From an uncultured Bacteroidia bacterium (GTDB lineage Bacteria > Bacteroidota > Bacteroidia > Bacteroidales > UBA932): 46,952 nt of DNA. Under the pieces are notes generated by a model, which saw only the letters and a program-made list of their open reading frames with translations, was not told where the DNA came from and ran no database searches. Positions within the stretch are counted from its first letter, which is position 1. Each line of letters opens with the position of its first letter. This document shows, in pieces, positions 1 to 46,952 of the stretch. The DNA lies in assembly GCA_902788175.1 (NCBI GenBank), contig CADAJF010000016.1, positions 1 through 46,952 on the forward strand, written 5' to 3'. The position numbers and the translations under genes are program-made.

Positions 1-1
1 C

Positions 2-472
2 GATGACCTTGCCCGCCGCGAAGGCAAGATCACCGAAGACCTGGGCAAAGCCCTCGCTATTGCCGGTGCATCGGCCCAGGATACCTCCTTCGGTTCCTGC
101 GTATTTGCCAACAAGCCCGGTGACGGCAGCGCCCGCGAGCAGGCCGCTTCCTGCCAGAAGGTGCTGGGCGGCGACGCCAACATCTGCTACGAATACGCCA
201 CCAAGCGCTACCGCAGCAACTGCATCAACTGGGGTATCGTGCCCTTCACCATTGCCAAGGAGACTCCCTTCGACTACCAGAGCGGCGACTATGTCTTCGT
301 GCCCGGTATCCGCAAGGCCATCCTGGGCGGCGCAGAGGAAATCGACGCCAAGGTGATCAGCCGCGACGGCAAGTGCACCCCCATCCACCTGTATTTCCAG
401 AACCTCACCGCCGACGAGCGCCAGATCCTCGCCGACGGCTGCCTGATGAACTATTACAAAAACCGTAAATAA
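2..472 (+). CDS. Aconitate hydratase, C-terminal part (5' end outside window)
   Basis: This is the last ~156 codons of an aconitase, which interconverts citrate and isocitrate through a [4Fe-4S] centre in the cytoplasmic TCA cycle. The visible part is the C-terminal swivel domain: it contains [10 protein letters not shown], matching the SRE-type substrate-binding loop of aconitases, followed by [19 protein letters not shown] and NWGIVPF, the region that binds the substrate carboxylates. The frame is open from base 2, so the start lies upstream of the window. The gene ends 10 bases before an isocitrate dehydrogenase gene, so the two consecutive TCA steps are almost certainly one operon. The cysteine ligands of the cluster lie in the missing N-terminal part and cannot be checked. 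Short out-of-frame ORFs over the same bases are shadows. Confidence 0.88.
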
Positions 473-482
473 TTTAATAACA

Positions 483-1697
483 ATGGAAAAAATCAAAATG
501 ACCACGCCGCTCGTCGAGATGGACGGCGACGAAATGACCCGAATTCTGTGGAAGATGATCAAGGACGAACTCATCCTCCCGTTCGTTGACCTCAAGACCG
601 AATACTATGACCTGGGCCTCGAGTACCGCGACAAGACCTCCGACCAGGTAACCGTGGACTCCGCCAACGCTACCAAGCGCCTGGGTGTGGCCGTCAAGTG
701 CGCCACCATCACCCCCAACGTGCAGCGCATGAGCGAGTACAACCTGCACCAGATGTGGAAGAGCCCCAACGGCACCATCCGTGCCATGCTGGACGGTACC
801 GTGTTCCGTACACCCATCACCATCCCCAGCATCCACCCTGCCGTGAAGTTCTGGAAGAAGCCCATCACCATCGCCCGTCACGCCTACGGTGACGTGTACC
901 GCGACGTGGAAATCCAGACCACCGAGCCCGGTGTGGCCAAGCTCGTTTTCGAGGGTGTCTCCGGCAAGCGCGAAGAACTGGTGATCCATGAGTTCAAGGG
1001 CACCGGCGTCATCGAAGGCATGCACAACACCGACGACTCCATCCGCAGCTTCGCCCACGCCTGCTTCAAGTATGCGCTGGACCTCAAGCAGGACCTCTGG
1101 TTCGCCACCAAGGACACCATCTCCAAGAAGTACGACGGCCGCTTCAAGGCCATCTTCGAGGAAGTCTTCGAGGCCGATTATAAGGCTAAGTTCGAGGCCG
1201 CCGGCATCGAGTACTTCTACACCCTCATCGACGACGCCGTGGCCCGCGTGATGCGCAGCGACGGTGGCTTCATCTGGGCTTGCAAGAACTACGACGGTGA
1301 CGTGATGTCCGATATGGTCTCCACCGCCTTCGGTTCCCTGGCCATGATGACCTCCGTGCTGGTTTCCCCGGACGGCAAGTACGAGTATGAGGCTGCTCAC
1401 GGCACCGTGACCCGCCACTACTACAAGTACCTGAAGGGTGAAGAGACCTCCACCAACCCCATGGCTACCATCTTCGCCTGGAGCGGCGCTTTCCGCAAGA
1501 GGGGAGAGCTGGACAACCTGCCGGAGCTGGTGAACTACGCCAACCAGCTGGAGCAGGCCTGCTTCGACACCCTGAACGAAGGCCTCACCTCCAAGGACCT
1601 GGTGAACCTGATGGAAGGCATCACGCCCAAGTCCCTCACCTCCCTGGAGTTCCTGCGCGAGATCCGCAAGCGCCTGGAAGTCCGTCTCGGTGCATAA
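483..1697 (+). CDS. icd: Isocitrate dehydrogenase, NADP-dependent (eukaryote-like type)
   Basis: The 404-residue product oxidises isocitrate to 2-oxoglutarate and CO2 with NADP+. The sequence is of the homodimeric eukaryote-like IDH subfamily: it opens with [16 protein letters not shown], has the substrate-binding [19 protein letters not shown] region (residues ~95-115), the metal-binding acidic residues around [17 protein letters not shown] (~265-280), and [16 protein letters not shown] (~305-320), in which the Arg-His after GTVT is the NADP+ 2'-phosphate reader of this subfamily. Length is normal. The start ATG at 483 follows the aconitase stop by 10 bases and there is no promoter in the gap, so the two are co-transcribed. 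A strong terminator follows at 1722. A long antisense ORF across the gene is a codon-bias shadow. Confidence 0.96.
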
Positions 1698-1721
1698 ACG
1701 CCTGGCTACTAATAAGAATGA

Positions 1722-1757
1722 GAGGTCAACTCCTGCGAGTTGACCTCCTTTTTTTTC
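1722..1757 (+). terminator. Rho-independent terminator after icd
   Basis: An exact 11-bp stem (GAGGTCAACTC at 1722-1732 with GAGTTGACCTC at 1737-1747) closes a 4-base loop and is followed by an eight-T run. It ends the aconitase-icd transcript 25 bases after the stop codon. The opposing gene at 1768-2298 also ends here, so it may serve that transcript too, although no T-run is seen on that strand. Confidence 0.93.
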
Positions 1758-1767
1758 TGTCCCGGGA

Positions 1768-2298
1768 CTATCCCAGGGGATAGAAGAGGGGTTCGTAGCG
1801 GCTGTTCCAGCTGCGGTCGTAGTGCATGCGGACGGTGCGGGCGCTGGCAAATTCATTGAAATTGGCCCAGGCTTCCAGGAAGAGGACGGCAAAGTCCGTG
1901 CGCTCATGAAGGGTAAGGGCAAAGAGGGTATAGACGGCCACTATATATACGCACGCGCGTTCGCGGTCATCGGCCTGGGGGGTGGCGGGGGTCACCAGCA
2001 CCAGGCGCTGGGACTGGGCGAAGGCCAGGTCCGCGATGGCATCGGCCAGAAGGGCTTCTTCTCCGGGCTGGTAAAGCTGAGCGCAATAACGCTCCTTCGC
2101 AAACTGGCGGGCCGACACCTCCTTGTCCAGCGCCGGCAGCGGGGCGGGCAGGGTGCTTTCGAAGTAAGGCTGGAAACTGGCCTGCCCCCGAAGGAACTGC
2201 AGGGCCAGGACGCAATAGTCCCGGACGCTGGCCTCGATGACCATCGCGTAGGGGGCTTTTTCGTCTATCCGGGCCAATATTTCCGCCGCCTTTTCCAT
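1768..2298 (-). CDS. Conserved-looking hypothetical protein
   Basis: I do not recognise this 176-residue protein. It appears soluble and mostly helical, with no signal peptide, no membrane segment and no clear catalytic motif. Visible landmarks are a central acidic/aromatic stretch (AKERYCAQLYQPGEEALL), a C-terminal region rich in aromatics and asparagine (LEAWANFNEFASARTV) and a final YDRSWNSRYEPLFYPLG. A longer reading from 2340 is open, but I chose the ATG at 2298 because the codons before it (TTTGTATATTTACC on this strand) are AT-rich and look like promoter or leader sequence. It is monocistronic, convergent with icd and divergent from the dehydrogenase at 2395. It could be a lineage-specific regulatory or structural protein; no function is claimed. 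Confidence 0.72.
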   Translation of the reverse strand: MEKAAEILARIDEKAPYAMVIEASVRDYCVLALQFLRGQASFQPYFESTLPAPLPALDKEVSARQFAKERYCAQLYQPGEEALLADAIADLAFAQSQRLVLVTPATPQADDRERACVYIVAVYTLFALTLHERTDFAVLFLEAWANFNEFASARTVRMHYDRSWNSRYEPLFYPLG

Positions 2299-2394
2299 AA
2301 CGAGTGGTAAATATACAAATTTTCTCTTATTTTTGTACAAAACTACCGTTGGTTGTTGCTGCCGGAATTAGGTTGAACGATTAATCTTTCTTAT

Positions 2395-3321
2395 ATGAAA
2401 ATTGTTTTTTTGGATGCTATATCCATGGGCGATGTCTCCCTGGAAGAAATGGCTGCACTGGGAGAATTGGTTTGCTATCCTTCTTCCACGGCGGCTGAAG
2501 CCCGCGAAAGAGTGCGGGACGCAGACGTGGTTTGCCTGAACAAAGTAATTGTGGACCAGGCGTTTCTGGATGCGGCGCCCAAGCTCAAACTGGTGTGTGA
2601 GGCCGGTACCGGCATCAACAATATCGATGTAAAACTCTGCGAGCAGCGGGGCGTGGCGGTGCGCAACGTGGCGGCTTACTCCACGGACTCCGTGGCGCAG
2701 ACAGCCTGGATGCATATCCTGAACCTTCTGGGGCGCGCTTTCCACTACCAGGAATTCGTGCGCAGCGGCGCCTACAGCCGCAATCCCGTCCACGTGGATT
2801 ATGCCCATCCTTTCACCGAGGTAGCCGGCAAGACGCTGGGTATCGTGGGAATGGGGGCTATCGGCCAGAAGGTGGCGGCCGTGGGCAAGGCCTTCGGGAT
2901 GGAGATTATCTATTACTCCACTTCCGGCACGGGACATTGCAAGGAGTATCCTTCCGTGAGCCTGGAAGAACTTCTCTCCCGCTCGGATGTCATCTCTATC
3001 CACGCTCCTTATAATGAAAGGACTGCGGGGCTTATCGGCTATGAGCAGCTGAGCCGGATGAAACCCACCGCCGTGCTGGTGAACACCGGACGTGGCGGTA
3101 TAGTCGTAGAGGCAGACCTTGCCCGCGCCCTGGACGAAGGCCTCATTGCCGGCGCCGCCCTGGACGTCTATGTCAAGGAACCCCTTCCCGCCGAAAGCCC
3201 CCTGATGCAGCTCCGGCACCCGGAACGTCTCCTGTTAAGCCCCCACATTGCCTGGTACTCGCTGGAGGCCCGCGCCAGATTGGCCCACGAGATGGCAGAG
3301 AACATCAAGAAGGGCTGGTAG
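2395..3321 (+). CDS. D-isomer-specific 2-hydroxyacid dehydrogenase, NAD-binding
   Basis: The 308-residue enzyme belongs to the D-2-hydroxyacid dehydrogenase family (glycerate/hydroxypyruvate, D-lactate, phosphoglycerate dehydrogenases), which reduces 2-keto acids with NAD(P)H. The Rossmann motif GIVGMGAIGQKVAAVGKAFG lies at ~residues 148-167. The substrate Arg is in VNTGRGGIV, the Glu of the relay is probably in YVKEPLP, and the catalytic His is in LSPHIAWYS near the C-terminus. Substrate specificity cannot be read from sequence; the compact size and lack of an ACT domain favour a glycerate/hydroxypyruvate reductase-like enzyme over SerA. It stands alone between a divergent hypothetical gene and two hairpins at 3333 and 3375. 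Confidence 0.9.
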   Translation: MKIVFLDAISMGDVSLEEMAALGELVCYPSSTAAEARERVRDADVVCLNKVIVDQAFLDAAPKLKLVCEAGTGINNIDVKLCEQRGVAVRNVAAYSTDSVAQTAWMHILNLLGRAFHYQEFVRSGAYSRNPVHVDYAHPFTEVAGKTLGIVGMGAIGQKVAAVGKAFGMEIIYYSTSGTGHCKEYPSVSLEELLSRSDVISIHAPYNERTAGLIGYEQLSRMKPTAVLVNTGRGGIVVEADLARALDEGLIAGAALDVYVKEPLPAESPLMQLRHPERLLLSPHIAWYSLEARARLAHEMAENIKKGW

Positions 3322-3332
3322 CTCACTGCCCT

Positions 3333-3403
3333 GGTGCGCAAAAACGGCGTTTTTTGTGCACCGGAGGGCATAAAACGGCCGGTGGTGAACGCTAACCGGC
3401 CGT
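3333..3403 (+). terminator. Two consecutive hairpins after the dehydrogenase gene
   Basis: The first hairpin pairs GGTGCGCAAAAA (3333-3344) with TTTTTGTGCACC (3351-3362) with one G-T pair; the second pairs ACGGCCGGT (3375-3383) exactly with ACCGGCCGT (3395-3403) and is followed by CTTTGT. Neither has a long T-run, so termination strength is uncertain, but their position right after the stop at 3321 fits a transcript end. Confidence 0.6.
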
Positions 3404-3448
3404 CTTTGTACACGGGCCGCAAAAAAATCGGCATTTTTTTCATTTTTA

Positions 3449-3479
3449 TTTGCAAATTCAAAAAATCTTCATACCTTTG
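3449..3479 (+). promoter_or_regulatory. Bacteroidetes-type promoter of the ABC transporter operon
   Basis: TTTG at 3449-3452 is separated by 19 bases from TACCTTTG at 3472-3479, an exact match to the primary sigma factor consensus of Bacteroidetes (-33 TTTG, -7 TAnnTTTG). Transcription should start a few bases downstream, inside the inverted repeat at 3482-3503. Confidence 0.85.
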
Positions 3480-3481
3480 CA

Positions 3482-3503
3482 GTGTACTATTAAACTAATA
3501 CAC
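3482..3503 (+). promoter_or_regulatory. Candidate operator for the YtrA-type GntR regulator
   Basis: GTGTACTATTAAACTAATAC followed by AC is a 22-base imperfect inverted repeat with 8 of 11 symmetric positions and outer arms GTGTA and TACAC. It sits directly after the -7 element, where a bound repressor would block initiation, and the operon encodes a YtrA-type GntR repressor at 5162. YtrA-family operators are reported to have GTGTA/TACAC-like arms; the link here is inference. Confidence 0.55.
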
Positions 3504-3513
3504 ACGCAAAGAT

Positions 3514-4338
3514 ATGATCAACATCAAGAATTTATCCTTCAGCTATGGCTCCAAGCGTGTTCTCGACAACATTTCGCTGGAGCTCAAGGGCGGGAACATT
3601 TACGGCCTGCTGGGAGAGAACGGTGTGGGCAAAACCACCCTTCTTACCCTGCTTGCCGGCCTGAAGAAGCCCGCAGTAGGCACCATCGACACCGATGGCC
3701 GCGTTCCCTCCGACCGCCAGCCCTCCCTGCTGGCAGACCAGTTCTACCTCCCCGACGAGGTAGCCCCCGTCCGCAGCAAGGCCTGCTCCTTCGGCCTGGA
3801 AACCGGCCGCCTCTGGCCCGCGTATGACCATGCCAAGTTCCTGACCATCCTCCAGGAGCTGGAAGTGGACAAGGACCAGCGCATGGACTCCATGAGCGCA
3901 GGTCAGCTCAAAAAGACCTGGATTTCCTTTGCCCTGGCCTGCAACGTGCGCCATTACTTCCTGGACGAGCCCACCAACGGCCTGGACATCCCCTCCAAGG
4001 CGCAGTTCCGCAAGGCCATCACCCGCCACACGGCAGAGGACTCCTGCATAGTCATCTCCACCCACCAGGTGCGTGATCTGGAAGAGATCATCGACCCCAT
4101 CATCATCCTGGACAACGAGAGCGTTCTGCTGAATGCCAGCCTTCAGAAGATTACGGAGAAGCTGTACTTCGATTACGGAACGCAGCTGCATCCGGAGGCC
4201 CTTTACCTGGAACACACACCCAGCGGTGCCATCCAGGTGTATCCCAACACTACCGGCGAAGAGTCCAAGGTGAACCTGGAGGCCCTTTTCAATGCCACGC
4301 ATTCCCACAAAGACATCATCAAATCCTTATTCCGATAG
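3514..4338 (+). CDS. ABC transporter ATP-binding protein
   Basis: The 274-residue protein is the cytoplasmic ATPase of an ABC transporter. Walker A is GLLGENGVGKTTLL (~residues 31-44), the signature is degenerate (MSAGQLKK instead of LSGGQ-type, ~129-136), and Walker B plus D-loop is HYFLDEPTNGLD (~149-160); the switch histidine is in VISTHQVRD. The spacing and the LPDE motif after the P-loop are typical of the YtrB/CcmA-like exporters paired with GntR-type YtrA regulators. The ATG at 3514 follows a consensus promoter by ~35 bases. The permease gene starts four bases after its stop, and the order ATPase-permease-regulator implies an autoregulated operon. In Firmicutes such systems respond to cell-envelope stress; the substrate here is unknown. 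Confidence 0.9.
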   Translation: MINIKNLSFSYGSKRVLDNISLELKGGNIYGLLGENGVGKTTLLTLLAGLKKPAVGTIDTDGRVPSDRQPSLLADQFYLPDEVAPVRSKACSFGLETGRLWPAYDHAKFLTILQELEVDKDQRMDSMSAGQLKKTWISFALACNVRHYFLDEPTNGLDIPSKAQFRKAITRHTAEDSCIVISTHQVRDLEEIIDPIIILDNESVLLNASLQKITEKLYFDYGTQLHPEALYLEHTPSGAIQVYPNTTGEESKVNLEALFNATHSHKDIIKSLFR

Positions 4339-4342
4339 CCCT

Positions 4343-5158
4343 ATGAAGAGTGAAGTTTTCAACGGTCAGCGTTTCTGGACCTATTTCAAATACGACTTCA
4401 AGCAGATGGGTCGCAACCACGTGAAGGCAGCCATCGGCTTTGGCCTGGCAGGCCTTATCCTCTATTTTCTGGTGGTGCTGTTCAAGCTCATTTTCACCGG
4501 GGAGTGGATGGGCCCTTCTTTCAATACCCGTGTAGGGGTTTTCGTCATCATGTGCATGGCCCTGCCTTTCTATTATACGCGGATTTACGGCTACCTGACA
4601 GACAAGCGGAAGGGGAGCGCCTATTTTATGCTGCCGGCCTCTACCTTTGAAAAGTGGCTTTCCATGATGCTCCTTTCCCTGGTGCTGCTGCCGCTGCTGT
4701 TCCTGGCTTCTTCCTTCCTCGTTGACTGGCTCCTTTGCGTGATAGATCCTACCATGAGCGATTCCATTCTGGGTTCCATTACGGATAAAACGGGGATGTT
4801 ACGTGCGGAGCTGGCCACCCTGAACGAGACTTATGAGACTTCCTGGAGCATAGGAACCATCGGCTGGCCCTTCCTGGTGTCTTTCCTTGGAAACCTGCTG
4901 TATTTCCTCCTCTGCGGTATCTGCTTCAGGCGCAACAAAATCCTGGGTGCCATTGCCGTCAGTATCGGCATCACTATGCTCCTCTCCTTCGTGCTGAGCC
5001 TGTTCGGAGAGACCGCCAGCTTCCAGGCAGACTCGATGGACGACTGTTTCGCATCCAAGCTCAAGTCCCTCATCTTATGGAGCGGTGCCATCTCCGCGCT
5101 TATCGCCGCCGGACTGAGTGCAGGCATCTTCTACAGGCTCAAAACCATAAAGCATTAA
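4343..5158 (+). CDS. ABC transporter permease protein
   Basis: The 271-residue product is an integral membrane protein with about six hydrophobic segments, roughly at residues 25-47, 60-80, 98-125, 170-195, 203-225 and 240-262, as expected for an ABC-2-like permease. No extracytoplasmic binding protein is encoded nearby, so it more likely works as an exporter or in envelope-stress sensing than in uptake. I chose the ATG at 4343, four bases after the ATPase stop, over an upstream in-frame ATG at 4292 that would overlap the ATPase by 47 bases and add a polar N-terminal extension unlike a membrane protein. The regulator gene follows after three bases. Confidence 0.85.
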   Translation: MKSEVFNGQRFWTYFKYDFKQMGRNHVKAAIGFGLAGLILYFLVVLFKLIFTGEWMGPSFNTRVGVFVIMCMALPFYYTRIYGYLTDKRKGSAYFMLPASTFEKWLSMMLLSLVLLPLLFLASSFLVDWLLCVIDPTMSDSILGSITDKTGMLRAELATLNETYETSWSIGTIGWPFLVSFLGNLLYFLLCGICFRRNKILGAIAVSIGITMLLSFVLSLFGETASFQADSMDDCFASKLKSLILWSGAISALIAAGLSAGIFYRLKTIKH

Positions 5159-5161
5159 ACC

Positions 5162-5500
5162 ATGGACTTTAAAGGAGAAAAACCCATCTATCTCCAGATT
5201 GCCGACGTCTTTTGCGAAAGCATCCTCTCCGGCAAACTGAAGGCCGATGACCGCATCCCGTCCGTGCGGGAGTATGGGGCGGAAATTGGCGTGAATCCCA
5301 ACACCGTGATGCGCGTCTATGAAAAGCTCACCGGTGAAGAGATTATCTACAACAAGCGCGGGATCGGGTATTTTGTAGCCTCTGATGCCCGCAGTAAGAT
5401 TCTGGCCACCCAAAAGGCCGAATTCCTGAAGGAGGAAGTGCCCGCCATCCTTCGCAAGATGGAGCTTTTAGGGCTGGATGCAAGTATTTTTAACCGTTAA
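5162..5500 (+). CDS. GntR-family transcriptional regulator, YtrA subfamily
   Basis: The 112-residue protein is a short GntR regulator: a winged HTH (residues ~8-75) with PIYLQIADVFCESILSGKL, RIPSVREYGAEIGVNPNTV and the wing YNKRGIGYFV, followed by only ~35 residues forming a two-helix dimerisation tail. The lack of a ligand-binding domain defines the YtrA subfamily, whose members usually repress a neighbouring ABC transporter operon. Here it is the third gene of such an operon, behind a promoter with a candidate palindromic operator at 3482-3503. The inducing signal is not readable from sequence. The next gene starts eight bases after its stop. Confidence 0.9.
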   Translation: MDFKGEKPIYLQIADVFCESILSGKLKADDRIPSVREYGAEIGVNPNTVMRVYEKLTGEEIIYNKRGIGYFVASDARSKILATQKAEFLKEEVPAILRKMELLGLDASIFNR

Positions 5501-5508
5501 TCTGTGAT

Positions 5509-6207
5509 ATGAAAAAAAATGTTTCTATTGTAGCCATCGCCCTGGCGCTCAGTGCCTGTACCGCCAATTTCTCTTCCGGCAACGTGAAGGTGGGTAATGG
5601 CAAGCAAGTCCTTTGCAAAGGCACTGTTGTGGAGCGCAGCTTTGACTTCAGCGGCTTTGACGCCATCGCCATCAACGGACAGGCCGATATTGAGATTTAC
5701 CAGGGGACGGAATGGTCCGTTCGGGTAGTTGCCAACGAAATGGTTTTCGATTACCTGAACTATCGCGTAGTGGACGGCTCCGTGCTGGTGCTGGAAACCC
5801 TTAATCACGTGAATATCGTGGCCGAAGAGTACGACATCTACATTACGCTCCCTGTGCTTACGGACATCACCGTCAACGGTGCGGCAGACATGAGTCTTAA
5901 GCGCGGTTACAGCGCCGACAAGAACCTTCGTGTGCTTGTGAACGGTGCCGGAGACCTGGACATTTCCTCTGTAGAGGTTCCTGCGCTCTCGGTTGAGCTC
6001 AAGGGGGCCGGGGATATTGACCTCCATTCCATCAAGGTAGGCCGTCTCCGCGTCGATGTCAAGGGTGCCGGCGATGTGGAAGTTTCAGGCAAAGCCGATG
6101 AGGCCAGTTTCAGCGTAAGCGGGGCCGGCGCCATCGACGCGCGCCGCCTGGACTGCCCGAAGGTGGAAAAATCCCGTGCCGGTGTAGCGGTTATCCGCAC
6201 CAAATAA
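5509..6207 (+). CDS. DUF2807 (head GIN domain) lipoprotein
   Basis: The 232-residue product begins with a lipoprotein signal ending in LALSAC (Cys17), so it should be lipid-anchored and exported. The rest is a DUF2807 domain, a right-handed beta-helix-like fold seen as repeated short units: VERSFDFSGFDAIAINGQAD, VNGAADMSL, VNGAGDLDIS, LKGAGDIDLHS, VKGAGDVEVSGKAD and VSGAGAIDARRLDC. This family is common in Bacteroidetes and often called a putative auto-transporter adhesin, though its function is not established. It starts eight bases after the GntR gene, so it probably shares the promoter at 3449 and its regulation, linking the ABC system to an envelope protein. Confidence 0.88.
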   Translation: MKKNVSIVAIALALSACTANFSSGNVKVGNGKQVLCKGTVVERSFDFSGFDAIAINGQADIEIYQGTEWSVRVVANEMVFDYLNYRVVDGSVLVLETLNHVNIVAEEYDIYITLPVLTDITVNGAADMSLKRGYSADKNLRVLVNGAGDLDISSVEVPALSVELKGAGDIDLHSIKVGRLRVDVKGAGDVEVSGKADEASFSVSGAGAIDARRLDCPKVEKSRAGVAVIRTK

Positions 6208-6245
6208 TCGACAAGACCTCTATTCATAATCGTTTTTATAAAAGT

Positions 6246-6276
6246 AATCCCTGTTCGAAAAAGTCGGACAGGGATT
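6246..6276 (-). terminator. Hairpin terminator between convergent genes
   Basis: AATCCCTGTTCGA (6246-6258) pairs with TCGGACAGGGATT (6264-6276), a 13-bp stem with one G-T pair and a 5-base loop. On the minus strand it is followed by CTTTTAT, so it ends the AraC/deoxyhypusine-synthase-like transcript; it may also stop the plus-strand operon ending at 6207. The stem overlaps the last bases of the AraC-type gene. Confidence 0.8.
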
Positions 6277-6724
6277 ATTCATTGAACGCTTTTTGGCGCC
6301 AGGCGGTGGGGGTGATACCGGTGTATGCCTTGAACTGGCGGTTGAAGTTGGAGCGGTCGCTGAAACCGCAGCGGCGGCCCACTGTGGCGACCGGAATCCC
6401 CGGCTCCTGGATGAGCATGGACTTGGCCTCTTCCAGCCTTAAGCGGGTGCGGTAGGTGCGGAAGTCCTCCCCGCGCTCCCAAAAGTAGCGGTTAAGCGTG
6501 GCGGAGTCCGTGCCGATATGCGCCGCCGCCGCCTCCAGGCTGGCCTCCGGGCGGCGGTATCCTTTCTGCTGTGCCCAGCGACTCAGAAGCTGCTCCATCC
6601 GCTGCACCGTGTGGGGCAGCAGGGGTTCCCGTGAAGGGGACGCAGAAGCGGAAGGAGCCTGTTCCTTGGGGGTGAACAGGCTCCTGAGATTCTTTGCAAG
6701 TGGTTTCTTACCAGCCCAGGACAT
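6275..6724 (-). CDS. AraC-type helix-turn-helix protein (HTH domain only)
   Basis: The 149-residue protein consists of a ~45-residue polar N-terminal leader and an AraC-family DNA-binding domain (~50-145). The second HTH is clear: PVATVGRRCGFSDRSNFNRQFKAYTGITPT, a good match to the conserved C-terminal HTH; the first is LEAAAAHIGTDSATLNRYF. There is no sensor domain, so it may be a constitutive regulator or the output part of a split sensor. Its ATG at 6724 lies 17 bases inside the 3' end of the deoxyhypusine-synthase-like gene, which suggests translational coupling. Its target is unknown. Internal ATGs could give a shorter form that still keeps the HTH. Confidence 0.8.
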   Translation of the reverse strand: MSWAGKKPLAKNLRSLFTPKEQAPSASASPSREPLLPHTVQRMEQLLSRWAQQKGYRRPEASLEAAAAHIGTDSATLNRYFWERGEDFRTYRTRLRLEEAKSMLIQEPGIPVATVGRRCGFSDRSNFNRQFKAYTGITPTAWRQKAFNE

Positions 6725-7682
6725 AGGAGAAAATGAGCGGGGCTACGATGGTGGCATCCGATTCCACAATGAATTTGGGCGTTTCCGGTGCCAGTTTGCC
6801 CCAGGTGATTTTCTCGTTGGGGACTGCGCCGGAATAGGAGCCGTAAGAGGTGGTGGAGTCCGAAATCTGGCAGAAATAGGCCCAGAGGGGAGTGCCCGTC
6901 CAGCCCAGGTCCTGCTCCATCATGGGAACGCAGCAGATGGGGAAGTCACCGGCAGTGCCGCCGCCAATCTGGAAGAAGCCTACGCCGGGGCCGGCGCTGT
7001 TCTTCTTGTACCACTCTACCAGGAACATCATGACCTCTACGCCCTGGATGACCATGTGGGGGTCGTACTCTCCGCGGATGACGTGGGCGGTGAAGATGTT
7101 GCCGGTGGTGCAGTCTTCCCAGGCGGGGCAGATGATGGGGATGTCCTTTTCACAGGCGGCCACCACCCAGCTGTCCTTGGGGTCAATTTCATAGTACTGC
7201 TCCAGGACACCGCTGCGGATCATCTGGTAGATGAACTCATAGGGGAGATATCTCTTGCCTTCTGCCTTGGCTTTGTCCCAGACATCCACCAGGTGCTTTT
7301 CCAGGCGGCGGAAGGCTTCTTCTTCCGGGATGCAGGTATCTGTGACGCGGTTGTAGTGGTTGTCCAGCAGTTCCTGTTCCTGGGCGGGGGTGAGATCCCT
7401 GTAGCCGGGCACCCTATAGTAGTGGCTGTGGGCCACCAGGTTCATGATGTCTTCTTCCAGGTTGTTGGCGCTGCAGCAGACAAAGGAGATTTTGTCCTGG
7501 CGGATCATTTCCGCGAGAGAGAGGCCGAGTTCTGCGGTGCTCATGGCGCCGGCCATGGCAAGGAACATCTTGCCACCCTTGTTCAGGAGGTCTTCATAGG
7601 CTTTGGCAGCGTCTACCAGCGCTGCGGCGTTGAAATGACGGTAGTGATGGGTAATGAATTGAGAGATAGGTCCCTTTTCCAT
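6708..7682 (-). CDS. Deoxyhypusine synthase family protein
   Basis: The 324-residue protein is a clear deoxyhypusine synthase homologue. In eukaryotes and archaea that enzyme transfers the aminobutyl group of spermidine to a lysine of (a/e)IF5A in an NAD-dependent reaction. The C-terminal region YGSYSGAVPNEKITWGKLAP followed by ESDATIVAPL keeps the catalytic-lysine context (Lys296 in WGK), and GGGTAGDFP and CPAWEDC correspond to NAD/substrate-binding loops. Bacteria lack the IF5A substrate, so the role must differ: bacterial relatives are discussed as polyamine enzymes (homospermidine-synthase-like or agmatine-related). No polyamine genes are adjacent. The start is the ATG at 7682, ~115 bases from the divergent methyltransferase gene. 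The AraC-type gene overlaps its end. Confidence 0.87.
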   Translation of the reverse strand: MEKGPISQFITHHYRHFNAAALVDAAKAYEDLLNKGGKMFLAMAGAMSTAELGLSLAEMIRQDKISFVCCSANNLEEDIMNLVAHSHYYRVPGYRDLTPAQEQELLDNHYNRVTDTCIPEEEAFRRLEKHLVDVWDKAKAEGKRYLPYEFIYQMIRSGVLEQYYEIDPKDSWVVAACEKDIPIICPAWEDCTTGNIFTAHVIRGEYDPHMVIQGVEVMMFLVEWYKKNSAGPGVGFFQIGGGTAGDFPICCVPMMEQDLGWTGTPLWAYFCQISDSTTSYGSYSGAVPNEKITWGKLAPETPKFIVESDATIVAPLIFSYVLGW

Positions 7683-7773
7683 TGTATTACATGTTGCCCG
7701 CAGGGCGAAACCAGTCCGTGGCTTCCAACCCGGCGGATTAAATGCAAAATTAGGAAAAAAAGACGAAAAACGC

Positions 7774-7781
7774 TATATTTG
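7774..7781 (+). promoter_or_regulatory. -7 element upstream of the lipid/polyene cluster
   Basis: TATATTTG at 7774-7781 matches the Bacteroidetes -7 consensus TAnnTTTG and lies 17 bases before the first ATG of the large cluster. A good -33 TTTG is not present at the expected distance (TTAG is the nearest), so this may be a weaker or activator-dependent promoter. Confidence 0.6.
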
Positions 7782-7798
7782 TACATTATTTTACGTGT

Positions 7799-8893
7799 AT
7801 GAACCTATTTCCTTCCATCCAGAAGGCCTACAGCAAGGATACCCTGAGCGCCAGGGAAGCCCAGCGCCTGGCGGAATTCATTGCCTTCGGCCCGCTTGTG
7901 TTCCAGGTGAGCCGGCTCATGGTCAAGTTCGGCATCCTGGAAAAGCTGCGCGAAACGCCCATGACGCTGCCTGAGGTGGCGCAGGCCGCCGACCTTAGTG
8001 AATACGCCGCCAAGGTGCTGCTGGAGGCCTCCCTTTCTATCGGCACGGTGATCATAGACCCCGGGACGGAGCGTTACAGCCTTTCCAAAACCGGCTGGTT
8101 TCTCCTGACGGACCCGGCCACGCGCGTGAACCTGGATTTCAACCACGATGTCAATTACCAGGGGTTCTTCCGCCTGGAGGAGTCCCTTCTTGAAGGGCGT
8201 CCGGCCGGGCTGGACCACTTCGGCCCCTGGCCCACCATCTATGAGGGGCTTTCCTCCCTGCCGCCGCAGGTGCAGAAAAGCTGGTTTGCGTTTGACCATT
8301 TTTACTCGGATTCCTCCTTCGACGAGGCCCTGGCCGTTGTTTTTGCCGGGAAGCCGCGCCGGATCATGGACGTGGGCGGCAATACCGGCCGTTTCTGCCA
8401 GCGCTGCGTAGCCTATGACCCTGAGGTGGAAGTGACCATCGTGGACCTTCCGCAGCAGATTGCCCTGATGAAGGAGGCCACCCAGGGGGACCCTCATACT
8501 GCACGTATCCACGGCCATGGCATGAACCTGCTGGATCCCGGGAGCCGGTTTCCCCAGGACCTGCATCCGGACGCCATCTGGATGAGCCAGTTCCTGGACT
8601 GCTTCAGCGAACCCCAGATCCTGAGCATCCTGCAGCGTGCTGCCCGCGTGATGGGGGCCGGGACGCGCCTTTTCATTATGGAAACCTTCTGGGACCGCCA
8701 GCGCTTTGAGGCTGCCGCTCTCTGCCTTACCCTGACCAGCCTCTATTTCACGGTCATGGCCAACGGCAATTCCAAGATGTACCATTCGGACGACATGATC
8801 CGCCTTGTGGAGCAGGCTGGCCTGGAAGTTGAAAGTATCCACGACGGCCTTGGACAAGGCCACAGCATAATGGTTTGTAAAATCAAGCAGTAA
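7799..8893 (+). CDS. O-methyltransferase-like SAM-dependent methyltransferase
   Basis: The 364-residue protein has the two-domain plan of COMT-type small-molecule O-methyltransferases: an N-terminal winged-helix dimerisation domain (~residues 20-110, with LVFQVSRLMVKFGILEKL and TLPEVAQAADLS) and a C-terminal Rossmann SAM-binding domain whose motif I is RIMDVGGNTGRF (~192-203) followed by the acidic residue in VTIVDLPQQ. Such a methyltransferase is a usual first gene of aryl polyene/flexirubin-type clusters, where it may methylate the aromatic head group. It starts 17 bases after a -7 element and one base separates it from the ACP gene, so it opens the operon. A catalytic base cannot be assigned by eye. 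Confidence 0.85.
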   Translation: MNLFPSIQKAYSKDTLSAREAQRLAEFIAFGPLVFQVSRLMVKFGILEKLRETPMTLPEVAQAADLSEYAAKVLLEASLSIGTVIIDPGTERYSLSKTGWFLLTDPATRVNLDFNHDVNYQGFFRLEESLLEGRPAGLDHFGPWPTIYEGLSSLPPQVQKSWFAFDHFYSDSSFDEALAVVFAGKPRRIMDVGGNTGRFCQRCVAYDPEVEVTIVDLPQQIALMKEATQGDPHTARIHGHGMNLLDPGSRFPQDLHPDAIWMSQFLDCFSEPQILSILQRAARVMGAGTRLFIMETFWDRQRFEAAALCLTLTSLYFTVMANGNSKMYHSDDMIRLVEQAGLEVESIHDGLGQGHSIMVCKIKQ

Positions 8894-8894
8894 C

Positions 8895-9137
8895 ATGAGC
8901 ATAGAACAGATTTACGAGAAAGTGACCGCTTTCCTGGTGGATGAACTGGAGATTGACGAGTCCAAGATAGCCCCCGAAGCCCGCCTGAAAGAGGACCTGG
9001 GCATCGATTCCCTGGAAGTAGTGGATGTGGTGGTGCTGGTAGAGGAGCAGTTTGGCTTCAAGATGAAGCCGGAAGACTTCAAGCACCTTCTCACCCTGGA
9101 CCAGTTCTGCAAGTTCATTGCCACCCGCACGGCCTAG
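8895..9137 (+). CDS. Acyl carrier protein (first cluster ACP)
   Basis: An 80-residue acyl carrier protein. The phosphopantetheine serine is in LGIDSLEVVD (Ser about residue 38), flanked by the acidic helix II typical of ACPs. It would carry the growing chain for the ketosynthases and dehydratases of this cluster. It differs from the second cluster ACP (12084) and from the ACP beside PlsX (25778), suggesting a dedicated carrier. The stop codon overlaps the next start by one base (TAGTG). Confidence 0.93.
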   Translation: MSIEQIYEKVTAFLVDELEIDESKIAPEARLKEDLGIDSLEVVDVVVLVEEQFGFKMKPEDFKHLLTLDQFCKFIATRTA

Positions 9138-9565
9138 TGATCGACCCCAGGGACATAGATATCAGCGAACTGGTTCTGCAGCAGCCGCCTTTCCGCTTTG
9201 TGGACAGGCTGGAAAGCTATACTCCCGAACAGGCCGAAGTATCTTTCACTCCCGGTGAGGGCAACCTGCTGATGGAGGACGGTTGCCTGTGCGCTGCCGG
9301 CGTGATGGAGCACATGGCGCAGGCCAATGCCGCCCGCCTGGGCTATTACTGCAAGTACGTGCTCCGCGTCCCCGTGGATATCGGCTACATAGGACAGATA
9401 CGCTCCTTTTCTCTAAGCCGCCTTCCTAAGGCGGGGGAGCGCATGACTACCACGGTCCTACTCCGCTACGAGATGTTCCGGGTATCGCTCTGCGATATTA
9501 CCGTACGGAGCGGGGAGGAAGTGATTGCTACCGCCAACATTAAAACAGCCACCAAAGGTGACTAA
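9137..9565 (+). CDS. Hotdog-fold 3-hydroxyacyl-ACP dehydratase-like protein (ApeP-like)
   Basis: The 142-residue protein resembles the COG4706/ApeP-type hotdog dehydratases of aryl polyene clusters, which remove water from 3-hydroxyacyl-ACP during chain growth. Visible features are LQQPPFRFVDRLESY near the N-terminus and AAGVMEHMAQANAARLGYY (~residues 54-72), the central helix of the hotdog with its conserved Glu-His-x-Ala-Gln. GEEVIATANIKTA closes the sheet. The start is GTG at 9137, overlapping the ACP stop, so translation is coupled. The downstream ketosynthase start lies inside its last codons. Substrate chain length cannot be predicted. Confidence 0.82.
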   Translation: MIDPRDIDISELVLQQPPFRFVDRLESYTPEQAEVSFTPGEGNLLMEDGCLCAAGVMEHMAQANAARLGYYCKYVLRVPVDIGYIGQIRSFSLSRLPKAGERMTTTVLLRYEMFRVSLCDITVRSGEEVIATANIKTATKGD

Positions 9566-10649
9566 GGTGTATGTCATAGGAGAAGGTCTCCTGACGCCCC
9601 TCGGAGACTCCCCGCAGGGCGTTCTGGAGGCTGTGCGAGCCGGAAAAAGCGCCATTCGTGAGTATCCCGGCTGGCCGGAGCCCTACATGGCCTCGCTCCT
9701 GGAGCGAAGCGGCCGGGAACATCCTTCCTTTTTTGACCACATAGCCCTTCAGGCGGGCCAGAGAGCCTTGGAAGCTGCCGGCACAGACCCTGCCAATCCC
9801 CGCACAGGCTTGGTCCTTTCTACCATCAAGGGAAATGTGGAAGCTATTGACAATGAGGATGTTTCACTAGCCGTTCAGGCTGAGAGACTGGCTGCCGGCC
9901 TGGGCATCAGCACGCCTCCGATAGTGGTTTCCAACGCCTGCATCTCCGGCCTGGCGGCCCTGGTGCAGGGCATGCGGATGATCCGCTCCGGCGCATATGA
10001 CCATGTGGTGGTTGTAGGGGCAGAGGTCCAGTCCCGTTTTATCGTGACGGGTTTCCAGTCCCTAAAGGCCCTTTCGCCCACGCCCTGCCGTCCCTTTGAC
10101 GCAGCGCGTGACGGGCTCAACCTGGGAGAGGCCGCCGCAGCGGTGGTTCTCTCAAAGATGCCCGGCGGTGACCGGCCATCTGCGTGGGAGCTGGTGGAGG
10201 GCTGCATCCGCAACGACGCCAACCACATCTCCGGCCCTTCGCGTACGGGAGAGGGCAGCTACAAGGCCCTGAGGGCCGTTCTGGGGCATTGTACCCTGGA
10301 AGAGTTGGCCTTTGTGAACGTGCATGGAACGGCCACCCGCTACAATGACGAGATGGAAGCCATCGCCCTTAACCGGGCAGGCTTGCAGGATGTACCTGTC
10401 AACGCGCTAAAAGGCTGTTTCGGCCACACGATGGGTGCGGCTGGCATCCTGGAAACCATAGTCAGCATGCATGCCTGCGATGCCGGCGTGGTCCTTCCCA
10501 CCAAAGGCTACGGGGAACTGGGCGTAAGCTGCCCCGTGAGCGTCAGCGCGAAGGAGCGAAGTACTCGGAAAACGGCTTTCATCAAGCTTCTGTCCGGTTT
10601 TGGCGGGGTCAATGGCGCCCTGCTTCTTAGAAAAGGAGGTGCCCAGTGA
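9558..10649 (+). CDS. Beta-ketoacyl-ACP synthase (complete active site), KS1
   Basis: A complete FabF/FabB-type condensing enzyme of ~363 residues. It has the Cys-His-His triad: Cys128 in VVSNACISG, His256 in NVHGTAT and His290 in GCFGHTMGAAG. It would elongate an acyl-ACP with malonyl-ACP. I place the start at the GTG at 9558 (giving MTKVYVIGEGLLTPLG, the usual N-terminus of the fold), overlapping the upstream gene by eight bases; a second GTG at 9567 is an alternative, and an upstream ATG at 9525 would add residues unlike the family. It overlaps the following short KS-like gene by four bases (GTGA), so the two products are probably made in a fixed ratio and may form a heterodimer. Confidence 0.9.
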   Translation: MTKVYVIGEGLLTPLGDSPQGVLEAVRAGKSAIREYPGWPEPYMASLLERSGREHPSFFDHIALQAGQRALEAAGTDPANPRTGLVLSTIKGNVEAIDNEDVSLAVQAERLAAGLGISTPPIVVSNACISGLAALVQGMRMIRSGAYDHVVVVGAEVQSRFIVTGFQSLKALSPTPCRPFDAARDGLNLGEAAAAVVLSKMPGGDRPSAWELVEGCIRNDANHISGPSRTGEGSYKALRAVLGHCTLEELAFVNVHGTATRYNDEMEAIALNRAGLQDVPVNALKGCFGHTMGAAGILETIVSMHACDAGVVLPTKGYGELGVSCPVSVSAKERSTRKTAFIKLLSGFGGVNGALLLRKGGAQ

Positions 10650-11140
10650 AAGAAGTGACTGTTCCCGCCGGCGTTTCCCTTACGGAGCTTTACAGGCAGG
10701 AGGTAGGGGATTACCCCAAGTTTTTCAAGATGGACACCCTTTCCAAGCTGGGTTTCCTGCTTGCAGAAAGGCTGGTCAAAGACGACAAAGACCGTTTTAC
10801 CCCCCGGGAAGACCGTGCAGTCCTGGTTTTCAGCCGCGAGGGCTGCGTGGCCAATGACCGCCACTATGTCCGCTCCATGGAGGATTTCCCTTCACCGGCG
10901 CTGTTCGTGTACACCCTTCCCAATATTGTGGCCGGGGAAATCGCCATCCGCAACAAGTATGAGGGGGAAACATCGGCCTATGTACTGGAGCGCTTCGACA
11001 AGGCGCAGCTGATGGCCTTTGTTCGGGAAGCTTTCCAGGATCCGCTAACCCGCTCTGCCCTTGTCATCTGGGCCGATTGTCCCTCGGACACCCAGTGGGA
11101 CGCCAGGGGCTGGCTGATGGACAGGGAGGACGTGCTATGA
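10646..11140 (+). CDS. Short KS-fold partner protein without catalytic Cys
   Basis: The 164-residue protein looks like the N-terminal half of a thiolase-fold condensing enzyme. RAVLVFSREGCVANDRHYV resembles the early strand/loop and FVYTLPNIVAGEIAIRNKYE (~residues 91-110) the buried helix that precedes the active-site strand in ketosynthases. At the place of the nucleophilic Cys the sequence reads SAYVLERFDKAQL, with no Cys, and the C-terminal half with the histidines is absent. It is therefore not a catalyst on its own and is probably a non-catalytic partner of KS1. The start GTG overlaps the KS1 stop. It could also be an unrelated protein with a chance resemblance; structure prediction would settle this. 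Confidence 0.65.
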   Translation: MKEVTVPAGVSLTELYRQEVGDYPKFFKMDTLSKLGFLLAERLVKDDKDRFTPREDRAVLVFSREGCVANDRHYVRSMEDFPSPALFVYTLPNIVAGEIAIRNKYEGETSAYVLERFDKAQLMAFVREAFQDPLTRSALVIWADCPSDTQWDARGWLMDREDVL

Positions 11141-12033
11141 GCGAGGACCGTCAATGGACTGGCCGCACCGACGGCACAGGATGGATGCACAAGGCCCTGA
11201 CAGGCCTTTTCAAAGTGCTCCCCATTCCGCTGATGTACCTGTTTATGGCCCTGGTAGTGCCTTTTTACCTGATTTTCAACCACAAAGGCTATCTGGCCAT
11301 CTACCACTACCTTCACCGCCGCATGGGCTGGGGGCCGCTCAAGGCCTTCTGGGGCTGCTGCGTGAACCATTTTCTCTTCGGGGCCTGCCTGATGGACCGT
11401 TTCGCCGCCTATGCGGGCCGAAAGTTCAAAATGGAAGTGCCTGACCTTCACCTTTTTAACGCTCTGTCAGAAGGAGAGGAGGGTTTTCTCATGCTGGCTT
11501 CCCATATAGGCAATCCGGAGCTTTGCGGCTATATGCTGCGCAGTGAAAGGAAGCGGATGAACGCCATCTCCTTCGGCGGCGAGAAATCTACGGTGCAGGC
11601 CTCCCGCACCCGGATGCTGGGCGGGAACAATATCCGCCTGATAGAGGCCGGAGAGGACATGGGCTGGCTCTTCACCCTGGGTACCGCCCTCTCGGACGGA
11701 GAAATCGTGAGCATCCACGCCGACAGGGTCTTCGGCTCGCCCAAAACGCTGGAAGTGGAGCTGTTGGATGCTCCGGCCCGAATACCCGAGGGGCCCTTTG
11801 CCATCGCCGCTTCCAGGGATCTTCCCGTGCTGGCCGCCTTCTCGCTGAAAACGGGTCTCAAACGTTATCATGCCTCTATTTTCCGCCTGGACACGCCGCA
11901 AATGGAAGGGCTTTCCCGGCCTGAAAAAATGCAGGCCCTGGCCGACAAATATGCCCTCAGCGTAGAGACGGTCCTGAAACAGTGGCCCCTCCAGTGGTAC
12001 AACTTCTACGAGTTCTGGGACCGGAAGCTTTGA
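11137..12033 (+). CDS. LpxL/HtrB-like acyltransferase
   Basis: The 298-residue protein belongs to the lysophospholipid/lipid A-type acyltransferases that transfer acyl chains from acyl-ACP at the inner membrane. A hydrophobic N-terminal anchor spans ~residues 22-46 (VLPIPLMYLFMALVVPFYLI). The catalytic H-x4-D/E box is ASHIGNPEL and a second conserved block is IVSIHADRVFG followed by EGPFAIAASRDLPV, as in LpxL-type proteins. In aryl polyene clusters such an enzyme is thought to attach the polyene or a fatty acid to a lipid carrier. The ATG at 11137 overlaps the previous stop (ATGA); an upstream in-frame start at 11077 would overlap the KS partner by 64 bases and is less likely. A consensus promoter overlaps its stop codon. 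Confidence 0.85.
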   Translation: MSEDRQWTGRTDGTGWMHKALTGLFKVLPIPLMYLFMALVVPFYLIFNHKGYLAIYHYLHRRMGWGPLKAFWGCCVNHFLFGACLMDRFAAYAGRKFKMEVPDLHLFNALSEGEEGFLMLASHIGNPELCGYMLRSERKRMNAISFGGEKSTVQASRTRMLGGNNIRLIEAGEDMGWLFTLGTALSDGEIVSIHADRVFGSPKTLEVELLDAPARIPEGPFAIAASRDLPVLAAFSLKTGLKRYHASIFRLDTPQMEGLSRPEKMQALADKYALSVETVLKQWPLQWYNFYEFWDRKL

Positions 12034-12059
12034 CGATACGCGAAATATAGCTACCTTTG
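12029..12059 (+). promoter_or_regulatory. Internal Bacteroidetes promoter before second ACP/KS block
   Basis: TTTG at 12029-12032 (overlapping the acyltransferase stop), a 19-base spacer and TACCTTTG at 12052-12059 form an exact consensus promoter. It lets the block from the second ACP onward be transcribed independently of the 7799 promoter. Confidence 0.8.
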
Positions 12060-12083
12060 TAGGTTATCAAGCTTAATACAATT

Positions 12084-12341
12084 ATGGAAGATCTTAAATA
12101 CGAGCTCAAAGAAAAGATTATCGAGGCCCTCCGCCTGGACGACCTTGTCCCCGAAGACATCGAGGACGACGCCCCCATCTTCAAGGAAGGACTGGGCCTG
12201 GACAGTATAGACGCCCTGGAGCTGATGCTCCTGATGGAAAAGAACTACGGCATCCGCCTCAGCAACCCCTCCGAGGGGAAGCAGGTGTTCAAGTCCATCA
12301 CCACCATGGCCGAGTACGTAAGTGCCCATCGAAGCAAATAA
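12084..12341 (+). CDS. Acyl carrier protein (second cluster ACP)
   Basis: An 85-residue acyl carrier protein with the phosphopantetheine-accepting serine in GLGLDSIDALEL (Ser about residue 41), and the strong acidic bias of ACPs. DSI rather than DSL, and the overall divergence from the 8895 ACP, suggest a different partner set, probably KS2 and its Cys-less partner immediately downstream. It has its own consensus promoter 25 bases upstream. The KS2 start lies in its last codons. Confidence 0.92.
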   Translation: MEDLKYELKEKIIEALRLDDLVPEDIEDDAPIFKEGLGLDSIDALELMLLMEKNYGIRLSNPSEGKQVFKSITTMAEYVSAHRSK

Positions 12342-13515
12342 GCGGATTTGCATTAGCGGAAGCGGCGTTGTTTCCGCTATCGGCATAGGGAAGGAGGAAA
12401 GCATGGAGGCTCTCCTTGCGGGCCGTCGTGGCCTGGAGTGCCCCCGTTACCTGAAAACCAAGCTGAACACTCTCCCTGTAGGAGAGGTAAAGCTCTCGGA
12501 CGGGGAGCTTATGGAAAGGCTGGGCATTCCTTCTACTGAGACTGTCCCCAGAACGTCCCTCATGGCCATTCTGGCCGCTGAGGAGGCGCTCCGGGAGGCC
12601 CTTCCGCCGGAAGGCTCCCGCATGGCCCTTATCTCCGGCACCACGGTGGGCGGGATGGATATCACCGAGCGCATTGCCGCCGGGGAGCCCGGCGCCGGCA
12701 GCCTTAGGGGCAAATGGGACTGCGGAGACTGCTCCAACGCCGTGGCCGCCTATTTTGGAGGGTTTTCCCTTGTCACAACCCCCTCGACGGCCTGTTCGTC
12801 GGCCGCCAATTCGCTCATTCTGGGTGCGCGGCTCCTTCAGGAGGGGCTGGTGGACATGGTGGTCGCCGGCGGGGCAGAGTGCCTTACCCGTTTCCACCTG
12901 AACGGTTTCCACTCGCTGATGGTGGTGGACCCGGAGCCCTGCCGCCCTTTCGACGCCTCCCGCGCCGGCCTCAACCTGGGCGAAGGGGCCGCCTATCTGG
13001 TTCTTGAGACCCAAGCGCATGCCCGTGCCCGCGGCGCCTGCATCCAGGGTTTTCTGGATGGCTGGGGGAATGCCTGTGATGCCTACCACCAAACCGCATC
13101 CTCGCCAGACGGAGAGGGTGCGTACCTGGCTATGAGTCAGGCGCTTAGGACCGCTGGCCTGGGCCCCGAAGCCATCGGCTACGTGAATGCTCACGGCACC
13201 GGTACCATCAATAATGACGAGAGCGAAAGCCAGGCGCTAAAGCGCGTTTTCGGCGCTAAGATGCCCCCTGTTTCCTCTACCAAAGGCTTTACGGGACACA
13301 CCACCTCTGCTTCCGGCAGCGTGGAAGCTGTTTTTTGCCTTCTGGCGCTACAGAAGGGCTTTATCCCCGGCAATCCCGGCTTCAGTACGCCCTTTGAAGG
13401 CGGCATTGTTCCCCAGCGGGAGAGTGTTCGGGCAAGCGGGCTGGAGCACGTGCTTTGCAACTCCTTCGGCTTTGGCGGCAACGACTCCTCCATCCTTTTA
13501 TCCAAGGCGCTATGA
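12322..13515 (+). CDS. Beta-ketoacyl-ACP synthase (complete active site), KS2
   Basis: A full-length FabF-type ketosynthase of 397 residues. The triad is Cys158 in TACSSAANS, His291 in VNAHGTGT and His326 in GFTGHTTSASG, all in canonical context, and the C-terminal NSFGFGGNDSS is conserved. It starts with GTG at 12322, 20 bases inside the ACP gene, giving PIEANKRICISGSGVV, a normal KS N-terminus after a short leader; an alternative start is not obvious. The product probably pairs with the Cys-less KS-like protein whose ATG overlaps its stop, as in KS/chain-length-factor pairs of type II polyketide and aryl polyene systems. Confidence 0.92.
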   Translation: MPIEANKRICISGSGVVSAIGIGKEESMEALLAGRRGLECPRYLKTKLNTLPVGEVKLSDGELMERLGIPSTETVPRTSLMAILAAEEALREALPPEGSRMALISGTTVGGMDITERIAAGEPGAGSLRGKWDCGDCSNAVAAYFGGFSLVTTPSTACSSAANSLILGARLLQEGLVDMVVAGGAECLTRFHLNGFHSLMVVDPEPCRPFDASRAGLNLGEGAAYLVLETQAHARARGACIQGFLDGWGNACDAYHQTASSPDGEGAYLAMSQALRTAGLGPEAIGYVNAHGTGTINNDESESQALKRVFGAKMPPVSSTKGFTGHTTSASGSVEAVFCLLALQKGFIPGNPGFSTPFEGGIVPQRESVRASGLEHVLCNSFGFGGNDSSILLSKAL

Positions 13516-14324
13516 GTAAGGTGTTTGTCCATTCAGCCGTGCTGCTTTCCCAACCCCGTGAAGCCCTTTCCGGGGAAGCGTGCTGCTTCCAGGAACCGGA
13601 CTACCGGAAGTACATTCCGCCCGTTCAGGCACGCCGCATGGGAATGCTCCTGAAGCGCTCCCTGGTGGCGGCCAAAATGGCCTTGGAGGAGGCTTCGCCG
13701 GAAGTTCCGGAGGCTGTCCTCTGCGGCACCGGCCTCGGCTGCATGGAGCCCACGGAACGCATTCTGGCTGCACTGAAAGAGCAGGGAGAGGGTAGTGTAA
13801 GCCCTACGGACTTCATGCAGTCCACGCACAATACCATTGCTTCCACCATCGCCATTCATCTTGGCTGCCGCGGCTACAACTGCACCTATTCGCAGGGGGA
13901 AGTTTCCTTTGAGAGTGCCCTCCTGGACGCTTTCCTCCAAATCAAAGCCGGAGTGCTTGGCAGCGCCCTTGTCTGCGCGGCCGACGAAATGACGGACGCC
14001 ACTTTCCGCCGCCTCGACGGGTGCGGGTATTTCCCGGAGGGGACGGTAGCATCGGCCCTTTCGGCGGCGCTGGTGCTTTCTTCCAGGCCGGAAGGAGCGC
14101 TTTGCGAGCTGGCAGAAGTTCGTCTCTTCCATGGCGCGACCCCTCTGCCGCAGTGCGCCAGGGAACTGGGGCAAAGTGACTACGAGGCCCTTTACGGAAA
14201 GTGCCCCGTGTCGGCCGCAGCCGGCGTATGGATGGCTGTAAGTGAGCTGTCCGCCGGCGCCCAAGGCCCGATTCTTGTTCAGAAAACCCCGGCCCCCGAC
14301 GGAGCGGCCATCATCCTTGGATAA
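13512..14324 (+). CDS. KS-like chain-length-factor-type partner, Cys replaced by Gln
   Basis: The 270-residue protein has the N-terminal ketosynthase fold: AVLCGTGLGCMEPTERIL, FMQSTHNTIASTIAIHLGC (~residues 100-118) and NCTYSQGEVSFESALLDAF. At the active-site Cys position it has Gln128, the same residue number as the Cys128 of KS1. Gln at this site is the hallmark of KS-beta/chain length factors and KSQ decarboxylating domains. The normal C-terminal His motifs are missing. It overlaps KS2 by four bases (ATGA), so a KS2 heterodimer that sets chain length or primes by malonyl decarboxylation is the natural hypothesis. The ATG at 13512 was chosen over an upstream in-frame ATG at 13455 that lies deep inside KS2. 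Confidence 0.8.
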   Translation: MSKVFVHSAVLLSQPREALSGEACCFQEPDYRKYIPPVQARRMGMLLKRSLVAAKMALEEASPEVPEAVLCGTGLGCMEPTERILAALKEQGEGSVSPTDFMQSTHNTIASTIAIHLGCRGYNCTYSQGEVSFESALLDAFLQIKAGVLGSALVCAADEMTDATFRRLDGCGYFPEGTVASALSAALVLSSRPEGALCELAEVRLFHGATPLPQCARELGQSDYEALYGKCPVSAAAGVWMAVSELSAGAQGPILVQKTPAPDGAAIILG

Positions 14325-14326
14325 AA

Positions 14327-15703
14327 GTGGAAACCATCACCGTCATAAACGGAAGCCCCAAGGGGAAAAAGAGCATTTCGCTCAAGTTTGTGGAGTACCT
14401 TCAGAAGAAGCATCCGCAAACGGATTTCCGCCATTTCCACGTAGCGCAGGATATTCGCCTCTACGCCCGCGGGGCCGATGCCTGGAATCCCCTTAAAGAG
14501 GCTCTGGGCGCCTCACAGGGCGTTCTTTGGGTATTTCCCGTGTATGTGTTCCAGGCTCCCGCTTCGCTCATGCGCTTTATGGAACTCATTGCTCCTATGG
14601 GCGCCGCCAAGGCTTTTAGTGGCCTCTACACCGCGTGTCTGAGCACCTCCATTCATTTTTACGACAACTTCGCGCATGACCAGATGCGCGGCACCCTGGA
14701 AGACCTGGGTATGAGTTGCCTGGCCCCCTTCCAGGCCGACCAGGACGATTTTTTCAAACCCCAGGCCATGGAGGCACTGGAGTATTTTTTCGAAGACTTT
14801 CTCCAGGCTGCCAGGGATAAGCGTCCTGTGCAAAGGAAATTCGCTCCGCTCACGTTCCCGGACTTGAAGTACCAGCCCTCGGAGCCTACCGCCCCCGTCA
14901 GCAGCGGGAAAAAGGTGGCCATAGTGGCGGAAACGGAGGCAGGCGGCAATATCGGCCCTATGGTGGAGCGGCTCGCCAAGGCCTTTGGCGGAAAGGTGGA
15001 TATTGTTGACCTTCAGAAGCTTACCATTCGCGGAGCCTGCCTTGGCTGCATGAAGTGCGCCTTTGACAACCAGTGCACCTACGGCGATAAAGACGACATC
15101 AAGCGCATCTACGAAACCATCCTGGACCCGGCCGATATCATCGTCTATGCCGGGCCGGTTGTAAACCGCTTTTTCCCCGCCCGGATGAAGCTTTTCGTAG
15201 AGCGTCGGTTCATGCGCACGCACTATCCCTTCATGAAGGGAAAGCAGGTGGCTCTCCTCGTGGCCGGCCCCCTGTGCCAGTGCCACACCCTCTACGACAC
15301 TTTTGAGGCCGACGTGCAGGTAAGCGAAGCTCATTTCGCCGGAGCCGTGTCGGACGAATATCCGGACTCGGCCTCCCTCGACAGGGCCATCGATACCCTG
15401 GCCCGGCAGCTTGCAAGCGGCGCGGAAGCCTGCTACCTCCCGCCGGACAATTTCTTTGGCGTAGCCGGCCGTAAAATGTTCCGCGACGAGGTGTGGGGTC
15501 GCTACCGCTTTGTCTTCCAGGCCGATCACCGTTACTACTCGCTGCGCGGCTTTTACGACTTTCCGCAAAAAGACTGGCGCATGCGCCTTCGCAATTTCTG
15601 GAACATGCTCCGTCTTCGAATTCCCCGTCTTCGCCGGCAGGTGCGAAACACCATGCCCGGCTTTATGGTAAAACCTTTTGTCGATAAGCTTAACAAACTC
15701 TAA
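14327..15703 (+). CDS. Tandem flavodoxin-fold (NADPH-dependent FMN reductase-like) protein
   Basis: The 458-residue protein contains two flavodoxin-like domains. The first (~1-165) starts ITVINGSPKGKKS and contains WVFPVYVFQAPASLM; the second (~190-370) has VAIVAETEAGGNIG, then GACLGCMKCAFDNQCTYGDK with four cysteines, the cluster/zinc-like loop common in NADPH-dependent FMN reductases and iron-sulfur flavoproteins, then ADIIVYAGPVVNRFFPARMK. A basic C-terminal tail of ~80 residues follows. It may supply or remove reducing equivalents on the polyene/acyl intermediate or on an aromatic head group; I know no established role. The GTG start at 14327 follows the previous stop by two bases, so it is in the operon. 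Confidence 0.82.
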   Translation: METITVINGSPKGKKSISLKFVEYLQKKHPQTDFRHFHVAQDIRLYARGADAWNPLKEALGASQGVLWVFPVYVFQAPASLMRFMELIAPMGAAKAFSGLYTACLSTSIHFYDNFAHDQMRGTLEDLGMSCLAPFQADQDDFFKPQAMEALEYFFEDFLQAARDKRPVQRKFAPLTFPDLKYQPSEPTAPVSSGKKVAIVAETEAGGNIGPMVERLAKAFGGKVDIVDLQKLTIRGACLGCMKCAFDNQCTYGDKDDIKRIYETILDPADIIVYAGPVVNRFFPARMKLFVERRFMRTHYPFMKGKQVALLVAGPLCQCHTLYDTFEADVQVSEAHFAGAVSDEYPDSASLDRAIDTLARQLASGAEACYLPPDNFFGVAGRKMFRDEVWGRYRFVFQADHRYYSLRGFYDFPQKDWRMRLRNFWNMLRLRIPRLRRQVRNTMPGFMVKPFVDKLNKL

Positions 15704-15708
15704 TACCT

Positions 15709-16065
15709 ATGTTCAGACTTCTCTTTCTGTCTGTAGTACAGTCCATTCTCATGTGCAGCGCCCAGTCGCTGTTCAAGGTGGCTGCAAACAATATGGCCCC
15801 GTTCACCTGGACGTGGTCCTTCTTCCACGGCAGCGTCCTTACCAACTGGTGGCTGCTGGCCGCGGGCGCCTGCGGTATCGCCGGTGTCATCGAGTGGATG
15901 TACATGCTCAAGAGCTATCCCTTCAGCCAGGTGTATCCGCTCTCGTCCATGAGTTTCCTCTTCGGAATGTTCGTGGCCATTATCTTCTTTAAGGAAACCG
16001 TTGTCTGGCAGCAGTGGGTGGGCGTTTTCCTCATCATGTGCGGCTGCGGTCTCATTGCCCGATGA
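15709..16065 (+). CDS. Small four-TM membrane protein of the EamA/SMR (DMT) type
   Basis: The 118-residue protein has four hydrophobic helices (~residues 2-24, 46-66, 74-92 and 98-116), the size and layout of small multidrug resistance/ArnE-type members of the drug-metabolite transporter superfamily. SQVYPLSSMSFLFGMFVA (~70-87) carries the conserved A/Y-x-P-L-x-S half-repeat signature. It probably acts as a dimer and could flip a lipid-linked intermediate across the inner membrane, as ArnEF does for a lipid-linked sugar; this is inference from position beside a GT2 glycosyltransferase and acyltransferases. It overlaps the LolA-like gene by four bases. Confidence 0.82.
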   Translation: MFRLLFLSVVQSILMCSAQSLFKVAANNMAPFTWTWSFFHGSVLTNWWLLAAGACGIAGVIEWMYMLKSYPFSQVYPLSSMSFLFGMFVAIIFFKETVVWQQWVGVFLIMCGCGLIAR

Positions 16066-16583
16066 AAAAGATTCTCACAGCCCTTCTCGCAGCCTTGCTG
16101 GCGGCTCCGTGCGTCTTCGCGCAGGAGGACGTCTGGGCCCGCGTGAAGGAGGTGAACCTTCCGAAGAAATCTCTTCAGGCCTCGTGGCACCGGGTGTACC
16201 GTTCGCCCCTGCTGGTAGAGGAACTGGTGAGCGAAGGGAAGGTCTGGCTCCGCGAGCCCGGACAGATTCGCTGGGAAACCCTTTCGCCCGTGTCGCGGCT
16301 CACCGTTTACGATGGCACCGAGCCGCGCGGCCGCTTCCGCATGCCCCGGGAGAAGGATTTCAGGATTACCGTGTTGGAAGGGGAGGAGTACATTGTTCGC
16401 CTGGACCCTGTTCGCAAGGACCTGGAGCAGCTGGTGGGGCAGATTACCCTTCACGTAAACCGTGAAAACTACCGGGTTCTGTACGTGACGGTCAAAACAC
16501 CGGATGGCGCCTGGTCGCGCATAGACTTTTCCTCCGTAGTGCTGGAGAAAGACCTTCCGGACCATCTTTTCACCAAGCCCTGA
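16062..16583 (+). CDS. LolA-like periplasmic lipid/lipoprotein carrier
   Basis: The 173-residue product starts with a signal peptide (KKILTALLAALLAAPCVFA, cleavage before QED) and a LolA-like half-barrel: LQASWHRVYRSPLLVEELVSEG, GQIRWETLSPVSRLTVYDG, and the late strands DLEQLVGQITLHVN and SRIDFSSV. LolA-like proteins in aryl polyene clusters are thought to carry the lipid product across the periplasm, parallel to LolA with lipoproteins. The ATG at 16062 overlaps the upstream stop; an upstream in-frame ATG at 16014 lacks a signal peptide and lies in the upstream gene. Neighbouring exporters (MMPL at 17669) fit an export role. Confidence 0.83.
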   Translation: MKKILTALLAALLAAPCVFAQEDVWARVKEVNLPKKSLQASWHRVYRSPLLVEELVSEGKVWLREPGQIRWETLSPVSRLTVYDGTEPRGRFRMPREKDFRITVLEGEEYIVRLDPVRKDLEQLVGQITLHVNRENYRVLYVTVKTPDGAWSRIDFSSVVLEKDLPDHLFTKP

Positions 16584-16587
16584 GTAT

Positions 16588-16902
16588 ATGCTGGAAGGAA
16601 GTCTTTATCAGGTACTTACAAAAGAAGAGGGGTGCGCCACCGTGCGTTTTATCCCGGAGAGCCCTGTCTACGCCGCCCATTTCCCGGGCTTTCCCATCAC
16701 ACCCGGTGTAACGCTGGTCCAGACGGCCCTGGAGCTAATGGGCCGCCGCCTTCGCGCCGCCAAGGACATCAAGTTCCTCAAGCCCGTTCTTCCCGGCGCC
16801 ACTGTCCGTGTGGAATGGACCGTAGAGGAGGACGGCGCAGCCCAGGTGATGCTTTACGGCTCCAACGGCGAGCCCTGTGCCCGGATGCTCATGAGCGTAT
16901 GA
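16588..16902 (+). CDS. FabZ-like hotdog protein with Glu-to-Gln at the active site
   Basis: A 104-residue hotdog protein of the FabZ/3-hydroxyacyl-ACP dehydratase type. His31 lies in AHFPGFPITPGV, the FabZ catalytic His motif. Fourteen residues later, where FabZ has its catalytic Glu, the sequence is Gln45 in TLVQTALEL. It is shorter than FabZ (~145). I believe a Bacteroidetes subfamily shares Gln here, so it may bind acyl-ACP or dehydrate by a different mechanism. It starts four bases after the LolA-like stop and its end overlaps the glycosyltransferase start (ATGA), so it belongs to the operon. Confidence 0.82.
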   Translation: MLEGSLYQVLTKEEGCATVRFIPESPVYAAHFPGFPITPGVTLVQTALELMGRRLRAAKDIKFLKPVLPGATVRVEWTVEEDGAAQVMLYGSNGEPCARMLMSV

Positions 16903-17606
16903 CGGACACCCTGGTGCTCATACCTACTTACAACAACGCCGGAACGTTGGAAAACGTGCTCCGGCGCGCCCTGGCGCAGGGCTTGCCCGTCCTGGTAGTG
17001 GACGACGGCAGCACCGACGCCACGGCCTCCATCCTTTCCTCGATCCCTGAGGTTATAACCATCTGCCATCCGGAAAACCGGGGAAAGGGCAGGGCACTGA
17101 AAACGGGCTTTGAGGAGGCCGGGAGGCTGGGTTACAAGTATGTAGTTACGCTGGACTCCGACGGGCAGCATTTTCCGGAAGATATACCGGCGCTGCTGGC
17201 TGCAGCGGGTGAGCGCACCCTGGTTGTGGGCAGCCGTCCCCAGATGGGGGCCGACGGCGGAGGCAGCTTTGCCAACCGCTTTTCCAATTTCTGGTTCCGG
17301 CTCTACACCTGGATTCCCCTCCCGGACACCCAGACCGGATTCCGGCTCTATCCATTGGAACACTTGCCTTCCCTCAGGCTCCTGAGCGCCCGTTATGAGG
17401 CAGAGCTCACGCTGCTGGTTTTCTCGGCCTGGAAGGGCCTGAGGCTGCAACCTGTTCCGGTGCAGGTGGCCTATCCCGAGGACCGGGTAAGCCATTTCCG
17501 CCCTTTTGCAGACTTTGCCCGCATCTCGCTGCTGAATACCGTCCTGCTGGGGCTGGCCATCATTTACGGCTATCCCCGCATGCTGCTAAAGAAAATCTTT
17601 CCTTAG
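16899..17606 (+). CDS. Family 2 glycosyltransferase
   Basis: The 235-residue protein is a GT-A fold family 2 glycosyltransferase. It opens with LVLIPTYNNAGTL, carries VLVVDDGSTD (~residues 33-42) for nucleotide-sugar binding, HPENRGKGRALKTGF, and the DxD-type metal site YVVTLDSDGQHFPED (~85-99). A C-terminal hydrophobic stretch (LLNTVLLGLAIIYGYPRML) may bind the membrane, similar to dolichol-phosphate-mannose-synthase-like enzymes. Aryl polyene clusters often include a GT2, sometimes fused to an acyltransferase. It may glycosylate the lipid product or a polyprenyl carrier. I use the ATG at 16899, which overlaps the previous stop; a longer in-frame ORF from 16632 runs through the hotdog gene in another frame and is an artefact. 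Confidence 0.88.
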   Translation: MTDTLVLIPTYNNAGTLENVLRRALAQGLPVLVVDDGSTDATASILSSIPEVITICHPENRGKGRALKTGFEEAGRLGYKYVVTLDSDGQHFPEDIPALLAAAGERTLVVGSRPQMGADGGGSFANRFSNFWFRLYTWIPLPDTQTGFRLYPLEHLPSLRLLSARYEAELTLLVFSAWKGLRLQPVPVQVAYPEDRVSHFRPFADFARISLLNTVLLGLAIIYGYPRMLLKKIFP

Positions 17607-17646
17607 CTTTTTCCCCCTGAAACAGCGGTCATTCGAATATTATTCG

Positions 17647-17654
17647 TATATTTG
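17647..17654 (+). promoter_or_regulatory. Possible -7 element before the MMPL-acyltransferase gene
   Basis: TATATTTG at 17647-17654 in an AT-rich 62-base gap matches TAnnTTTG, but no -33 TTTG sits at the expected distance and the leader to the GTG start would be very short. Tentative. Confidence 0.4.
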
Positions 17655-17668
17655 TTAATTATAGCGAA

Positions 17669-20600
17669 GTGACCGTGAAACAATTTATCCTCCATATCCA
17701 TGACTGGCTCTGCGCCCGAAAAGGAATGGCTGCGACAGTGCTCTGTACTGTCCTGATTCTGTGTCTTTTGAGTGCCCTGCGGCTTCATCTGGAGGAGGAT
17801 ATATCGGCCTTCCTTCCGGAGGAGCAGCAAGAGGAACTTTCCCGTTCCGGTGGGCAGGAGCAGTTCGCGGTACTGTTTCGCGGCGGCACGCTCCAGGAGC
17901 GCTTGGATGCCATGTTCGCCTTCGAGGAAGCCTGGAACGAGGCCTGCGAAGACATTCCCGTCCAGGCCCAGGCCAGCGAACAGGAGGTGCTGGGGGTGCT
18001 GGATTTCCTGACAAGCAGCTGGCCCTATTTCCTGCAGGAAGAGGATTACGTCCGCATGGACTCCCTGCTTGCCCTACCGGAATACCTGCCGAGGCGGCTT
18101 TCACAAATCAAGGCGTCCCTTTACAGCGGGAATGCCCTCCAGACGCGCTATTTCAGGGCAGACCCCCTGGACCTTTTAAGCCCTGTCCTGGGCCGCCTGC
18201 AAAAGGCCCAGCCGGAAAACCGCCTGGAGGAAGGCTGTCTCTTTACCCCGGACGGGGACACGGGCATCGTCTTCTTCTCCTCTCCTTACGGCGGCAGCGA
18301 AAGCGGGGCCAATGCCTCGGTGGTGCAGACGCTCACCCAGGTGAAGGAGGCGCTGGGAGAGGCTTTCCCCCAGGTCCAGATCAGTTCTACCGGCGGCCCG
18401 GAAGTAGCCGTGGAGAATGCCCGCCGCATCAAAAGGGACTCTTTCCTGTCCCTGGCCATCGCCGCCCTGCTTATCTGCCTGGTTCTCTGGTTCAGTTATA
18501 AACGCGTGGCCGATGTACTCTGGATCCTCCTTTCCATTGCCGCTGGGGCGCTTTTCGCCCTGGGTATAGTGGGGCTGTTCAAATCCAGCCTCAGCCTGAT
18601 TGTACTGGGGATTGGCTGCACCGTTATCGGCATTGCCGTCAATTATCCGCTGCATTACGTCGATCATCTCAAATACCAGCCGGACAAGCGCAGGGCTCTG
18701 CTGGAGCAGGTGAATCCGCTGCTGGTGGGCAATATCACCACCGTGGGCGCCTTCCTGGGGCTGCTCCTGATGAAGGCGCAGGCGCTGCGGGATTTCGGGC
18801 TCATCGGCGCCCTGATGCTGGTGGGAACCATTCTTTTCGTCCTTTTCTTCCTGCCGGTCTTTGTTCCGCCGGCAAGCCGGGAAAGAAATACCCTCAAGCT
18901 GGACCTGGACCGCTATCTCCCGCAGGGAAAGCGTCCCGGCCGCCTTTTATTCCTGCTTTTTCTGCTCTTTACCGTCGTGTTCTTTTTCACGGGACGGAAG
19001 GTGGGCTTTGACACCAACCTTCACCATATCAACTACATGACCAGTGAACAGGAGGAGGGTTTTGCACTGCTGGAGAGCCTGCGGCCGGATGCATCGGCCT
19101 TCCCGCTTCCTTCTGCCCAGGAGCAGCAGGAACGGCTTAGGCGCTGGGAGGCTTTTGTCCAGGCGCATCCTTCCCTGGGAGAGGAGCTGGGCGCTTCCGC
19201 CGCCGCGCAGGGCTTTACCCCGGCTGCCTTTGAGCCTTTTCAGGCGTGCCTTGCCAAGACATGGGAACCGCAGGAGCGGGCCTTTTTTGCCCCTGTGGAC
19301 TTTGCGCCGGACAGCTCCGCAGCGCAGGCGCTGGTGGGTTCACTCTCTTCGGATTTCGATACCATCGGCCTGGTGTGCGGGCTCATAGTCTTTGTCTTTC
19401 TTTGCCTGAGTTTTGGCTCGCTGGAACTCTCGCTCCTTGCTTTCCTGCCCCTTGCCGTAAGTTGGATCTGGATCCAGGGTATCATGGGCCTGACGGGCCT
19501 GCAGTTCAATATTGTCAATGTAATTCTGGCCACCTTCATCTTCGGAATGGGGGACGACTACAGCATCTTCATCACCGAGGGACTGCTGTATGAACGGGCT
19601 ACGGGGCGCAAGATCCTGCACTCCTACAAGAATGCGGTGGTCCTCAGTGCGCTGATCATGTTCGTGGGCATAGGGGTGCTGGCTTTTGCCGCGCATCCTG
19701 CGCTGCGCTCGCTGGGCCTTGTTACGGTGATCGGCATGATAACCGTGGTGGCGCTGGCTTATTACCTGCCTCCCCTTGTCTTCCGCTGGCTCACTACCCG
19801 GCGCGGGGAGGAGCGGAAAGCCCCGCTTACGCTCACGGGCGGGCTCAGGACGCTGTTTATCGGCCTGATGATGGTGCTGTGGATGACGCTGCTCTCCCTT
19901 GTTACTCTTTTTGTTCCCAAGGGGCTCTTTTTCCATAAGATCATCCGCCGCGTGGCTTCCTGGGCCATCCGCTGCGTGCCCGGCTGCCGCTATACGCTGC
20001 TCAATCCCCACGGGGAGGATTTCTCGAAGCCTGCCGTGTATGTCTGCAATCACCAGAGCCACCTGGACGTACTGGCCCTGATTGCCCTGCAGCCCAAGCT
20101 CATATTCATGACCAACGACTGGGTATGGAAGTTCCCCTTCTACGGGGCTGTCATCCGCAAGGCAGGCTATTTCCCGGCCTCCTGGGGGCTTTCCAAAAAC
20201 AGCGCGCATGTGCGTAAACTGGTGGCCGAGGGCTATTCCCTGGTCATTTTCCCGGAAGGGACGCGTTCTTTGGACGGGAAGATCCAGCGCTTCCACCGCG
20301 GGGCTTTCCTCACTGCCCAGGAACTGGGCCTGGATGTGCTGCCGCTGTGCCTTCACGGTTTTCACCATGCACTACCCAAACACGACTTCCTCCTGCGCCC
20401 GGCCGGCCTTTCGCTGGAAATAGGGCAGCGCGTGCAGGTGGAAGGGGAGATTGCCGCTTTTACCCGGGAGATGCGCCACCGTTACGTGGACTGGTACGCC
20501 TCCATTTGCCGGGAAAGGGAAACGGCCGCTTACCTGGCCCCCCTTGTGCGCCTGGAGTATCTGTACAAGGGGCACGACGCCCAGGCCGAATGCCGCCGCA

Positions 20601-20806
20601 CGCTGCGAAAGGAAGTTTTTGCGCGGATCGATGCCCTGGAAGGCTCTTCGCTTGAGCTCCGGGAAGCCGGTTGCGGCGTAGAGGCGCTGCTGACGGCCCT
20701 TGTGCATCCCCAAATGCAAATTACGGCCCATGAGGCCGATGAAGACAAGTACCTGACAGCCACCCGCTGCCGAGTGCCGGATAATTTAGTTTATGTCCAT
20801 GATTAG
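17669..20806 (+). CDS. MMPL/RND exporter fused to PlsC-type acyltransferase and a methyltransferase-like tail
   Basis: A 1045-residue inner-membrane fusion. Residues ~1-760 are an RND/MMPL-type exporter: an N-terminal helix, a periplasmic domain, five membrane helices with GIAVNYPLHYVDH, a second helix and periplasmic domain, then FIFGMGDDYSIFITEG with the conserved Asp pair of the proton relay. Residues ~775-970 are a 1-acylglycerol-3-phosphate-type acyltransferase: NHQSHLDVLAL (HX4D) and FPEGTRSLDG. The last ~85 residues end with LELREAGCGVEALLTALVHP and ITAHEADEDKYLTATRCRVP, reading like a shortened SAM-methyltransferase Rossmann start. The start is GTG at 17669 or 17675. In aryl polyene clusters an MMPL exporter and acyltransferase are separate or fused components of lipid export. 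It overlaps the hydrolase gene by 14 bases. Confidence 0.88.
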   Translation: MTVKQFILHIHDWLCARKGMAATVLCTVLILCLLSALRLHLEEDISAFLPEEQQEELSRSGGQEQFAVLFRGGTLQERLDAMFAFEEAWNEACEDIPVQAQASEQEVLGVLDFLTSSWPYFLQEEDYVRMDSLLALPEYLPRRLSQIKASLYSGNALQTRYFRADPLDLLSPVLGRLQKAQPENRLEEGCLFTPDGDTGIVFFSSPYGGSESGANASVVQTLTQVKEALGEAFPQVQISSTGGPEVAVENARRIKRDSFLSLAIAALLICLVLWFSYKRVADVLWILLSIAAGALFALGIVGLFKSSLSLIVLGIGCTVIGIAVNYPLHYVDHLKYQPDKRRALLEQVNPLLVGNITTVGAFLGLLLMKAQALRDFGLIGALMLVGTILFVLFFLPVFVPPASRERNTLKLDLDRYLPQGKRPGRLLFLLFLLFTVVFFFTGRKVGFDTNLHHINYMTSEQEEGFALLESLRPDASAFPLPSAQEQQERLRRWEAFVQAHPSLGEELGASAAAQGFTPAAFEPFQACLAKTWEPQERAFFAPVDFAPDSSAAQALVGSLSSDFDTIGLVCGLIVFVFLCLSFGSLELSLLAFLPLAVSWIWIQGIMGLTGLQFNIVNVILATFIFGMGDDYSIFITEGLLYERATGRKILHSYKNAVVLSALIMFVGIGVLAFAAHPALRSLGLVTVIGMITVVALAYYLPPLVFRWLTTRRGEERKAPLTLTGGLRTLFIGLMMVLWMTLLSLVTLFVPKGLFFHKIIRRVASWAIRCVPGCRYTLLNPHGEDFSKPAVYVCNHQSHLDVLALIALQPKLIFMTNDWVWKFPFYGAVIRKAGYFPASWGLSKNSAHVRKLVAEGYSLVIFPEGTRSLDGKIQRFHRGAFLTAQELGLDVLPLCLHGFHHALPKHDFLLRPAGLSLEIGQRVQVEGEIAAFTREMRHRYVDWYASICRERETAAYLAPLVRLEYLYKGHDAQAECRRTLRKEVFARIDALEGSSLELREAGCGVEALLTALVHPQMQITAHEADEDKYLTATRCRVPDNLVYVHD

Positions 20807-21668
20807 AAGCGTTTGCATAAGCCTGCTGTGCCTGCTGTGCTTTTGCGCCCAGGCCCAGGAGAAGATTTGGGAGGGAACAGCCTGCCGAAGCAAGCAGGTG
20901 ACCCTGACCGGATACCTGCCTGAAGGGGAGCCCAAGGCAGTGGTGGTGGTGTGCCCCGGCGGCAGCTACCATTGGCTAGACCATGAAAAGGAGGGCACCA
21001 AGGTGGCCCGCTGGCTGGCGCAGGAAGGCTATGCGGCCTATGTCCTGCAATACCGTACGGCGGGCGTGCTGGAATACCTTACCAAGTACCGGAGCGTGGT
21101 CCGGGGTTACAGGCACCCGGACATGATCTGTGACCTGCAGCGCTCCATCCAACTGCTCAGGGAACGCTATTCCTGCCCGCTGGGCGTGATGGGGTTCAGC
21201 GCCGGAGGACACCTGGCGGTGATGGCCGGGGAGTTTTATCAGACCAATTTCCTGGAGCGCTATGGCATAGAGCCGGAGGTTTTCCTGCGCCCGGATTTTG
21301 TAGCGGCCATCTACCCGGTGGTCACCCTTGCCGAGGAACGTTATGTCCACCGCCGCTCCCGCCTGGGACTGCTGGGGGAATGGAGGCAGGGAAAGCAGCA
21401 GATGCGGGATTCCCTCTCGCTGGAAAAGCACGTGGGGGCGCATATGCCGCCGGTTTTCCTCCTGAACTGCACGGATGACCCCCTGGTGGATTACCACAAT
21501 TCCGTCCTGCTGGACTCGGCCCTGGGTGCCATGCGTATTCCGCATCTGTACGTTCAGATGGAAAACGGAGGGCACGGTTTTGGCGCGGACTCTACCCGCA
21601 TGCAGCCCGGCACAACGGATACTTGGCAGGAGAGGTTTATGGACTGGTTACTTAATATGTCTTTTTAG
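20793..21668 (+). CDS. Secreted alpha/beta hydrolase (esterase/lipase-like)
   Basis: The 291-residue product has a signal peptide (~1-21, ending CAQAQ) and an alpha/beta hydrolase fold. The oxyanion-hole motif is VVCPGGSYHWLDHEKEG, the nucleophile is Ser136 in GFSAGGH, the acid is probably Asp in NCTDDPLVDY, and the catalytic His is in MENGGHGFG. This is the layout of the BD-FAE/acetyl-esterase group. Located after the exporter in the operon, it may trim or transfer acyl groups in the periplasm; the actual substrate is unknown. The ATG at 20793 starts inside the MMPL gene; a second ATG two codons on is equally usable. Confidence 0.86.
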   Translation: MSMIRSVCISLLCLLCFCAQAQEKIWEGTACRSKQVTLTGYLPEGEPKAVVVVCPGGSYHWLDHEKEGTKVARWLAQEGYAAYVLQYRTAGVLEYLTKYRSVVRGYRHPDMICDLQRSIQLLRERYSCPLGVMGFSAGGHLAVMAGEFYQTNFLERYGIEPEVFLRPDFVAAIYPVVTLAEERYVHRRSRLGLLGEWRQGKQQMRDSLSLEKHVGAHMPPVFLLNCTDDPLVDYHNSVLLDSALGAMRIPHLYVQMENGGHGFGADSTRMQPGTTDTWQERFMDWLLNMSF

Positions 21669-21673
21669 AGATC

Positions 21674-23005
21674 ATGGATATAGAATTCAAGAAAGCGGAA
21701 GAAATCAAAGCCTTCCAGGAAGGCCTTCTGCAGGAAAACCTAAGGTATCTCCAGGAACATTCCCGCTATTACCAGCGGATGTTCGAGAAGTACCATATCC
21801 GGCTGGAGCGCATCCGCACCATCGAGGATCTGCAGCAGATTCCCTTCACCCAGAAAAAGGACCTGCAGCTTTTCAACGAGGAGTTCCTTTGCTGCCCCAA
21901 GGAGAAGATTGTGGACTATGTGACCACTTCCGGCACCCTGGGAGACCCTGTTACCTTCGGCTGTACGGACAAGGACCTTCAGCGCCTGGCGTACAATGAG
22001 AAAAAGAGTTTTGCGTGCGCGGGTTTGAAGCCCGGGGACATTGTGCAGCTGATGACCACCCTGGACAAGCGCTTCATGGCCGGCCTGGCCTATTTCCTGG
22101 GTATCCGGGAGCTGGGCGCCAGCATTATCCGCGTAGGAAACGGCATTCCGGAGCTTCAGTGGGACACCATTCTGCGCCTTAAGCCGGACACCATCATGTG
22201 CGTGCCCTCCTTCATCCTGCGCCTGATCCAGTACGCAGAGGAGCACGGCATTGACTACCGGAACTCTTCCGTGAGGCGGATTATCGGCATCGGGGAAGGG
22301 CTTCGGGAGCAGGATTTCAGCCTGAACCTTCTGGGCCGGCGCATCAAGGAAAAATGGGACGTGGATCTTTTTGCCACCTACAGTTCCACGGAGATGGGCG
22401 CCACTTTCTCGGAATGCCCCCACGGCTGCGGCGGGCACGTGCATCCGGAGCTGATCATCGTGGAGATTATCGGCGAGAATGACCTTCCTGTCCCCGACGG
22501 GGAAGTAGGGGAGGTGGTGATTACCACCCTGGGTGTGGAAGGGATGCCGCTGCTGCGCTTCCGGACCGGGGACATGGCCGCCAAGATTGTAAAGCAGTGC
22601 GCCTGCGGCCGCCACAGTTACAGGCTTACGCCGCTGGTGGGCCGCAAGAACAATATGATCAAGCTCAAGGGCACCACCCTGTATCCGCCGGCGGTGAACG
22701 ACGTCTTGGACAACACGCCTTATGTAGAAAACTACGTGGTGGTGGTCCAGGACAGCGATGCCGGCACCGACGACGTGGTGGTGCGGCTGGGCCTCAAGTA
22801 CCAGCCGGACTTTGATCCCGTGAAAGACCTCAAGGACCGCTTCCGCTCGCGTATCCGCGTTGCACCGCGCATCGAGATTCTCCCCGTTTCGGAAGTGGCT
22901 GCCATCAACTACCCTGCAAAAAGCAGAAAACCAGTCAAATTCATTGATGAACGTCGATCAAACTTAAGAGGCTCCGGTGGGAGTAAACTTGATGTCATTT
23001 TATAA
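21674..23005 (+). CDS. AMP-forming acyl/aryl ligase, phenylacetate-CoA-ligase-like
   Basis: The 443-residue protein is an ANL-family adenylating enzyme of the phenylacetate-CoA ligase type. The P-loop is DYVTTSGTLGDPVTFG (~residues 75-90), with YSSTEMGATFSECPHG (~235-250), a core adenylation motif, LLRFRTGDMA with the ribose-binding Asp, and RKNNMIKLKGTTLYPPAV leading into the small C-terminal domain. A cysteine pair in KQCACGRHSYRL resembles the usual extra loop. It probably activates an aromatic or fatty acid as acyl-AMP for loading on ACP or CoA, supplying the starter unit of the cluster. Six bases separate it from the hydrolase and 11 from the next acyltransferase, so it belongs to the same operon. 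Confidence 0.88.
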   Translation: MDIEFKKAEEIKAFQEGLLQENLRYLQEHSRYYQRMFEKYHIRLERIRTIEDLQQIPFTQKKDLQLFNEEFLCCPKEKIVDYVTTSGTLGDPVTFGCTDKDLQRLAYNEKKSFACAGLKPGDIVQLMTTLDKRFMAGLAYFLGIRELGASIIRVGNGIPELQWDTILRLKPDTIMCVPSFILRLIQYAEEHGIDYRNSSVRRIIGIGEGLREQDFSLNLLGRRIKEKWDVDLFATYSSTEMGATFSECPHGCGGHVHPELIIVEIIGENDLPVPDGEVGEVVITTLGVEGMPLLRFRTGDMAAKIVKQCACGRHSYRLTPLVGRKNNMIKLKGTTLYPPAVNDVLDNTPYVENYVVVVQDSDAGTDDVVVRLGLKYQPDFDPVKDLKDRFRSRIRVAPRIEILPVSEVAAINYPAKSRKPVKFIDERRSNLRGSGGSKLDVIL

Positions 23006-23016
23006 AACATATTCAT

Positions 23017-24123
23017 ATGTTTGACGATATACGACCGTTTACCGATGCTGAGATTCCTGCTGCGATGCAGCGGATAGTGTCGGACAAATACTTTGTGCTG
23101 GTTTGCCAGTTCCTTTTCCCGGAAACGCCGGTGCAGGAGATTGCAGCCCTGCTGGGCAGCTGCCGCACGGTGGAGGATTTCCAGAAGCGTTTCATGTACA
23201 AGGCCATCTATTCGGTAGTGAACAAAACCACTGCTGGCCTCAGCGTGAGCGGCATGGAGCGCCTGGACCCCTCCAAGCGCTACCTTTTTGTTTCCAACCA
23301 CCGGGACATCATGCTGGATGCCGCCTTCCTGCAGGTGCTGCTCTTCGATGCCGGGCTCAGGACCTCGGAAATCACCTTCGGCGCCAACCTTATGCAGGGA
23401 CAGATGGTCATCGATGTGGGCAAGTCCAACAAGATGTTCCGGATAGAGCGGCCCACTACGGTTTCATCGGCCCGCGATTTCCTGAAAAAGAGCCAGTACG
23501 TCTCCGAATATATCCGTTACGCTATCTGTGAGAAAGGGGAAAGCGTTTGGATTGCCCAGCGCAACGGCCGCACCAAGGACGGGCTGGACGCTACAGACCA
23601 GGGCATCATCAAGATGTTCGGCTTGAGCGGCGGCGAAGACCACGTGGAAGCCCTTGCGCAGTTGAATATCGCCCCCCTTTCCATCTCCTACGAATGGGAG
23701 CCCTGCGACGAGCTGAAGGCACTGGAACTCTATGCCAAAGCCTCCGGGCAGCCCTATATCAAAAAGCCCGGAGAGGACTTCAACAGCATTCTTTCCGGTA
23801 TCGTGCAGCCCAAGGGAAGGGTGCACCTGAGCGTTTGCGAGCCCATCGCCCGCGAGGAACTGGAGGCCCTGCGTGAGCTGCCTACAGGTCTTTTCAACCG
23901 CGAGGTAGCGGCCTTGCTGGACAGGCGCATCCTGGGGGCTTACCGCCTCTATCCCAACAACTACATAGCCGCAGACCTTCTCTCCGGAAAACGTGAGCAC
24001 AGCTACTCAGACCAGGAAAGGGATGCCTTTGTGGCTCATATAGAGGAGATTATAGCCAAAGACTACCCGCAGGAGCTGCGCTCCATCCTGCTTCATATCT
24101 ACGCGAATCCCGTTATACGATAA
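23017..24123 (+). CDS. Glycerolipid-type acyltransferase (PlsC/PlsB superfamily)
   Basis: The 368-residue protein carries the acyltransferase HX4D motif in VSNHRDIMLDAAFL (~residues 91-104) and a later WIAQRNGRTKDGLDATDQG, a PlsB/DHAPAT-like block III, so it should transfer an acyl chain to a glycerol phosphate-like or other hydroxyl acceptor. Similar ~370-residue proteins annotated as 1-acyl-sn-glycerol-3-phosphate acyltransferases are widespread in Bacteroidales. A long C-terminal domain (~250-368) has no motif I recognise. It may be a housekeeping lipid gene attached to the end of the cluster. It is followed by the nucleoside kinase gene after 12 bases. Confidence 0.84.
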   Translation: MFDDIRPFTDAEIPAAMQRIVSDKYFVLVCQFLFPETPVQEIAALLGSCRTVEDFQKRFMYKAIYSVVNKTTAGLSVSGMERLDPSKRYLFVSNHRDIMLDAAFLQVLLFDAGLRTSEITFGANLMQGQMVIDVGKSNKMFRIERPTTVSSARDFLKKSQYVSEYIRYAICEKGESVWIAQRNGRTKDGLDATDQGIIKMFGLSGGEDHVEALAQLNIAPLSISYEWEPCDELKALELYAKASGQPYIKKPGEDFNSILSGIVQPKGRVHLSVCEPIAREELEALRELPTGLFNREVAALLDRRILGAYRLYPNNYIAADLLSGKREHSYSDQERDAFVAHIEEIIAKDYPQELRSILLHIYANPVIR

Positions 24124-24135
24124 AACACTACAGCC

Positions 24136-25791
24136 ATGGTCCAGGTCTATTGCAAGAACAACAAAGAGAGCAAGCGTTTTCCCGAAGGAACCTCCCTGCT
24201 GCAAATGCTGTCGGAGTTTGATTTCCCGCGTCCGTATCCCATCGTATCGGCCAAAGTGAACAATGTGTCCCAGGGCCTTAAGTTCAAGGTGTACCAGAAC
24301 AAGGATATCGAGTTCATTGACGTGCGGGAGTCCAGCGGCATGCGCGTTTACTGCCGCTCGCTCTGTTTCCTGCTCTTCAAGGCGGCCAGGGACGTTTTCC
24401 CGGGCAGCAAGCTCTATATGGAGCATCCCATCTCCCGCGGATATTTCTGCCATTTGCGCAAGGAGGACGGGACCGAGGTGACGGAGGGGGACCTGCAGCT
24501 GCTGGAGGGCCGCATGCGGGAGCTGGTGGAAAAGGACATGCCTTTCCACCGCTACGATGTGCAGACGGACAGAGCTATCCGGGAGTTCCGCAAGGCCGGC
24601 TTCGATGACAAGGTGCGCCTTCTGGAAACCAGCGGCGAGGCCTACACGGACTATTATACGCTGGGCGATACATCGGACTACTACTACGGAAAGCTGGTGC
24701 CCTCTACCGGCTACCTGAAGGTGTGGGGGCTGCTTCCGTACCACGACGGCCTGCTGCTCCGCATTCCCTCAAGGCAGGATCCCACGCAGCTGGCTCCCTA
24801 CGAAGACCAACCCAAGACCTTCGAGATGTTCAAGGAAGCCCTGCGCTGGAACATCATCATGGGCCTGAGTACAGTGGGGGACGTGAACGAGGCCTTCCTG
24901 AACGGCCGCGCCAGCGAACTGATCCAGATCGCCGAGGCCCTGCAGGAAAAGAAGATAGTCCAGATTGCAGAGGAGATCGACCGCCGCTACCGCAGCGAGC
25001 ATCCCCTGAAGGTGGTGCTGATCACAGGACCGTCGTCTTCGGGTAAGACCACCTTCTGCAAGCGCCTTTCCGTACAGCTGAAAGCCTGCGGCCTCAAGCC
25101 CATGTCCGTGAGTACGGACGACTATTTCGTGAACCGGGAAGATACCCCCCGTTTCCCCGACGGCGGCTACGACTTCGACAACTTCGACACCGTGGACCAT
25201 GACCTGATGGAACGGGATATCATGCGCCTGATTGCCGGGGAAGAGGTGGATGTGCCGGAGTTCAACTTCGTGACCGGTCTGCGGGAGTACAACGGTAAGA
25301 AACTGCAGCTGGGCCCCGGAAGAATCCTGTTGATAGAGGGCATCCATGCGCTCAATCCGGCACTGACGTCCCGTATTCCGGAGAGCGGAAAATTCCGCAT
25401 TTTCATCAACACCCTCACCGGAACCAACCTGGACAACCACAACTGGATACCCACCAGCGACAACCGCCTGTTGCGCCGCATTGTGCGGGATTACAACAAG
25501 GGCGCCTTCACGGCCCGGGAGTCCATCTCCCACTGGCAGAACGTCCTGGATGCGGAACAGAAGTGGATTTACCCCTTCCAGGAGACGGCCGATGTGATGT
25601 TCAACAGCGCCTATCTCATTGAGTTTGCGGTGTTGAAGAACCACGCGGAACCTATTCTGCGCAGCGTGCCCCAGAACTGCCCGGAGTACGCCGAGTCCCA
25701 CCGTCTCCTCAAGTTCATCCACTATTTTACGCCCGTCCCGGACAAGGAGATACCCGCGACGTCTCTGCTACGGGAGTTTATAGGAAGCTGA
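24136..25791 (+). CDS. Nucleoside (uridine-like) kinase with N-terminal TGS/ThrRS-like domains
   Basis: The 551-residue protein combines a TGS-like domain (~1-60) and a threonyl-tRNA-synthetase-editing-like region (~60-270, with HPISRGYFCHLRKEDG) with a C-terminal uridine-kinase P-loop domain: VVLITGPSSSGKTTFCKRL (~293-311), MSVSTDDYFVNREDTPRFPD and ILLIEGIHALN. It should phosphorylate uridine/cytidine or a related nucleoside. This architecture is typical of Bacteroidetes and some Firmicutes. The N-terminal part has no proven function in this setting. It ends the plus-strand run; its last 14 bases overlap the 3' end of the opposing ACP gene. Confidence 0.92.
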   Translation: MVQVYCKNNKESKRFPEGTSLLQMLSEFDFPRPYPIVSAKVNNVSQGLKFKVYQNKDIEFIDVRESSGMRVYCRSLCFLLFKAARDVFPGSKLYMEHPISRGYFCHLRKEDGTEVTEGDLQLLEGRMRELVEKDMPFHRYDVQTDRAIREFRKAGFDDKVRLLETSGEAYTDYYTLGDTSDYYYGKLVPSTGYLKVWGLLPYHDGLLLRIPSRQDPTQLAPYEDQPKTFEMFKEALRWNIIMGLSTVGDVNEAFLNGRASELIQIAEALQEKKIVQIAEEIDRRYRSEHPLKVVLITGPSSSGKTTFCKRLSVQLKACGLKPMSVSTDDYFVNREDTPRFPDGGYDFDNFDTVDHDLMERDIMRLIAGEEVDVPEFNFVTGLREYNGKKLQLGPGRILLIEGIHALNPALTSRIPESGKFRIFINTLTGTNLDNHNWIPTSDNRLLRRIVRDYNKGAFTARESISHWQNVLDAEQKWIYPFQETADVMFNSAYLIEFAVLKNHAEPILRSVPQNCPEYAESHRLLKFIHYFTPVPDKEIPATSLLREFIGS

Positions 25792-26032
25792 TACCCTGCT
25801 CCTGCTGCATCTTTTCCAGGTAGCTGACTACGTCGGCTACCTTTTCAAATGTGGCCAGGGCCTGGTCCGGAATCACTAAACCGTACTGGTCCTCGAAGCG
25901 CATCAGCAGCTGGAGGATGTCCAGGGAATCGGCCCCGAGGTCTTTCATGATCAGCGATTCGGGGGTGATTGTTTCAGGGGGCAGGCGAAGCTGTTTGGCA
26001 AGGATCGCCTGTACAGTTTCAAACATCGTCAT
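25778..26032 (-). CDS. Acyl carrier protein downstream of plsX
   Basis: An 84-residue ACP with the carrier serine in LGADSLDILQLLMRFE (Ser about residue 36). It overlaps the 3' end of plsX by 14 bases and is thus translationally coupled. PlsX converts between acyl-ACP and acyl-phosphate, and FakAB, encoded upstream, makes acyl-phosphate, so this ACP may be the acceptor for fatty acids activated by FakAB; alternatively it serves envelope lipid synthesis. Two ATGs (26032 and 26026) are possible starts. The 3' end overlaps the nucleoside kinase gene tail to tail, so no terminator is present between them. Confidence 0.91.
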   Translation of the reverse strand: MTMFETVQAILAKQLRLPPETITPESLIMKDLGADSLDILQLLMRFEDQYGLVIPDQALATFEKVADVVSYLEKMQQEQGISFL

Positions 26033-27044
26033 AGTGTTCGTATTTGCTTATTTCCTGTTCAATTTTGGCGCTTAGCTGGTTCAGTTGCATTTTGTAGGCC
26101 TGCTCGATGCACTTGGTGACGGCTATGGCCTTGGAGGAACCATGACCCTTGACCACCACCTTGGAAGTGCCCAGCAGGACGCTTCCGCCGTAGTTCTGGT
26201 AGTTCATGAACTCCTTCTGCTCCTTGAACATCCGCTTCATCAGCAGGGCGCCCAGCTTGTAGAGATTGCGGCTGTAAATGTCTTTTTTGATTTTTTTCAG
26301 CAGCTCCAGGGCGGTGCCTTCAGTGGTTTTCACAAGGACGTTGCCGGAGAAGCCGTCGGCCACCACTACATGGTATTTGCCGGAGAGGAGGTCCCGGCTT
26401 TCCATATTGCCCACAAAATGGATGCTGGGGGTTTGCGAGAGCAGCTGATAGGCCTCCTGGTGCAGCACGTCGCCTTTTTCGGGCTCTTTCCCTACGTTGA
26501 GCAGCGCCACGCGGGGGCTTTCGACCCCATAGACATGCTCCAGGTAGAGGGAGGCCATGATGCCGAACTGGCGAAGCAGCTGGGCGCTGCCCACTTCCAC
26601 GTTGGCGCCGCTGTCGCAGATGCCCACGATCCCGCCGTCCATGGTGGGAAGCAGGGGACAGAAGGCCGGGCGGATTACCCCGGGGATGCGTCCCAGCCGC
26701 ACCAGGGCACCGGTTACCAGGGCACCGGTAGAGCCTACGGAAACCATGCCTGCTATGTCTTCCCGGTCCCGCAGCAGGATGATGGCTTTCATCATGGAGG
26801 AATCCCGCTTCAGGCGCACTGCATCCGTGGGTTTCTCCTCACAGCCAATTACTTGCGGAGCGTGGACAATTTCCAGGCGGGAGGCGTCATAGGCCTTCCC
26901 TTCCAGCTCTTTGCGAAGGAGGGACTCGTCTCCGGTAAGGATCAGGTGAAGGTCCGGGAAAGTGCTTAGCGCAGCCAGTGCGCCGCTGACCGGGGCTTCC
27001 GGGCAGTGGTCTCCGCCGTGGCAGTCTATAAGTATCTTGATCAT
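26019..27044 (-). CDS. plsX: Phosphate acyltransferase PlsX
   Basis: The 341-residue protein is PlsX, which reversibly converts acyl-ACP and phosphate to acyl-phosphate, feeding PlsY and, in reverse, loading ACP from FakAB-made acyl-phosphate. The N-terminal ILIDCHGGDHCPEAPVSGA corresponds to the D-x-GGD motif (Cys replaces the usual Met/Ala), and VSVGSTGALVTGALVRLG, VGICDSGANVEVGS and VVVADGFSGNVLVKTTEG are family blocks. The C-terminal YGGSVLLGTSKVVVKGHGSS is conserved. Its start overlaps the GNAT gene (ATGA-type, 27041-27044). It lies in a run with fakA and fakB, unusual for plsX, which in Bacteroidales is more often near fabH and rpmF. Confidence 0.93.
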   Translation of the reverse strand: MIKILIDCHGGDHCPEAPVSGALAALSTFPDLHLILTGDESLLRKELEGKAYDASRLEIVHAPQVIGCEEKPTDAVRLKRDSSMMKAIILLRDREDIAGMVSVGSTGALVTGALVRLGRIPGVIRPAFCPLLPTMDGGIVGICDSGANVEVGSAQLLRQFGIMASLYLEHVYGVESPRVALLNVGKEPEKGDVLHQEAYQLLSQTPSIHFVGNMESRDLLSGKYHVVVADGFSGNVLVKTTEGTALELLKKIKKDIYSRNLYKLGALLMKRMFKEQKEFMNYQNYGGSVLLGTSKVVVKGHGSSKAIAVTKCIEQAYKMQLNQLSAKIEQEISKYEHYDDV

Positions 27045-28168
27045 AGCGCTTTAACGTAAGAGCGGAAGCGCTTGTGCTCTTCTCTCCGGAAGCGTTTCCA
27101 CTGGTTTTGGATGGCGTAGTTGTCTTCCAGGTTCAGGTTGGTGTCGGCCCAGCGCAGCTGCTTGTTTTCCTTGAGCATGCGCATGATGGCAAGCGACAGG
27201 GCGGCCGATATGCCGCGGTTCGTGTACTCGGGGTCAACCCCTACCAGGGCCAGGTCCAGGATATCCGGGTTGCGAAGGCAGCGAAGAAGGCCCCAGAGCA
27301 CCTTGGGCGTGAATTTCCCGCGGGTGCCCACCAGGGCGCGGGAGAAAGAGGGGAAAGCCAGGCCAAAGCAGACCGGTTTTTCCTGCTGGTCCAGGATGAT
27401 GGCGACGTATTTGGGGTTGATGGCAATGGCGTAGTTGTCCATCATCAGTTTCCGCATGCCTTCGGTGAAAGGAACGGTGCCATAAAGGCCCTCATAAGAC
27501 TTGTCCACCAGGTCGAACACGCCGGTAGCATATTTGTTCAGGAAGTCCCGGCCGTTTTTGGCCTCCCCGAAGTGCAGCTTGTAGCGCTTGAAAATAAAGG
27601 CGGTAAGCTGCTCCAGCTCTTCCATTACTTCGTCGCTTTCGGGGCCAAAGAGCTTGCTTCCCGTCCAGTCCATTTCCTTGCGGTAGCCCAGCGCCTCCAT
27701 GTGCTGCATGTAATAGGGGAAGTTGTAGTTGGCCTCGAAGGTGGCTACTTGGTCAAAGCCGTCCACCAGCATGCCTTCGCGCTCAAGGTCGGAGAAGTTC
27801 AAGGGACCCACCATGGTGTCCATGCCCTTTTCCCGGGCCCAGGCTTCTGCGGCCTGGAAGAGAGCCTTTGAGACCTCGGGGTCATCCACGGTGTCAAAGC
27901 GGCAGAAGCGGCAGCGCTTTTGCGCGTTTTTGGCATTCGCGTCCTTCTGGATGATGCATTGGATGCGCCCGGCGGGGACAGCATCCTTGAGGGCAAGGAA
28001 GCAGGTCCACTCGCAGCTGCCGTTATAGACAAAGTCCTTGCCGAACATCTTCTTCTCGTCCGCGTACAGCGGGGGAATGTAGTAAGGGCTGCCTTTGTAC
28101 AGATCCAGAGGAAAATCCAGGAACTGCCGCTGCTGCTTGCTGCTTTTGACTTCTTTGACGCTAATCAT
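27041..28168 (-). CDS. GNAT-superfamily acyltransferase (YghO-like)
   Basis: The 375-residue protein resembles the long YghO-type GNAT proteins. The N-terminal half has QFLDFPLDLYKGSPYYIPPL and MDTMVGPLNFSDLEREGML. The C-terminal GNAT core (~270-350) shows VAIILDQQEKPVCFGLAFPS, then LALVGVDPEYTNRGISAALS, matching GNAT motif A (the pyrophosphate-binding loop with R/Q-x-x-G-x-A being weakly kept as NRGIS), and WADTNLNLEDNYAIQNQWKR. Some lipid-related N-acyltransferases belong to this superfamily and use acyl-ACP or acyl-CoA. Its place between fakB and plsX suggests a donor from the acyl-phosphate/ACP pool; this is inference. It overlaps plsX by four bases. Confidence 0.83.
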   Translation of the reverse strand: MISVKEVKSSKQQRQFLDFPLDLYKGSPYYIPPLYADEKKMFGKDFVYNGSCEWTCFLALKDAVPAGRIQCIIQKDANAKNAQKRCRFCRFDTVDDPEVSKALFQAAEAWAREKGMDTMVGPLNFSDLEREGMLVDGFDQVATFEANYNFPYYMQHMEALGYRKEMDWTGSKLFGPESDEVMEELEQLTAFIFKRYKLHFGEAKNGRDFLNKYATGVFDLVDKSYEGLYGTVPFTEGMRKLMMDNYAIAINPKYVAIILDQQEKPVCFGLAFPSFSRALVGTRGKFTPKVLWGLLRCLRNPDILDLALVGVDPEYTNRGISAALSLAIMRMLKENKQLRWADTNLNLEDNYAIQNQWKRFRREEHKRFRSYVKAL

Positions 28169-28180
28169 GGAGGCGGGAGT

Positions 28181-29047
28181 TTACCGGTGCTTGGCGTGGA
28201 AGCAGACGCCAACGCCGTTGGGGCCGCAGTGGCTGCCGGCGGTGGGGTTCACGTCCACATATTCAATTCTCTGGGGGCCGAAGCGCTCCTCGATCATGCG
28301 CCCCAGCTCCTGGGCAATGGGGAGGGCGTCACTGTGGCCGATACAGATGCGGTGCGCCTGGATGTCGTCTCCCAGCTCCGCTACTTTGTCCACCAGGAAT
28401 TCCAGGGCTTTGGGACGGCCTTTTGCCGTTCCTACGGAGACCATCTTGCCCTCAGGGCTCATGTAGATGAGCGGGCGCACGCCGATGAGCGTGCCCATGG
28501 TGGCAGCCAGGCCGCTCACCCGGCCGCTGCGGCGGAAAAAGCGAAGGTCATCGGCAAAAAAGTACATGGCGAAACGGTCCACTTCCTCGCGGGCCCATTC
28601 CAGGATTTCGTCCAGGCTTTTTCCGGCTTTGTAGAGGTCTCCTATCTCGCGTACTATGTTGTAGCTGATGGTGGTAATGCCCTTGGTGTCAATTTCTTCG
28701 AATCGTGCGCGGGGGAACTGGGACTTGAGTTTGGCAATGGCCTGGTCCATGGCGTCGAAGGTATTGGTCATGGCGCGGGAGAAATGGACGTAGAGGATGT
28801 CGTTGCCTTCGGCGAAGTCCTTGATGAAGTAGTTCATGTACTGCTCCTTGGAGATGGCGCTGGTGGTGGGCAGCACGCCGCCGCGCAGCGTATCGTAGAA
28901 GGCGTGGGCGTCAAAGGTCTGGAAATCCACGTAAGGGTAGGTGGTTTTGGCATCGATACTATAGGGCATCGAGATAAGCTTGTACCCGTACTCGGCCGCA
29001 ATGGCGGGAGTTATGTCGGTGTCGGTGTCGGTGTAGATCTTAAGCAT
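28181..29047 (-). CDS. DegV-family fatty-acid-binding protein (FakB subunit)
   Basis: The 288-residue protein belongs to the DegV family, whose FakB members bind a fatty acid and present it to FakA for phosphorylation. It has IYTDTDTDITPAIAAEYG at the N-terminus, VLPTTSAISKEQYMNYF (~residues 58-74) with the conserved TS that binds the carboxylate, ILYVHFSRAMTNTF (S-x-x-x-x-T), and C-terminal FFRRSGRVSG and ATMGTLIGVRPLIYM. A TDTDTD tract comes from three GTCGGT repeats. FakA sits 7 bases upstream in the same direction, so the pair forms a fatty-acid kinase unit. It could bind another lipid. Fatty-acid selectivity cannot be read. Confidence 0.9.
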   Translation of the reverse strand: MLKIYTDTDTDITPAIAAEYGYKLISMPYSIDAKTTYPYVDFQTFDAHAFYDTLRGGVLPTTSAISKEQYMNYFIKDFAEGNDILYVHFSRAMTNTFDAMDQAIAKLKSQFPRARFEEIDTKGITTISYNIVREIGDLYKAGKSLDEILEWAREEVDRFAMYFFADDLRFFRRSGRVSGLAATMGTLIGVRPLIYMSPEGKMVSVGTAKGRPKALEFLVDKVAELGDDIQAHRICIGHSDALPIAQELGRMIEERFGPQRIEYVDVNPTAGSHCGPNGVGVCFHAKHR

Positions 29048-29054
29048 AGTAGTA

Positions 29055-30701
29055 TTAACACGTTACAAGTATATAGTCGTAGATGGCTTGTCCGCCTTCG
29101 CGGAGAATGACTTCCGTGTGGGGGAAACGCTGCTCCAGGGCGCCGGAGAGCATTTGGGCTTCCCGGGCGGGGACAGCTTCCCCGTAAAAGAGGACAAGAA
29201 GGCCTGCCTTGGCAGTGTCCATCCGCTCTGCCAGGTCCTTTGCCACTGCATCCCGCTCAGTCCCTTCGGCGAGGATGTTTTTCCCCACGAAGCCTATATA
29301 TGCGCCCTTGTGGGCGCCTGCAGAGTCGCGGACTGCACGGGAGACAAGGCCGGTGGTGACAGCCTCTGCGGCCTGGGTGAGGCTGGTGACCAGCTCCCCG
29401 GCCGGAAGTTCCGCATCCAGGCCCGCCAGGGAGAAATAGCCCTCGCCCAGAGTCCGGGTGGGGATGATGCGTACATCCGAGCCCTGGTAAAGCTCTGCGG
29501 CTTGCCGGGCCGTAAGAAGGATATTGTCGTTGTTGGGGAAGACCAGGATGGTGTTGGCGTTTACCTCCCTGAAGGCTTCCAGAAAACGCTCCACGGGGGG
29601 ATTCATGGTTTGGCCGCCTTCGATGATGGCATGGGCGCCCATTTCGCGGAAAGTGTCCGTCAGGCCTTTTCCGCTGGCCACCACCACGATGCCCAGCTCT
29701 TTGCGGCTGCGGGCAAAACGCTCCTCCATGTGGTTCTCGTGGTGCTGGAGCGTCATGTTCTCTATCTTGATGCTCAGGAATTCTCCCCATTCGCGGCAGC
29801 GGGTGAGGATGGCTCCCGGATCCTGGGTGTGCACGTGGACCTTCACGATGCTTCCGTCCCGGAAAAAGACCAGCGAGTCCCCTTGGCTTTCCAGAAAGGC
29901 GCGGATGATGCCCTCGTCAAAATGCTCCAGATCCACTTTGGCGCGTTGCAGCCGGAGCAGGAACTCCGTGCAGTAGCCGAATTCCAGTACGCTGTCCTCC
30001 GTGAAAGCGTTGATATCCACGGGGATGGCTGCAGCGGCATTCCCGGCCGGAGCGGCATTCCCGCTTGCGGCGTTATTCCCACTTGCCACGTCATTCCCGG
30101 CTTTGACCGGGAATCTTCCGTGCAGGGCATCCCGCATGCCTTCGCCTACGCAGAGCAGTCCGGCGCCGCCGCTGTCCACAACACCGGCCTTGCGAAGAAC
30201 CTCCAGCAGCTCAGGCGTGCGCTGCAGGGAGGCATCCATCCCCTCTATCCAGCGGTCGAAGTACTCCTCCAGGCCGGGAGCGCCGGCAGCGGCCTGCACG
30301 CCTTCCCGAAGAACGGTGAGGATGGTTCCCTCCACGGGCTGCGAAACGGCGCTATAAGCTTCTTTCACAGCGGCCTCCATGGCGGCGGAGAAAGCGTTGA
30401 CATCGGCCCGGCTTAGGCCTTTGAGGCCTTTGGACAGACCGGCAAAGATGCGGGAAAGGATGACGCCGGAATTGCCCCGGGCACCCAGGAGCATGGCCTG
30501 CGAGACGGCGCCTGCGGCTTCCGAGAGATTGCCTCCCCGCGCGTGGCAGCCGGCCTCGATGGTCATGTACATATTGTCCCCTGTATCGCCGTCCGGGATG
30601 GGGAATACATTTAAGTCGTTGATGGGCTGGCGGTTCCTCTCCAAAGAGGCGGCACCGCCGCGAACAAGGTTCAGGTATAGTTCTGCGTCCAGGTTTTTCA
30701 T
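29055..30701 (-). CDS. fakA: Fatty acid kinase catalytic subunit FakA (DAK2-like)
   Basis: The 548-residue protein is the ATP-dependent kinase of the FakAB system. The N-terminal DhaL-like domain (~1-195) has VFPIPDGDTGDNMYMT with the Mg-binding aspartates, LLGARGNSGVILSR and GVVDSGGAGLLCVGEG; a middle and a C-terminal domain (~225-548) follow, the latter typical of FakA and needed for FakB binding. Between them, residues ~198-225 read GNDVASGNNAASGNAAPAGN, a six-residue repeat encoded by the 18-bp tandem repeat at 30029-30100. The linker is in frame and the domains keep their motifs, so the enzyme should be active. The gene starts two bases after the stop of the MMPL gene and precedes fakB by 7. 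Confidence 0.92.
   Translation of the reverse strand: MKNLDAELYLNLVRGGAASLERNRQPINDLNVFPIPDGDTGDNMYMTIEAGCHARGGNLSEAAGAVSQAMLLGARGNSGVILSRIFAGLSKGLKGLSRADVNAFSAAMEAAVKEAYSAVSQPVEGTILTVLREGVQAAAGAPGLEEYFDRWIEGMDASLQRTPELLEVLRKAGVVDSGGAGLLCVGEGMRDALHGRFPVKAGNDVASGNNAASGNAAPAGNAAAAIPVDINAFTEDSVLEFGYCTEFLLRLQRAKVDLEHFDEGIIRAFLESQGDSLVFFRDGSIVKVHVHTQDPGAILTRCREWGEFLSIKIENMTLQHHENHMEERFARSRKELGIVVVASGKGLTDTFREMGAHAIIEGGQTMNPPVERFLEAFREVNANTILVFPNNDNILLTARQAAELYQGSDVRIIPTRTLGEGYFSLAGLDAELPAGELVTSLTQAAEAVTTGLVSRAVRDSAGAHKGAYIGFVGKNILAEGTERDAVAKDLAERMDTAKAGLLVLFYGEAVPAREAQMLSGALEQRFPHTEVILREGGQAIYDYILVTC
30029..30100. repeat. 18-bp tandem repeat, four copies, inside fakA
   Basis: Four copies occur, in plus-strand order 30029-30046, 30047-30064, 30065-30082 and 30083-30100, each containing ATTCCC with a GC-rich tail and differing by a few bases. 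Copies encode the amino-acid repeat x-G-N-x-x-A in the fakA linker, so the length is a multiple of three and keeps the frame. Confidence 0.85.
30093..30114. repeat. REP-like palindrome inside fakA
   Basis: ATTCCCGG (30093-30100) and CCGGGAAT (30107-30114) form an exact 8-bp stem around a 6-base loop. The surrounding CGTCATTCCCGG...CCGGGAATC shape resembles REP-type palindromes found in many bacteria. It abuts the tandem repeat, whose unit carries one arm of the palindrome. Confidence 0.75.
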
Positions 30702-30703
30702 GT

Positions 30704-33184
30704 TTACTCAGGGATACGGAATCCGCGGCGGAAGAAACGGCTGCGCGTCAGGAGGCGGAATATCCAAGGCTGTAAAGAGTAGGTTATAAGGATGGTGGAG
30801 GCCATGCCGATGAGCGTGATGACACCGATCGAGTGAATGGCCGGATGCCGGGCGAAGATGAGGGAGAAGGTGACGATGGCCAGCACCATGGCGCTGTAGA
30901 AAATGGCCACCTTATGGTATCCCAGCATGTTCTTTTCCCCTTTTCGTGCTTCCGCAAGGAGGCCCTCCATCACAAAGATGCTGTAATCTACCCCGATACC
31001 GAAGACAAAGGTGGAGATAACTATATTGATGAGGTTGAACTCCAGCCCCAGCAGGGCCATATATCCCTGCATCACGTACCAGCTGATGGACATGGGGAGG
31101 AAGGACAGCAGGGCTATCCAGATGTTCCGGAAGGAAAGGAGCAGCACCGCCAGCACAAAGAGGCTGGAAATCCAGAGGGTGGTGGAGAAGTCGTCGTGGA
31201 CGATTTCCACCATGTCGCGGCAGTAGAAGAAGGGCTCCAGCACAATGACGTGCGGGGATGCGGTGAGCGCATGCCAGACCTTGTCCTCGTTTTCCTTGAG
31301 GTAGGAGACGTCGGTGAACACCATGTAGCGGCCATCGGCCTGCTGCTCCACGTAGTTGGACAGAAGCCCCGGAGGAATGAGGCCGGACTCGAAGAGATTG
31401 TCCGGTTCATAGGGGGCCTGGAGCATGTTCAGGAAAGGCTCGAACAGGCGCTCCGGCAGGCCATATTCCCGGGCCGATGCTGCCATGTCCCGGCGAAGAT
31501 GGGCTACGCGCCCTTTGTCCCAAAAGGCGTTCCAGGCCTGGATGCGCTGCTGCTGCTCTTCCTGGGACTGGAACACCAGGGCGGTGACGGGGGAGTAGGC
31601 CTTCACAAGGCCTTCCTCCTCCCGGGCGTCCAGCTCCCGGAACAGTCCCTTGTTATACTGCAGGGCCTGGTCCAGGCTGTCATCGTCCCAGGCGGCGAAG
31701 TACATGTGGGTATAGCCGTCGGCGTTTTTGCGGCTGTATAGCTGTTCGCTTTCCCGGAGGGCCTCGTTGTCAAAGTCCAGGTTGCGAAGGTCGCTGTCAA
31801 AGTTTACGCGCGGACTGAATGCAACGCCCACCGCAATGAGCACCAGCAGCGTGCCGATCACCCATTTGTTGCGGTCCCAGGGGAGGTTGTTGATGCGCTC
31901 TACCAGCGGGAATCCGTGGGTGCGCCTGTAGGTAATCTGCTTGGGATCAAGGAAATGCGGCAGGAAAACCAGGGCAAATAGCGTATTCCCCAGCAGCGCG
32001 AAGGTAGCGAAAAGGCCAAAGTCCCGCAGGAGCTCGCTCTCTGTGAAAAGCAGGCCCATGAAGGCGCCCACGGTGGTGACGCAGCCAAGGAAAACGGGGG
32101 TACTCTCGTCCCGGAGGAGTTTTTCCACGTCTCCCACATAATAGAAGTGGATGAGCATGTGCAGGCAGTAGCTGATGGCTACGCCCAGCACGATGGCGCT
32201 GATTCCGAGGGCCATCAGCGACATGCTGCCCTTGATCCAGTACATGCAGGCCATGGCAAAGAGGGCGCCGTAAATCACCGGAACCACCTGCTGCCAGATG
32301 AAGGAGAAGCGGTGGAAGCTCATGAGCATGATCACGAGGATCAGGAGCAGCGACAGGCCCAGGGTGAGGACCAGGTCCCGCTTGATGGTGCTGGCGTTGG
32401 AGACGCTGCCCAGCGGCGTTCCGTGCGCCAGGATGCGGATATCCGGATTGGCCGCCTCGAATTCCCGGGCCGATGAGCGGAGCATCTTGACAAAGCGCGT
32501 TCCCTTGCCGGAGTCCATGCCGTCGAAGCCGGGGGTGAGAAAAGCCAGGGCTACGGTCTTGTCCGGGCAGAAGAGGTGGCCGTCCTCGATGGTGACTCCG
32601 CCCATGGAATGGCCGTCAAGAAGGCTTCCCAGCAGGATGGAGCGGAAATTGAGGGGGTCCATGGCCACCATCTGGGAGGCTTCGCCGGTCTCGTCTTCTT
32701 CCAGCAGGGTGAAGTTTTCGCTCATCTGCTGGTCAATGGCTTCCGGCGAGAGGGCTGGCAGGATGTGGGCATACCAGGAGGTATCCACAAAGGAGGGGAG
32801 ATGGCCAAGGATATAGTCCAGTGCGCCCAGGGCCAGGTCTGCGTCGAAGGTGGAGAGGATGCCGGAGATGTAGCGGGTGGTGCTGTCCTTGCGCTCCAGC
32901 AGGCGGCAGTACTCCTCCAGGGCTTCTCCCAGCCGATAAGGCTCTACGGGAGAGAGGGTGTCCCGTGATGTGAGTTGCAGGAAGACCTTGTCCTTGAGGC
33001 CTATCTCGCTGAAAGCCAGTTCGTTGTCTGTAGAGGAGCGGGGAAGCAGCTTGACAATGTTTTCCTCATATTCCAACTGAAAGCCAAACCAGCCGAAGAG
33101 CAGCGTGGAGGCTACAAGAAGGATGTACATCAGGGCTTTGTGTCCCTGGAAATAGTGGTATATCGGCAGAAAAATCCGTTGCAT
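30704..33184 (-). CDS. MMPL/RND family exporter
   Basis: The 826-residue protein is an RND-superfamily integral membrane transporter with two repeats: a lone N-terminal helix (~20-40), a periplasmic domain, five helices containing GISAIVLGVAISYCLHMLIHF, then a second helix, periplasmic domain and five helices with FVFGIGVDYSIFVMEG, whose Asp-Tyr is the proton-relay motif. It resembles the exporter half of the 17669 fusion but lacks the acyltransferase, so the two are probable paralogues. It begins the fakA-fakB-GNAT-plsX-acp run, suggesting a lipid or fatty-acid substrate. I chose the ATG at 33184 (MQRIFLPIYHYF) over 33229 because the promoter TATCTTTG lies between them. Confidence 0.86.
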   Translation of the reverse strand: MQRIFLPIYHYFQGHKALMYILLVASTLLFGWFGFQLEYEENIVKLLPRSSTDNELAFSEIGLKDKVFLQLTSRDTLSPVEPYRLGEALEEYCRLLERKDSTTRYISGILSTFDADLALGALDYILGHLPSFVDTSWYAHILPALSPEAIDQQMSENFTLLEEDETGEASQMVAMDPLNFRSILLGSLLDGHSMGGVTIEDGHLFCPDKTVALAFLTPGFDGMDSGKGTRFVKMLRSSAREFEAANPDIRILAHGTPLGSVSNASTIKRDLVLTLGLSLLLILVIMLMSFHRFSFIWQQVVPVIYGALFAMACMYWIKGSMSLMALGISAIVLGVAISYCLHMLIHFYYVGDVEKLLRDESTPVFLGCVTTVGAFMGLLFTESELLRDFGLFATFALLGNTLFALVFLPHFLDPKQITYRRTHGFPLVERINNLPWDRNKWVIGTLLVLIAVGVAFSPRVNFDSDLRNLDFDNEALRESEQLYSRKNADGYTHMYFAAWDDDSLDQALQYNKGLFRELDAREEEGLVKAYSPVTALVFQSQEEQQQRIQAWNAFWDKGRVAHLRRDMAASAREYGLPERLFEPFLNMLQAPYEPDNLFESGLIPPGLLSNYVEQQADGRYMVFTDVSYLKENEDKVWHALTASPHVIVLEPFFYCRDMVEIVHDDFSTTLWISSLFVLAVLLLSFRNIWIALLSFLPMSISWYVMQGYMALLGLEFNLINIVISTFVFGIGVDYSIFVMEGLLAEARKGEKNMLGYHKVAIFYSAMVLAIVTFSLIFARHPAIHSIGVITLIGMASTILITYSLQPWIFRLLTRSRFFRRGFRIPE

Positions 33185-33206
33185 CTGGGCTAGTTTCTTT
33201 AATCCA

Positions 33207-33237
33207 CAAAGATACGTATTTTCCACCAAATAAGAAA
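33207..33237 (-). promoter_or_regulatory. Promoter of the MMPL-fakA-fakB-plsX operon
   Basis: On the minus strand TTTC (complement of 33234-33237) is followed by 19 bases and TATCTTTG (complement of 33207-33214), a one-mismatch match to TTTG-N19-TAnnTTTG, 22 bases upstream of the ATG at 33184. Confidence 0.65.
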
Positions 33238-33313
33238 GCCTGCTATTTCCCTATTTATGCCCGCTGCGAGCGATTGGTGCGCCTTTAAGCCTCCGGTATG
33301 CGTTCAGGTGGTT

Positions 33314-33393
33314 CCGAAGGTCCCGGCTTTGGACCCTGGGAACCGAAAAAGGGGGTAAATTGATGCCGAAGGTCCAGTCGGTGGACCGTGGGG
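33314..33393. repeat. Pair of repeated palindromic elements
   Basis: Two related ~27-base units, CCGAAGGTCCCGGCTTTGGA at 33314 (continuing to 33340) and CCGAAGGTCCAGTCGGTGGA at 33366 (to ~33393), each fold by pairing GGTCC with GGACC over a 7-base loop. They are 52 bases apart in the gap between the MMPL and HhH-barrel operons. The first is nested in a larger GGTTCC/GGAACC stem. Confidence 0.75.
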
Positions 33394-33417
33394 CTCACTG
33401 CGGCGGGGAGGGGAAAG

Positions 33418-35043
33418 CTACAAGTCACAGTGGAGCTGGAAGTTGAGGGTGGGGGCGGGCATGTGGCCGATGCGAAGCATCCAACCGGCCCGAAGGTAGG
33501 CTTTGAGGGTGAGGCGGCGCAGGCTGCCTTTCCAGGAGCCTGTCAGCGAAAGGACGCCGCCCCGGCCGGAGTAGGCCGGAACGGAAAACGTGCCCGGTGC
33601 GTCGCGCTCATAGCACCAGATGCGGCAGGCCCACTGCTCTGCGAAAAAGCCGGTAAGGCGCAGATAGGCGGCCACTTTCGCGTTCTTGTAGCCTCCCTCC
33701 AGGTAGCTTAGCCATCCAAACTGCTCACAGTGAACAGCTTCTATGCGAAACGACGCCAGGAAAGGGGGCTGGGAGAAGCCAAGGGTCCCGCGGAGGGCGG
33801 TACGGGGCGCTTCGTAATTCCGGTAGCGCCCGGTCAGCCGCACATCCAGATTCCACTCCGGCGCCGCCTGCCACTGCCACCCGCCCCACAGGCGAATCTG
33901 GAGGCGGCCGGGCGCTGTGAGGGGAACAGGCAGAAGGGCCGCATCCACCGTGAGGGAGGCCTGGTGGGTGGGAACGCTGCTGCCAAAACCCGTCTGTCCT
34001 GCCAGGGCGCTCCATTTCCCGGACTTATAGGCCGCCCCTGCGGCAAGGGCGTACTCCCCATATTTTTTCCCTGAATAGCGGCTGGGAAGAAAGCGCCCCT
34101 GCAGGGCCCATTTAAGCTTTCCGGAGGACCGCCTAACTGCCAGCAGGGCTGCCGGGGAGCCTTTTCGGAGGGCCAGCTCCGCGGCATAATCCGTTCCGCG
34201 AAGGTTCCAGCGGGTATCGGCAGAGAGTAGGAGTCCTCCGTCCCAGGCGGCGGAAAGGCCGGCCTGTCCCTGCCGACCCAGCCAGTCCAGATGGCCGCCA
34301 AAAGTGCCATTGAGCGAAGCGAAGGCGTAGCCGCGCCAATGGGTGGAGGCATACTGGTAAGCCGCGCCCCTGTGCACAGAGGCAGAGGAATAGGACCAGA
34401 CCGGTGTCAGCCCTGTTGTCCGCCTCAGGAAAGCATCCACCGTGGAAAGGCTCTCCATGGAAAAGCCGCTCCAAAGCGCCAGGCCCTGTCCCAGGCGAAG
34501 GTTGTAGTCACCCAGCACCAGGCGGTGTCCGCGCCAGTTTCCTTCGGCGAAGAAAGTGCCGTCGCCTGTCCGCCAGGCAGCGCCTGCCCGCCAGTGCTCT
34601 GCGCCCAGACGTGTTTTCAGCCCCAGGTTTTTTAAAGTGCTCCGTACCAGCGTGTTGGAGCGTAGCCGAACGGTGTCGGTTACGCCCGGAAGGCGGTTGG
34701 AGGCGAGGGAGAGGAAGGGCTTCATAGCAGCTACCCACTCGTGCGAAAAACCATCCACCAGGGCCAGCTCTTCCCAGGAGAGGATGTCGCCGGCCCTGGA
34801 GCGGTAGTCTGCGAGGGAAGCCAGCTGATAGTCCGTGAGCAGGCCATCGGCCCGGGGATGGGCGCTGTTGAGTCGGATAAGCCGGCCGCCGAGTGCTTCC
34901 AGGCGGGTTATCCAGTCCTCGTCCACTTCCTCCTCGCTTGCGGCACCGGACAGGAAGCGGGCTGCCCGGAGTATTACTTCCTCCTGCGCCGCTGCCCGAA
35001 AGGCCGTCAGCAGTAACAATAGCATGCACAACATCCGTCTCAT
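33418..35043 (-). CDS. Helix-hairpin-helix domain plus outer-membrane beta-barrel protein
   Basis: The 541-residue product begins with a signal peptide (MRRMLCMLLLLLTAFRAAA). Residues ~50-110 read LIRLNSAHPRADGLLTDYQL, then YRSRAGDILSWEELALVDGF, the ComEA-like HhH pattern (L-N-x-A, A..I..YR, G.I.S..EL). Residues ~125-541 are a run of alternating aromatic/polar strands separated by Gly-rich turns (for example RLGAEHWRAGAAWRTGDGTF, RGHRLVLGDYNLRLGQGLAL), typical of an outer-membrane beta-barrel. This arrangement is known in Bacteroidetes, but its function is unsettled; a DNA-uptake or competence role is suggested only by the HhH domain. It appears monocistronic, transcribed away from hpt. Confidence 0.8.
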   Translation of the reverse strand: MRRMLCMLLLLLTAFRAAAQEEVILRAARFLSGAASEEEVDEDWITRLEALGGRLIRLNSAHPRADGLLTDYQLASLADYRSRAGDILSWEELALVDGFSHEWVAAMKPFLSLASNRLPGVTDTVRLRSNTLVRSTLKNLGLKTRLGAEHWRAGAAWRTGDGTFFAEGNWRGHRLVLGDYNLRLGQGLALWSGFSMESLSTVDAFLRRTTGLTPVWSYSSASVHRGAAYQYASTHWRGYAFASLNGTFGGHLDWLGRQGQAGLSAAWDGGLLLSADTRWNLRGTDYAAELALRKGSPAALLAVRRSSGKLKWALQGRFLPSRYSGKKYGEYALAAGAAYKSGKWSALAGQTGFGSSVPTHQASLTVDAALLPVPLTAPGRLQIRLWGGWQWQAAPEWNLDVRLTGRYRNYEAPRTALRGTLGFSQPPFLASFRIEAVHCEQFGWLSYLEGGYKNAKVAAYLRLTGFFAEQWACRIWCYERDAPGTFSVPAYSGRGGVLSLTGSWKGSLRRLTLKAYLRAGWMLRIGHMPAPTLNFQLHCDL

Positions 35044-35161
35044 GGGTGCAAGATAGGCACGGGAGCGCGTCTTTCCCAGCCCCTGCCAATAAGTTCTGTG
35101 GTTTCACCCGCTTTTTGTCTGTTTCTTAGGGCACTTCGGTGGAATTATTCCTGTTTTTTAC

Positions 35162-35169
35162 TATTTTTG
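35162..35169 (+). promoter_or_regulatory. -7 element upstream of hpt
   Basis: TATTTTTG at 35162-35169 matches TAnnTTTG, 21 bases before the hpt ATG. No clear -33 TTTG lies 19-20 bases upstream. The 147-base gap to the divergent HhH-barrel gene has no other recognisable feature. Confidence 0.55.
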
Positions 35170-35190
35170 CGGGAGTTAAAACCCCAGCTA

Positions 35191-35739
35191 ATGGAAAAAG
35201 TCACCCTGCACGACAAAACCTTCCGCCTGTTCATTCCCAACGCAGAGATTGAAAAGGCCATTGACGCCGTGGCGGAGCGCCTGAACAAGGACTACGCAGA
35301 CTGCACGGACCAGGATCCCGCCATCCTGCTTTGCACCCTCAACGGTGCGGTCATCTTTGCAGCAGAACTCCTCAAGCGCGTCACCTTTCCCCTGGTCCTG
35401 AAAGCCTGCAAGCTTTCTTCTTATGAGGGAACCTCCTCCACAGGTGTGGTCAAGACGGAAGTGCCCCTCCCGTCCCGCTTGGAGGGGAAGCGCGTGATTA
35501 TCGTGGAGGACATCGTGGATACGGGCAACACCATCGTAGCCATGACCCGGAAGCTCCGTGAACTCAAGGTCCGGGATGCCCGCGTGTGCACGCTCCTGGT
35601 AAAACGGGAAGTGTACGACAAAGACGTGGAGCTGGATTATGTCGCCATGGAGGTTCCCAACCGTTTTATCGTGGGATTCGGCCTGGACTACGACGAGCTT
35701 GGCCGCAATATCAAGGACATATACGTTTTAGACGACTAA
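35191..35739 (+). CDS. hpt: Hypoxanthine(-guanine) phosphoribosyltransferase
   Basis: The 182-residue enzyme salvages hypoxanthine/guanine with PRPP to IMP/GMP. The PRPP-binding motif is RVIIVEDIVDTGNTIVAMTR (~residues 100-119), preceded by the flexible loop region KLSSYEGTSSTG, and the C-terminal VPNRFIVGFGLDYDELGRN contains the purine-binding Phe and Asp. The ATG at 35191 follows a TATTTTTG -7 element and fits the family length; an upstream in-frame ATG at 35098 would lie in AT-rich non-coding sequence. The adenylate kinase gene starts six bases after its stop, so both act in purine nucleotide metabolism as one operon. Confidence 0.95.
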   Translation: MEKVTLHDKTFRLFIPNAEIEKAIDAVAERLNKDYADCTDQDPAILLCTLNGAVIFAAELLKRVTFPLVLKACKLSSYEGTSSTGVVKTEVPLPSRLEGKRVIIVEDIVDTGNTIVAMTRKLRELKVRDARVCTLLVKREVYDKDVELDYVAMEVPNRFIVGFGLDYDELGRNIKDIYVLDD

Positions 35740-35745
35740 TAACCC

Positions 35746-36321
35746 ATGAAGATGTACTTTATCCTCTTTGGCCCTCCCGGCGCAGGCAAAGGCACCCAGG
35801 CCGGTTCCATGGTGGAACGCTACCATCTTTGTCATCTTTCTACCGGCGAACTCCTCCGCAGTGAAATTGCCGCCGGAACGGAGCTGGGCCTCCAGGCCAA
35901 GGCGCTCATCGAGGCCGGCAACCTGGTACCGGATGCCGTGGTGGAGGGCATGATTGCCGCCAAATTCCGTAATACCACCGGCGTGGAAGGCTTCCTGCTG
36001 GACGGCTTCCCCCGTACCATCGCGCAGGCCCAGGCCCTGGACCGCATGCTGGAGGAAAGCGGGGAAAAGGTCACTGCCTGCATCTCCATCATGATTCCGG
36101 ATACGCTTATCCAGCAGCGCATCGCCCACCGCGCCACCATCGAAGGTCGCGCCGACGACGCCCGCCCGGAGGTGGTGGAAAACCGCATCCATACCTACCA
36201 CGCCAAGACAGAACCCCTTATAGAGTTCTACCGTGAGGCTGGCAAGTACCAGGAAATAGACGGCGTTGGCACCATCGAGCAGGTGCGGGAGCGCATTTTT
36301 ACCCTGATGGACCTTCTGTAG
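35746..36321 (+). CDS. adk: Adenylate kinase, short (no LID cysteine) form
   Basis: The 191-residue enzyme interconverts ATP + AMP and 2 ADP. The P-loop is FILFGPPGAGKGTQAGSMVE (~residues 5-24), the AMP-binding LSTGELLRSEIAAG and GFLLDGFPRTIAQAQ are standard, and ATIEGRADDARPEVVENR is the Arg-rich phosphate-binding block. The LID is short and without zinc cysteines, as in the short bacterial and cytosolic types. ATG at 35746 is six bases after hpt. The opposite-strand transglycosylase ends eight bases after its stop. Confidence 0.96.
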   Translation: MKMYFILFGPPGAGKGTQAGSMVERYHLCHLSTGELLRSEIAAGTELGLQAKALIEAGNLVPDAVVEGMIAAKFRNTTGVEGFLLDGFPRTIAQAQALDRMLEESGEKVTACISIMIPDTLIQQRIAHRATIEGRADDARPEVVENRIHTYHAKTEPLIEFYREAGKYQEIDGVGTIEQVRERIFTLMDLL

Positions 36322-36329
36322 GGGAGTCC

Positions 36330-37769
36330 CTACTTCTTTCCCACCTTCAGTTTCTGGCCAATCGAGATGCGGTCGCTCTTGAGATTGTTCCAGGTCTTGA
36401 TTTGCTTGACGGAGGTGTGGTAACGGCGGGCGATTTTTCCCAGGACATCCCCGGATTTCACCGTGTAATACACCCACTGGCCGCTGCCTGAAGAGGAAGC
36501 GGACGGGCGGGTTGTCTTTGCCTGGCGGCCGGCAGAAACTGCATCGCGGCCATCCTGGACGGCGGCCGTGAAGAGTTCCTGTTTCCGGTACTCGTAGATC
36601 TTATCCTCCATATCCAGGAAGGCGGAGGTGTAGTTGAAGGGGAGGCGGAGAACTTCCGGGGCGGAGGCACCCGGAACGATATCCTTGTAGTACTGGGGGT
36701 TGAGGTCCCTGAGGTCGTCCAGGGGGATGCCCAGTACTTCGCTCACCTGCGTGAGGTGGAGGTTCTTGCGCACATGGAGCGTATCTACGTAGGTGGGAAT
36801 GGCCGCAGGCTCTGCCGTGAGGCCGTATTCGCCGGCGTAGCGGAAGGCGTACATGGCACCCACCATGGCAGGTACGTAGCCGCGGGTCTCGCGCGGAAGA
36901 TAGTCGTAGATGGCCCAGAAGTCTTTCTTTCCTCCGGCCCGCTTGATGGCCTTGTTCACGTTGCCCGAGCCGCAGTTGTAGGAGGAGATGGCCAGGGGCC
37001 AGTCCTTGAAAATGCGGTAGGCGTCCCGGAGGTAGCGGGCGGCTGCATCGGCGGAGAGGATGGGATCCATCCGCTCGTCAATGTAGGAGTCTATCCTGAG
37101 CCCGTAGCTTTTGGCCGTGCGGAACATGAACTGCCACAGGCCCAGGGCGCCTACGCGGGACTCGGCCCGGGGATTGAGGGCGCTCTCGATGATGGCCAGG
37201 TATTTGAGTTCCTCAGGAAGGTCGTAGCGGCGGAAGGTCTCTTCGAAAATGGGCATGTAGTACTCTGACAGGCCCATTACCTCGCCCATGCGGCGGGGCA
37301 TTTTCTCCGAGTAAAGGATCATGTAGTTCTTGACGGTCTCGTTATAGGGGAGCGTGATGAAGGAATTCATGTCCCGCAGGCGCCGCATGAGTACGGAATC
37401 CGGCACGTCGGTGGTAAAACGGACGCTGTCCATGTTGTACTGTTCCCGGCCCTGGATACGGCTGCTGCGGTGCATGTACCACTGGGCCAGCAGGGTGTCG
37501 GTGCTTACTTCCGGCTCCGGTGCGGTATATTCCTCCGGTGCGGCGGCAACCTTGTTCTCGTTCTCGCCGGAAAGTTCCTCGGTGATGGCTTCCCGCTCTG
37601 CGGCGTCCAGGCGGAAGGCTAGGAGTTCTGCCTCCAGCTGCTCTATGCGAAGGAGGAGTTCGCGGTTCTCCTTTTCCAGCTGTTTCTTGCTTTTCCTCAG
37701 AACGGGGCCTGCCCAAAGCGGCGCGGCGACCAGAAGGAGGGCGGCGGATAGTATCAGTATTCTTTTCAT
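36330..37769 (-). CDS. MltD-like lytic transglycosylase with LysM domain
   Basis: The 479-residue product has a signal peptide, a coiled-coil-like segment (LEKENRELLLRIEQLEAELL, ~30-55), and a GH23/SLT domain (~150-310): KYLAIIESALNPRAESRVGA with the catalytic Glu, LWQFMFRTAKSYGLRID and AISSYNCGSGNVNKAIKRAG. A C-terminal LysM (~432-478) reads VYYTVKSGDVLGKIARRYHT. It cleaves peptidoglycan glycan strands in the periplasm. The order parA-parB-DUF5683-this gene is common in Bacteroidales. A four-base gap separates it from the DUF5683 gene upstream. Anchoring is uncertain: no lipobox is evident. Confidence 0.93.
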   Translation of the reverse strand: MKRILILSAALLLVAAPLWAGPVLRKSKKQLEKENRELLLRIEQLEAELLAFRLDAAEREAITEELSGENENKVAAAPEEYTAPEPEVSTDTLLAQWYMHRSSRIQGREQYNMDSVRFTTDVPDSVLMRRLRDMNSFITLPYNETVKNYMILYSEKMPRRMGEVMGLSEYYMPIFEETFRRYDLPEELKYLAIIESALNPRAESRVGALGLWQFMFRTAKSYGLRIDSYIDERMDPILSADAAARYLRDAYRIFKDWPLAISSYNCGSGNVNKAIKRAGGKKDFWAIYDYLPRETRGYVPAMVGAMYAFRYAGEYGLTAEPAAIPTYVDTLHVRKNLHLTQVSEVLGIPLDDLRDLNPQYYKDIVPGASAPEVLRLPFNYTSAFLDMEDKIYEYRKQELFTAAVQDGRDAVSAGRQAKTTRPSASSSGSGQWVYYTVKSGDVLGKIARRYHTSVKQIKTWNNLKSDRISIGQKLKVGKK

Positions 37770-37773
37770 CTTC

Positions 37774-38682
37774 TTAAAATCTTATGCCAAAGCGCATGCC
37801 CACGGCAGGCTGGGCGGCATACTGGTTGGAAAGGACGGCGGGCTCTACGCGCATGGAGATGTTGTCGTCCACTTCAAAATCCTGCATGTAGGCAAAGACG
37901 TTGGCGTCAATGACCTGGAGGAGATAGGCAACGGCGGTGAAAAGGATGGAATAGTCCCGGTAGCGCCGGTAAAGGTCTCTGTAGTACTTGGCGTTTTCGC
38001 CGGACCAGGGCGGACGCTCGGTGATGCTCTCGTCGGTGGAGGTAGCCTGGTTGTGAATCCATTTCCAGCGGCGGTACTGGGTGTCGTTGTCCAGCCAGAA
38101 GTGGATGGTGCCGGCCATCAGGCCCCAGTAGATGGGTACTTTCCACAACTCTCCGTTGTAGAGCTGCCCCAGCCCGGGAAGCAGGAGGGAATAGACGGTG
38201 GCCTTGGCCGAGTTGGGATACTTCCCGCCCCGGTCGAACTGGATGGCTCCGTCCATCAGGGAGCCCCAGTACACCAGTCCGGCGCCTGCATACGCGAGCG
38301 TGCTGTAAGTCTTGTATTTGCTGTCCTGGGTGTCCTGGTACAGCTTGTTAAAGTGGATGCCGCCATAAATGCCGGCACCGATACCGCCATAAACGATGGG
38401 CAGTTTCCAGTATTGGCGGTGGTAAATCTGGTTGCCGCCCAGAAAGACTGCTGAACCCATGGTAAGGGTTTTCAGGGAAGCCTCCCGCTTGCCGGCCAGC
38501 CCTCCGAAGAACTCTTTGAAGCTGAACAGCTGGGAGGAGTCCGCGTTTTCCTTGAGGGTGGTGTCTGCGTAAGTCTGGGTGAAGGCGTCGCGCTTGAATT
38601 GGTCGTCCCGGTATTGGGCGGCCAGGGGCCAGGCTGCCAGGAGCCCGGCAAGAAGTACTATGAACTTCAGGGCTTTACTCAT
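37774..38682 (-). CDS. DUF5683 family membrane protein
   Basis: The 302-residue protein has a signal peptide or N-terminal anchor (FIVLLAGLLAAWPLAAQ) and several hydrophobic segments (GGIGAGIYGGI, AYAGAGLVYWGSL, YSLLLPGLGQLYNGE, IYWGLMAGTIHFWL and ILFTAVAYLLQVIDANV). The LLPGLGQLYNGELWK signature, with a downstream YRDLYRRYRDYS and a C-terminal MRFGIRF, matches the DUF5683 pattern seen between parB and mltD in Bacteroidales. Its function is unknown; conservation of the neighbourhood hints at a link between chromosome segregation and envelope growth. It overlaps the parB 3' end by four bases. Confidence 0.87.
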   Translation of the reverse strand: MSKALKFIVLLAGLLAAWPLAAQYRDDQFKRDAFTQTYADTTLKENADSSQLFSFKEFFGGLAGKREASLKTLTMGSAVFLGGNQIYHRQYWKLPIVYGGIGAGIYGGIHFNKLYQDTQDSKYKTYSTLAYAGAGLVYWGSLMDGAIQFDRGGKYPNSAKATVYSLLLPGLGQLYNGELWKVPIYWGLMAGTIHFWLDNDTQYRRWKWIHNQATSTDESITERPPWSGENAKYYRDLYRRYRDYSILFTAVAYLLQVIDANVFAYMQDFEVDDNISMRVEPAVLSNQYAAQPAVGMRFGIRF

Positions 38683-39608
38683 CGCTGGTCCAGGGCCTTG
38701 AGGAACTGCTCCATCTGGGCGTCGGAGTCGAAGCGGATGGTGAGGGAACCCTTTCCTTCGCGGCTGCGGCGAAGGGAGATATTCTCGCCGAAGTATCGGC
38801 CTACATTCTCCAGCAGGCGGTAGTACATTGGGGGGAGTTCTGCGGGTTCTTCGGCTTGGCGGGAGGCGGAAGGAGCTTCGCGCAGGGACTTGATTTTGTC
38901 CTCCAGCTGGCGCACGGACAGGCCGCCCCGGACTATGAGGTCACAGAGGTTTTCCTGGACGGCGGGGTCCTCCACGCCCAGCAGCACCTTGGCGTGGCCA
39001 ACGCTGAGCAGGCCCACCTTCAGGTCATGCTGCACTTTGGCGGGGAGCTTGAGCAGCCGCAGCTGGTTGGCTACCGAGGTGCGTTTCTTGCCCACTCTGT
39101 CGGCCATCTGTTCCTGCGTAAGGCGGCACTCTTCCATGAGGCGCTGGTAGCTCATGGCCACTTCGATGGGGTCCAGGTTTTCCCGCTGGATATTCTCCAC
39201 GATAGCCATTTCCAGCATGCCCTGGTCCGATGCGTCGCGGATGTAGGCGGGTATCATTTCCATACCGGCCAGGATGGAGGCCCGGTAACGGCGTTCGCCG
39301 CTGATTATCTGATACTTGCCGTCACCTTTATGCCGGACGGTAATGGGCTGGATAAGGCCGAAGGTACGGATGGATTCCGCTAGTTCCTGCAGGGCTTCGT
39401 TGTCAAAGTTCATGCGGGGCTGGAAAGGATTGGGCTCCAGCAGCGCTACCGGTATGCGGAGTACGTCCGAGGTGTCCTGGGGCTTTCCTTCTGCCGACAC
39501 AACTTCCTTGTTGATATAGCCCACGGGCTTTCTGAGCTGGGACAGGTCTTCGCCTCCGAGAAGGGCACCCAGCCCTTTCCCCAGGCCAAATTGCGGTTTT
39601 TTAGCCAT
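38679..39608 (-). CDS. parB: Chromosome-partitioning protein ParB
   Basis: The 309-residue protein is a ParB/Spo0J CTPase and parS-binding protein. It has GLGKGLGALLGGED at the N-terminus, ALLEPNPFQPRMNF (box I), KYQIISGERRYRASILAG (box II, CTP site), MLEMAIVENIQRENLDPIE (box III) and a central HTH (LTQEQMADRVGKKRTSVANQ). A ~55-residue C-terminal dimerisation domain ends it. ATG at 39608 overlaps the parA stop by eight bases, so parAB is translationally coupled. I see no exact parS (TGTTTCACGTGAAACA-like) in the window. Confidence 0.95.
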   Translation of the reverse strand: MAKKPQFGLGKGLGALLGGEDLSQLRKPVGYINKEVVSAEGKPQDTSDVLRIPVALLEPNPFQPRMNFDNEALQELAESIRTFGLIQPITVRHKGDGKYQIISGERRYRASILAGMEMIPAYIRDASDQGMLEMAIVENIQRENLDPIEVAMSYQRLMEECRLTQEQMADRVGKKRTSVANQLRLLKLPAKVQHDLKVGLLSVGHAKVLLGVEDPAVQENLCDLIVRGGLSVRQLEDKIKSLREAPSASRQAEEPAELPPMYYRLLENVGRYFGENISLRRSREGKGSLTIRFDSDAQMEQFLKALDQR

Positions 39609-40380
39609 GCTGTTTCTCGTTCTTGTCCAGGACCTCCTTGGCCAGGTTCATGTAGTTGGAGGTGCCGTTGTTCATTACATCGTAGAGGATGATGGGCTTG
39701 CCGTAGGAAGGGGCCTCGCTGAGACGGATGCTGCGCTGGATGATGGTGTCGAAGACCATTTCCTTGAAGTGCTCCCGCAGCTGGGCCACCACCTGGTTGT
39801 GTACCTTGGTGCGTCCGTCGAACATGGTCACTACAAAGCCCTCGATGGTAAGGTCCGGGTTGATCCCGTTTTGGACCAGGCGGATGGTCTGGATAAGTTT
39901 GGCCAGGCCTTCCAGGGCAAAGAATTCCGGCTGGACCGGGATCATCACTGAATCCGCTGCGGTAAGGCAGTTGACGGTGATAAAGCCCAGGGAAGGGGAG
40001 CAGTCCATGATGATGTAGTCGTAGCGGTCCTTGAGGGGCGCAAGGGCTTTTTTGAGCACGGATTCCCGCTCCGGTACGTTCTGGAGCTCGATTTCCGCGC
40101 CCACCAGGTTGATGTGGGAGGGAATCATGTGCAGTTTCTCCAGTTCTGTCTGGATAAGGGCATCCTGCGCCGAGAGCTTGCCGATAAGAATCTCATAGAG
40201 CGTGCGATGGTCGCTGTTCTCCGGGTCGAAGTTGAGGCCGGAGGTGGTGTTGGCCTGAGGGTCTGCGTCTATGATGAGGACGCTCTTTTCCAGCACGGCC
40301 AGCGATGCGGCCAGGTTGATGGCCGTGGTGGTTTTGCCCACACCGCCCTTCTGGTTGGCTATAGCGATAATTTTTCCCAT
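39601..40380 (-). CDS. parA: Chromosome-partitioning ATPase ParA/Soj
   Basis: The 259-residue ParA-type ATPase has the deviant Walker A KGGVGKTTTAINLA (~residues 11-24), the switch I region IIDADPQANTTSGL and Walker B-like YDYIIMDCSPSLGFI. It forms ATP-dependent dimers on the nucleoid that move ParB-bound origins. I chose the ATG at 40380 (MGKIIAIANQKGGVGK) because the promoter TACTTTTG lies immediately upstream; a longer ORF from 40446 reads through that promoter. Divergent from the PriA-like gene, with a 100-base shared gap. Confidence 0.95.
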   Translation of the reverse strand: MGKIIAIANQKGGVGKTTTAINLAASLAVLEKSVLIIDADPQANTTSGLNFDPENSDHRTLYEILIGKLSAQDALIQTELEKLHMIPSHINLVGAEIELQNVPERESVLKKALAPLKDRYDYIIMDCSPSLGFITVNCLTAADSVMIPVQPEFFALEGLAKLIQTIRLVQNGINPDLTIEGFVVTMFDGRTKVHNQVVAQLREHFKEMVFDTIIQRSIRLSEAPSYGKPIILYDVMNNGTSNYMNLAKEVLDKNEKQHG

Positions 40381-40387
40381 AAGACTA

Positions 40388-40419
40388 CAAAAGTAAGGAT
40401 TATTCCTTAATCCGGCAAA
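40388..40419 (-). promoter_or_regulatory. parAB promoter
   Basis: On the minus strand TTTG (complement of 40416-40419), a 20-base spacer and TACTTTTG (complement of 40388-40395) match the Bacteroidetes consensus; the parA ATG is 8 bases from the -7 element, so the leader is very short. Confidence 0.7.
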
Positions 40420-40480
40420 TATTGTTCCACAAAAAGTTCCACGCAAAGTGCCGATATTTTTTCGTATCTTCGCCCTTGCG

Positions 40481-42205
40481 ATGGAGCAGTTGTGCTACAT
40501 ACAGGTCCTGTTGCCGCTTCGCCTGGAGTGGGAACCCTATTACCTGGTGCCGGAAGAGATGACGGTGCGGGTAGGGGAGCATGTGCGCGTGGAGTTCGCC
40601 TGCAAGGACTATGTGGCGGTGGTGACAGCCGTAGGTGTGCAGCCCAGGCAGGAACTGGTTTCCCGCGTCCTGTACATCAAGGCCCGTGAGCCGGAGCTGC
40701 CCCCGGTATTCCCGGAAGAAATCCGCTTCTGGCGCACCCTGGCAGAGTATTATCTTTGTACGGCAGGGGAGGTGTACAAGGCTGCCTGCCCCGTCCGGGA
40801 GCGCAGCGGCGAGCCTCCTTCCATCCCTGAAGCCGCCGCTGGAAAGCTGGAACTTACTTCTGCCCAGGCAGCGGTGGCCGATACTTGCCGCAGCGCCTTC
40901 CAGGGCGGGAAGCCGGTCCTTCTTCGTGCCGCAGCCGGCAGGACGGAGATTTACCTGCAGCTGGCGCTGCAAACGCTTGCAGCGGGGCGCAGCGTCCTTC
41001 TCCTGGTCCCGGAAATTGCCCTTACCCGCCAGCTGGAAGAGCGCATCCGCTCCGTCATCCCGCAGGCGCTGGTTTACAACAGCGCCAAAACGGCCAAGCG
41101 CCGCGCGGCCGTGGCCGCGGCCGTCAGAGGTGGTGAGCCGTACCTGGTTCTGGGAACCCGATCGGCCCCTTTCCTGCCGCACCGGAACCTGGGGCTGGTG
41201 GTGGTGGACGAGGAACACGACCACTCCTTCAAGCAGGATTCTCCCGCTCCGCGCTACCATGCCCGCGAGAGCGCCATCATGCTCTCCCTGGTGCAGGGTG
41301 CATCGGTTCTTCTGGGCAGCGCAACCCCTTCTTTGGAATCGCTGTATAACGCTCAGAACAAAAGGTTTGTTCAGGTATATTTCAAGGAAAGCTTCAATAG
41401 TGGGAAAGCAGCCCGGATAGCCCTGATAGATACCGCCGGCGAGTACCGTAAAAAAGGGATGGCGGGCAGTTTTTCCCTCAAGCTCCTTGCCCACATGAAG
41501 GAGGCGCTTGACGGAGGGAAACAGGTGCTATTGCTGGGCCCTCGCCGCAGCAGTTTCCAGGGCCAGAAACTGGTCAGTGAAGTGCGGGAAATCTTCCCCG
41601 CTGCCAGCATCACTTTTTTGGACGAGGCGCCCAAGGCGGGGGAGCAAGGGGATATCATCATTGGCGGTGCATACCTGACCAAAGGCTTCCAGGCCAGGGA
41701 TTTGGGTCTTGTTGCCGCTGTTGCCGCGGATTCCATCCTCGCCCGCCAGGATTTCCGGGCCGACGAAAGGGCAGTCCAGGAGCTGGAACAGCTCAAAGGC
41801 CGCTGCCCGCTGGTGGTGATACAAACCCGCGAAGCCGCCCATCCTGTCTTCTCGCGCCTGGCTGCCGGGGAGGATGCCGTGGGCCCCATGCTGGAGGAGC
41901 GCCGCATAGCCTCCCTGCCGCCTTATACGCGCCTTCTGCACCTGAGCGTGAAGGATACGGATGCAGCCCGCGTGGATGCGCTTTCCCGGGAACTGGCTGC
42001 CGCTATTCCGCTTCCGCTGGTGGGGCCTTATACCCCTGCCGTGGCGGAACGTCAGCCCGGCAAGCACGTGCGGCAAATCCGCATCATGCTGCCCCGTGAC
42101 AAGGCGCTCAAAGAGCGCAAAACCCAGCTCAAGGCCCTGGTCCAGGCTTTTGAAAAAACGCATAAATACCTGGGGCACATTACTTTGGATGTGGACCCCG
42201 CTTAA
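40481..42205 (+). CDS. priA: PriA-like primosomal protein, degenerate helicase
   Basis: The 574-residue protein aligns along its length with PriA, the replication-restart helicase, but is ~150 residues shorter. Kept: the N-terminal 3'-DNA-binding domain (YIQVLLPLRLEWEPYYLVPE), motif II LGLVVVDEEHDHSFKQ, motif III LLGSATPSLESL, a motif V-like YLTKGFQARDLGLVAA and the C-terminal RIASLPPYTRLLHLSV. Changed: the P-loop reads LLRAAAGRTEIYLQ where PriA has LLxGVTGSGKTEVYL, so Lys is missing and two residues are deleted; all eight zinc-binding Cys are absent; and the QVAGRAGR motif VI is gone. It is a continuous frame, so this is loss, not frameshift. Probably a structural or DNA-binding remnant of the primosome. 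Start at ATG 40481. Confidence 0.85.
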   Translation: MEQLCYIQVLLPLRLEWEPYYLVPEEMTVRVGEHVRVEFACKDYVAVVTAVGVQPRQELVSRVLYIKAREPELPPVFPEEIRFWRTLAEYYLCTAGEVYKAACPVRERSGEPPSIPEAAAGKLELTSAQAAVADTCRSAFQGGKPVLLRAAAGRTEIYLQLALQTLAAGRSVLLLVPEIALTRQLEERIRSVIPQALVYNSAKTAKRRAAVAAAVRGGEPYLVLGTRSAPFLPHRNLGLVVVDEEHDHSFKQDSPAPRYHARESAIMLSLVQGASVLLGSATPSLESLYNAQNKRFVQVYFKESFNSGKAARIALIDTAGEYRKKGMAGSFSLKLLAHMKEALDGGKQVLLLGPRRSSFQGQKLVSEVREIFPAASITFLDEAPKAGEQGDIIIGGAYLTKGFQARDLGLVAAVAADSILARQDFRADERAVQELEQLKGRCPLVVIQTREAAHPVFSRLAAGEDAVGPMLEERRIASLPPYTRLLHLSVKDTDAARVDALSRELAAAIPLPLVGPYTPAVAERQPGKHVRQIRIMLPRDKALKERKTQLKALVQAFEKTHKYLGHITLDVDPA

Positions 42206-42217
42206 TAAACCTCTCCT

Positions 42218-42844
42218 ATGGATGCTGCCCTCACCGCTTTTTTGGAAAATGAGATCATTCCCCGTTATGCGGGCTTTGACAAGGCCCACCGGGAAGACCA
42301 TGCCCGGGCTGTGGTGGCCCGGGCGCTGGAACTGTCGGCCCACTATCCCGTGAAGGAGGAGATGGTGTTTGCGGCTGCCGCCTGCCATGACCTGGGCCTT
42401 GCCATAGACCGCAAGACGCACCACCTGGAAAGCGGGCGCATGATCCGCGAAATGGCCCCCTTGCGCCGCTGGTTTACGGAGGAAGAGATAGAGACCATCG
42501 CGCAGGCGGCGGAAGACCACCGCGCCTCGTCGGACCATGCTCCCCGCAGCATCTACGGCCGGATTGTGGCAGAGGCGGACCGCCTCATAGTCCCGCAGCA
42601 GATTATCCGCCGCACCGTGCAGTTCGGCCTGGCCAATTACCCGGACCTGGAGAAAGATGGCCACTGGCAGCGCACCCTGGCGCACTTGCATGAGAAATAC
42701 TACTACGGCGGCTATCTGCAGCTATGGATACCGGAGTCTCCCAATGCGGAAAAACTGGAGGAACTTCGCCGCATAATCAGCGACGAGCTCGCCCTGAGGG
42801 ACATCTTCGAGGCTATCTGGAAGGAAGAAACAGCGGCTTCTTGA
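42218..42844 (+). CDS. HD-domain protein (putative phosphohydrolase)
   Basis: The 208-residue protein contains an HD-type metal-dependent phosphohydrolase domain. The signature residues are His in FDKAHREDHARAVVAR, the HD pair in AAACHDLGLAID (~residues 62-73), His in EDHRASSDH and the Asp in IVAEADRLI. HD proteins of this size cleave nucleotides or nucleotide second messengers, but the substrate cannot be predicted. It starts 12 bases after the PriA-like gene and belongs to the same transcript. A 140-base gap with the hydrogenase promoter follows. Confidence 0.87.
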   Translation: MDAALTAFLENEIIPRYAGFDKAHREDHARAVVARALELSAHYPVKEEMVFAAAACHDLGLAIDRKTHHLESGRMIREMAPLRRWFTEEEIETIAQAAEDHRASSDHAPRSIYGRIVAEADRLIVPQQIIRRTVQFGLANYPDLEKDGHWQRTLAHLHEKYYYGGYLQLWIPESPNAEKLEELRRIISDELALRDIFEAIWKEETAAS

Positions 42845-42921
42845 CCGTAATTGTTTGAGGAAACGGCTTTTTTGCTAACGTTTTGTTTGTTTTTTGGCCA
42901 ATTCAGTAGGAATATACAATA

Positions 42922-42929
42922 TATTTTTG
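42922..42929 (+). promoter_or_regulatory. -7 element of the hydrogenase operon
   Basis: TATTTTTG at 42922-42929 matches TAnnTTTG, 56 bases before the hydB ATG. No clear -33 at 19-20 bases; TTTG at 42893-42896 is 25 bases away. TTGGCCAATT and TGGCCAATT flank the region. Confidence 0.5.
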
Positions 42930-42984
42930 CAGGAAAGAGAATAATTCGTAAATTCGTGGCCAATTATACACAAACTGTAAACTA

Positions 42985-44889
42985 ATGATCATCCACTCAC
43001 CCGATGCCCTTGAGGGCATCCGACAGAAGGCCATTGAAGCCCTGTCCGTCCGGGAGGCCAGTAACAACTCCAGCACCACAGAAGCTGCGGGCCTGGAGAA
43101 GGGTACGCCCCACATGCAGATTCTCTGCTGCGGCGGTACCGGTTGCAAAGCCTCCGAAAGTGCCAAGATTGTTGATAACTTCCATGCAGCGCTCAAGGCC
43201 CACGGTGTCGCCGATAAGGTAGAGGTCGTGGTTCCCGGTTGCTTCGGTTTCTGCGAGAAAGGCCCCATCGTCAAAATCGTTCCGGACAATACGTTCTATA
43301 CGTCCGTGAAGCCGGAAGACGTGGAGGAGATTGTTTCCTCGCACATTATCGGCGGCCAGAAGGTAGAGCGCCTGCTGTACCAGGATCCCGGCACCGGAGA
43401 GCACATCTCGGACTCCAAGCACATGAATTTCTACCGCAAACAGATGCGAATCGCCCTTCGCAACTGCGGTTTCATCGATCCGGAGAACATCCTGGAATAC
43501 ATTGCCCGTGACGGTTACAAGGCCCTGGCCACCAGCCTCACGCGTGAGAGCACGGATGTCCTCGCCGATATCAAAGCCTCCGGCCTTCGCGGCCGCGGCG
43601 GCGCCGGTTTCCCCACCGGCGTGAAGTGGGAGATCGCCCGCAAGTTCGACGCCCCCCAGAAATACGTCGTCTGCAACGCCGACGAAGGAGACCCGGGCGC
43701 CTTCATGGACCGTTCCATCATGGAGGGTGACCCCCATTCCGTGATCGAGGCCATGATGCTCTGCGGCTACTGCATCAACGCACACAATGGTCTTATCTAT
43801 ATCCGTGCCGAGTATCCCCTCGCTGTCCACCGCCTCCAAGTAGCCATCCGCCAGGCCCGTGAATACGGCCTGCTGGGCAAGGACATCATGGGCACGGGCT
43901 TCGACTTCGACATCGAAATCCGCTACGGCGCCGGTGCTTTTGTCTGCGGCGAGGAAACCGCCCTCATCCACTCCATGGAAGGCAAGCGCGGAGAGCCCAC
44001 CCTCAAGCCCCCGTTCCCGGCAGAGGCTGGCTACATGGGCCGTCCCACCAACGTGAACAACGTGGAGACCCTGGCCAACGTGCCGGTGATCCTCACCAAG
44101 GGCCCCCAGTGGTTCGCTTCCATCGGCACGGAAAAATCCAAGGGCACCAAGGTATTCGCCCTGGCTGGTAAGATCAACAACGTGGGCCTGATCGAAGTGC
44201 CCATGGGAACCACCCTGCGTGAGATTATCTATGATATTGGCGGCGGCGTCAAGAACGGCAAGAAGTTCAAGGCCGTCCAGACCGGCGGTCCTTCCGGCGG
44301 CTGCCTCACGGAAAAGCACCTGGACATCCCCATCGACTACGAGTCCCTGGCGGCTGCCGGCTCCATGATGGGCTCTGGCGGTATGATTGTCATGGACGAA
44401 GACGACTGCATGGTCTCCGTAGCCAAGTTCTTCCTGGAATTCACCGTGGACGAGTCCTGCGGCAAGTGCACGCCCTGCCGTATCGGCAACCGGCGCATGC
44501 TGGAAATCCTGGACCGCATTACCCAGGGCCGCGGCACCATGGAAGACCTGGATACTCTTGAGAACCTGGCCAAGGTGATCAAGGACACCGCCCTTTGCGG
44601 CCTGGGCCAGACTTCCCCCAACCCCGTGCTTTCTACCCTCGCCAACTTCCGCGAGGAATACGAGGAGCACGTAAAGGACCACATCTGCCGTGCCCGCAAG
44701 TGCAAGGACCTCCTCACGTATTCCATCGACCCTGCCAAGTGCAAGGGCTGCAGCGCCTGTGCGCGCGGCTGCCCCGCAGAGGCCATCATGGGCGAGGTGC
44801 GCAAACCTTTCGTCATCAACCCCGAAAAGTGCATCCGCTGCGGCATGTGCCTGTCCCGTTGTAAGTTTGGCGCCATTAACGTAATTTGA
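42985..44889 (+). CDS. hydB: Trimeric [FeFe] hydrogenase, NAD-binding subunit HydB (NuoF-like)
   Basis: The 634-residue subunit binds FMN and NAD(H) in an electron-bifurcating hydrogenase. An N-terminal thioredoxin-like [2Fe-2S] domain (~45-130) has ILCCGGTGCKAS and VVPGCFGFCEKG. The NuoF-type core follows: GLRGRGGAGFPTGVKWEIAR, VVCNADEGDPGAFMDRSIME, the SLBB domain, and the [4Fe-4S] site DESCGKCTPCRIGNRRMLE with TALCGLGQ. A C-terminal two-cluster ferredoxin reads CKGCSACARGCPAEAIMGEV and CIRCGMCLSRCKFGAI. This domain order is that of Thermotoga-type HydB. The hydA ATG follows the stop by two bases. Antisense ORFs across it are shadows. Confidence 0.94.
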   Translation: MIIHSPDALEGIRQKAIEALSVREASNNSSTTEAAGLEKGTPHMQILCCGGTGCKASESAKIVDNFHAALKAHGVADKVEVVVPGCFGFCEKGPIVKIVPDNTFYTSVKPEDVEEIVSSHIIGGQKVERLLYQDPGTGEHISDSKHMNFYRKQMRIALRNCGFIDPENILEYIARDGYKALATSLTRESTDVLADIKASGLRGRGGAGFPTGVKWEIARKFDAPQKYVVCNADEGDPGAFMDRSIMEGDPHSVIEAMMLCGYCINAHNGLIYIRAEYPLAVHRLQVAIRQAREYGLLGKDIMGTGFDFDIEIRYGAGAFVCGEETALIHSMEGKRGEPTLKPPFPAEAGYMGRPTNVNNVETLANVPVILTKGPQWFASIGTEKSKGTKVFALAGKINNVGLIEVPMGTTLREIIYDIGGGVKNGKKFKAVQTGGPSGGCLTEKHLDIPIDYESLAAAGSMMGSGGMIVMDEDDCMVSVAKFFLEFTVDESCGKCTPCRIGNRRMLEILDRITQGRGTMEDLDTLENLAKVIKDTALCGLGQTSPNPVLSTLANFREEYEEHVKDHICRARKCKDLLTYSIDPAKCKGCSACARGCPAEAIMGEVRKPFVINPEKCIRCGMCLSRCKFGAINVI

Positions 44890-44891
44890 TT

Positions 44892-46643
44892 ATGATTAAC
44901 CTTACTATAGACAACAGGGCCGTGAGCGTGCCCGAGGGAACTACCGTTCTGGATGCTGCTGCATCGATCGGCATCAATATTCCCGCCCTGTGCCACATGG
45001 ACCTCAAAGGTACCTGTGTGAAGAATGCCCCGGCTTCCTGCCGCATCTGCGTGGTGGAGGTGGAAGGCCGTCGCAACCTGGCCCCTTCCTGCGCTACCCT
45101 CGTGGCGGAGGGCATGGTGGTCCGCACCAACTCGGCCCGCGTAGCTAAAGCCCGCAAGACCGTTGCGGAGCTCATCCTCTCGGACCATCCCAATGACTGT
45201 CTCACCTGCGCCAAGTGCAATGACTGCGAACTCCAGAAACTGGTTACGCGCTTCAATATCCGCCGCATGACCTACAAGGGAGAGCAGTCCAGCCGCAAGA
45301 AGGAAGAGACGGTGGCCATCACCCGCAACATGGACAAGTGCATCCTGTGCCGCCGCTGCGAAACCGTTTGCAACCAGGTACAGACCGTGGGTGTGCTGGG
45401 CGCCATCCGCCGTGGCTTCGATACCACCATCGCCCCCACCTTCGACCGCATGTTCACGGAAACCGACTGCACCTATTGCGGTCAGTGCGTGGCTGTCTGT
45501 CCCACCGGCGCCCTCACGGAGCGCGACAACACGGACCGTCTCCTGGAAGACCTCTGCAACCCGGACAAGGTTGTCATCGCCCAGCCGGCACCGGCCGTTC
45601 GCGTGGGCCTGGGAGAGGAATTCGGCATGGAGCCCGGTACCATCGTCACCGGCAAGCTGGCCACTGCGCTGCGTTACCTGGGCTTTGACCATGTCTTTGA
45701 TACGGACTTTGCAGCAGACCTTACCATCATGGAAGAAGGCGCGGAAATCCTGCACCGCCTCAAGGCTTACCTGGGCGGCGACAAGAGCGTGAAACTCCCC
45801 ATCATGACTTCCTGCTGCCCGGCCTGGGTGAACTTTTATGAGCATACCTATCCGGACCTGCTGGGGTATCCTTCATCGGCCAAGTCCCCGGCGCAGATGT
45901 TTGGCGCCGTCGCCAAAACATACTGGGCCCAAAAGATGGGTATCCCCCGCGAGAAACTGGTGGTGGTTTCCATCATGCCTTGCCTCGCTAAGAAGTATGA
46001 GTGCGGCCGTGAGGAGTTCTCCGTCAACGGCAACCCGGATGTGGATTATTCCCTTTCCACCCGTGAGCTGGCACGCCTTATCAAGCGTTCCAATATAGAC
46101 TTCAAGTCCCTCCCGGATACGGATTTCGACACCCCCATGGGCGAAAGTTCCGGTGCTGCGGCCATTTTCGGCGCCACCGGCGGCGTGATGGAAGCAGCCC
46201 TGCGTACCGTGTACGAAGTCTATACCGGTAAAACCTTGCCGCGCATTGAATTCACGGATGTGCGTGGCCTGGAAGGCATCAAGGAAGCTACCATCGACCT
46301 TGCCGGCGTTCCCGTCAAGGTGTGCGTAGCCCATACCCTGGGCAACGCTCGCATCCTGATGGACAAGCTCCGCAAGGGAGAGCTGGATTACCATGTAGTG
46401 GAGGTGATGGCCTGCCCCGGCGGCTGCATCGGCGGCGCCGGCCAGCCTTACCACCACGGCAACGTGGAGATTCTCAAGGCCCGCACGCGCGCCATCTACC
46501 AGGAGGATGAAGGCAAGCCCATCCGCAAGAGCCACGAGAACCCGGACATCCAGAAACTGTACAAGGACTTCCTGGGTGAGCCGCTGGGAGAGCTCTCGGA
46601 AAAACTCCTCCATACCCATTATTTCAACAAAGCCATCAATTAG
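44892..46643 (+). CDS. hydA: [FeFe] hydrogenase catalytic subunit HydA (NAD-linked type)
   Basis: The 583-residue protein carries the H-cluster that reduces protons to H2. The three signature motifs are intact: TSCCPAWVNFYE, MPCLAKKYECGR and EVMACPGGCIGGAGQPYH. The N-terminal part has a [2Fe-2S] domain (ALCHMDLKGTC, SCRICVVEVEG), an accessory CLTCAKCNDCELQKL cluster with the His-Cys3-like region, and a two-cluster ferredoxin (CILCRRCETVCNQ, CTYCGQCVAVCPTGAL). This is the group A trimeric/bifurcating arrangement. Start ATG 44892, two bases after hydB, chosen over a TTG at 44886. The maturases hydE, hydF and hydG are not in the window. Confidence 0.96.
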   Translation: MINLTIDNRAVSVPEGTTVLDAAASIGINIPALCHMDLKGTCVKNAPASCRICVVEVEGRRNLAPSCATLVAEGMVVRTNSARVAKARKTVAELILSDHPNDCLTCAKCNDCELQKLVTRFNIRRMTYKGEQSSRKKEETVAITRNMDKCILCRRCETVCNQVQTVGVLGAIRRGFDTTIAPTFDRMFTETDCTYCGQCVAVCPTGALTERDNTDRLLEDLCNPDKVVIAQPAPAVRVGLGEEFGMEPGTIVTGKLATALRYLGFDHVFDTDFAADLTIMEEGAEILHRLKAYLGGDKSVKLPIMTSCCPAWVNFYEHTYPDLLGYPSSAKSPAQMFGAVAKTYWAQKMGIPREKLVVVSIMPCLAKKYECGREEFSVNGNPDVDYSLSTRELARLIKRSNIDFKSLPDTDFDTPMGESSGAAAIFGATGGVMEAALRTVYEVYTGKTLPRIEFTDVRGLEGIKEATIDLAGVPVKVCVAHTLGNARILMDKLRKGELDYHVVEVMACPGGCIGGAGQPYHHGNVEILKARTRAIYQEDEGKPIRKSHENPDIQKLYKDFLGEPLGELSEKLLHTHYFNKAIN

Positions 46644-46645
46644 CC

Positions 46646-46952
46646 ATGAGTGAGATAAAAGTTTCGTGTGAAGCCCTTCGCAAGGTGGAAGCCATCTGCG
46701 AAAAATTCAATAACGACCCCGGTGAACTCATTACCATTCTGCACGAGACGCAGAACACCCTGGGATACCTGCCGGAGCAGGTGCAGCGAGTGATTGCCCG
46801 CTGTCTGGGCATATCGGCCCAGAAGGTGTACGGGGTGGTTACCTTCTACTCCTTCTTCTCCATGGTGCCCAAGGGTAAGTATCCCGTGAGCGTGTGCCTG
46901 GGTACGGCCTGCTATGTGCGTGGCTCTGACAAGGTGCTGGAAGAGTTCAAGC
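46646..46952 (+). CDS. hydC: HydC/NuoE-like [2Fe-2S] subunit (3' end outside window)
   Basis: The first 102 codons show a thioredoxin-like 24-kDa NuoE-type subunit: NDPGELITILHETQNTLGYL, RCLGISAQKVYGVVTFYSFF and PVSVCLGTACYVRGSDKVLE, which contains one of the two Cys pairs for the [2Fe-2S] centre (the visible CLGTAC). The remainder, including the second Cys pair, lies beyond the window. It starts two bases after the hydA stop, completing a hydB-hydA-hydC operon; electrons pass through it between HydB and HydA. Only the N-terminal half can be judged. Confidence 0.9.
   Translation, partial: MSEIKVSCEALRKVEAICEKFNNDPGELITILHETQNTLGYLPEQVQRVIARCLGISAQKVYGVVTFYSFFSMVPKGKYPVSVCLGTACYVRGSDKVLEEFK

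Follow-up and report, generated by a model that had tools for sequence, protein, structure and literature searches.

Results

The priA locus

The window, by which we mean the whole stretch of 46,952 nucleotides analysed here, belongs to the genome of an uncultured Bacteroidales bacterium (2.09 Mb in 58 contigs, 84.5% complete). Positions 40481..42205 of its + strand, which also carries all features of the gene given below, form a single open reading frame that encodes 574 residues and has no internal stop. An alternative GTG start at 40448 would yield 585 residues; it is the ATG start that aligns with most relatives. The product is recognized by the NCBIfam priA model TIGR00595 (251.2 bits against a cut-off of 230.35) and, above their cut-offs, by the Pfam models DEAD (2e-10) and PriA_3primeBD (PF17764; 4.9e-14, and 4.3e-15 in the genome-level search), the latter placing the 3'-DNA-binding domain at 40502..40792. 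Eight PRK05580 equivalog models also match, all far below their cut-offs. The C-terminal domain (41921..42199) reaches 21.1 bits with PriA_C (PF18074), below the cut-off of 26.9, and is covered by the fold match. In a phmmer comparison the protein matches the solved PriA structure 4nl4 at 2.9e-51. An AlphaFold model computed from the window protein and 51 relatives is confident (pLDDT 89.5, pTM 0.90), and its nine best Foldseek matches in the PDB are all PriA, matched over the full length, with TMq values of 0.84 for 8fak_H and 0.82 for 6dcr_A; the top match is 6dcr, an E. coli PriA with the winged helix deleted. The window gene is thus a member of the PriA family by profile, by match to solved structures and by predicted fold, and the PriA domain order in one unbroken frame that the first-pass annotation had described is borne out. 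We found no second PriA, complete or otherwise, in the 84.5% of the genome that is represented; the only other match is the Mfd gene on C6.

The divergent neighbour of priA is parA (39601..40380, - strand), followed by parB (38679..39608, - strand). Among 37 loci checked in the genus, parA adjoins priA in 10, six of them intact (L032, L033, L146, L154, L158 and L166) and four degenerate (L144, L145, L167 and L170), and since most of these loci had only about 1.5 kb of flank, the misses mean little. Intact priA genes beside parA include those of G061 and G333. Such a neighbour, common to intact and degenerate loci, fits one orthologous gene that changed in place. We considered the parAB linkage as a clue to function and rejected it, because intact genes have the parA neighbour too. 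Downstream of priA lie a gene for an HD-domain protein (42218-42844) and an [FeFe]-hydrogenase pair (42985-46643) composed of a NuoF-like subunit and the hydrogenase catalytic subunit.

Motifs and modules lost from the window protein

The Walker A motif GxTGxGKT is absent from the window protein. At its place (40919..40960, residues 147-160) alignment with intact and degenerate relatives puts LLRAAAGRTEIYLQ, a shortened loop with the core AAAGRTEIY, in which R154 occupies the position of the former lysine; intact members of the genus read LLHGVTGSGKTEIYL (G003) and LLHGVTGAGKTELYL (G005). The zinc module has disappeared altogether. None of its eight cysteines is present, and the whole segment of about 60 residues is deleted rather than merely mutated, with the junction near residues 357-358 (41549..41554), and the six remaining cysteines of the protein (5, 41, 93, 103, 136 and 442) sit elsewhere. 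The Pfam PriA zinc-ribbon model PF18319 has no match anywhere in the window genome, though it does match 8 of 14 control genomes. At the site of motif VI (ELEQLKGRCP, 41780..41809) the window protein has LKGRCP, where most intact genus relatives have FRGR[CS]GRR and the other Bacteroidota aligned have QVSGRAGR. Finally, a linker of about 16 residues (40793..40840) replaces the winged-helix domain: the phmmer alignment to 4nl4 skips from 127 to 207, which leaves no room for this domain, and the winged-helix-deletion structure is the best fold match.

The first-pass annotation had claimed the degenerate Walker A, the disappearance of all eight zinc cysteines and the missing motif VI, and all three hold. 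Its prediction that such a PriA should not hydrolyse ATP is supported by the loss of the P-loop and motif VI from the sequence. Its statement that the DNA-binding parts are retained is true of the 3'-binding domain and of the C-terminal fold, but the winged helix and the zinc module are gone; judging by the alignments, then, the fork-binding equipment is itself stripped down. The proposal of that annotation that the protein may load the helicase without unwinding agrees with what the sequence-based checks gave, with the qualification that the state is a repeated one in the genus and not that of a single odd gene. The missing winged helix, the spread through the genus and the Deinococcus parallel go beyond what the annotation mentioned. 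A charged linker also stands at the winged-helix position in the consensus of the genus alignments, intact members included, so the loss of the winged helix may predate that of the motor.

Distribution of degenerate PriA across the genus

Our first search covered 61 genomes, namely the window's own, 36 of the same genus and 24 of the same order, and the same-genus matches fell into two kinds with long and short frames. More genus members were then added, giving 124 aligned PriA rows, from which we excluded before counting G010, G366 and G404 as short or split, G002 for its missing 5' end, three duplicates and the five outgroup rows. The 115 distinct genus sequences that were left comprise 48 intact proteins, 61 lacking both the P-loop and the zinc module and 6 intermediates (G387, G148, G242, G078, G289 and G247) that have lost the zinc module and kept the Walker A lysine; because sequences were picked partly for high or low profile scores, the ratio of intact to degenerate is not a census. 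The opposite combination, a lost P-loop with a retained zinc module, occurs in none of the 115. Intact proteins such as those of G003, G005 and L032 carry GVTG(S/A)GKT, eight cysteines and FRGR[CS]GRR, and these three are 53-58% identical to the window protein. The PriA proteins of L032 and L033 are identical over the tree columns to those of genus members G093 and G359. Since the same class of change is seen in many members of the genus, it is attributable neither to chance nor to a local sequencing error.

For a census we relied on profiles. The zinc-module profile matches 192 of the 400 genomes of the genus; among the 150 of high quality, 88 match. The PriA profile matches all 150 high-quality genomes, six of them only through a weak Mfd-type match, which leaves about 144 with PriA; roughly 56 of these (near 40%) show no zinc module, and two of the latter hold PriA fragments only (G022 and G180). 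In a search of their entire assemblies, all 67 degenerate or intermediate genomes proved to be devoid of the zinc module. For the six high-quality genomes without PriA (G032, G245, G259, G335, G340 and G388) a degenerate-only profile finds just Mfd/RecG-sized frames; as these genomes are 91-95% complete, the absence may be due to chance and we claim no loss. Outside the genus, a survey of one genome from each of 24 families of the order gave 22 matches with PriA frames of 682-860 aa. All five outgroup rows have the P-loop lysine and eight cysteines, and the intact form is therefore taken as ancestral.

Several individual genes deserve mention in their own right. The priA of G366 (C13:36318-38238, L205) is split into frames of 327 and 331 aa with the zinc module present, which may reflect misassembly or damage of another sort. 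In G074, G136, G163, G252 and G296 the match to the zinc module is broken into two, which may mean internal insertions. G257 has two different degenerate priA genes (C60:7783-9261 and C34:43395-45173), probably from a mixed bin given its assembly contamination of 7%. A long-frame priA in G073 (C180:271-2412) contains one in-frame TAG.

Residues kept in degenerate proteins

The window member keeps several motor motifs intact in the alignment: motif II, DEEH (41207..41218), motif III, LGSATPSLES (41312..41341), and a remnant of motif V, TKGF (41678..41689). Conservation over the 61 degenerate proteins is distributed unevenly. Positions W84, Y90, Y91 and C93 of the 3'-DNA-binding domain are found in at least 97% of them. 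In the loop after motif II, KQDSPAPRYHAR (41231..41266), which we take to be the HD1 loop that is wedged into the fork in E. coli PriA (PMC10175261), K251, P257 and R262 are kept in 59, 61 and 61 of 61. R426, D428 and E429 of the DFRADER block in the second motor lobe (41750..41770) are present in all 61, as are P480, P481 and R484 of the C-terminal region. In total, 91 alignment columns are at least 85% identical among the degenerate proteins.

The catalytic residues tell a different story. All 48 intact proteins have the Walker A lysine, whereas the degenerate ones have arginine in 52 cases, another residue in 7 and lysine in 2, the last two being classed as P-loop-less with a lysine at the aligned position inside an otherwise lost loop. 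In motif II the aspartate is kept in 43 of the 61, the catalytic glutamate in 30 (altered in 31) and the next glutamate in all; the motif V glycine survives in 6 and the second arginine of motif VI in none. As far as the alignment can tell, then, catalytic positions drift and neighbouring positions, presumably DNA-facing or structural, stay. A single base change readily turns lysine into arginine, and the recurrence of this replacement is therefore not in itself proof of selection; the persistence of arginine through deep clades nevertheless suggests that selection is at work.

Selection on the shortened gene

Estimates of dN/dS for 14 degenerate pairs range from 0.08 to 0.33 (median 0.14), with 0.15 for one intermediate pair, against 0.06-0.15 (median 0.095) for nine intact pairs. 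The median of the degenerate copies is about 1.5 times that of the intact ones, and many dS values exceed 1, where the NG86 method is rough. The window gene compared with seven relatives gives 0.26-0.31 at dS of 1.2-1.6. When nine degenerate and eight intact pairs were pooled by domain, the two motor lobes stood at 0.21 and 0.17 in degenerate versus 0.09 and 0.09 in intact genes, the 3'-binding domain at 0.18 versus 0.13 and the C-terminal domain at 0.185 versus 0.16. In other words, the motor has become less constrained but is still under constraint, and the two ends change less in this respect. Codon substitution in the degenerate copies, the window's included, thus has the mark of purifying selection, and the shortened priA appears to be still kept by it.

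Number and order of the losses

To count the losses we used two trees. The PriA tree, computed with the lost regions removed, gives five separate losses if regain of the zinc module is excluded and four changes by parsimony; it was computed quickly, leaves many forks open and may draw degenerate rows together. The Mfd tree comprises 69 genomes, with the long-branch G035 left out, and its bootstrap is not fully settled; it requires 7 changes between intact and lost by parsimony (6-8 in the bootstrap trees) and 15 without regain. Even with every branch below 95 collapsed it keeps at least three such changes. The losses of PriA regions have thus happened several times inside the genus. The intact G014 (70% complete) falls among degenerate genomes in the Mfd tree without a resolved position. 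G019 has two equal-scoring Mfd genes on separate contigs (C29 and C40), perhaps a binning duplicate.

In the Mfd tree the window genome is sister to G387 (99/94), and the pair stands beside the intact G005 and G061 (94/83); the PriA tree recovers the same window/G387 and G005/G061 grouping (94 and 89). G387 has lost the zinc module and still has the P-loop GVTGAGKT. It follows from this sister relationship that the line of the window lost the zinc module first and the P-loop later. The zinc-first step is seen again around G078, together with G277 and G081, and around G289, together with G313. We also considered that the motifs might be lost in a set order once the zinc module is gone, but the intermediates contradict this: among the six, the motif V glycine is kept in 1 (the alignment is gappy near motif V) and the catalytic glutamate of motif II in 3, yet the window protein has lost its P-loop and kept motifs II, III and V. 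Our claim on order is consequently limited to the zinc module being lost before the Walker A lysine.

Discussion

We consider it probable that in these bacteria the orthologous priA has turned into an ATP-independent PriA 'pseudohelicase', which recognizes forks and helps to recruit DnaB/DciA. In the E. coli complex the leading arm is held by the 3'BD and CTD and the parental duplex by HD1 together with the winged helix, and the lagging-strand ssDNA has a pore that is framed by the zinc module, HD2 and CTD; besides docking PriB, the zinc module carries the strand-separating hairpin and is critical for unwinding (PMC10175261). PriA-PriB restart in vivo needs neither the ATPase nor the helicase activity of PriA (PMC10175261). 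It has been proposed that PriA may act with DciA in Caulobacter (PMC9825169).

On this background, the lineages concerned would have shifted to restart without unwinding by PriA. Since the zinc module carries the hairpin in E. coli, its loss would make the motor useless, and the ATP site with its P-loop would then erode. Binding to abandoned replication forks could still rely on the 3'-binding domain, the C-terminal domain and the loop that follows motif II, and the degenerate PriA would help to recruit the DnaB-DciA helicase complex at forks where the lagging strand is already single-stranded; at other forks a second translocase, RecG for instance, may lay bare the single strand that is required. 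The motifs of the window protein suggest that it has lost both ATP hydrolysis and DNA unwinding, and we infer fork binding and DnaB recruitment from the parts that it keeps. The window genome (G000) does have a DnaB gene. DciA is found in 78 of 80 genus genomes, G000 included, and is missing in G031 (degenerate) and G152 (intact), while RecG is found in 79 of 80, again including G000, and is missing only in the intact G014 (70% complete). We had considered that DciA or RecG might track degenerate PriA and rejected this, as both are near-universal with both kinds of PriA.

Against the view of PriA as an adaptor it may be said that, by analogy with the role of the zinc module in E. coli, a zinc-less PriA may load the helicase poorly and may need another partner surface. 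It may also be said that the winged helix is gone as well and that DEEH, SAT and TKGF persist in the window member. A bolder version of the idea, whose chances we would put somewhat below even, is that selection has repeatedly made PriA a pore-less, wedge-less and ATP-free fork adaptor. The zinc module would always go first, followed by the P-loop and motor motifs, the replacing arginine would itself be selected, and helicase loading would have passed to a partner protein or contact surface that E. coli is not known to use.

It is also conceivable, though unlikely, that priA is simply decaying, on its way to loss since restart is done otherwise, and that we see copies at different stages. The number of lost motifs does vary among degenerate copies, the motor lobes are relaxed about twofold, 6 of 150 high-quality genomes have no PriA and one gene (G366) is split. 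However, the 61 distinct versions without a P-loop have remained long open frames in spite of their deep divergence, and among the extracted rows only G010, G366 and G404 are shorter than 480 aa, two of these three being located at the end of a contig. Decay is equally at odds with the low dN/dS of all 14 degenerate pairs, with the 91 strongly conserved columns and with arginine at the former lysine in 52 of 61.

Rather improbable, in our opinion, is that PriA has left restart for another role, be it chromosome segregation beside ParAB or that of an access-blocking fork sensor. What speaks for it is that parA/parB adjoin priA in the window and parA does so in four degenerate relatives, and that known contact surfaces have gone with the zinc module and the winged helix. 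Yet parA stands beside six intact loci, and at most other degenerate loci it was not observed in the roughly 1.5 kb around priA, so the adjacency does not track the loss; moreover, almost every residue that the degenerate copies retain is also present in intact PriA. That ATP is still used through a non-standard site is very improbable: the window member does retain DEEH, SAT and TKGF, but its P-loop is shortened, the lysine is replaced by arginine and motif VI is lost, and K230R alone abolishes the ATPase of E. coli PriA (as cited in PMC4504706). An assembly, binning or sequencing artefact has a negligible chance, since, although the window genome is unfinished (58 contigs), the same class of changes is present in dozens of separate genomes, some of 5 to 30 contigs (G121 and G346), and the codons of the window gene are under purifying selection; for the class of degenerate priA this explanation is already refuted.

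If the pseudohelicase reading is correct, a genus in which about 4 in 10 of the sampled high-quality genomes are zinc-less represents a natural experiment on motor-free PriA. Comparison within it could show which traits are common to motor-less species and which residues of PriA are important without unwinding, and, at the level of single residues, the data of the genus tell fork recognition and ATP hydrolysis apart. The findings suggest that a motor-less PriA marks broken replication forks rather than unwinding them. They also mean that the annotation 'primosomal protein N-prime' is no guarantee of a helicase.

Comparison with known systems

The closest parallel is PriA of Deinococcus radiodurans, which has GRT in place of GKT, shows no measurable ATPase or helicase activity and binds forks and DnaB (Lopper et al. 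2015, PMC4504706). The window ortholog resembles it in the change of the Walker A lysine to arginine (R154) with DNA-binding parts kept. Unlike the Deinococcus protein, it has no zinc module, motif VI or winged helix and its P-loop is shortened, and the change in the genus arose several times, with intermediates present. The Deinococcus-type alteration of motif II is not found in the window, where DEEH is kept, but the catalytic glutamate is altered in 31 of 61 degenerate relatives. Among our control genomes the PriA zinc-ribbon model matches Deinobacterium and Thermus, a genome-level result that does not show the place of the match in the genome.

Actinobacterial PriA is of the PRK14873 type, for which UniProt notes missing helicase motifs. 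Rocha et al. (2005, PMC1193525) call it 'smaller and very divergent', and count PriA as absent from D. radiodurans. The window PriA is likewise shortened and divergent. In our Corynebacterium control the zinc-ribbon model is silent and the 3'BD model matches; because the zinc-ribbon model also misses Caulobacter, its silence is weak evidence. The actinobacterial divergence has been described phylum-wide, whereas the window case lies within one genus, and we know of no mixed genus or intermediate series for actinobacterial PriA.

Two of the changes in the window have laboratory counterparts in E. coli, K230R and the 6dcr construct. K230R is ATPase-dead and assembles primosomes, as cited in PMC4504706. 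Both were made by hand and keep the zinc module, which the window PriA lacks. Our search of the open-licence literature found no earlier report of such a Bacteroidales PriA. A pseudohelicase PriA in Deinococcus and a small, divergent PriA in actinobacteria are known, and the form in this genus is a recurrent and more stripped variant. What is new, within the literature searched, is that in one genus of Bacteroidales the change has happened repeatedly, involves loss of the zinc module and can be followed alongside intact sisters and intermediates.
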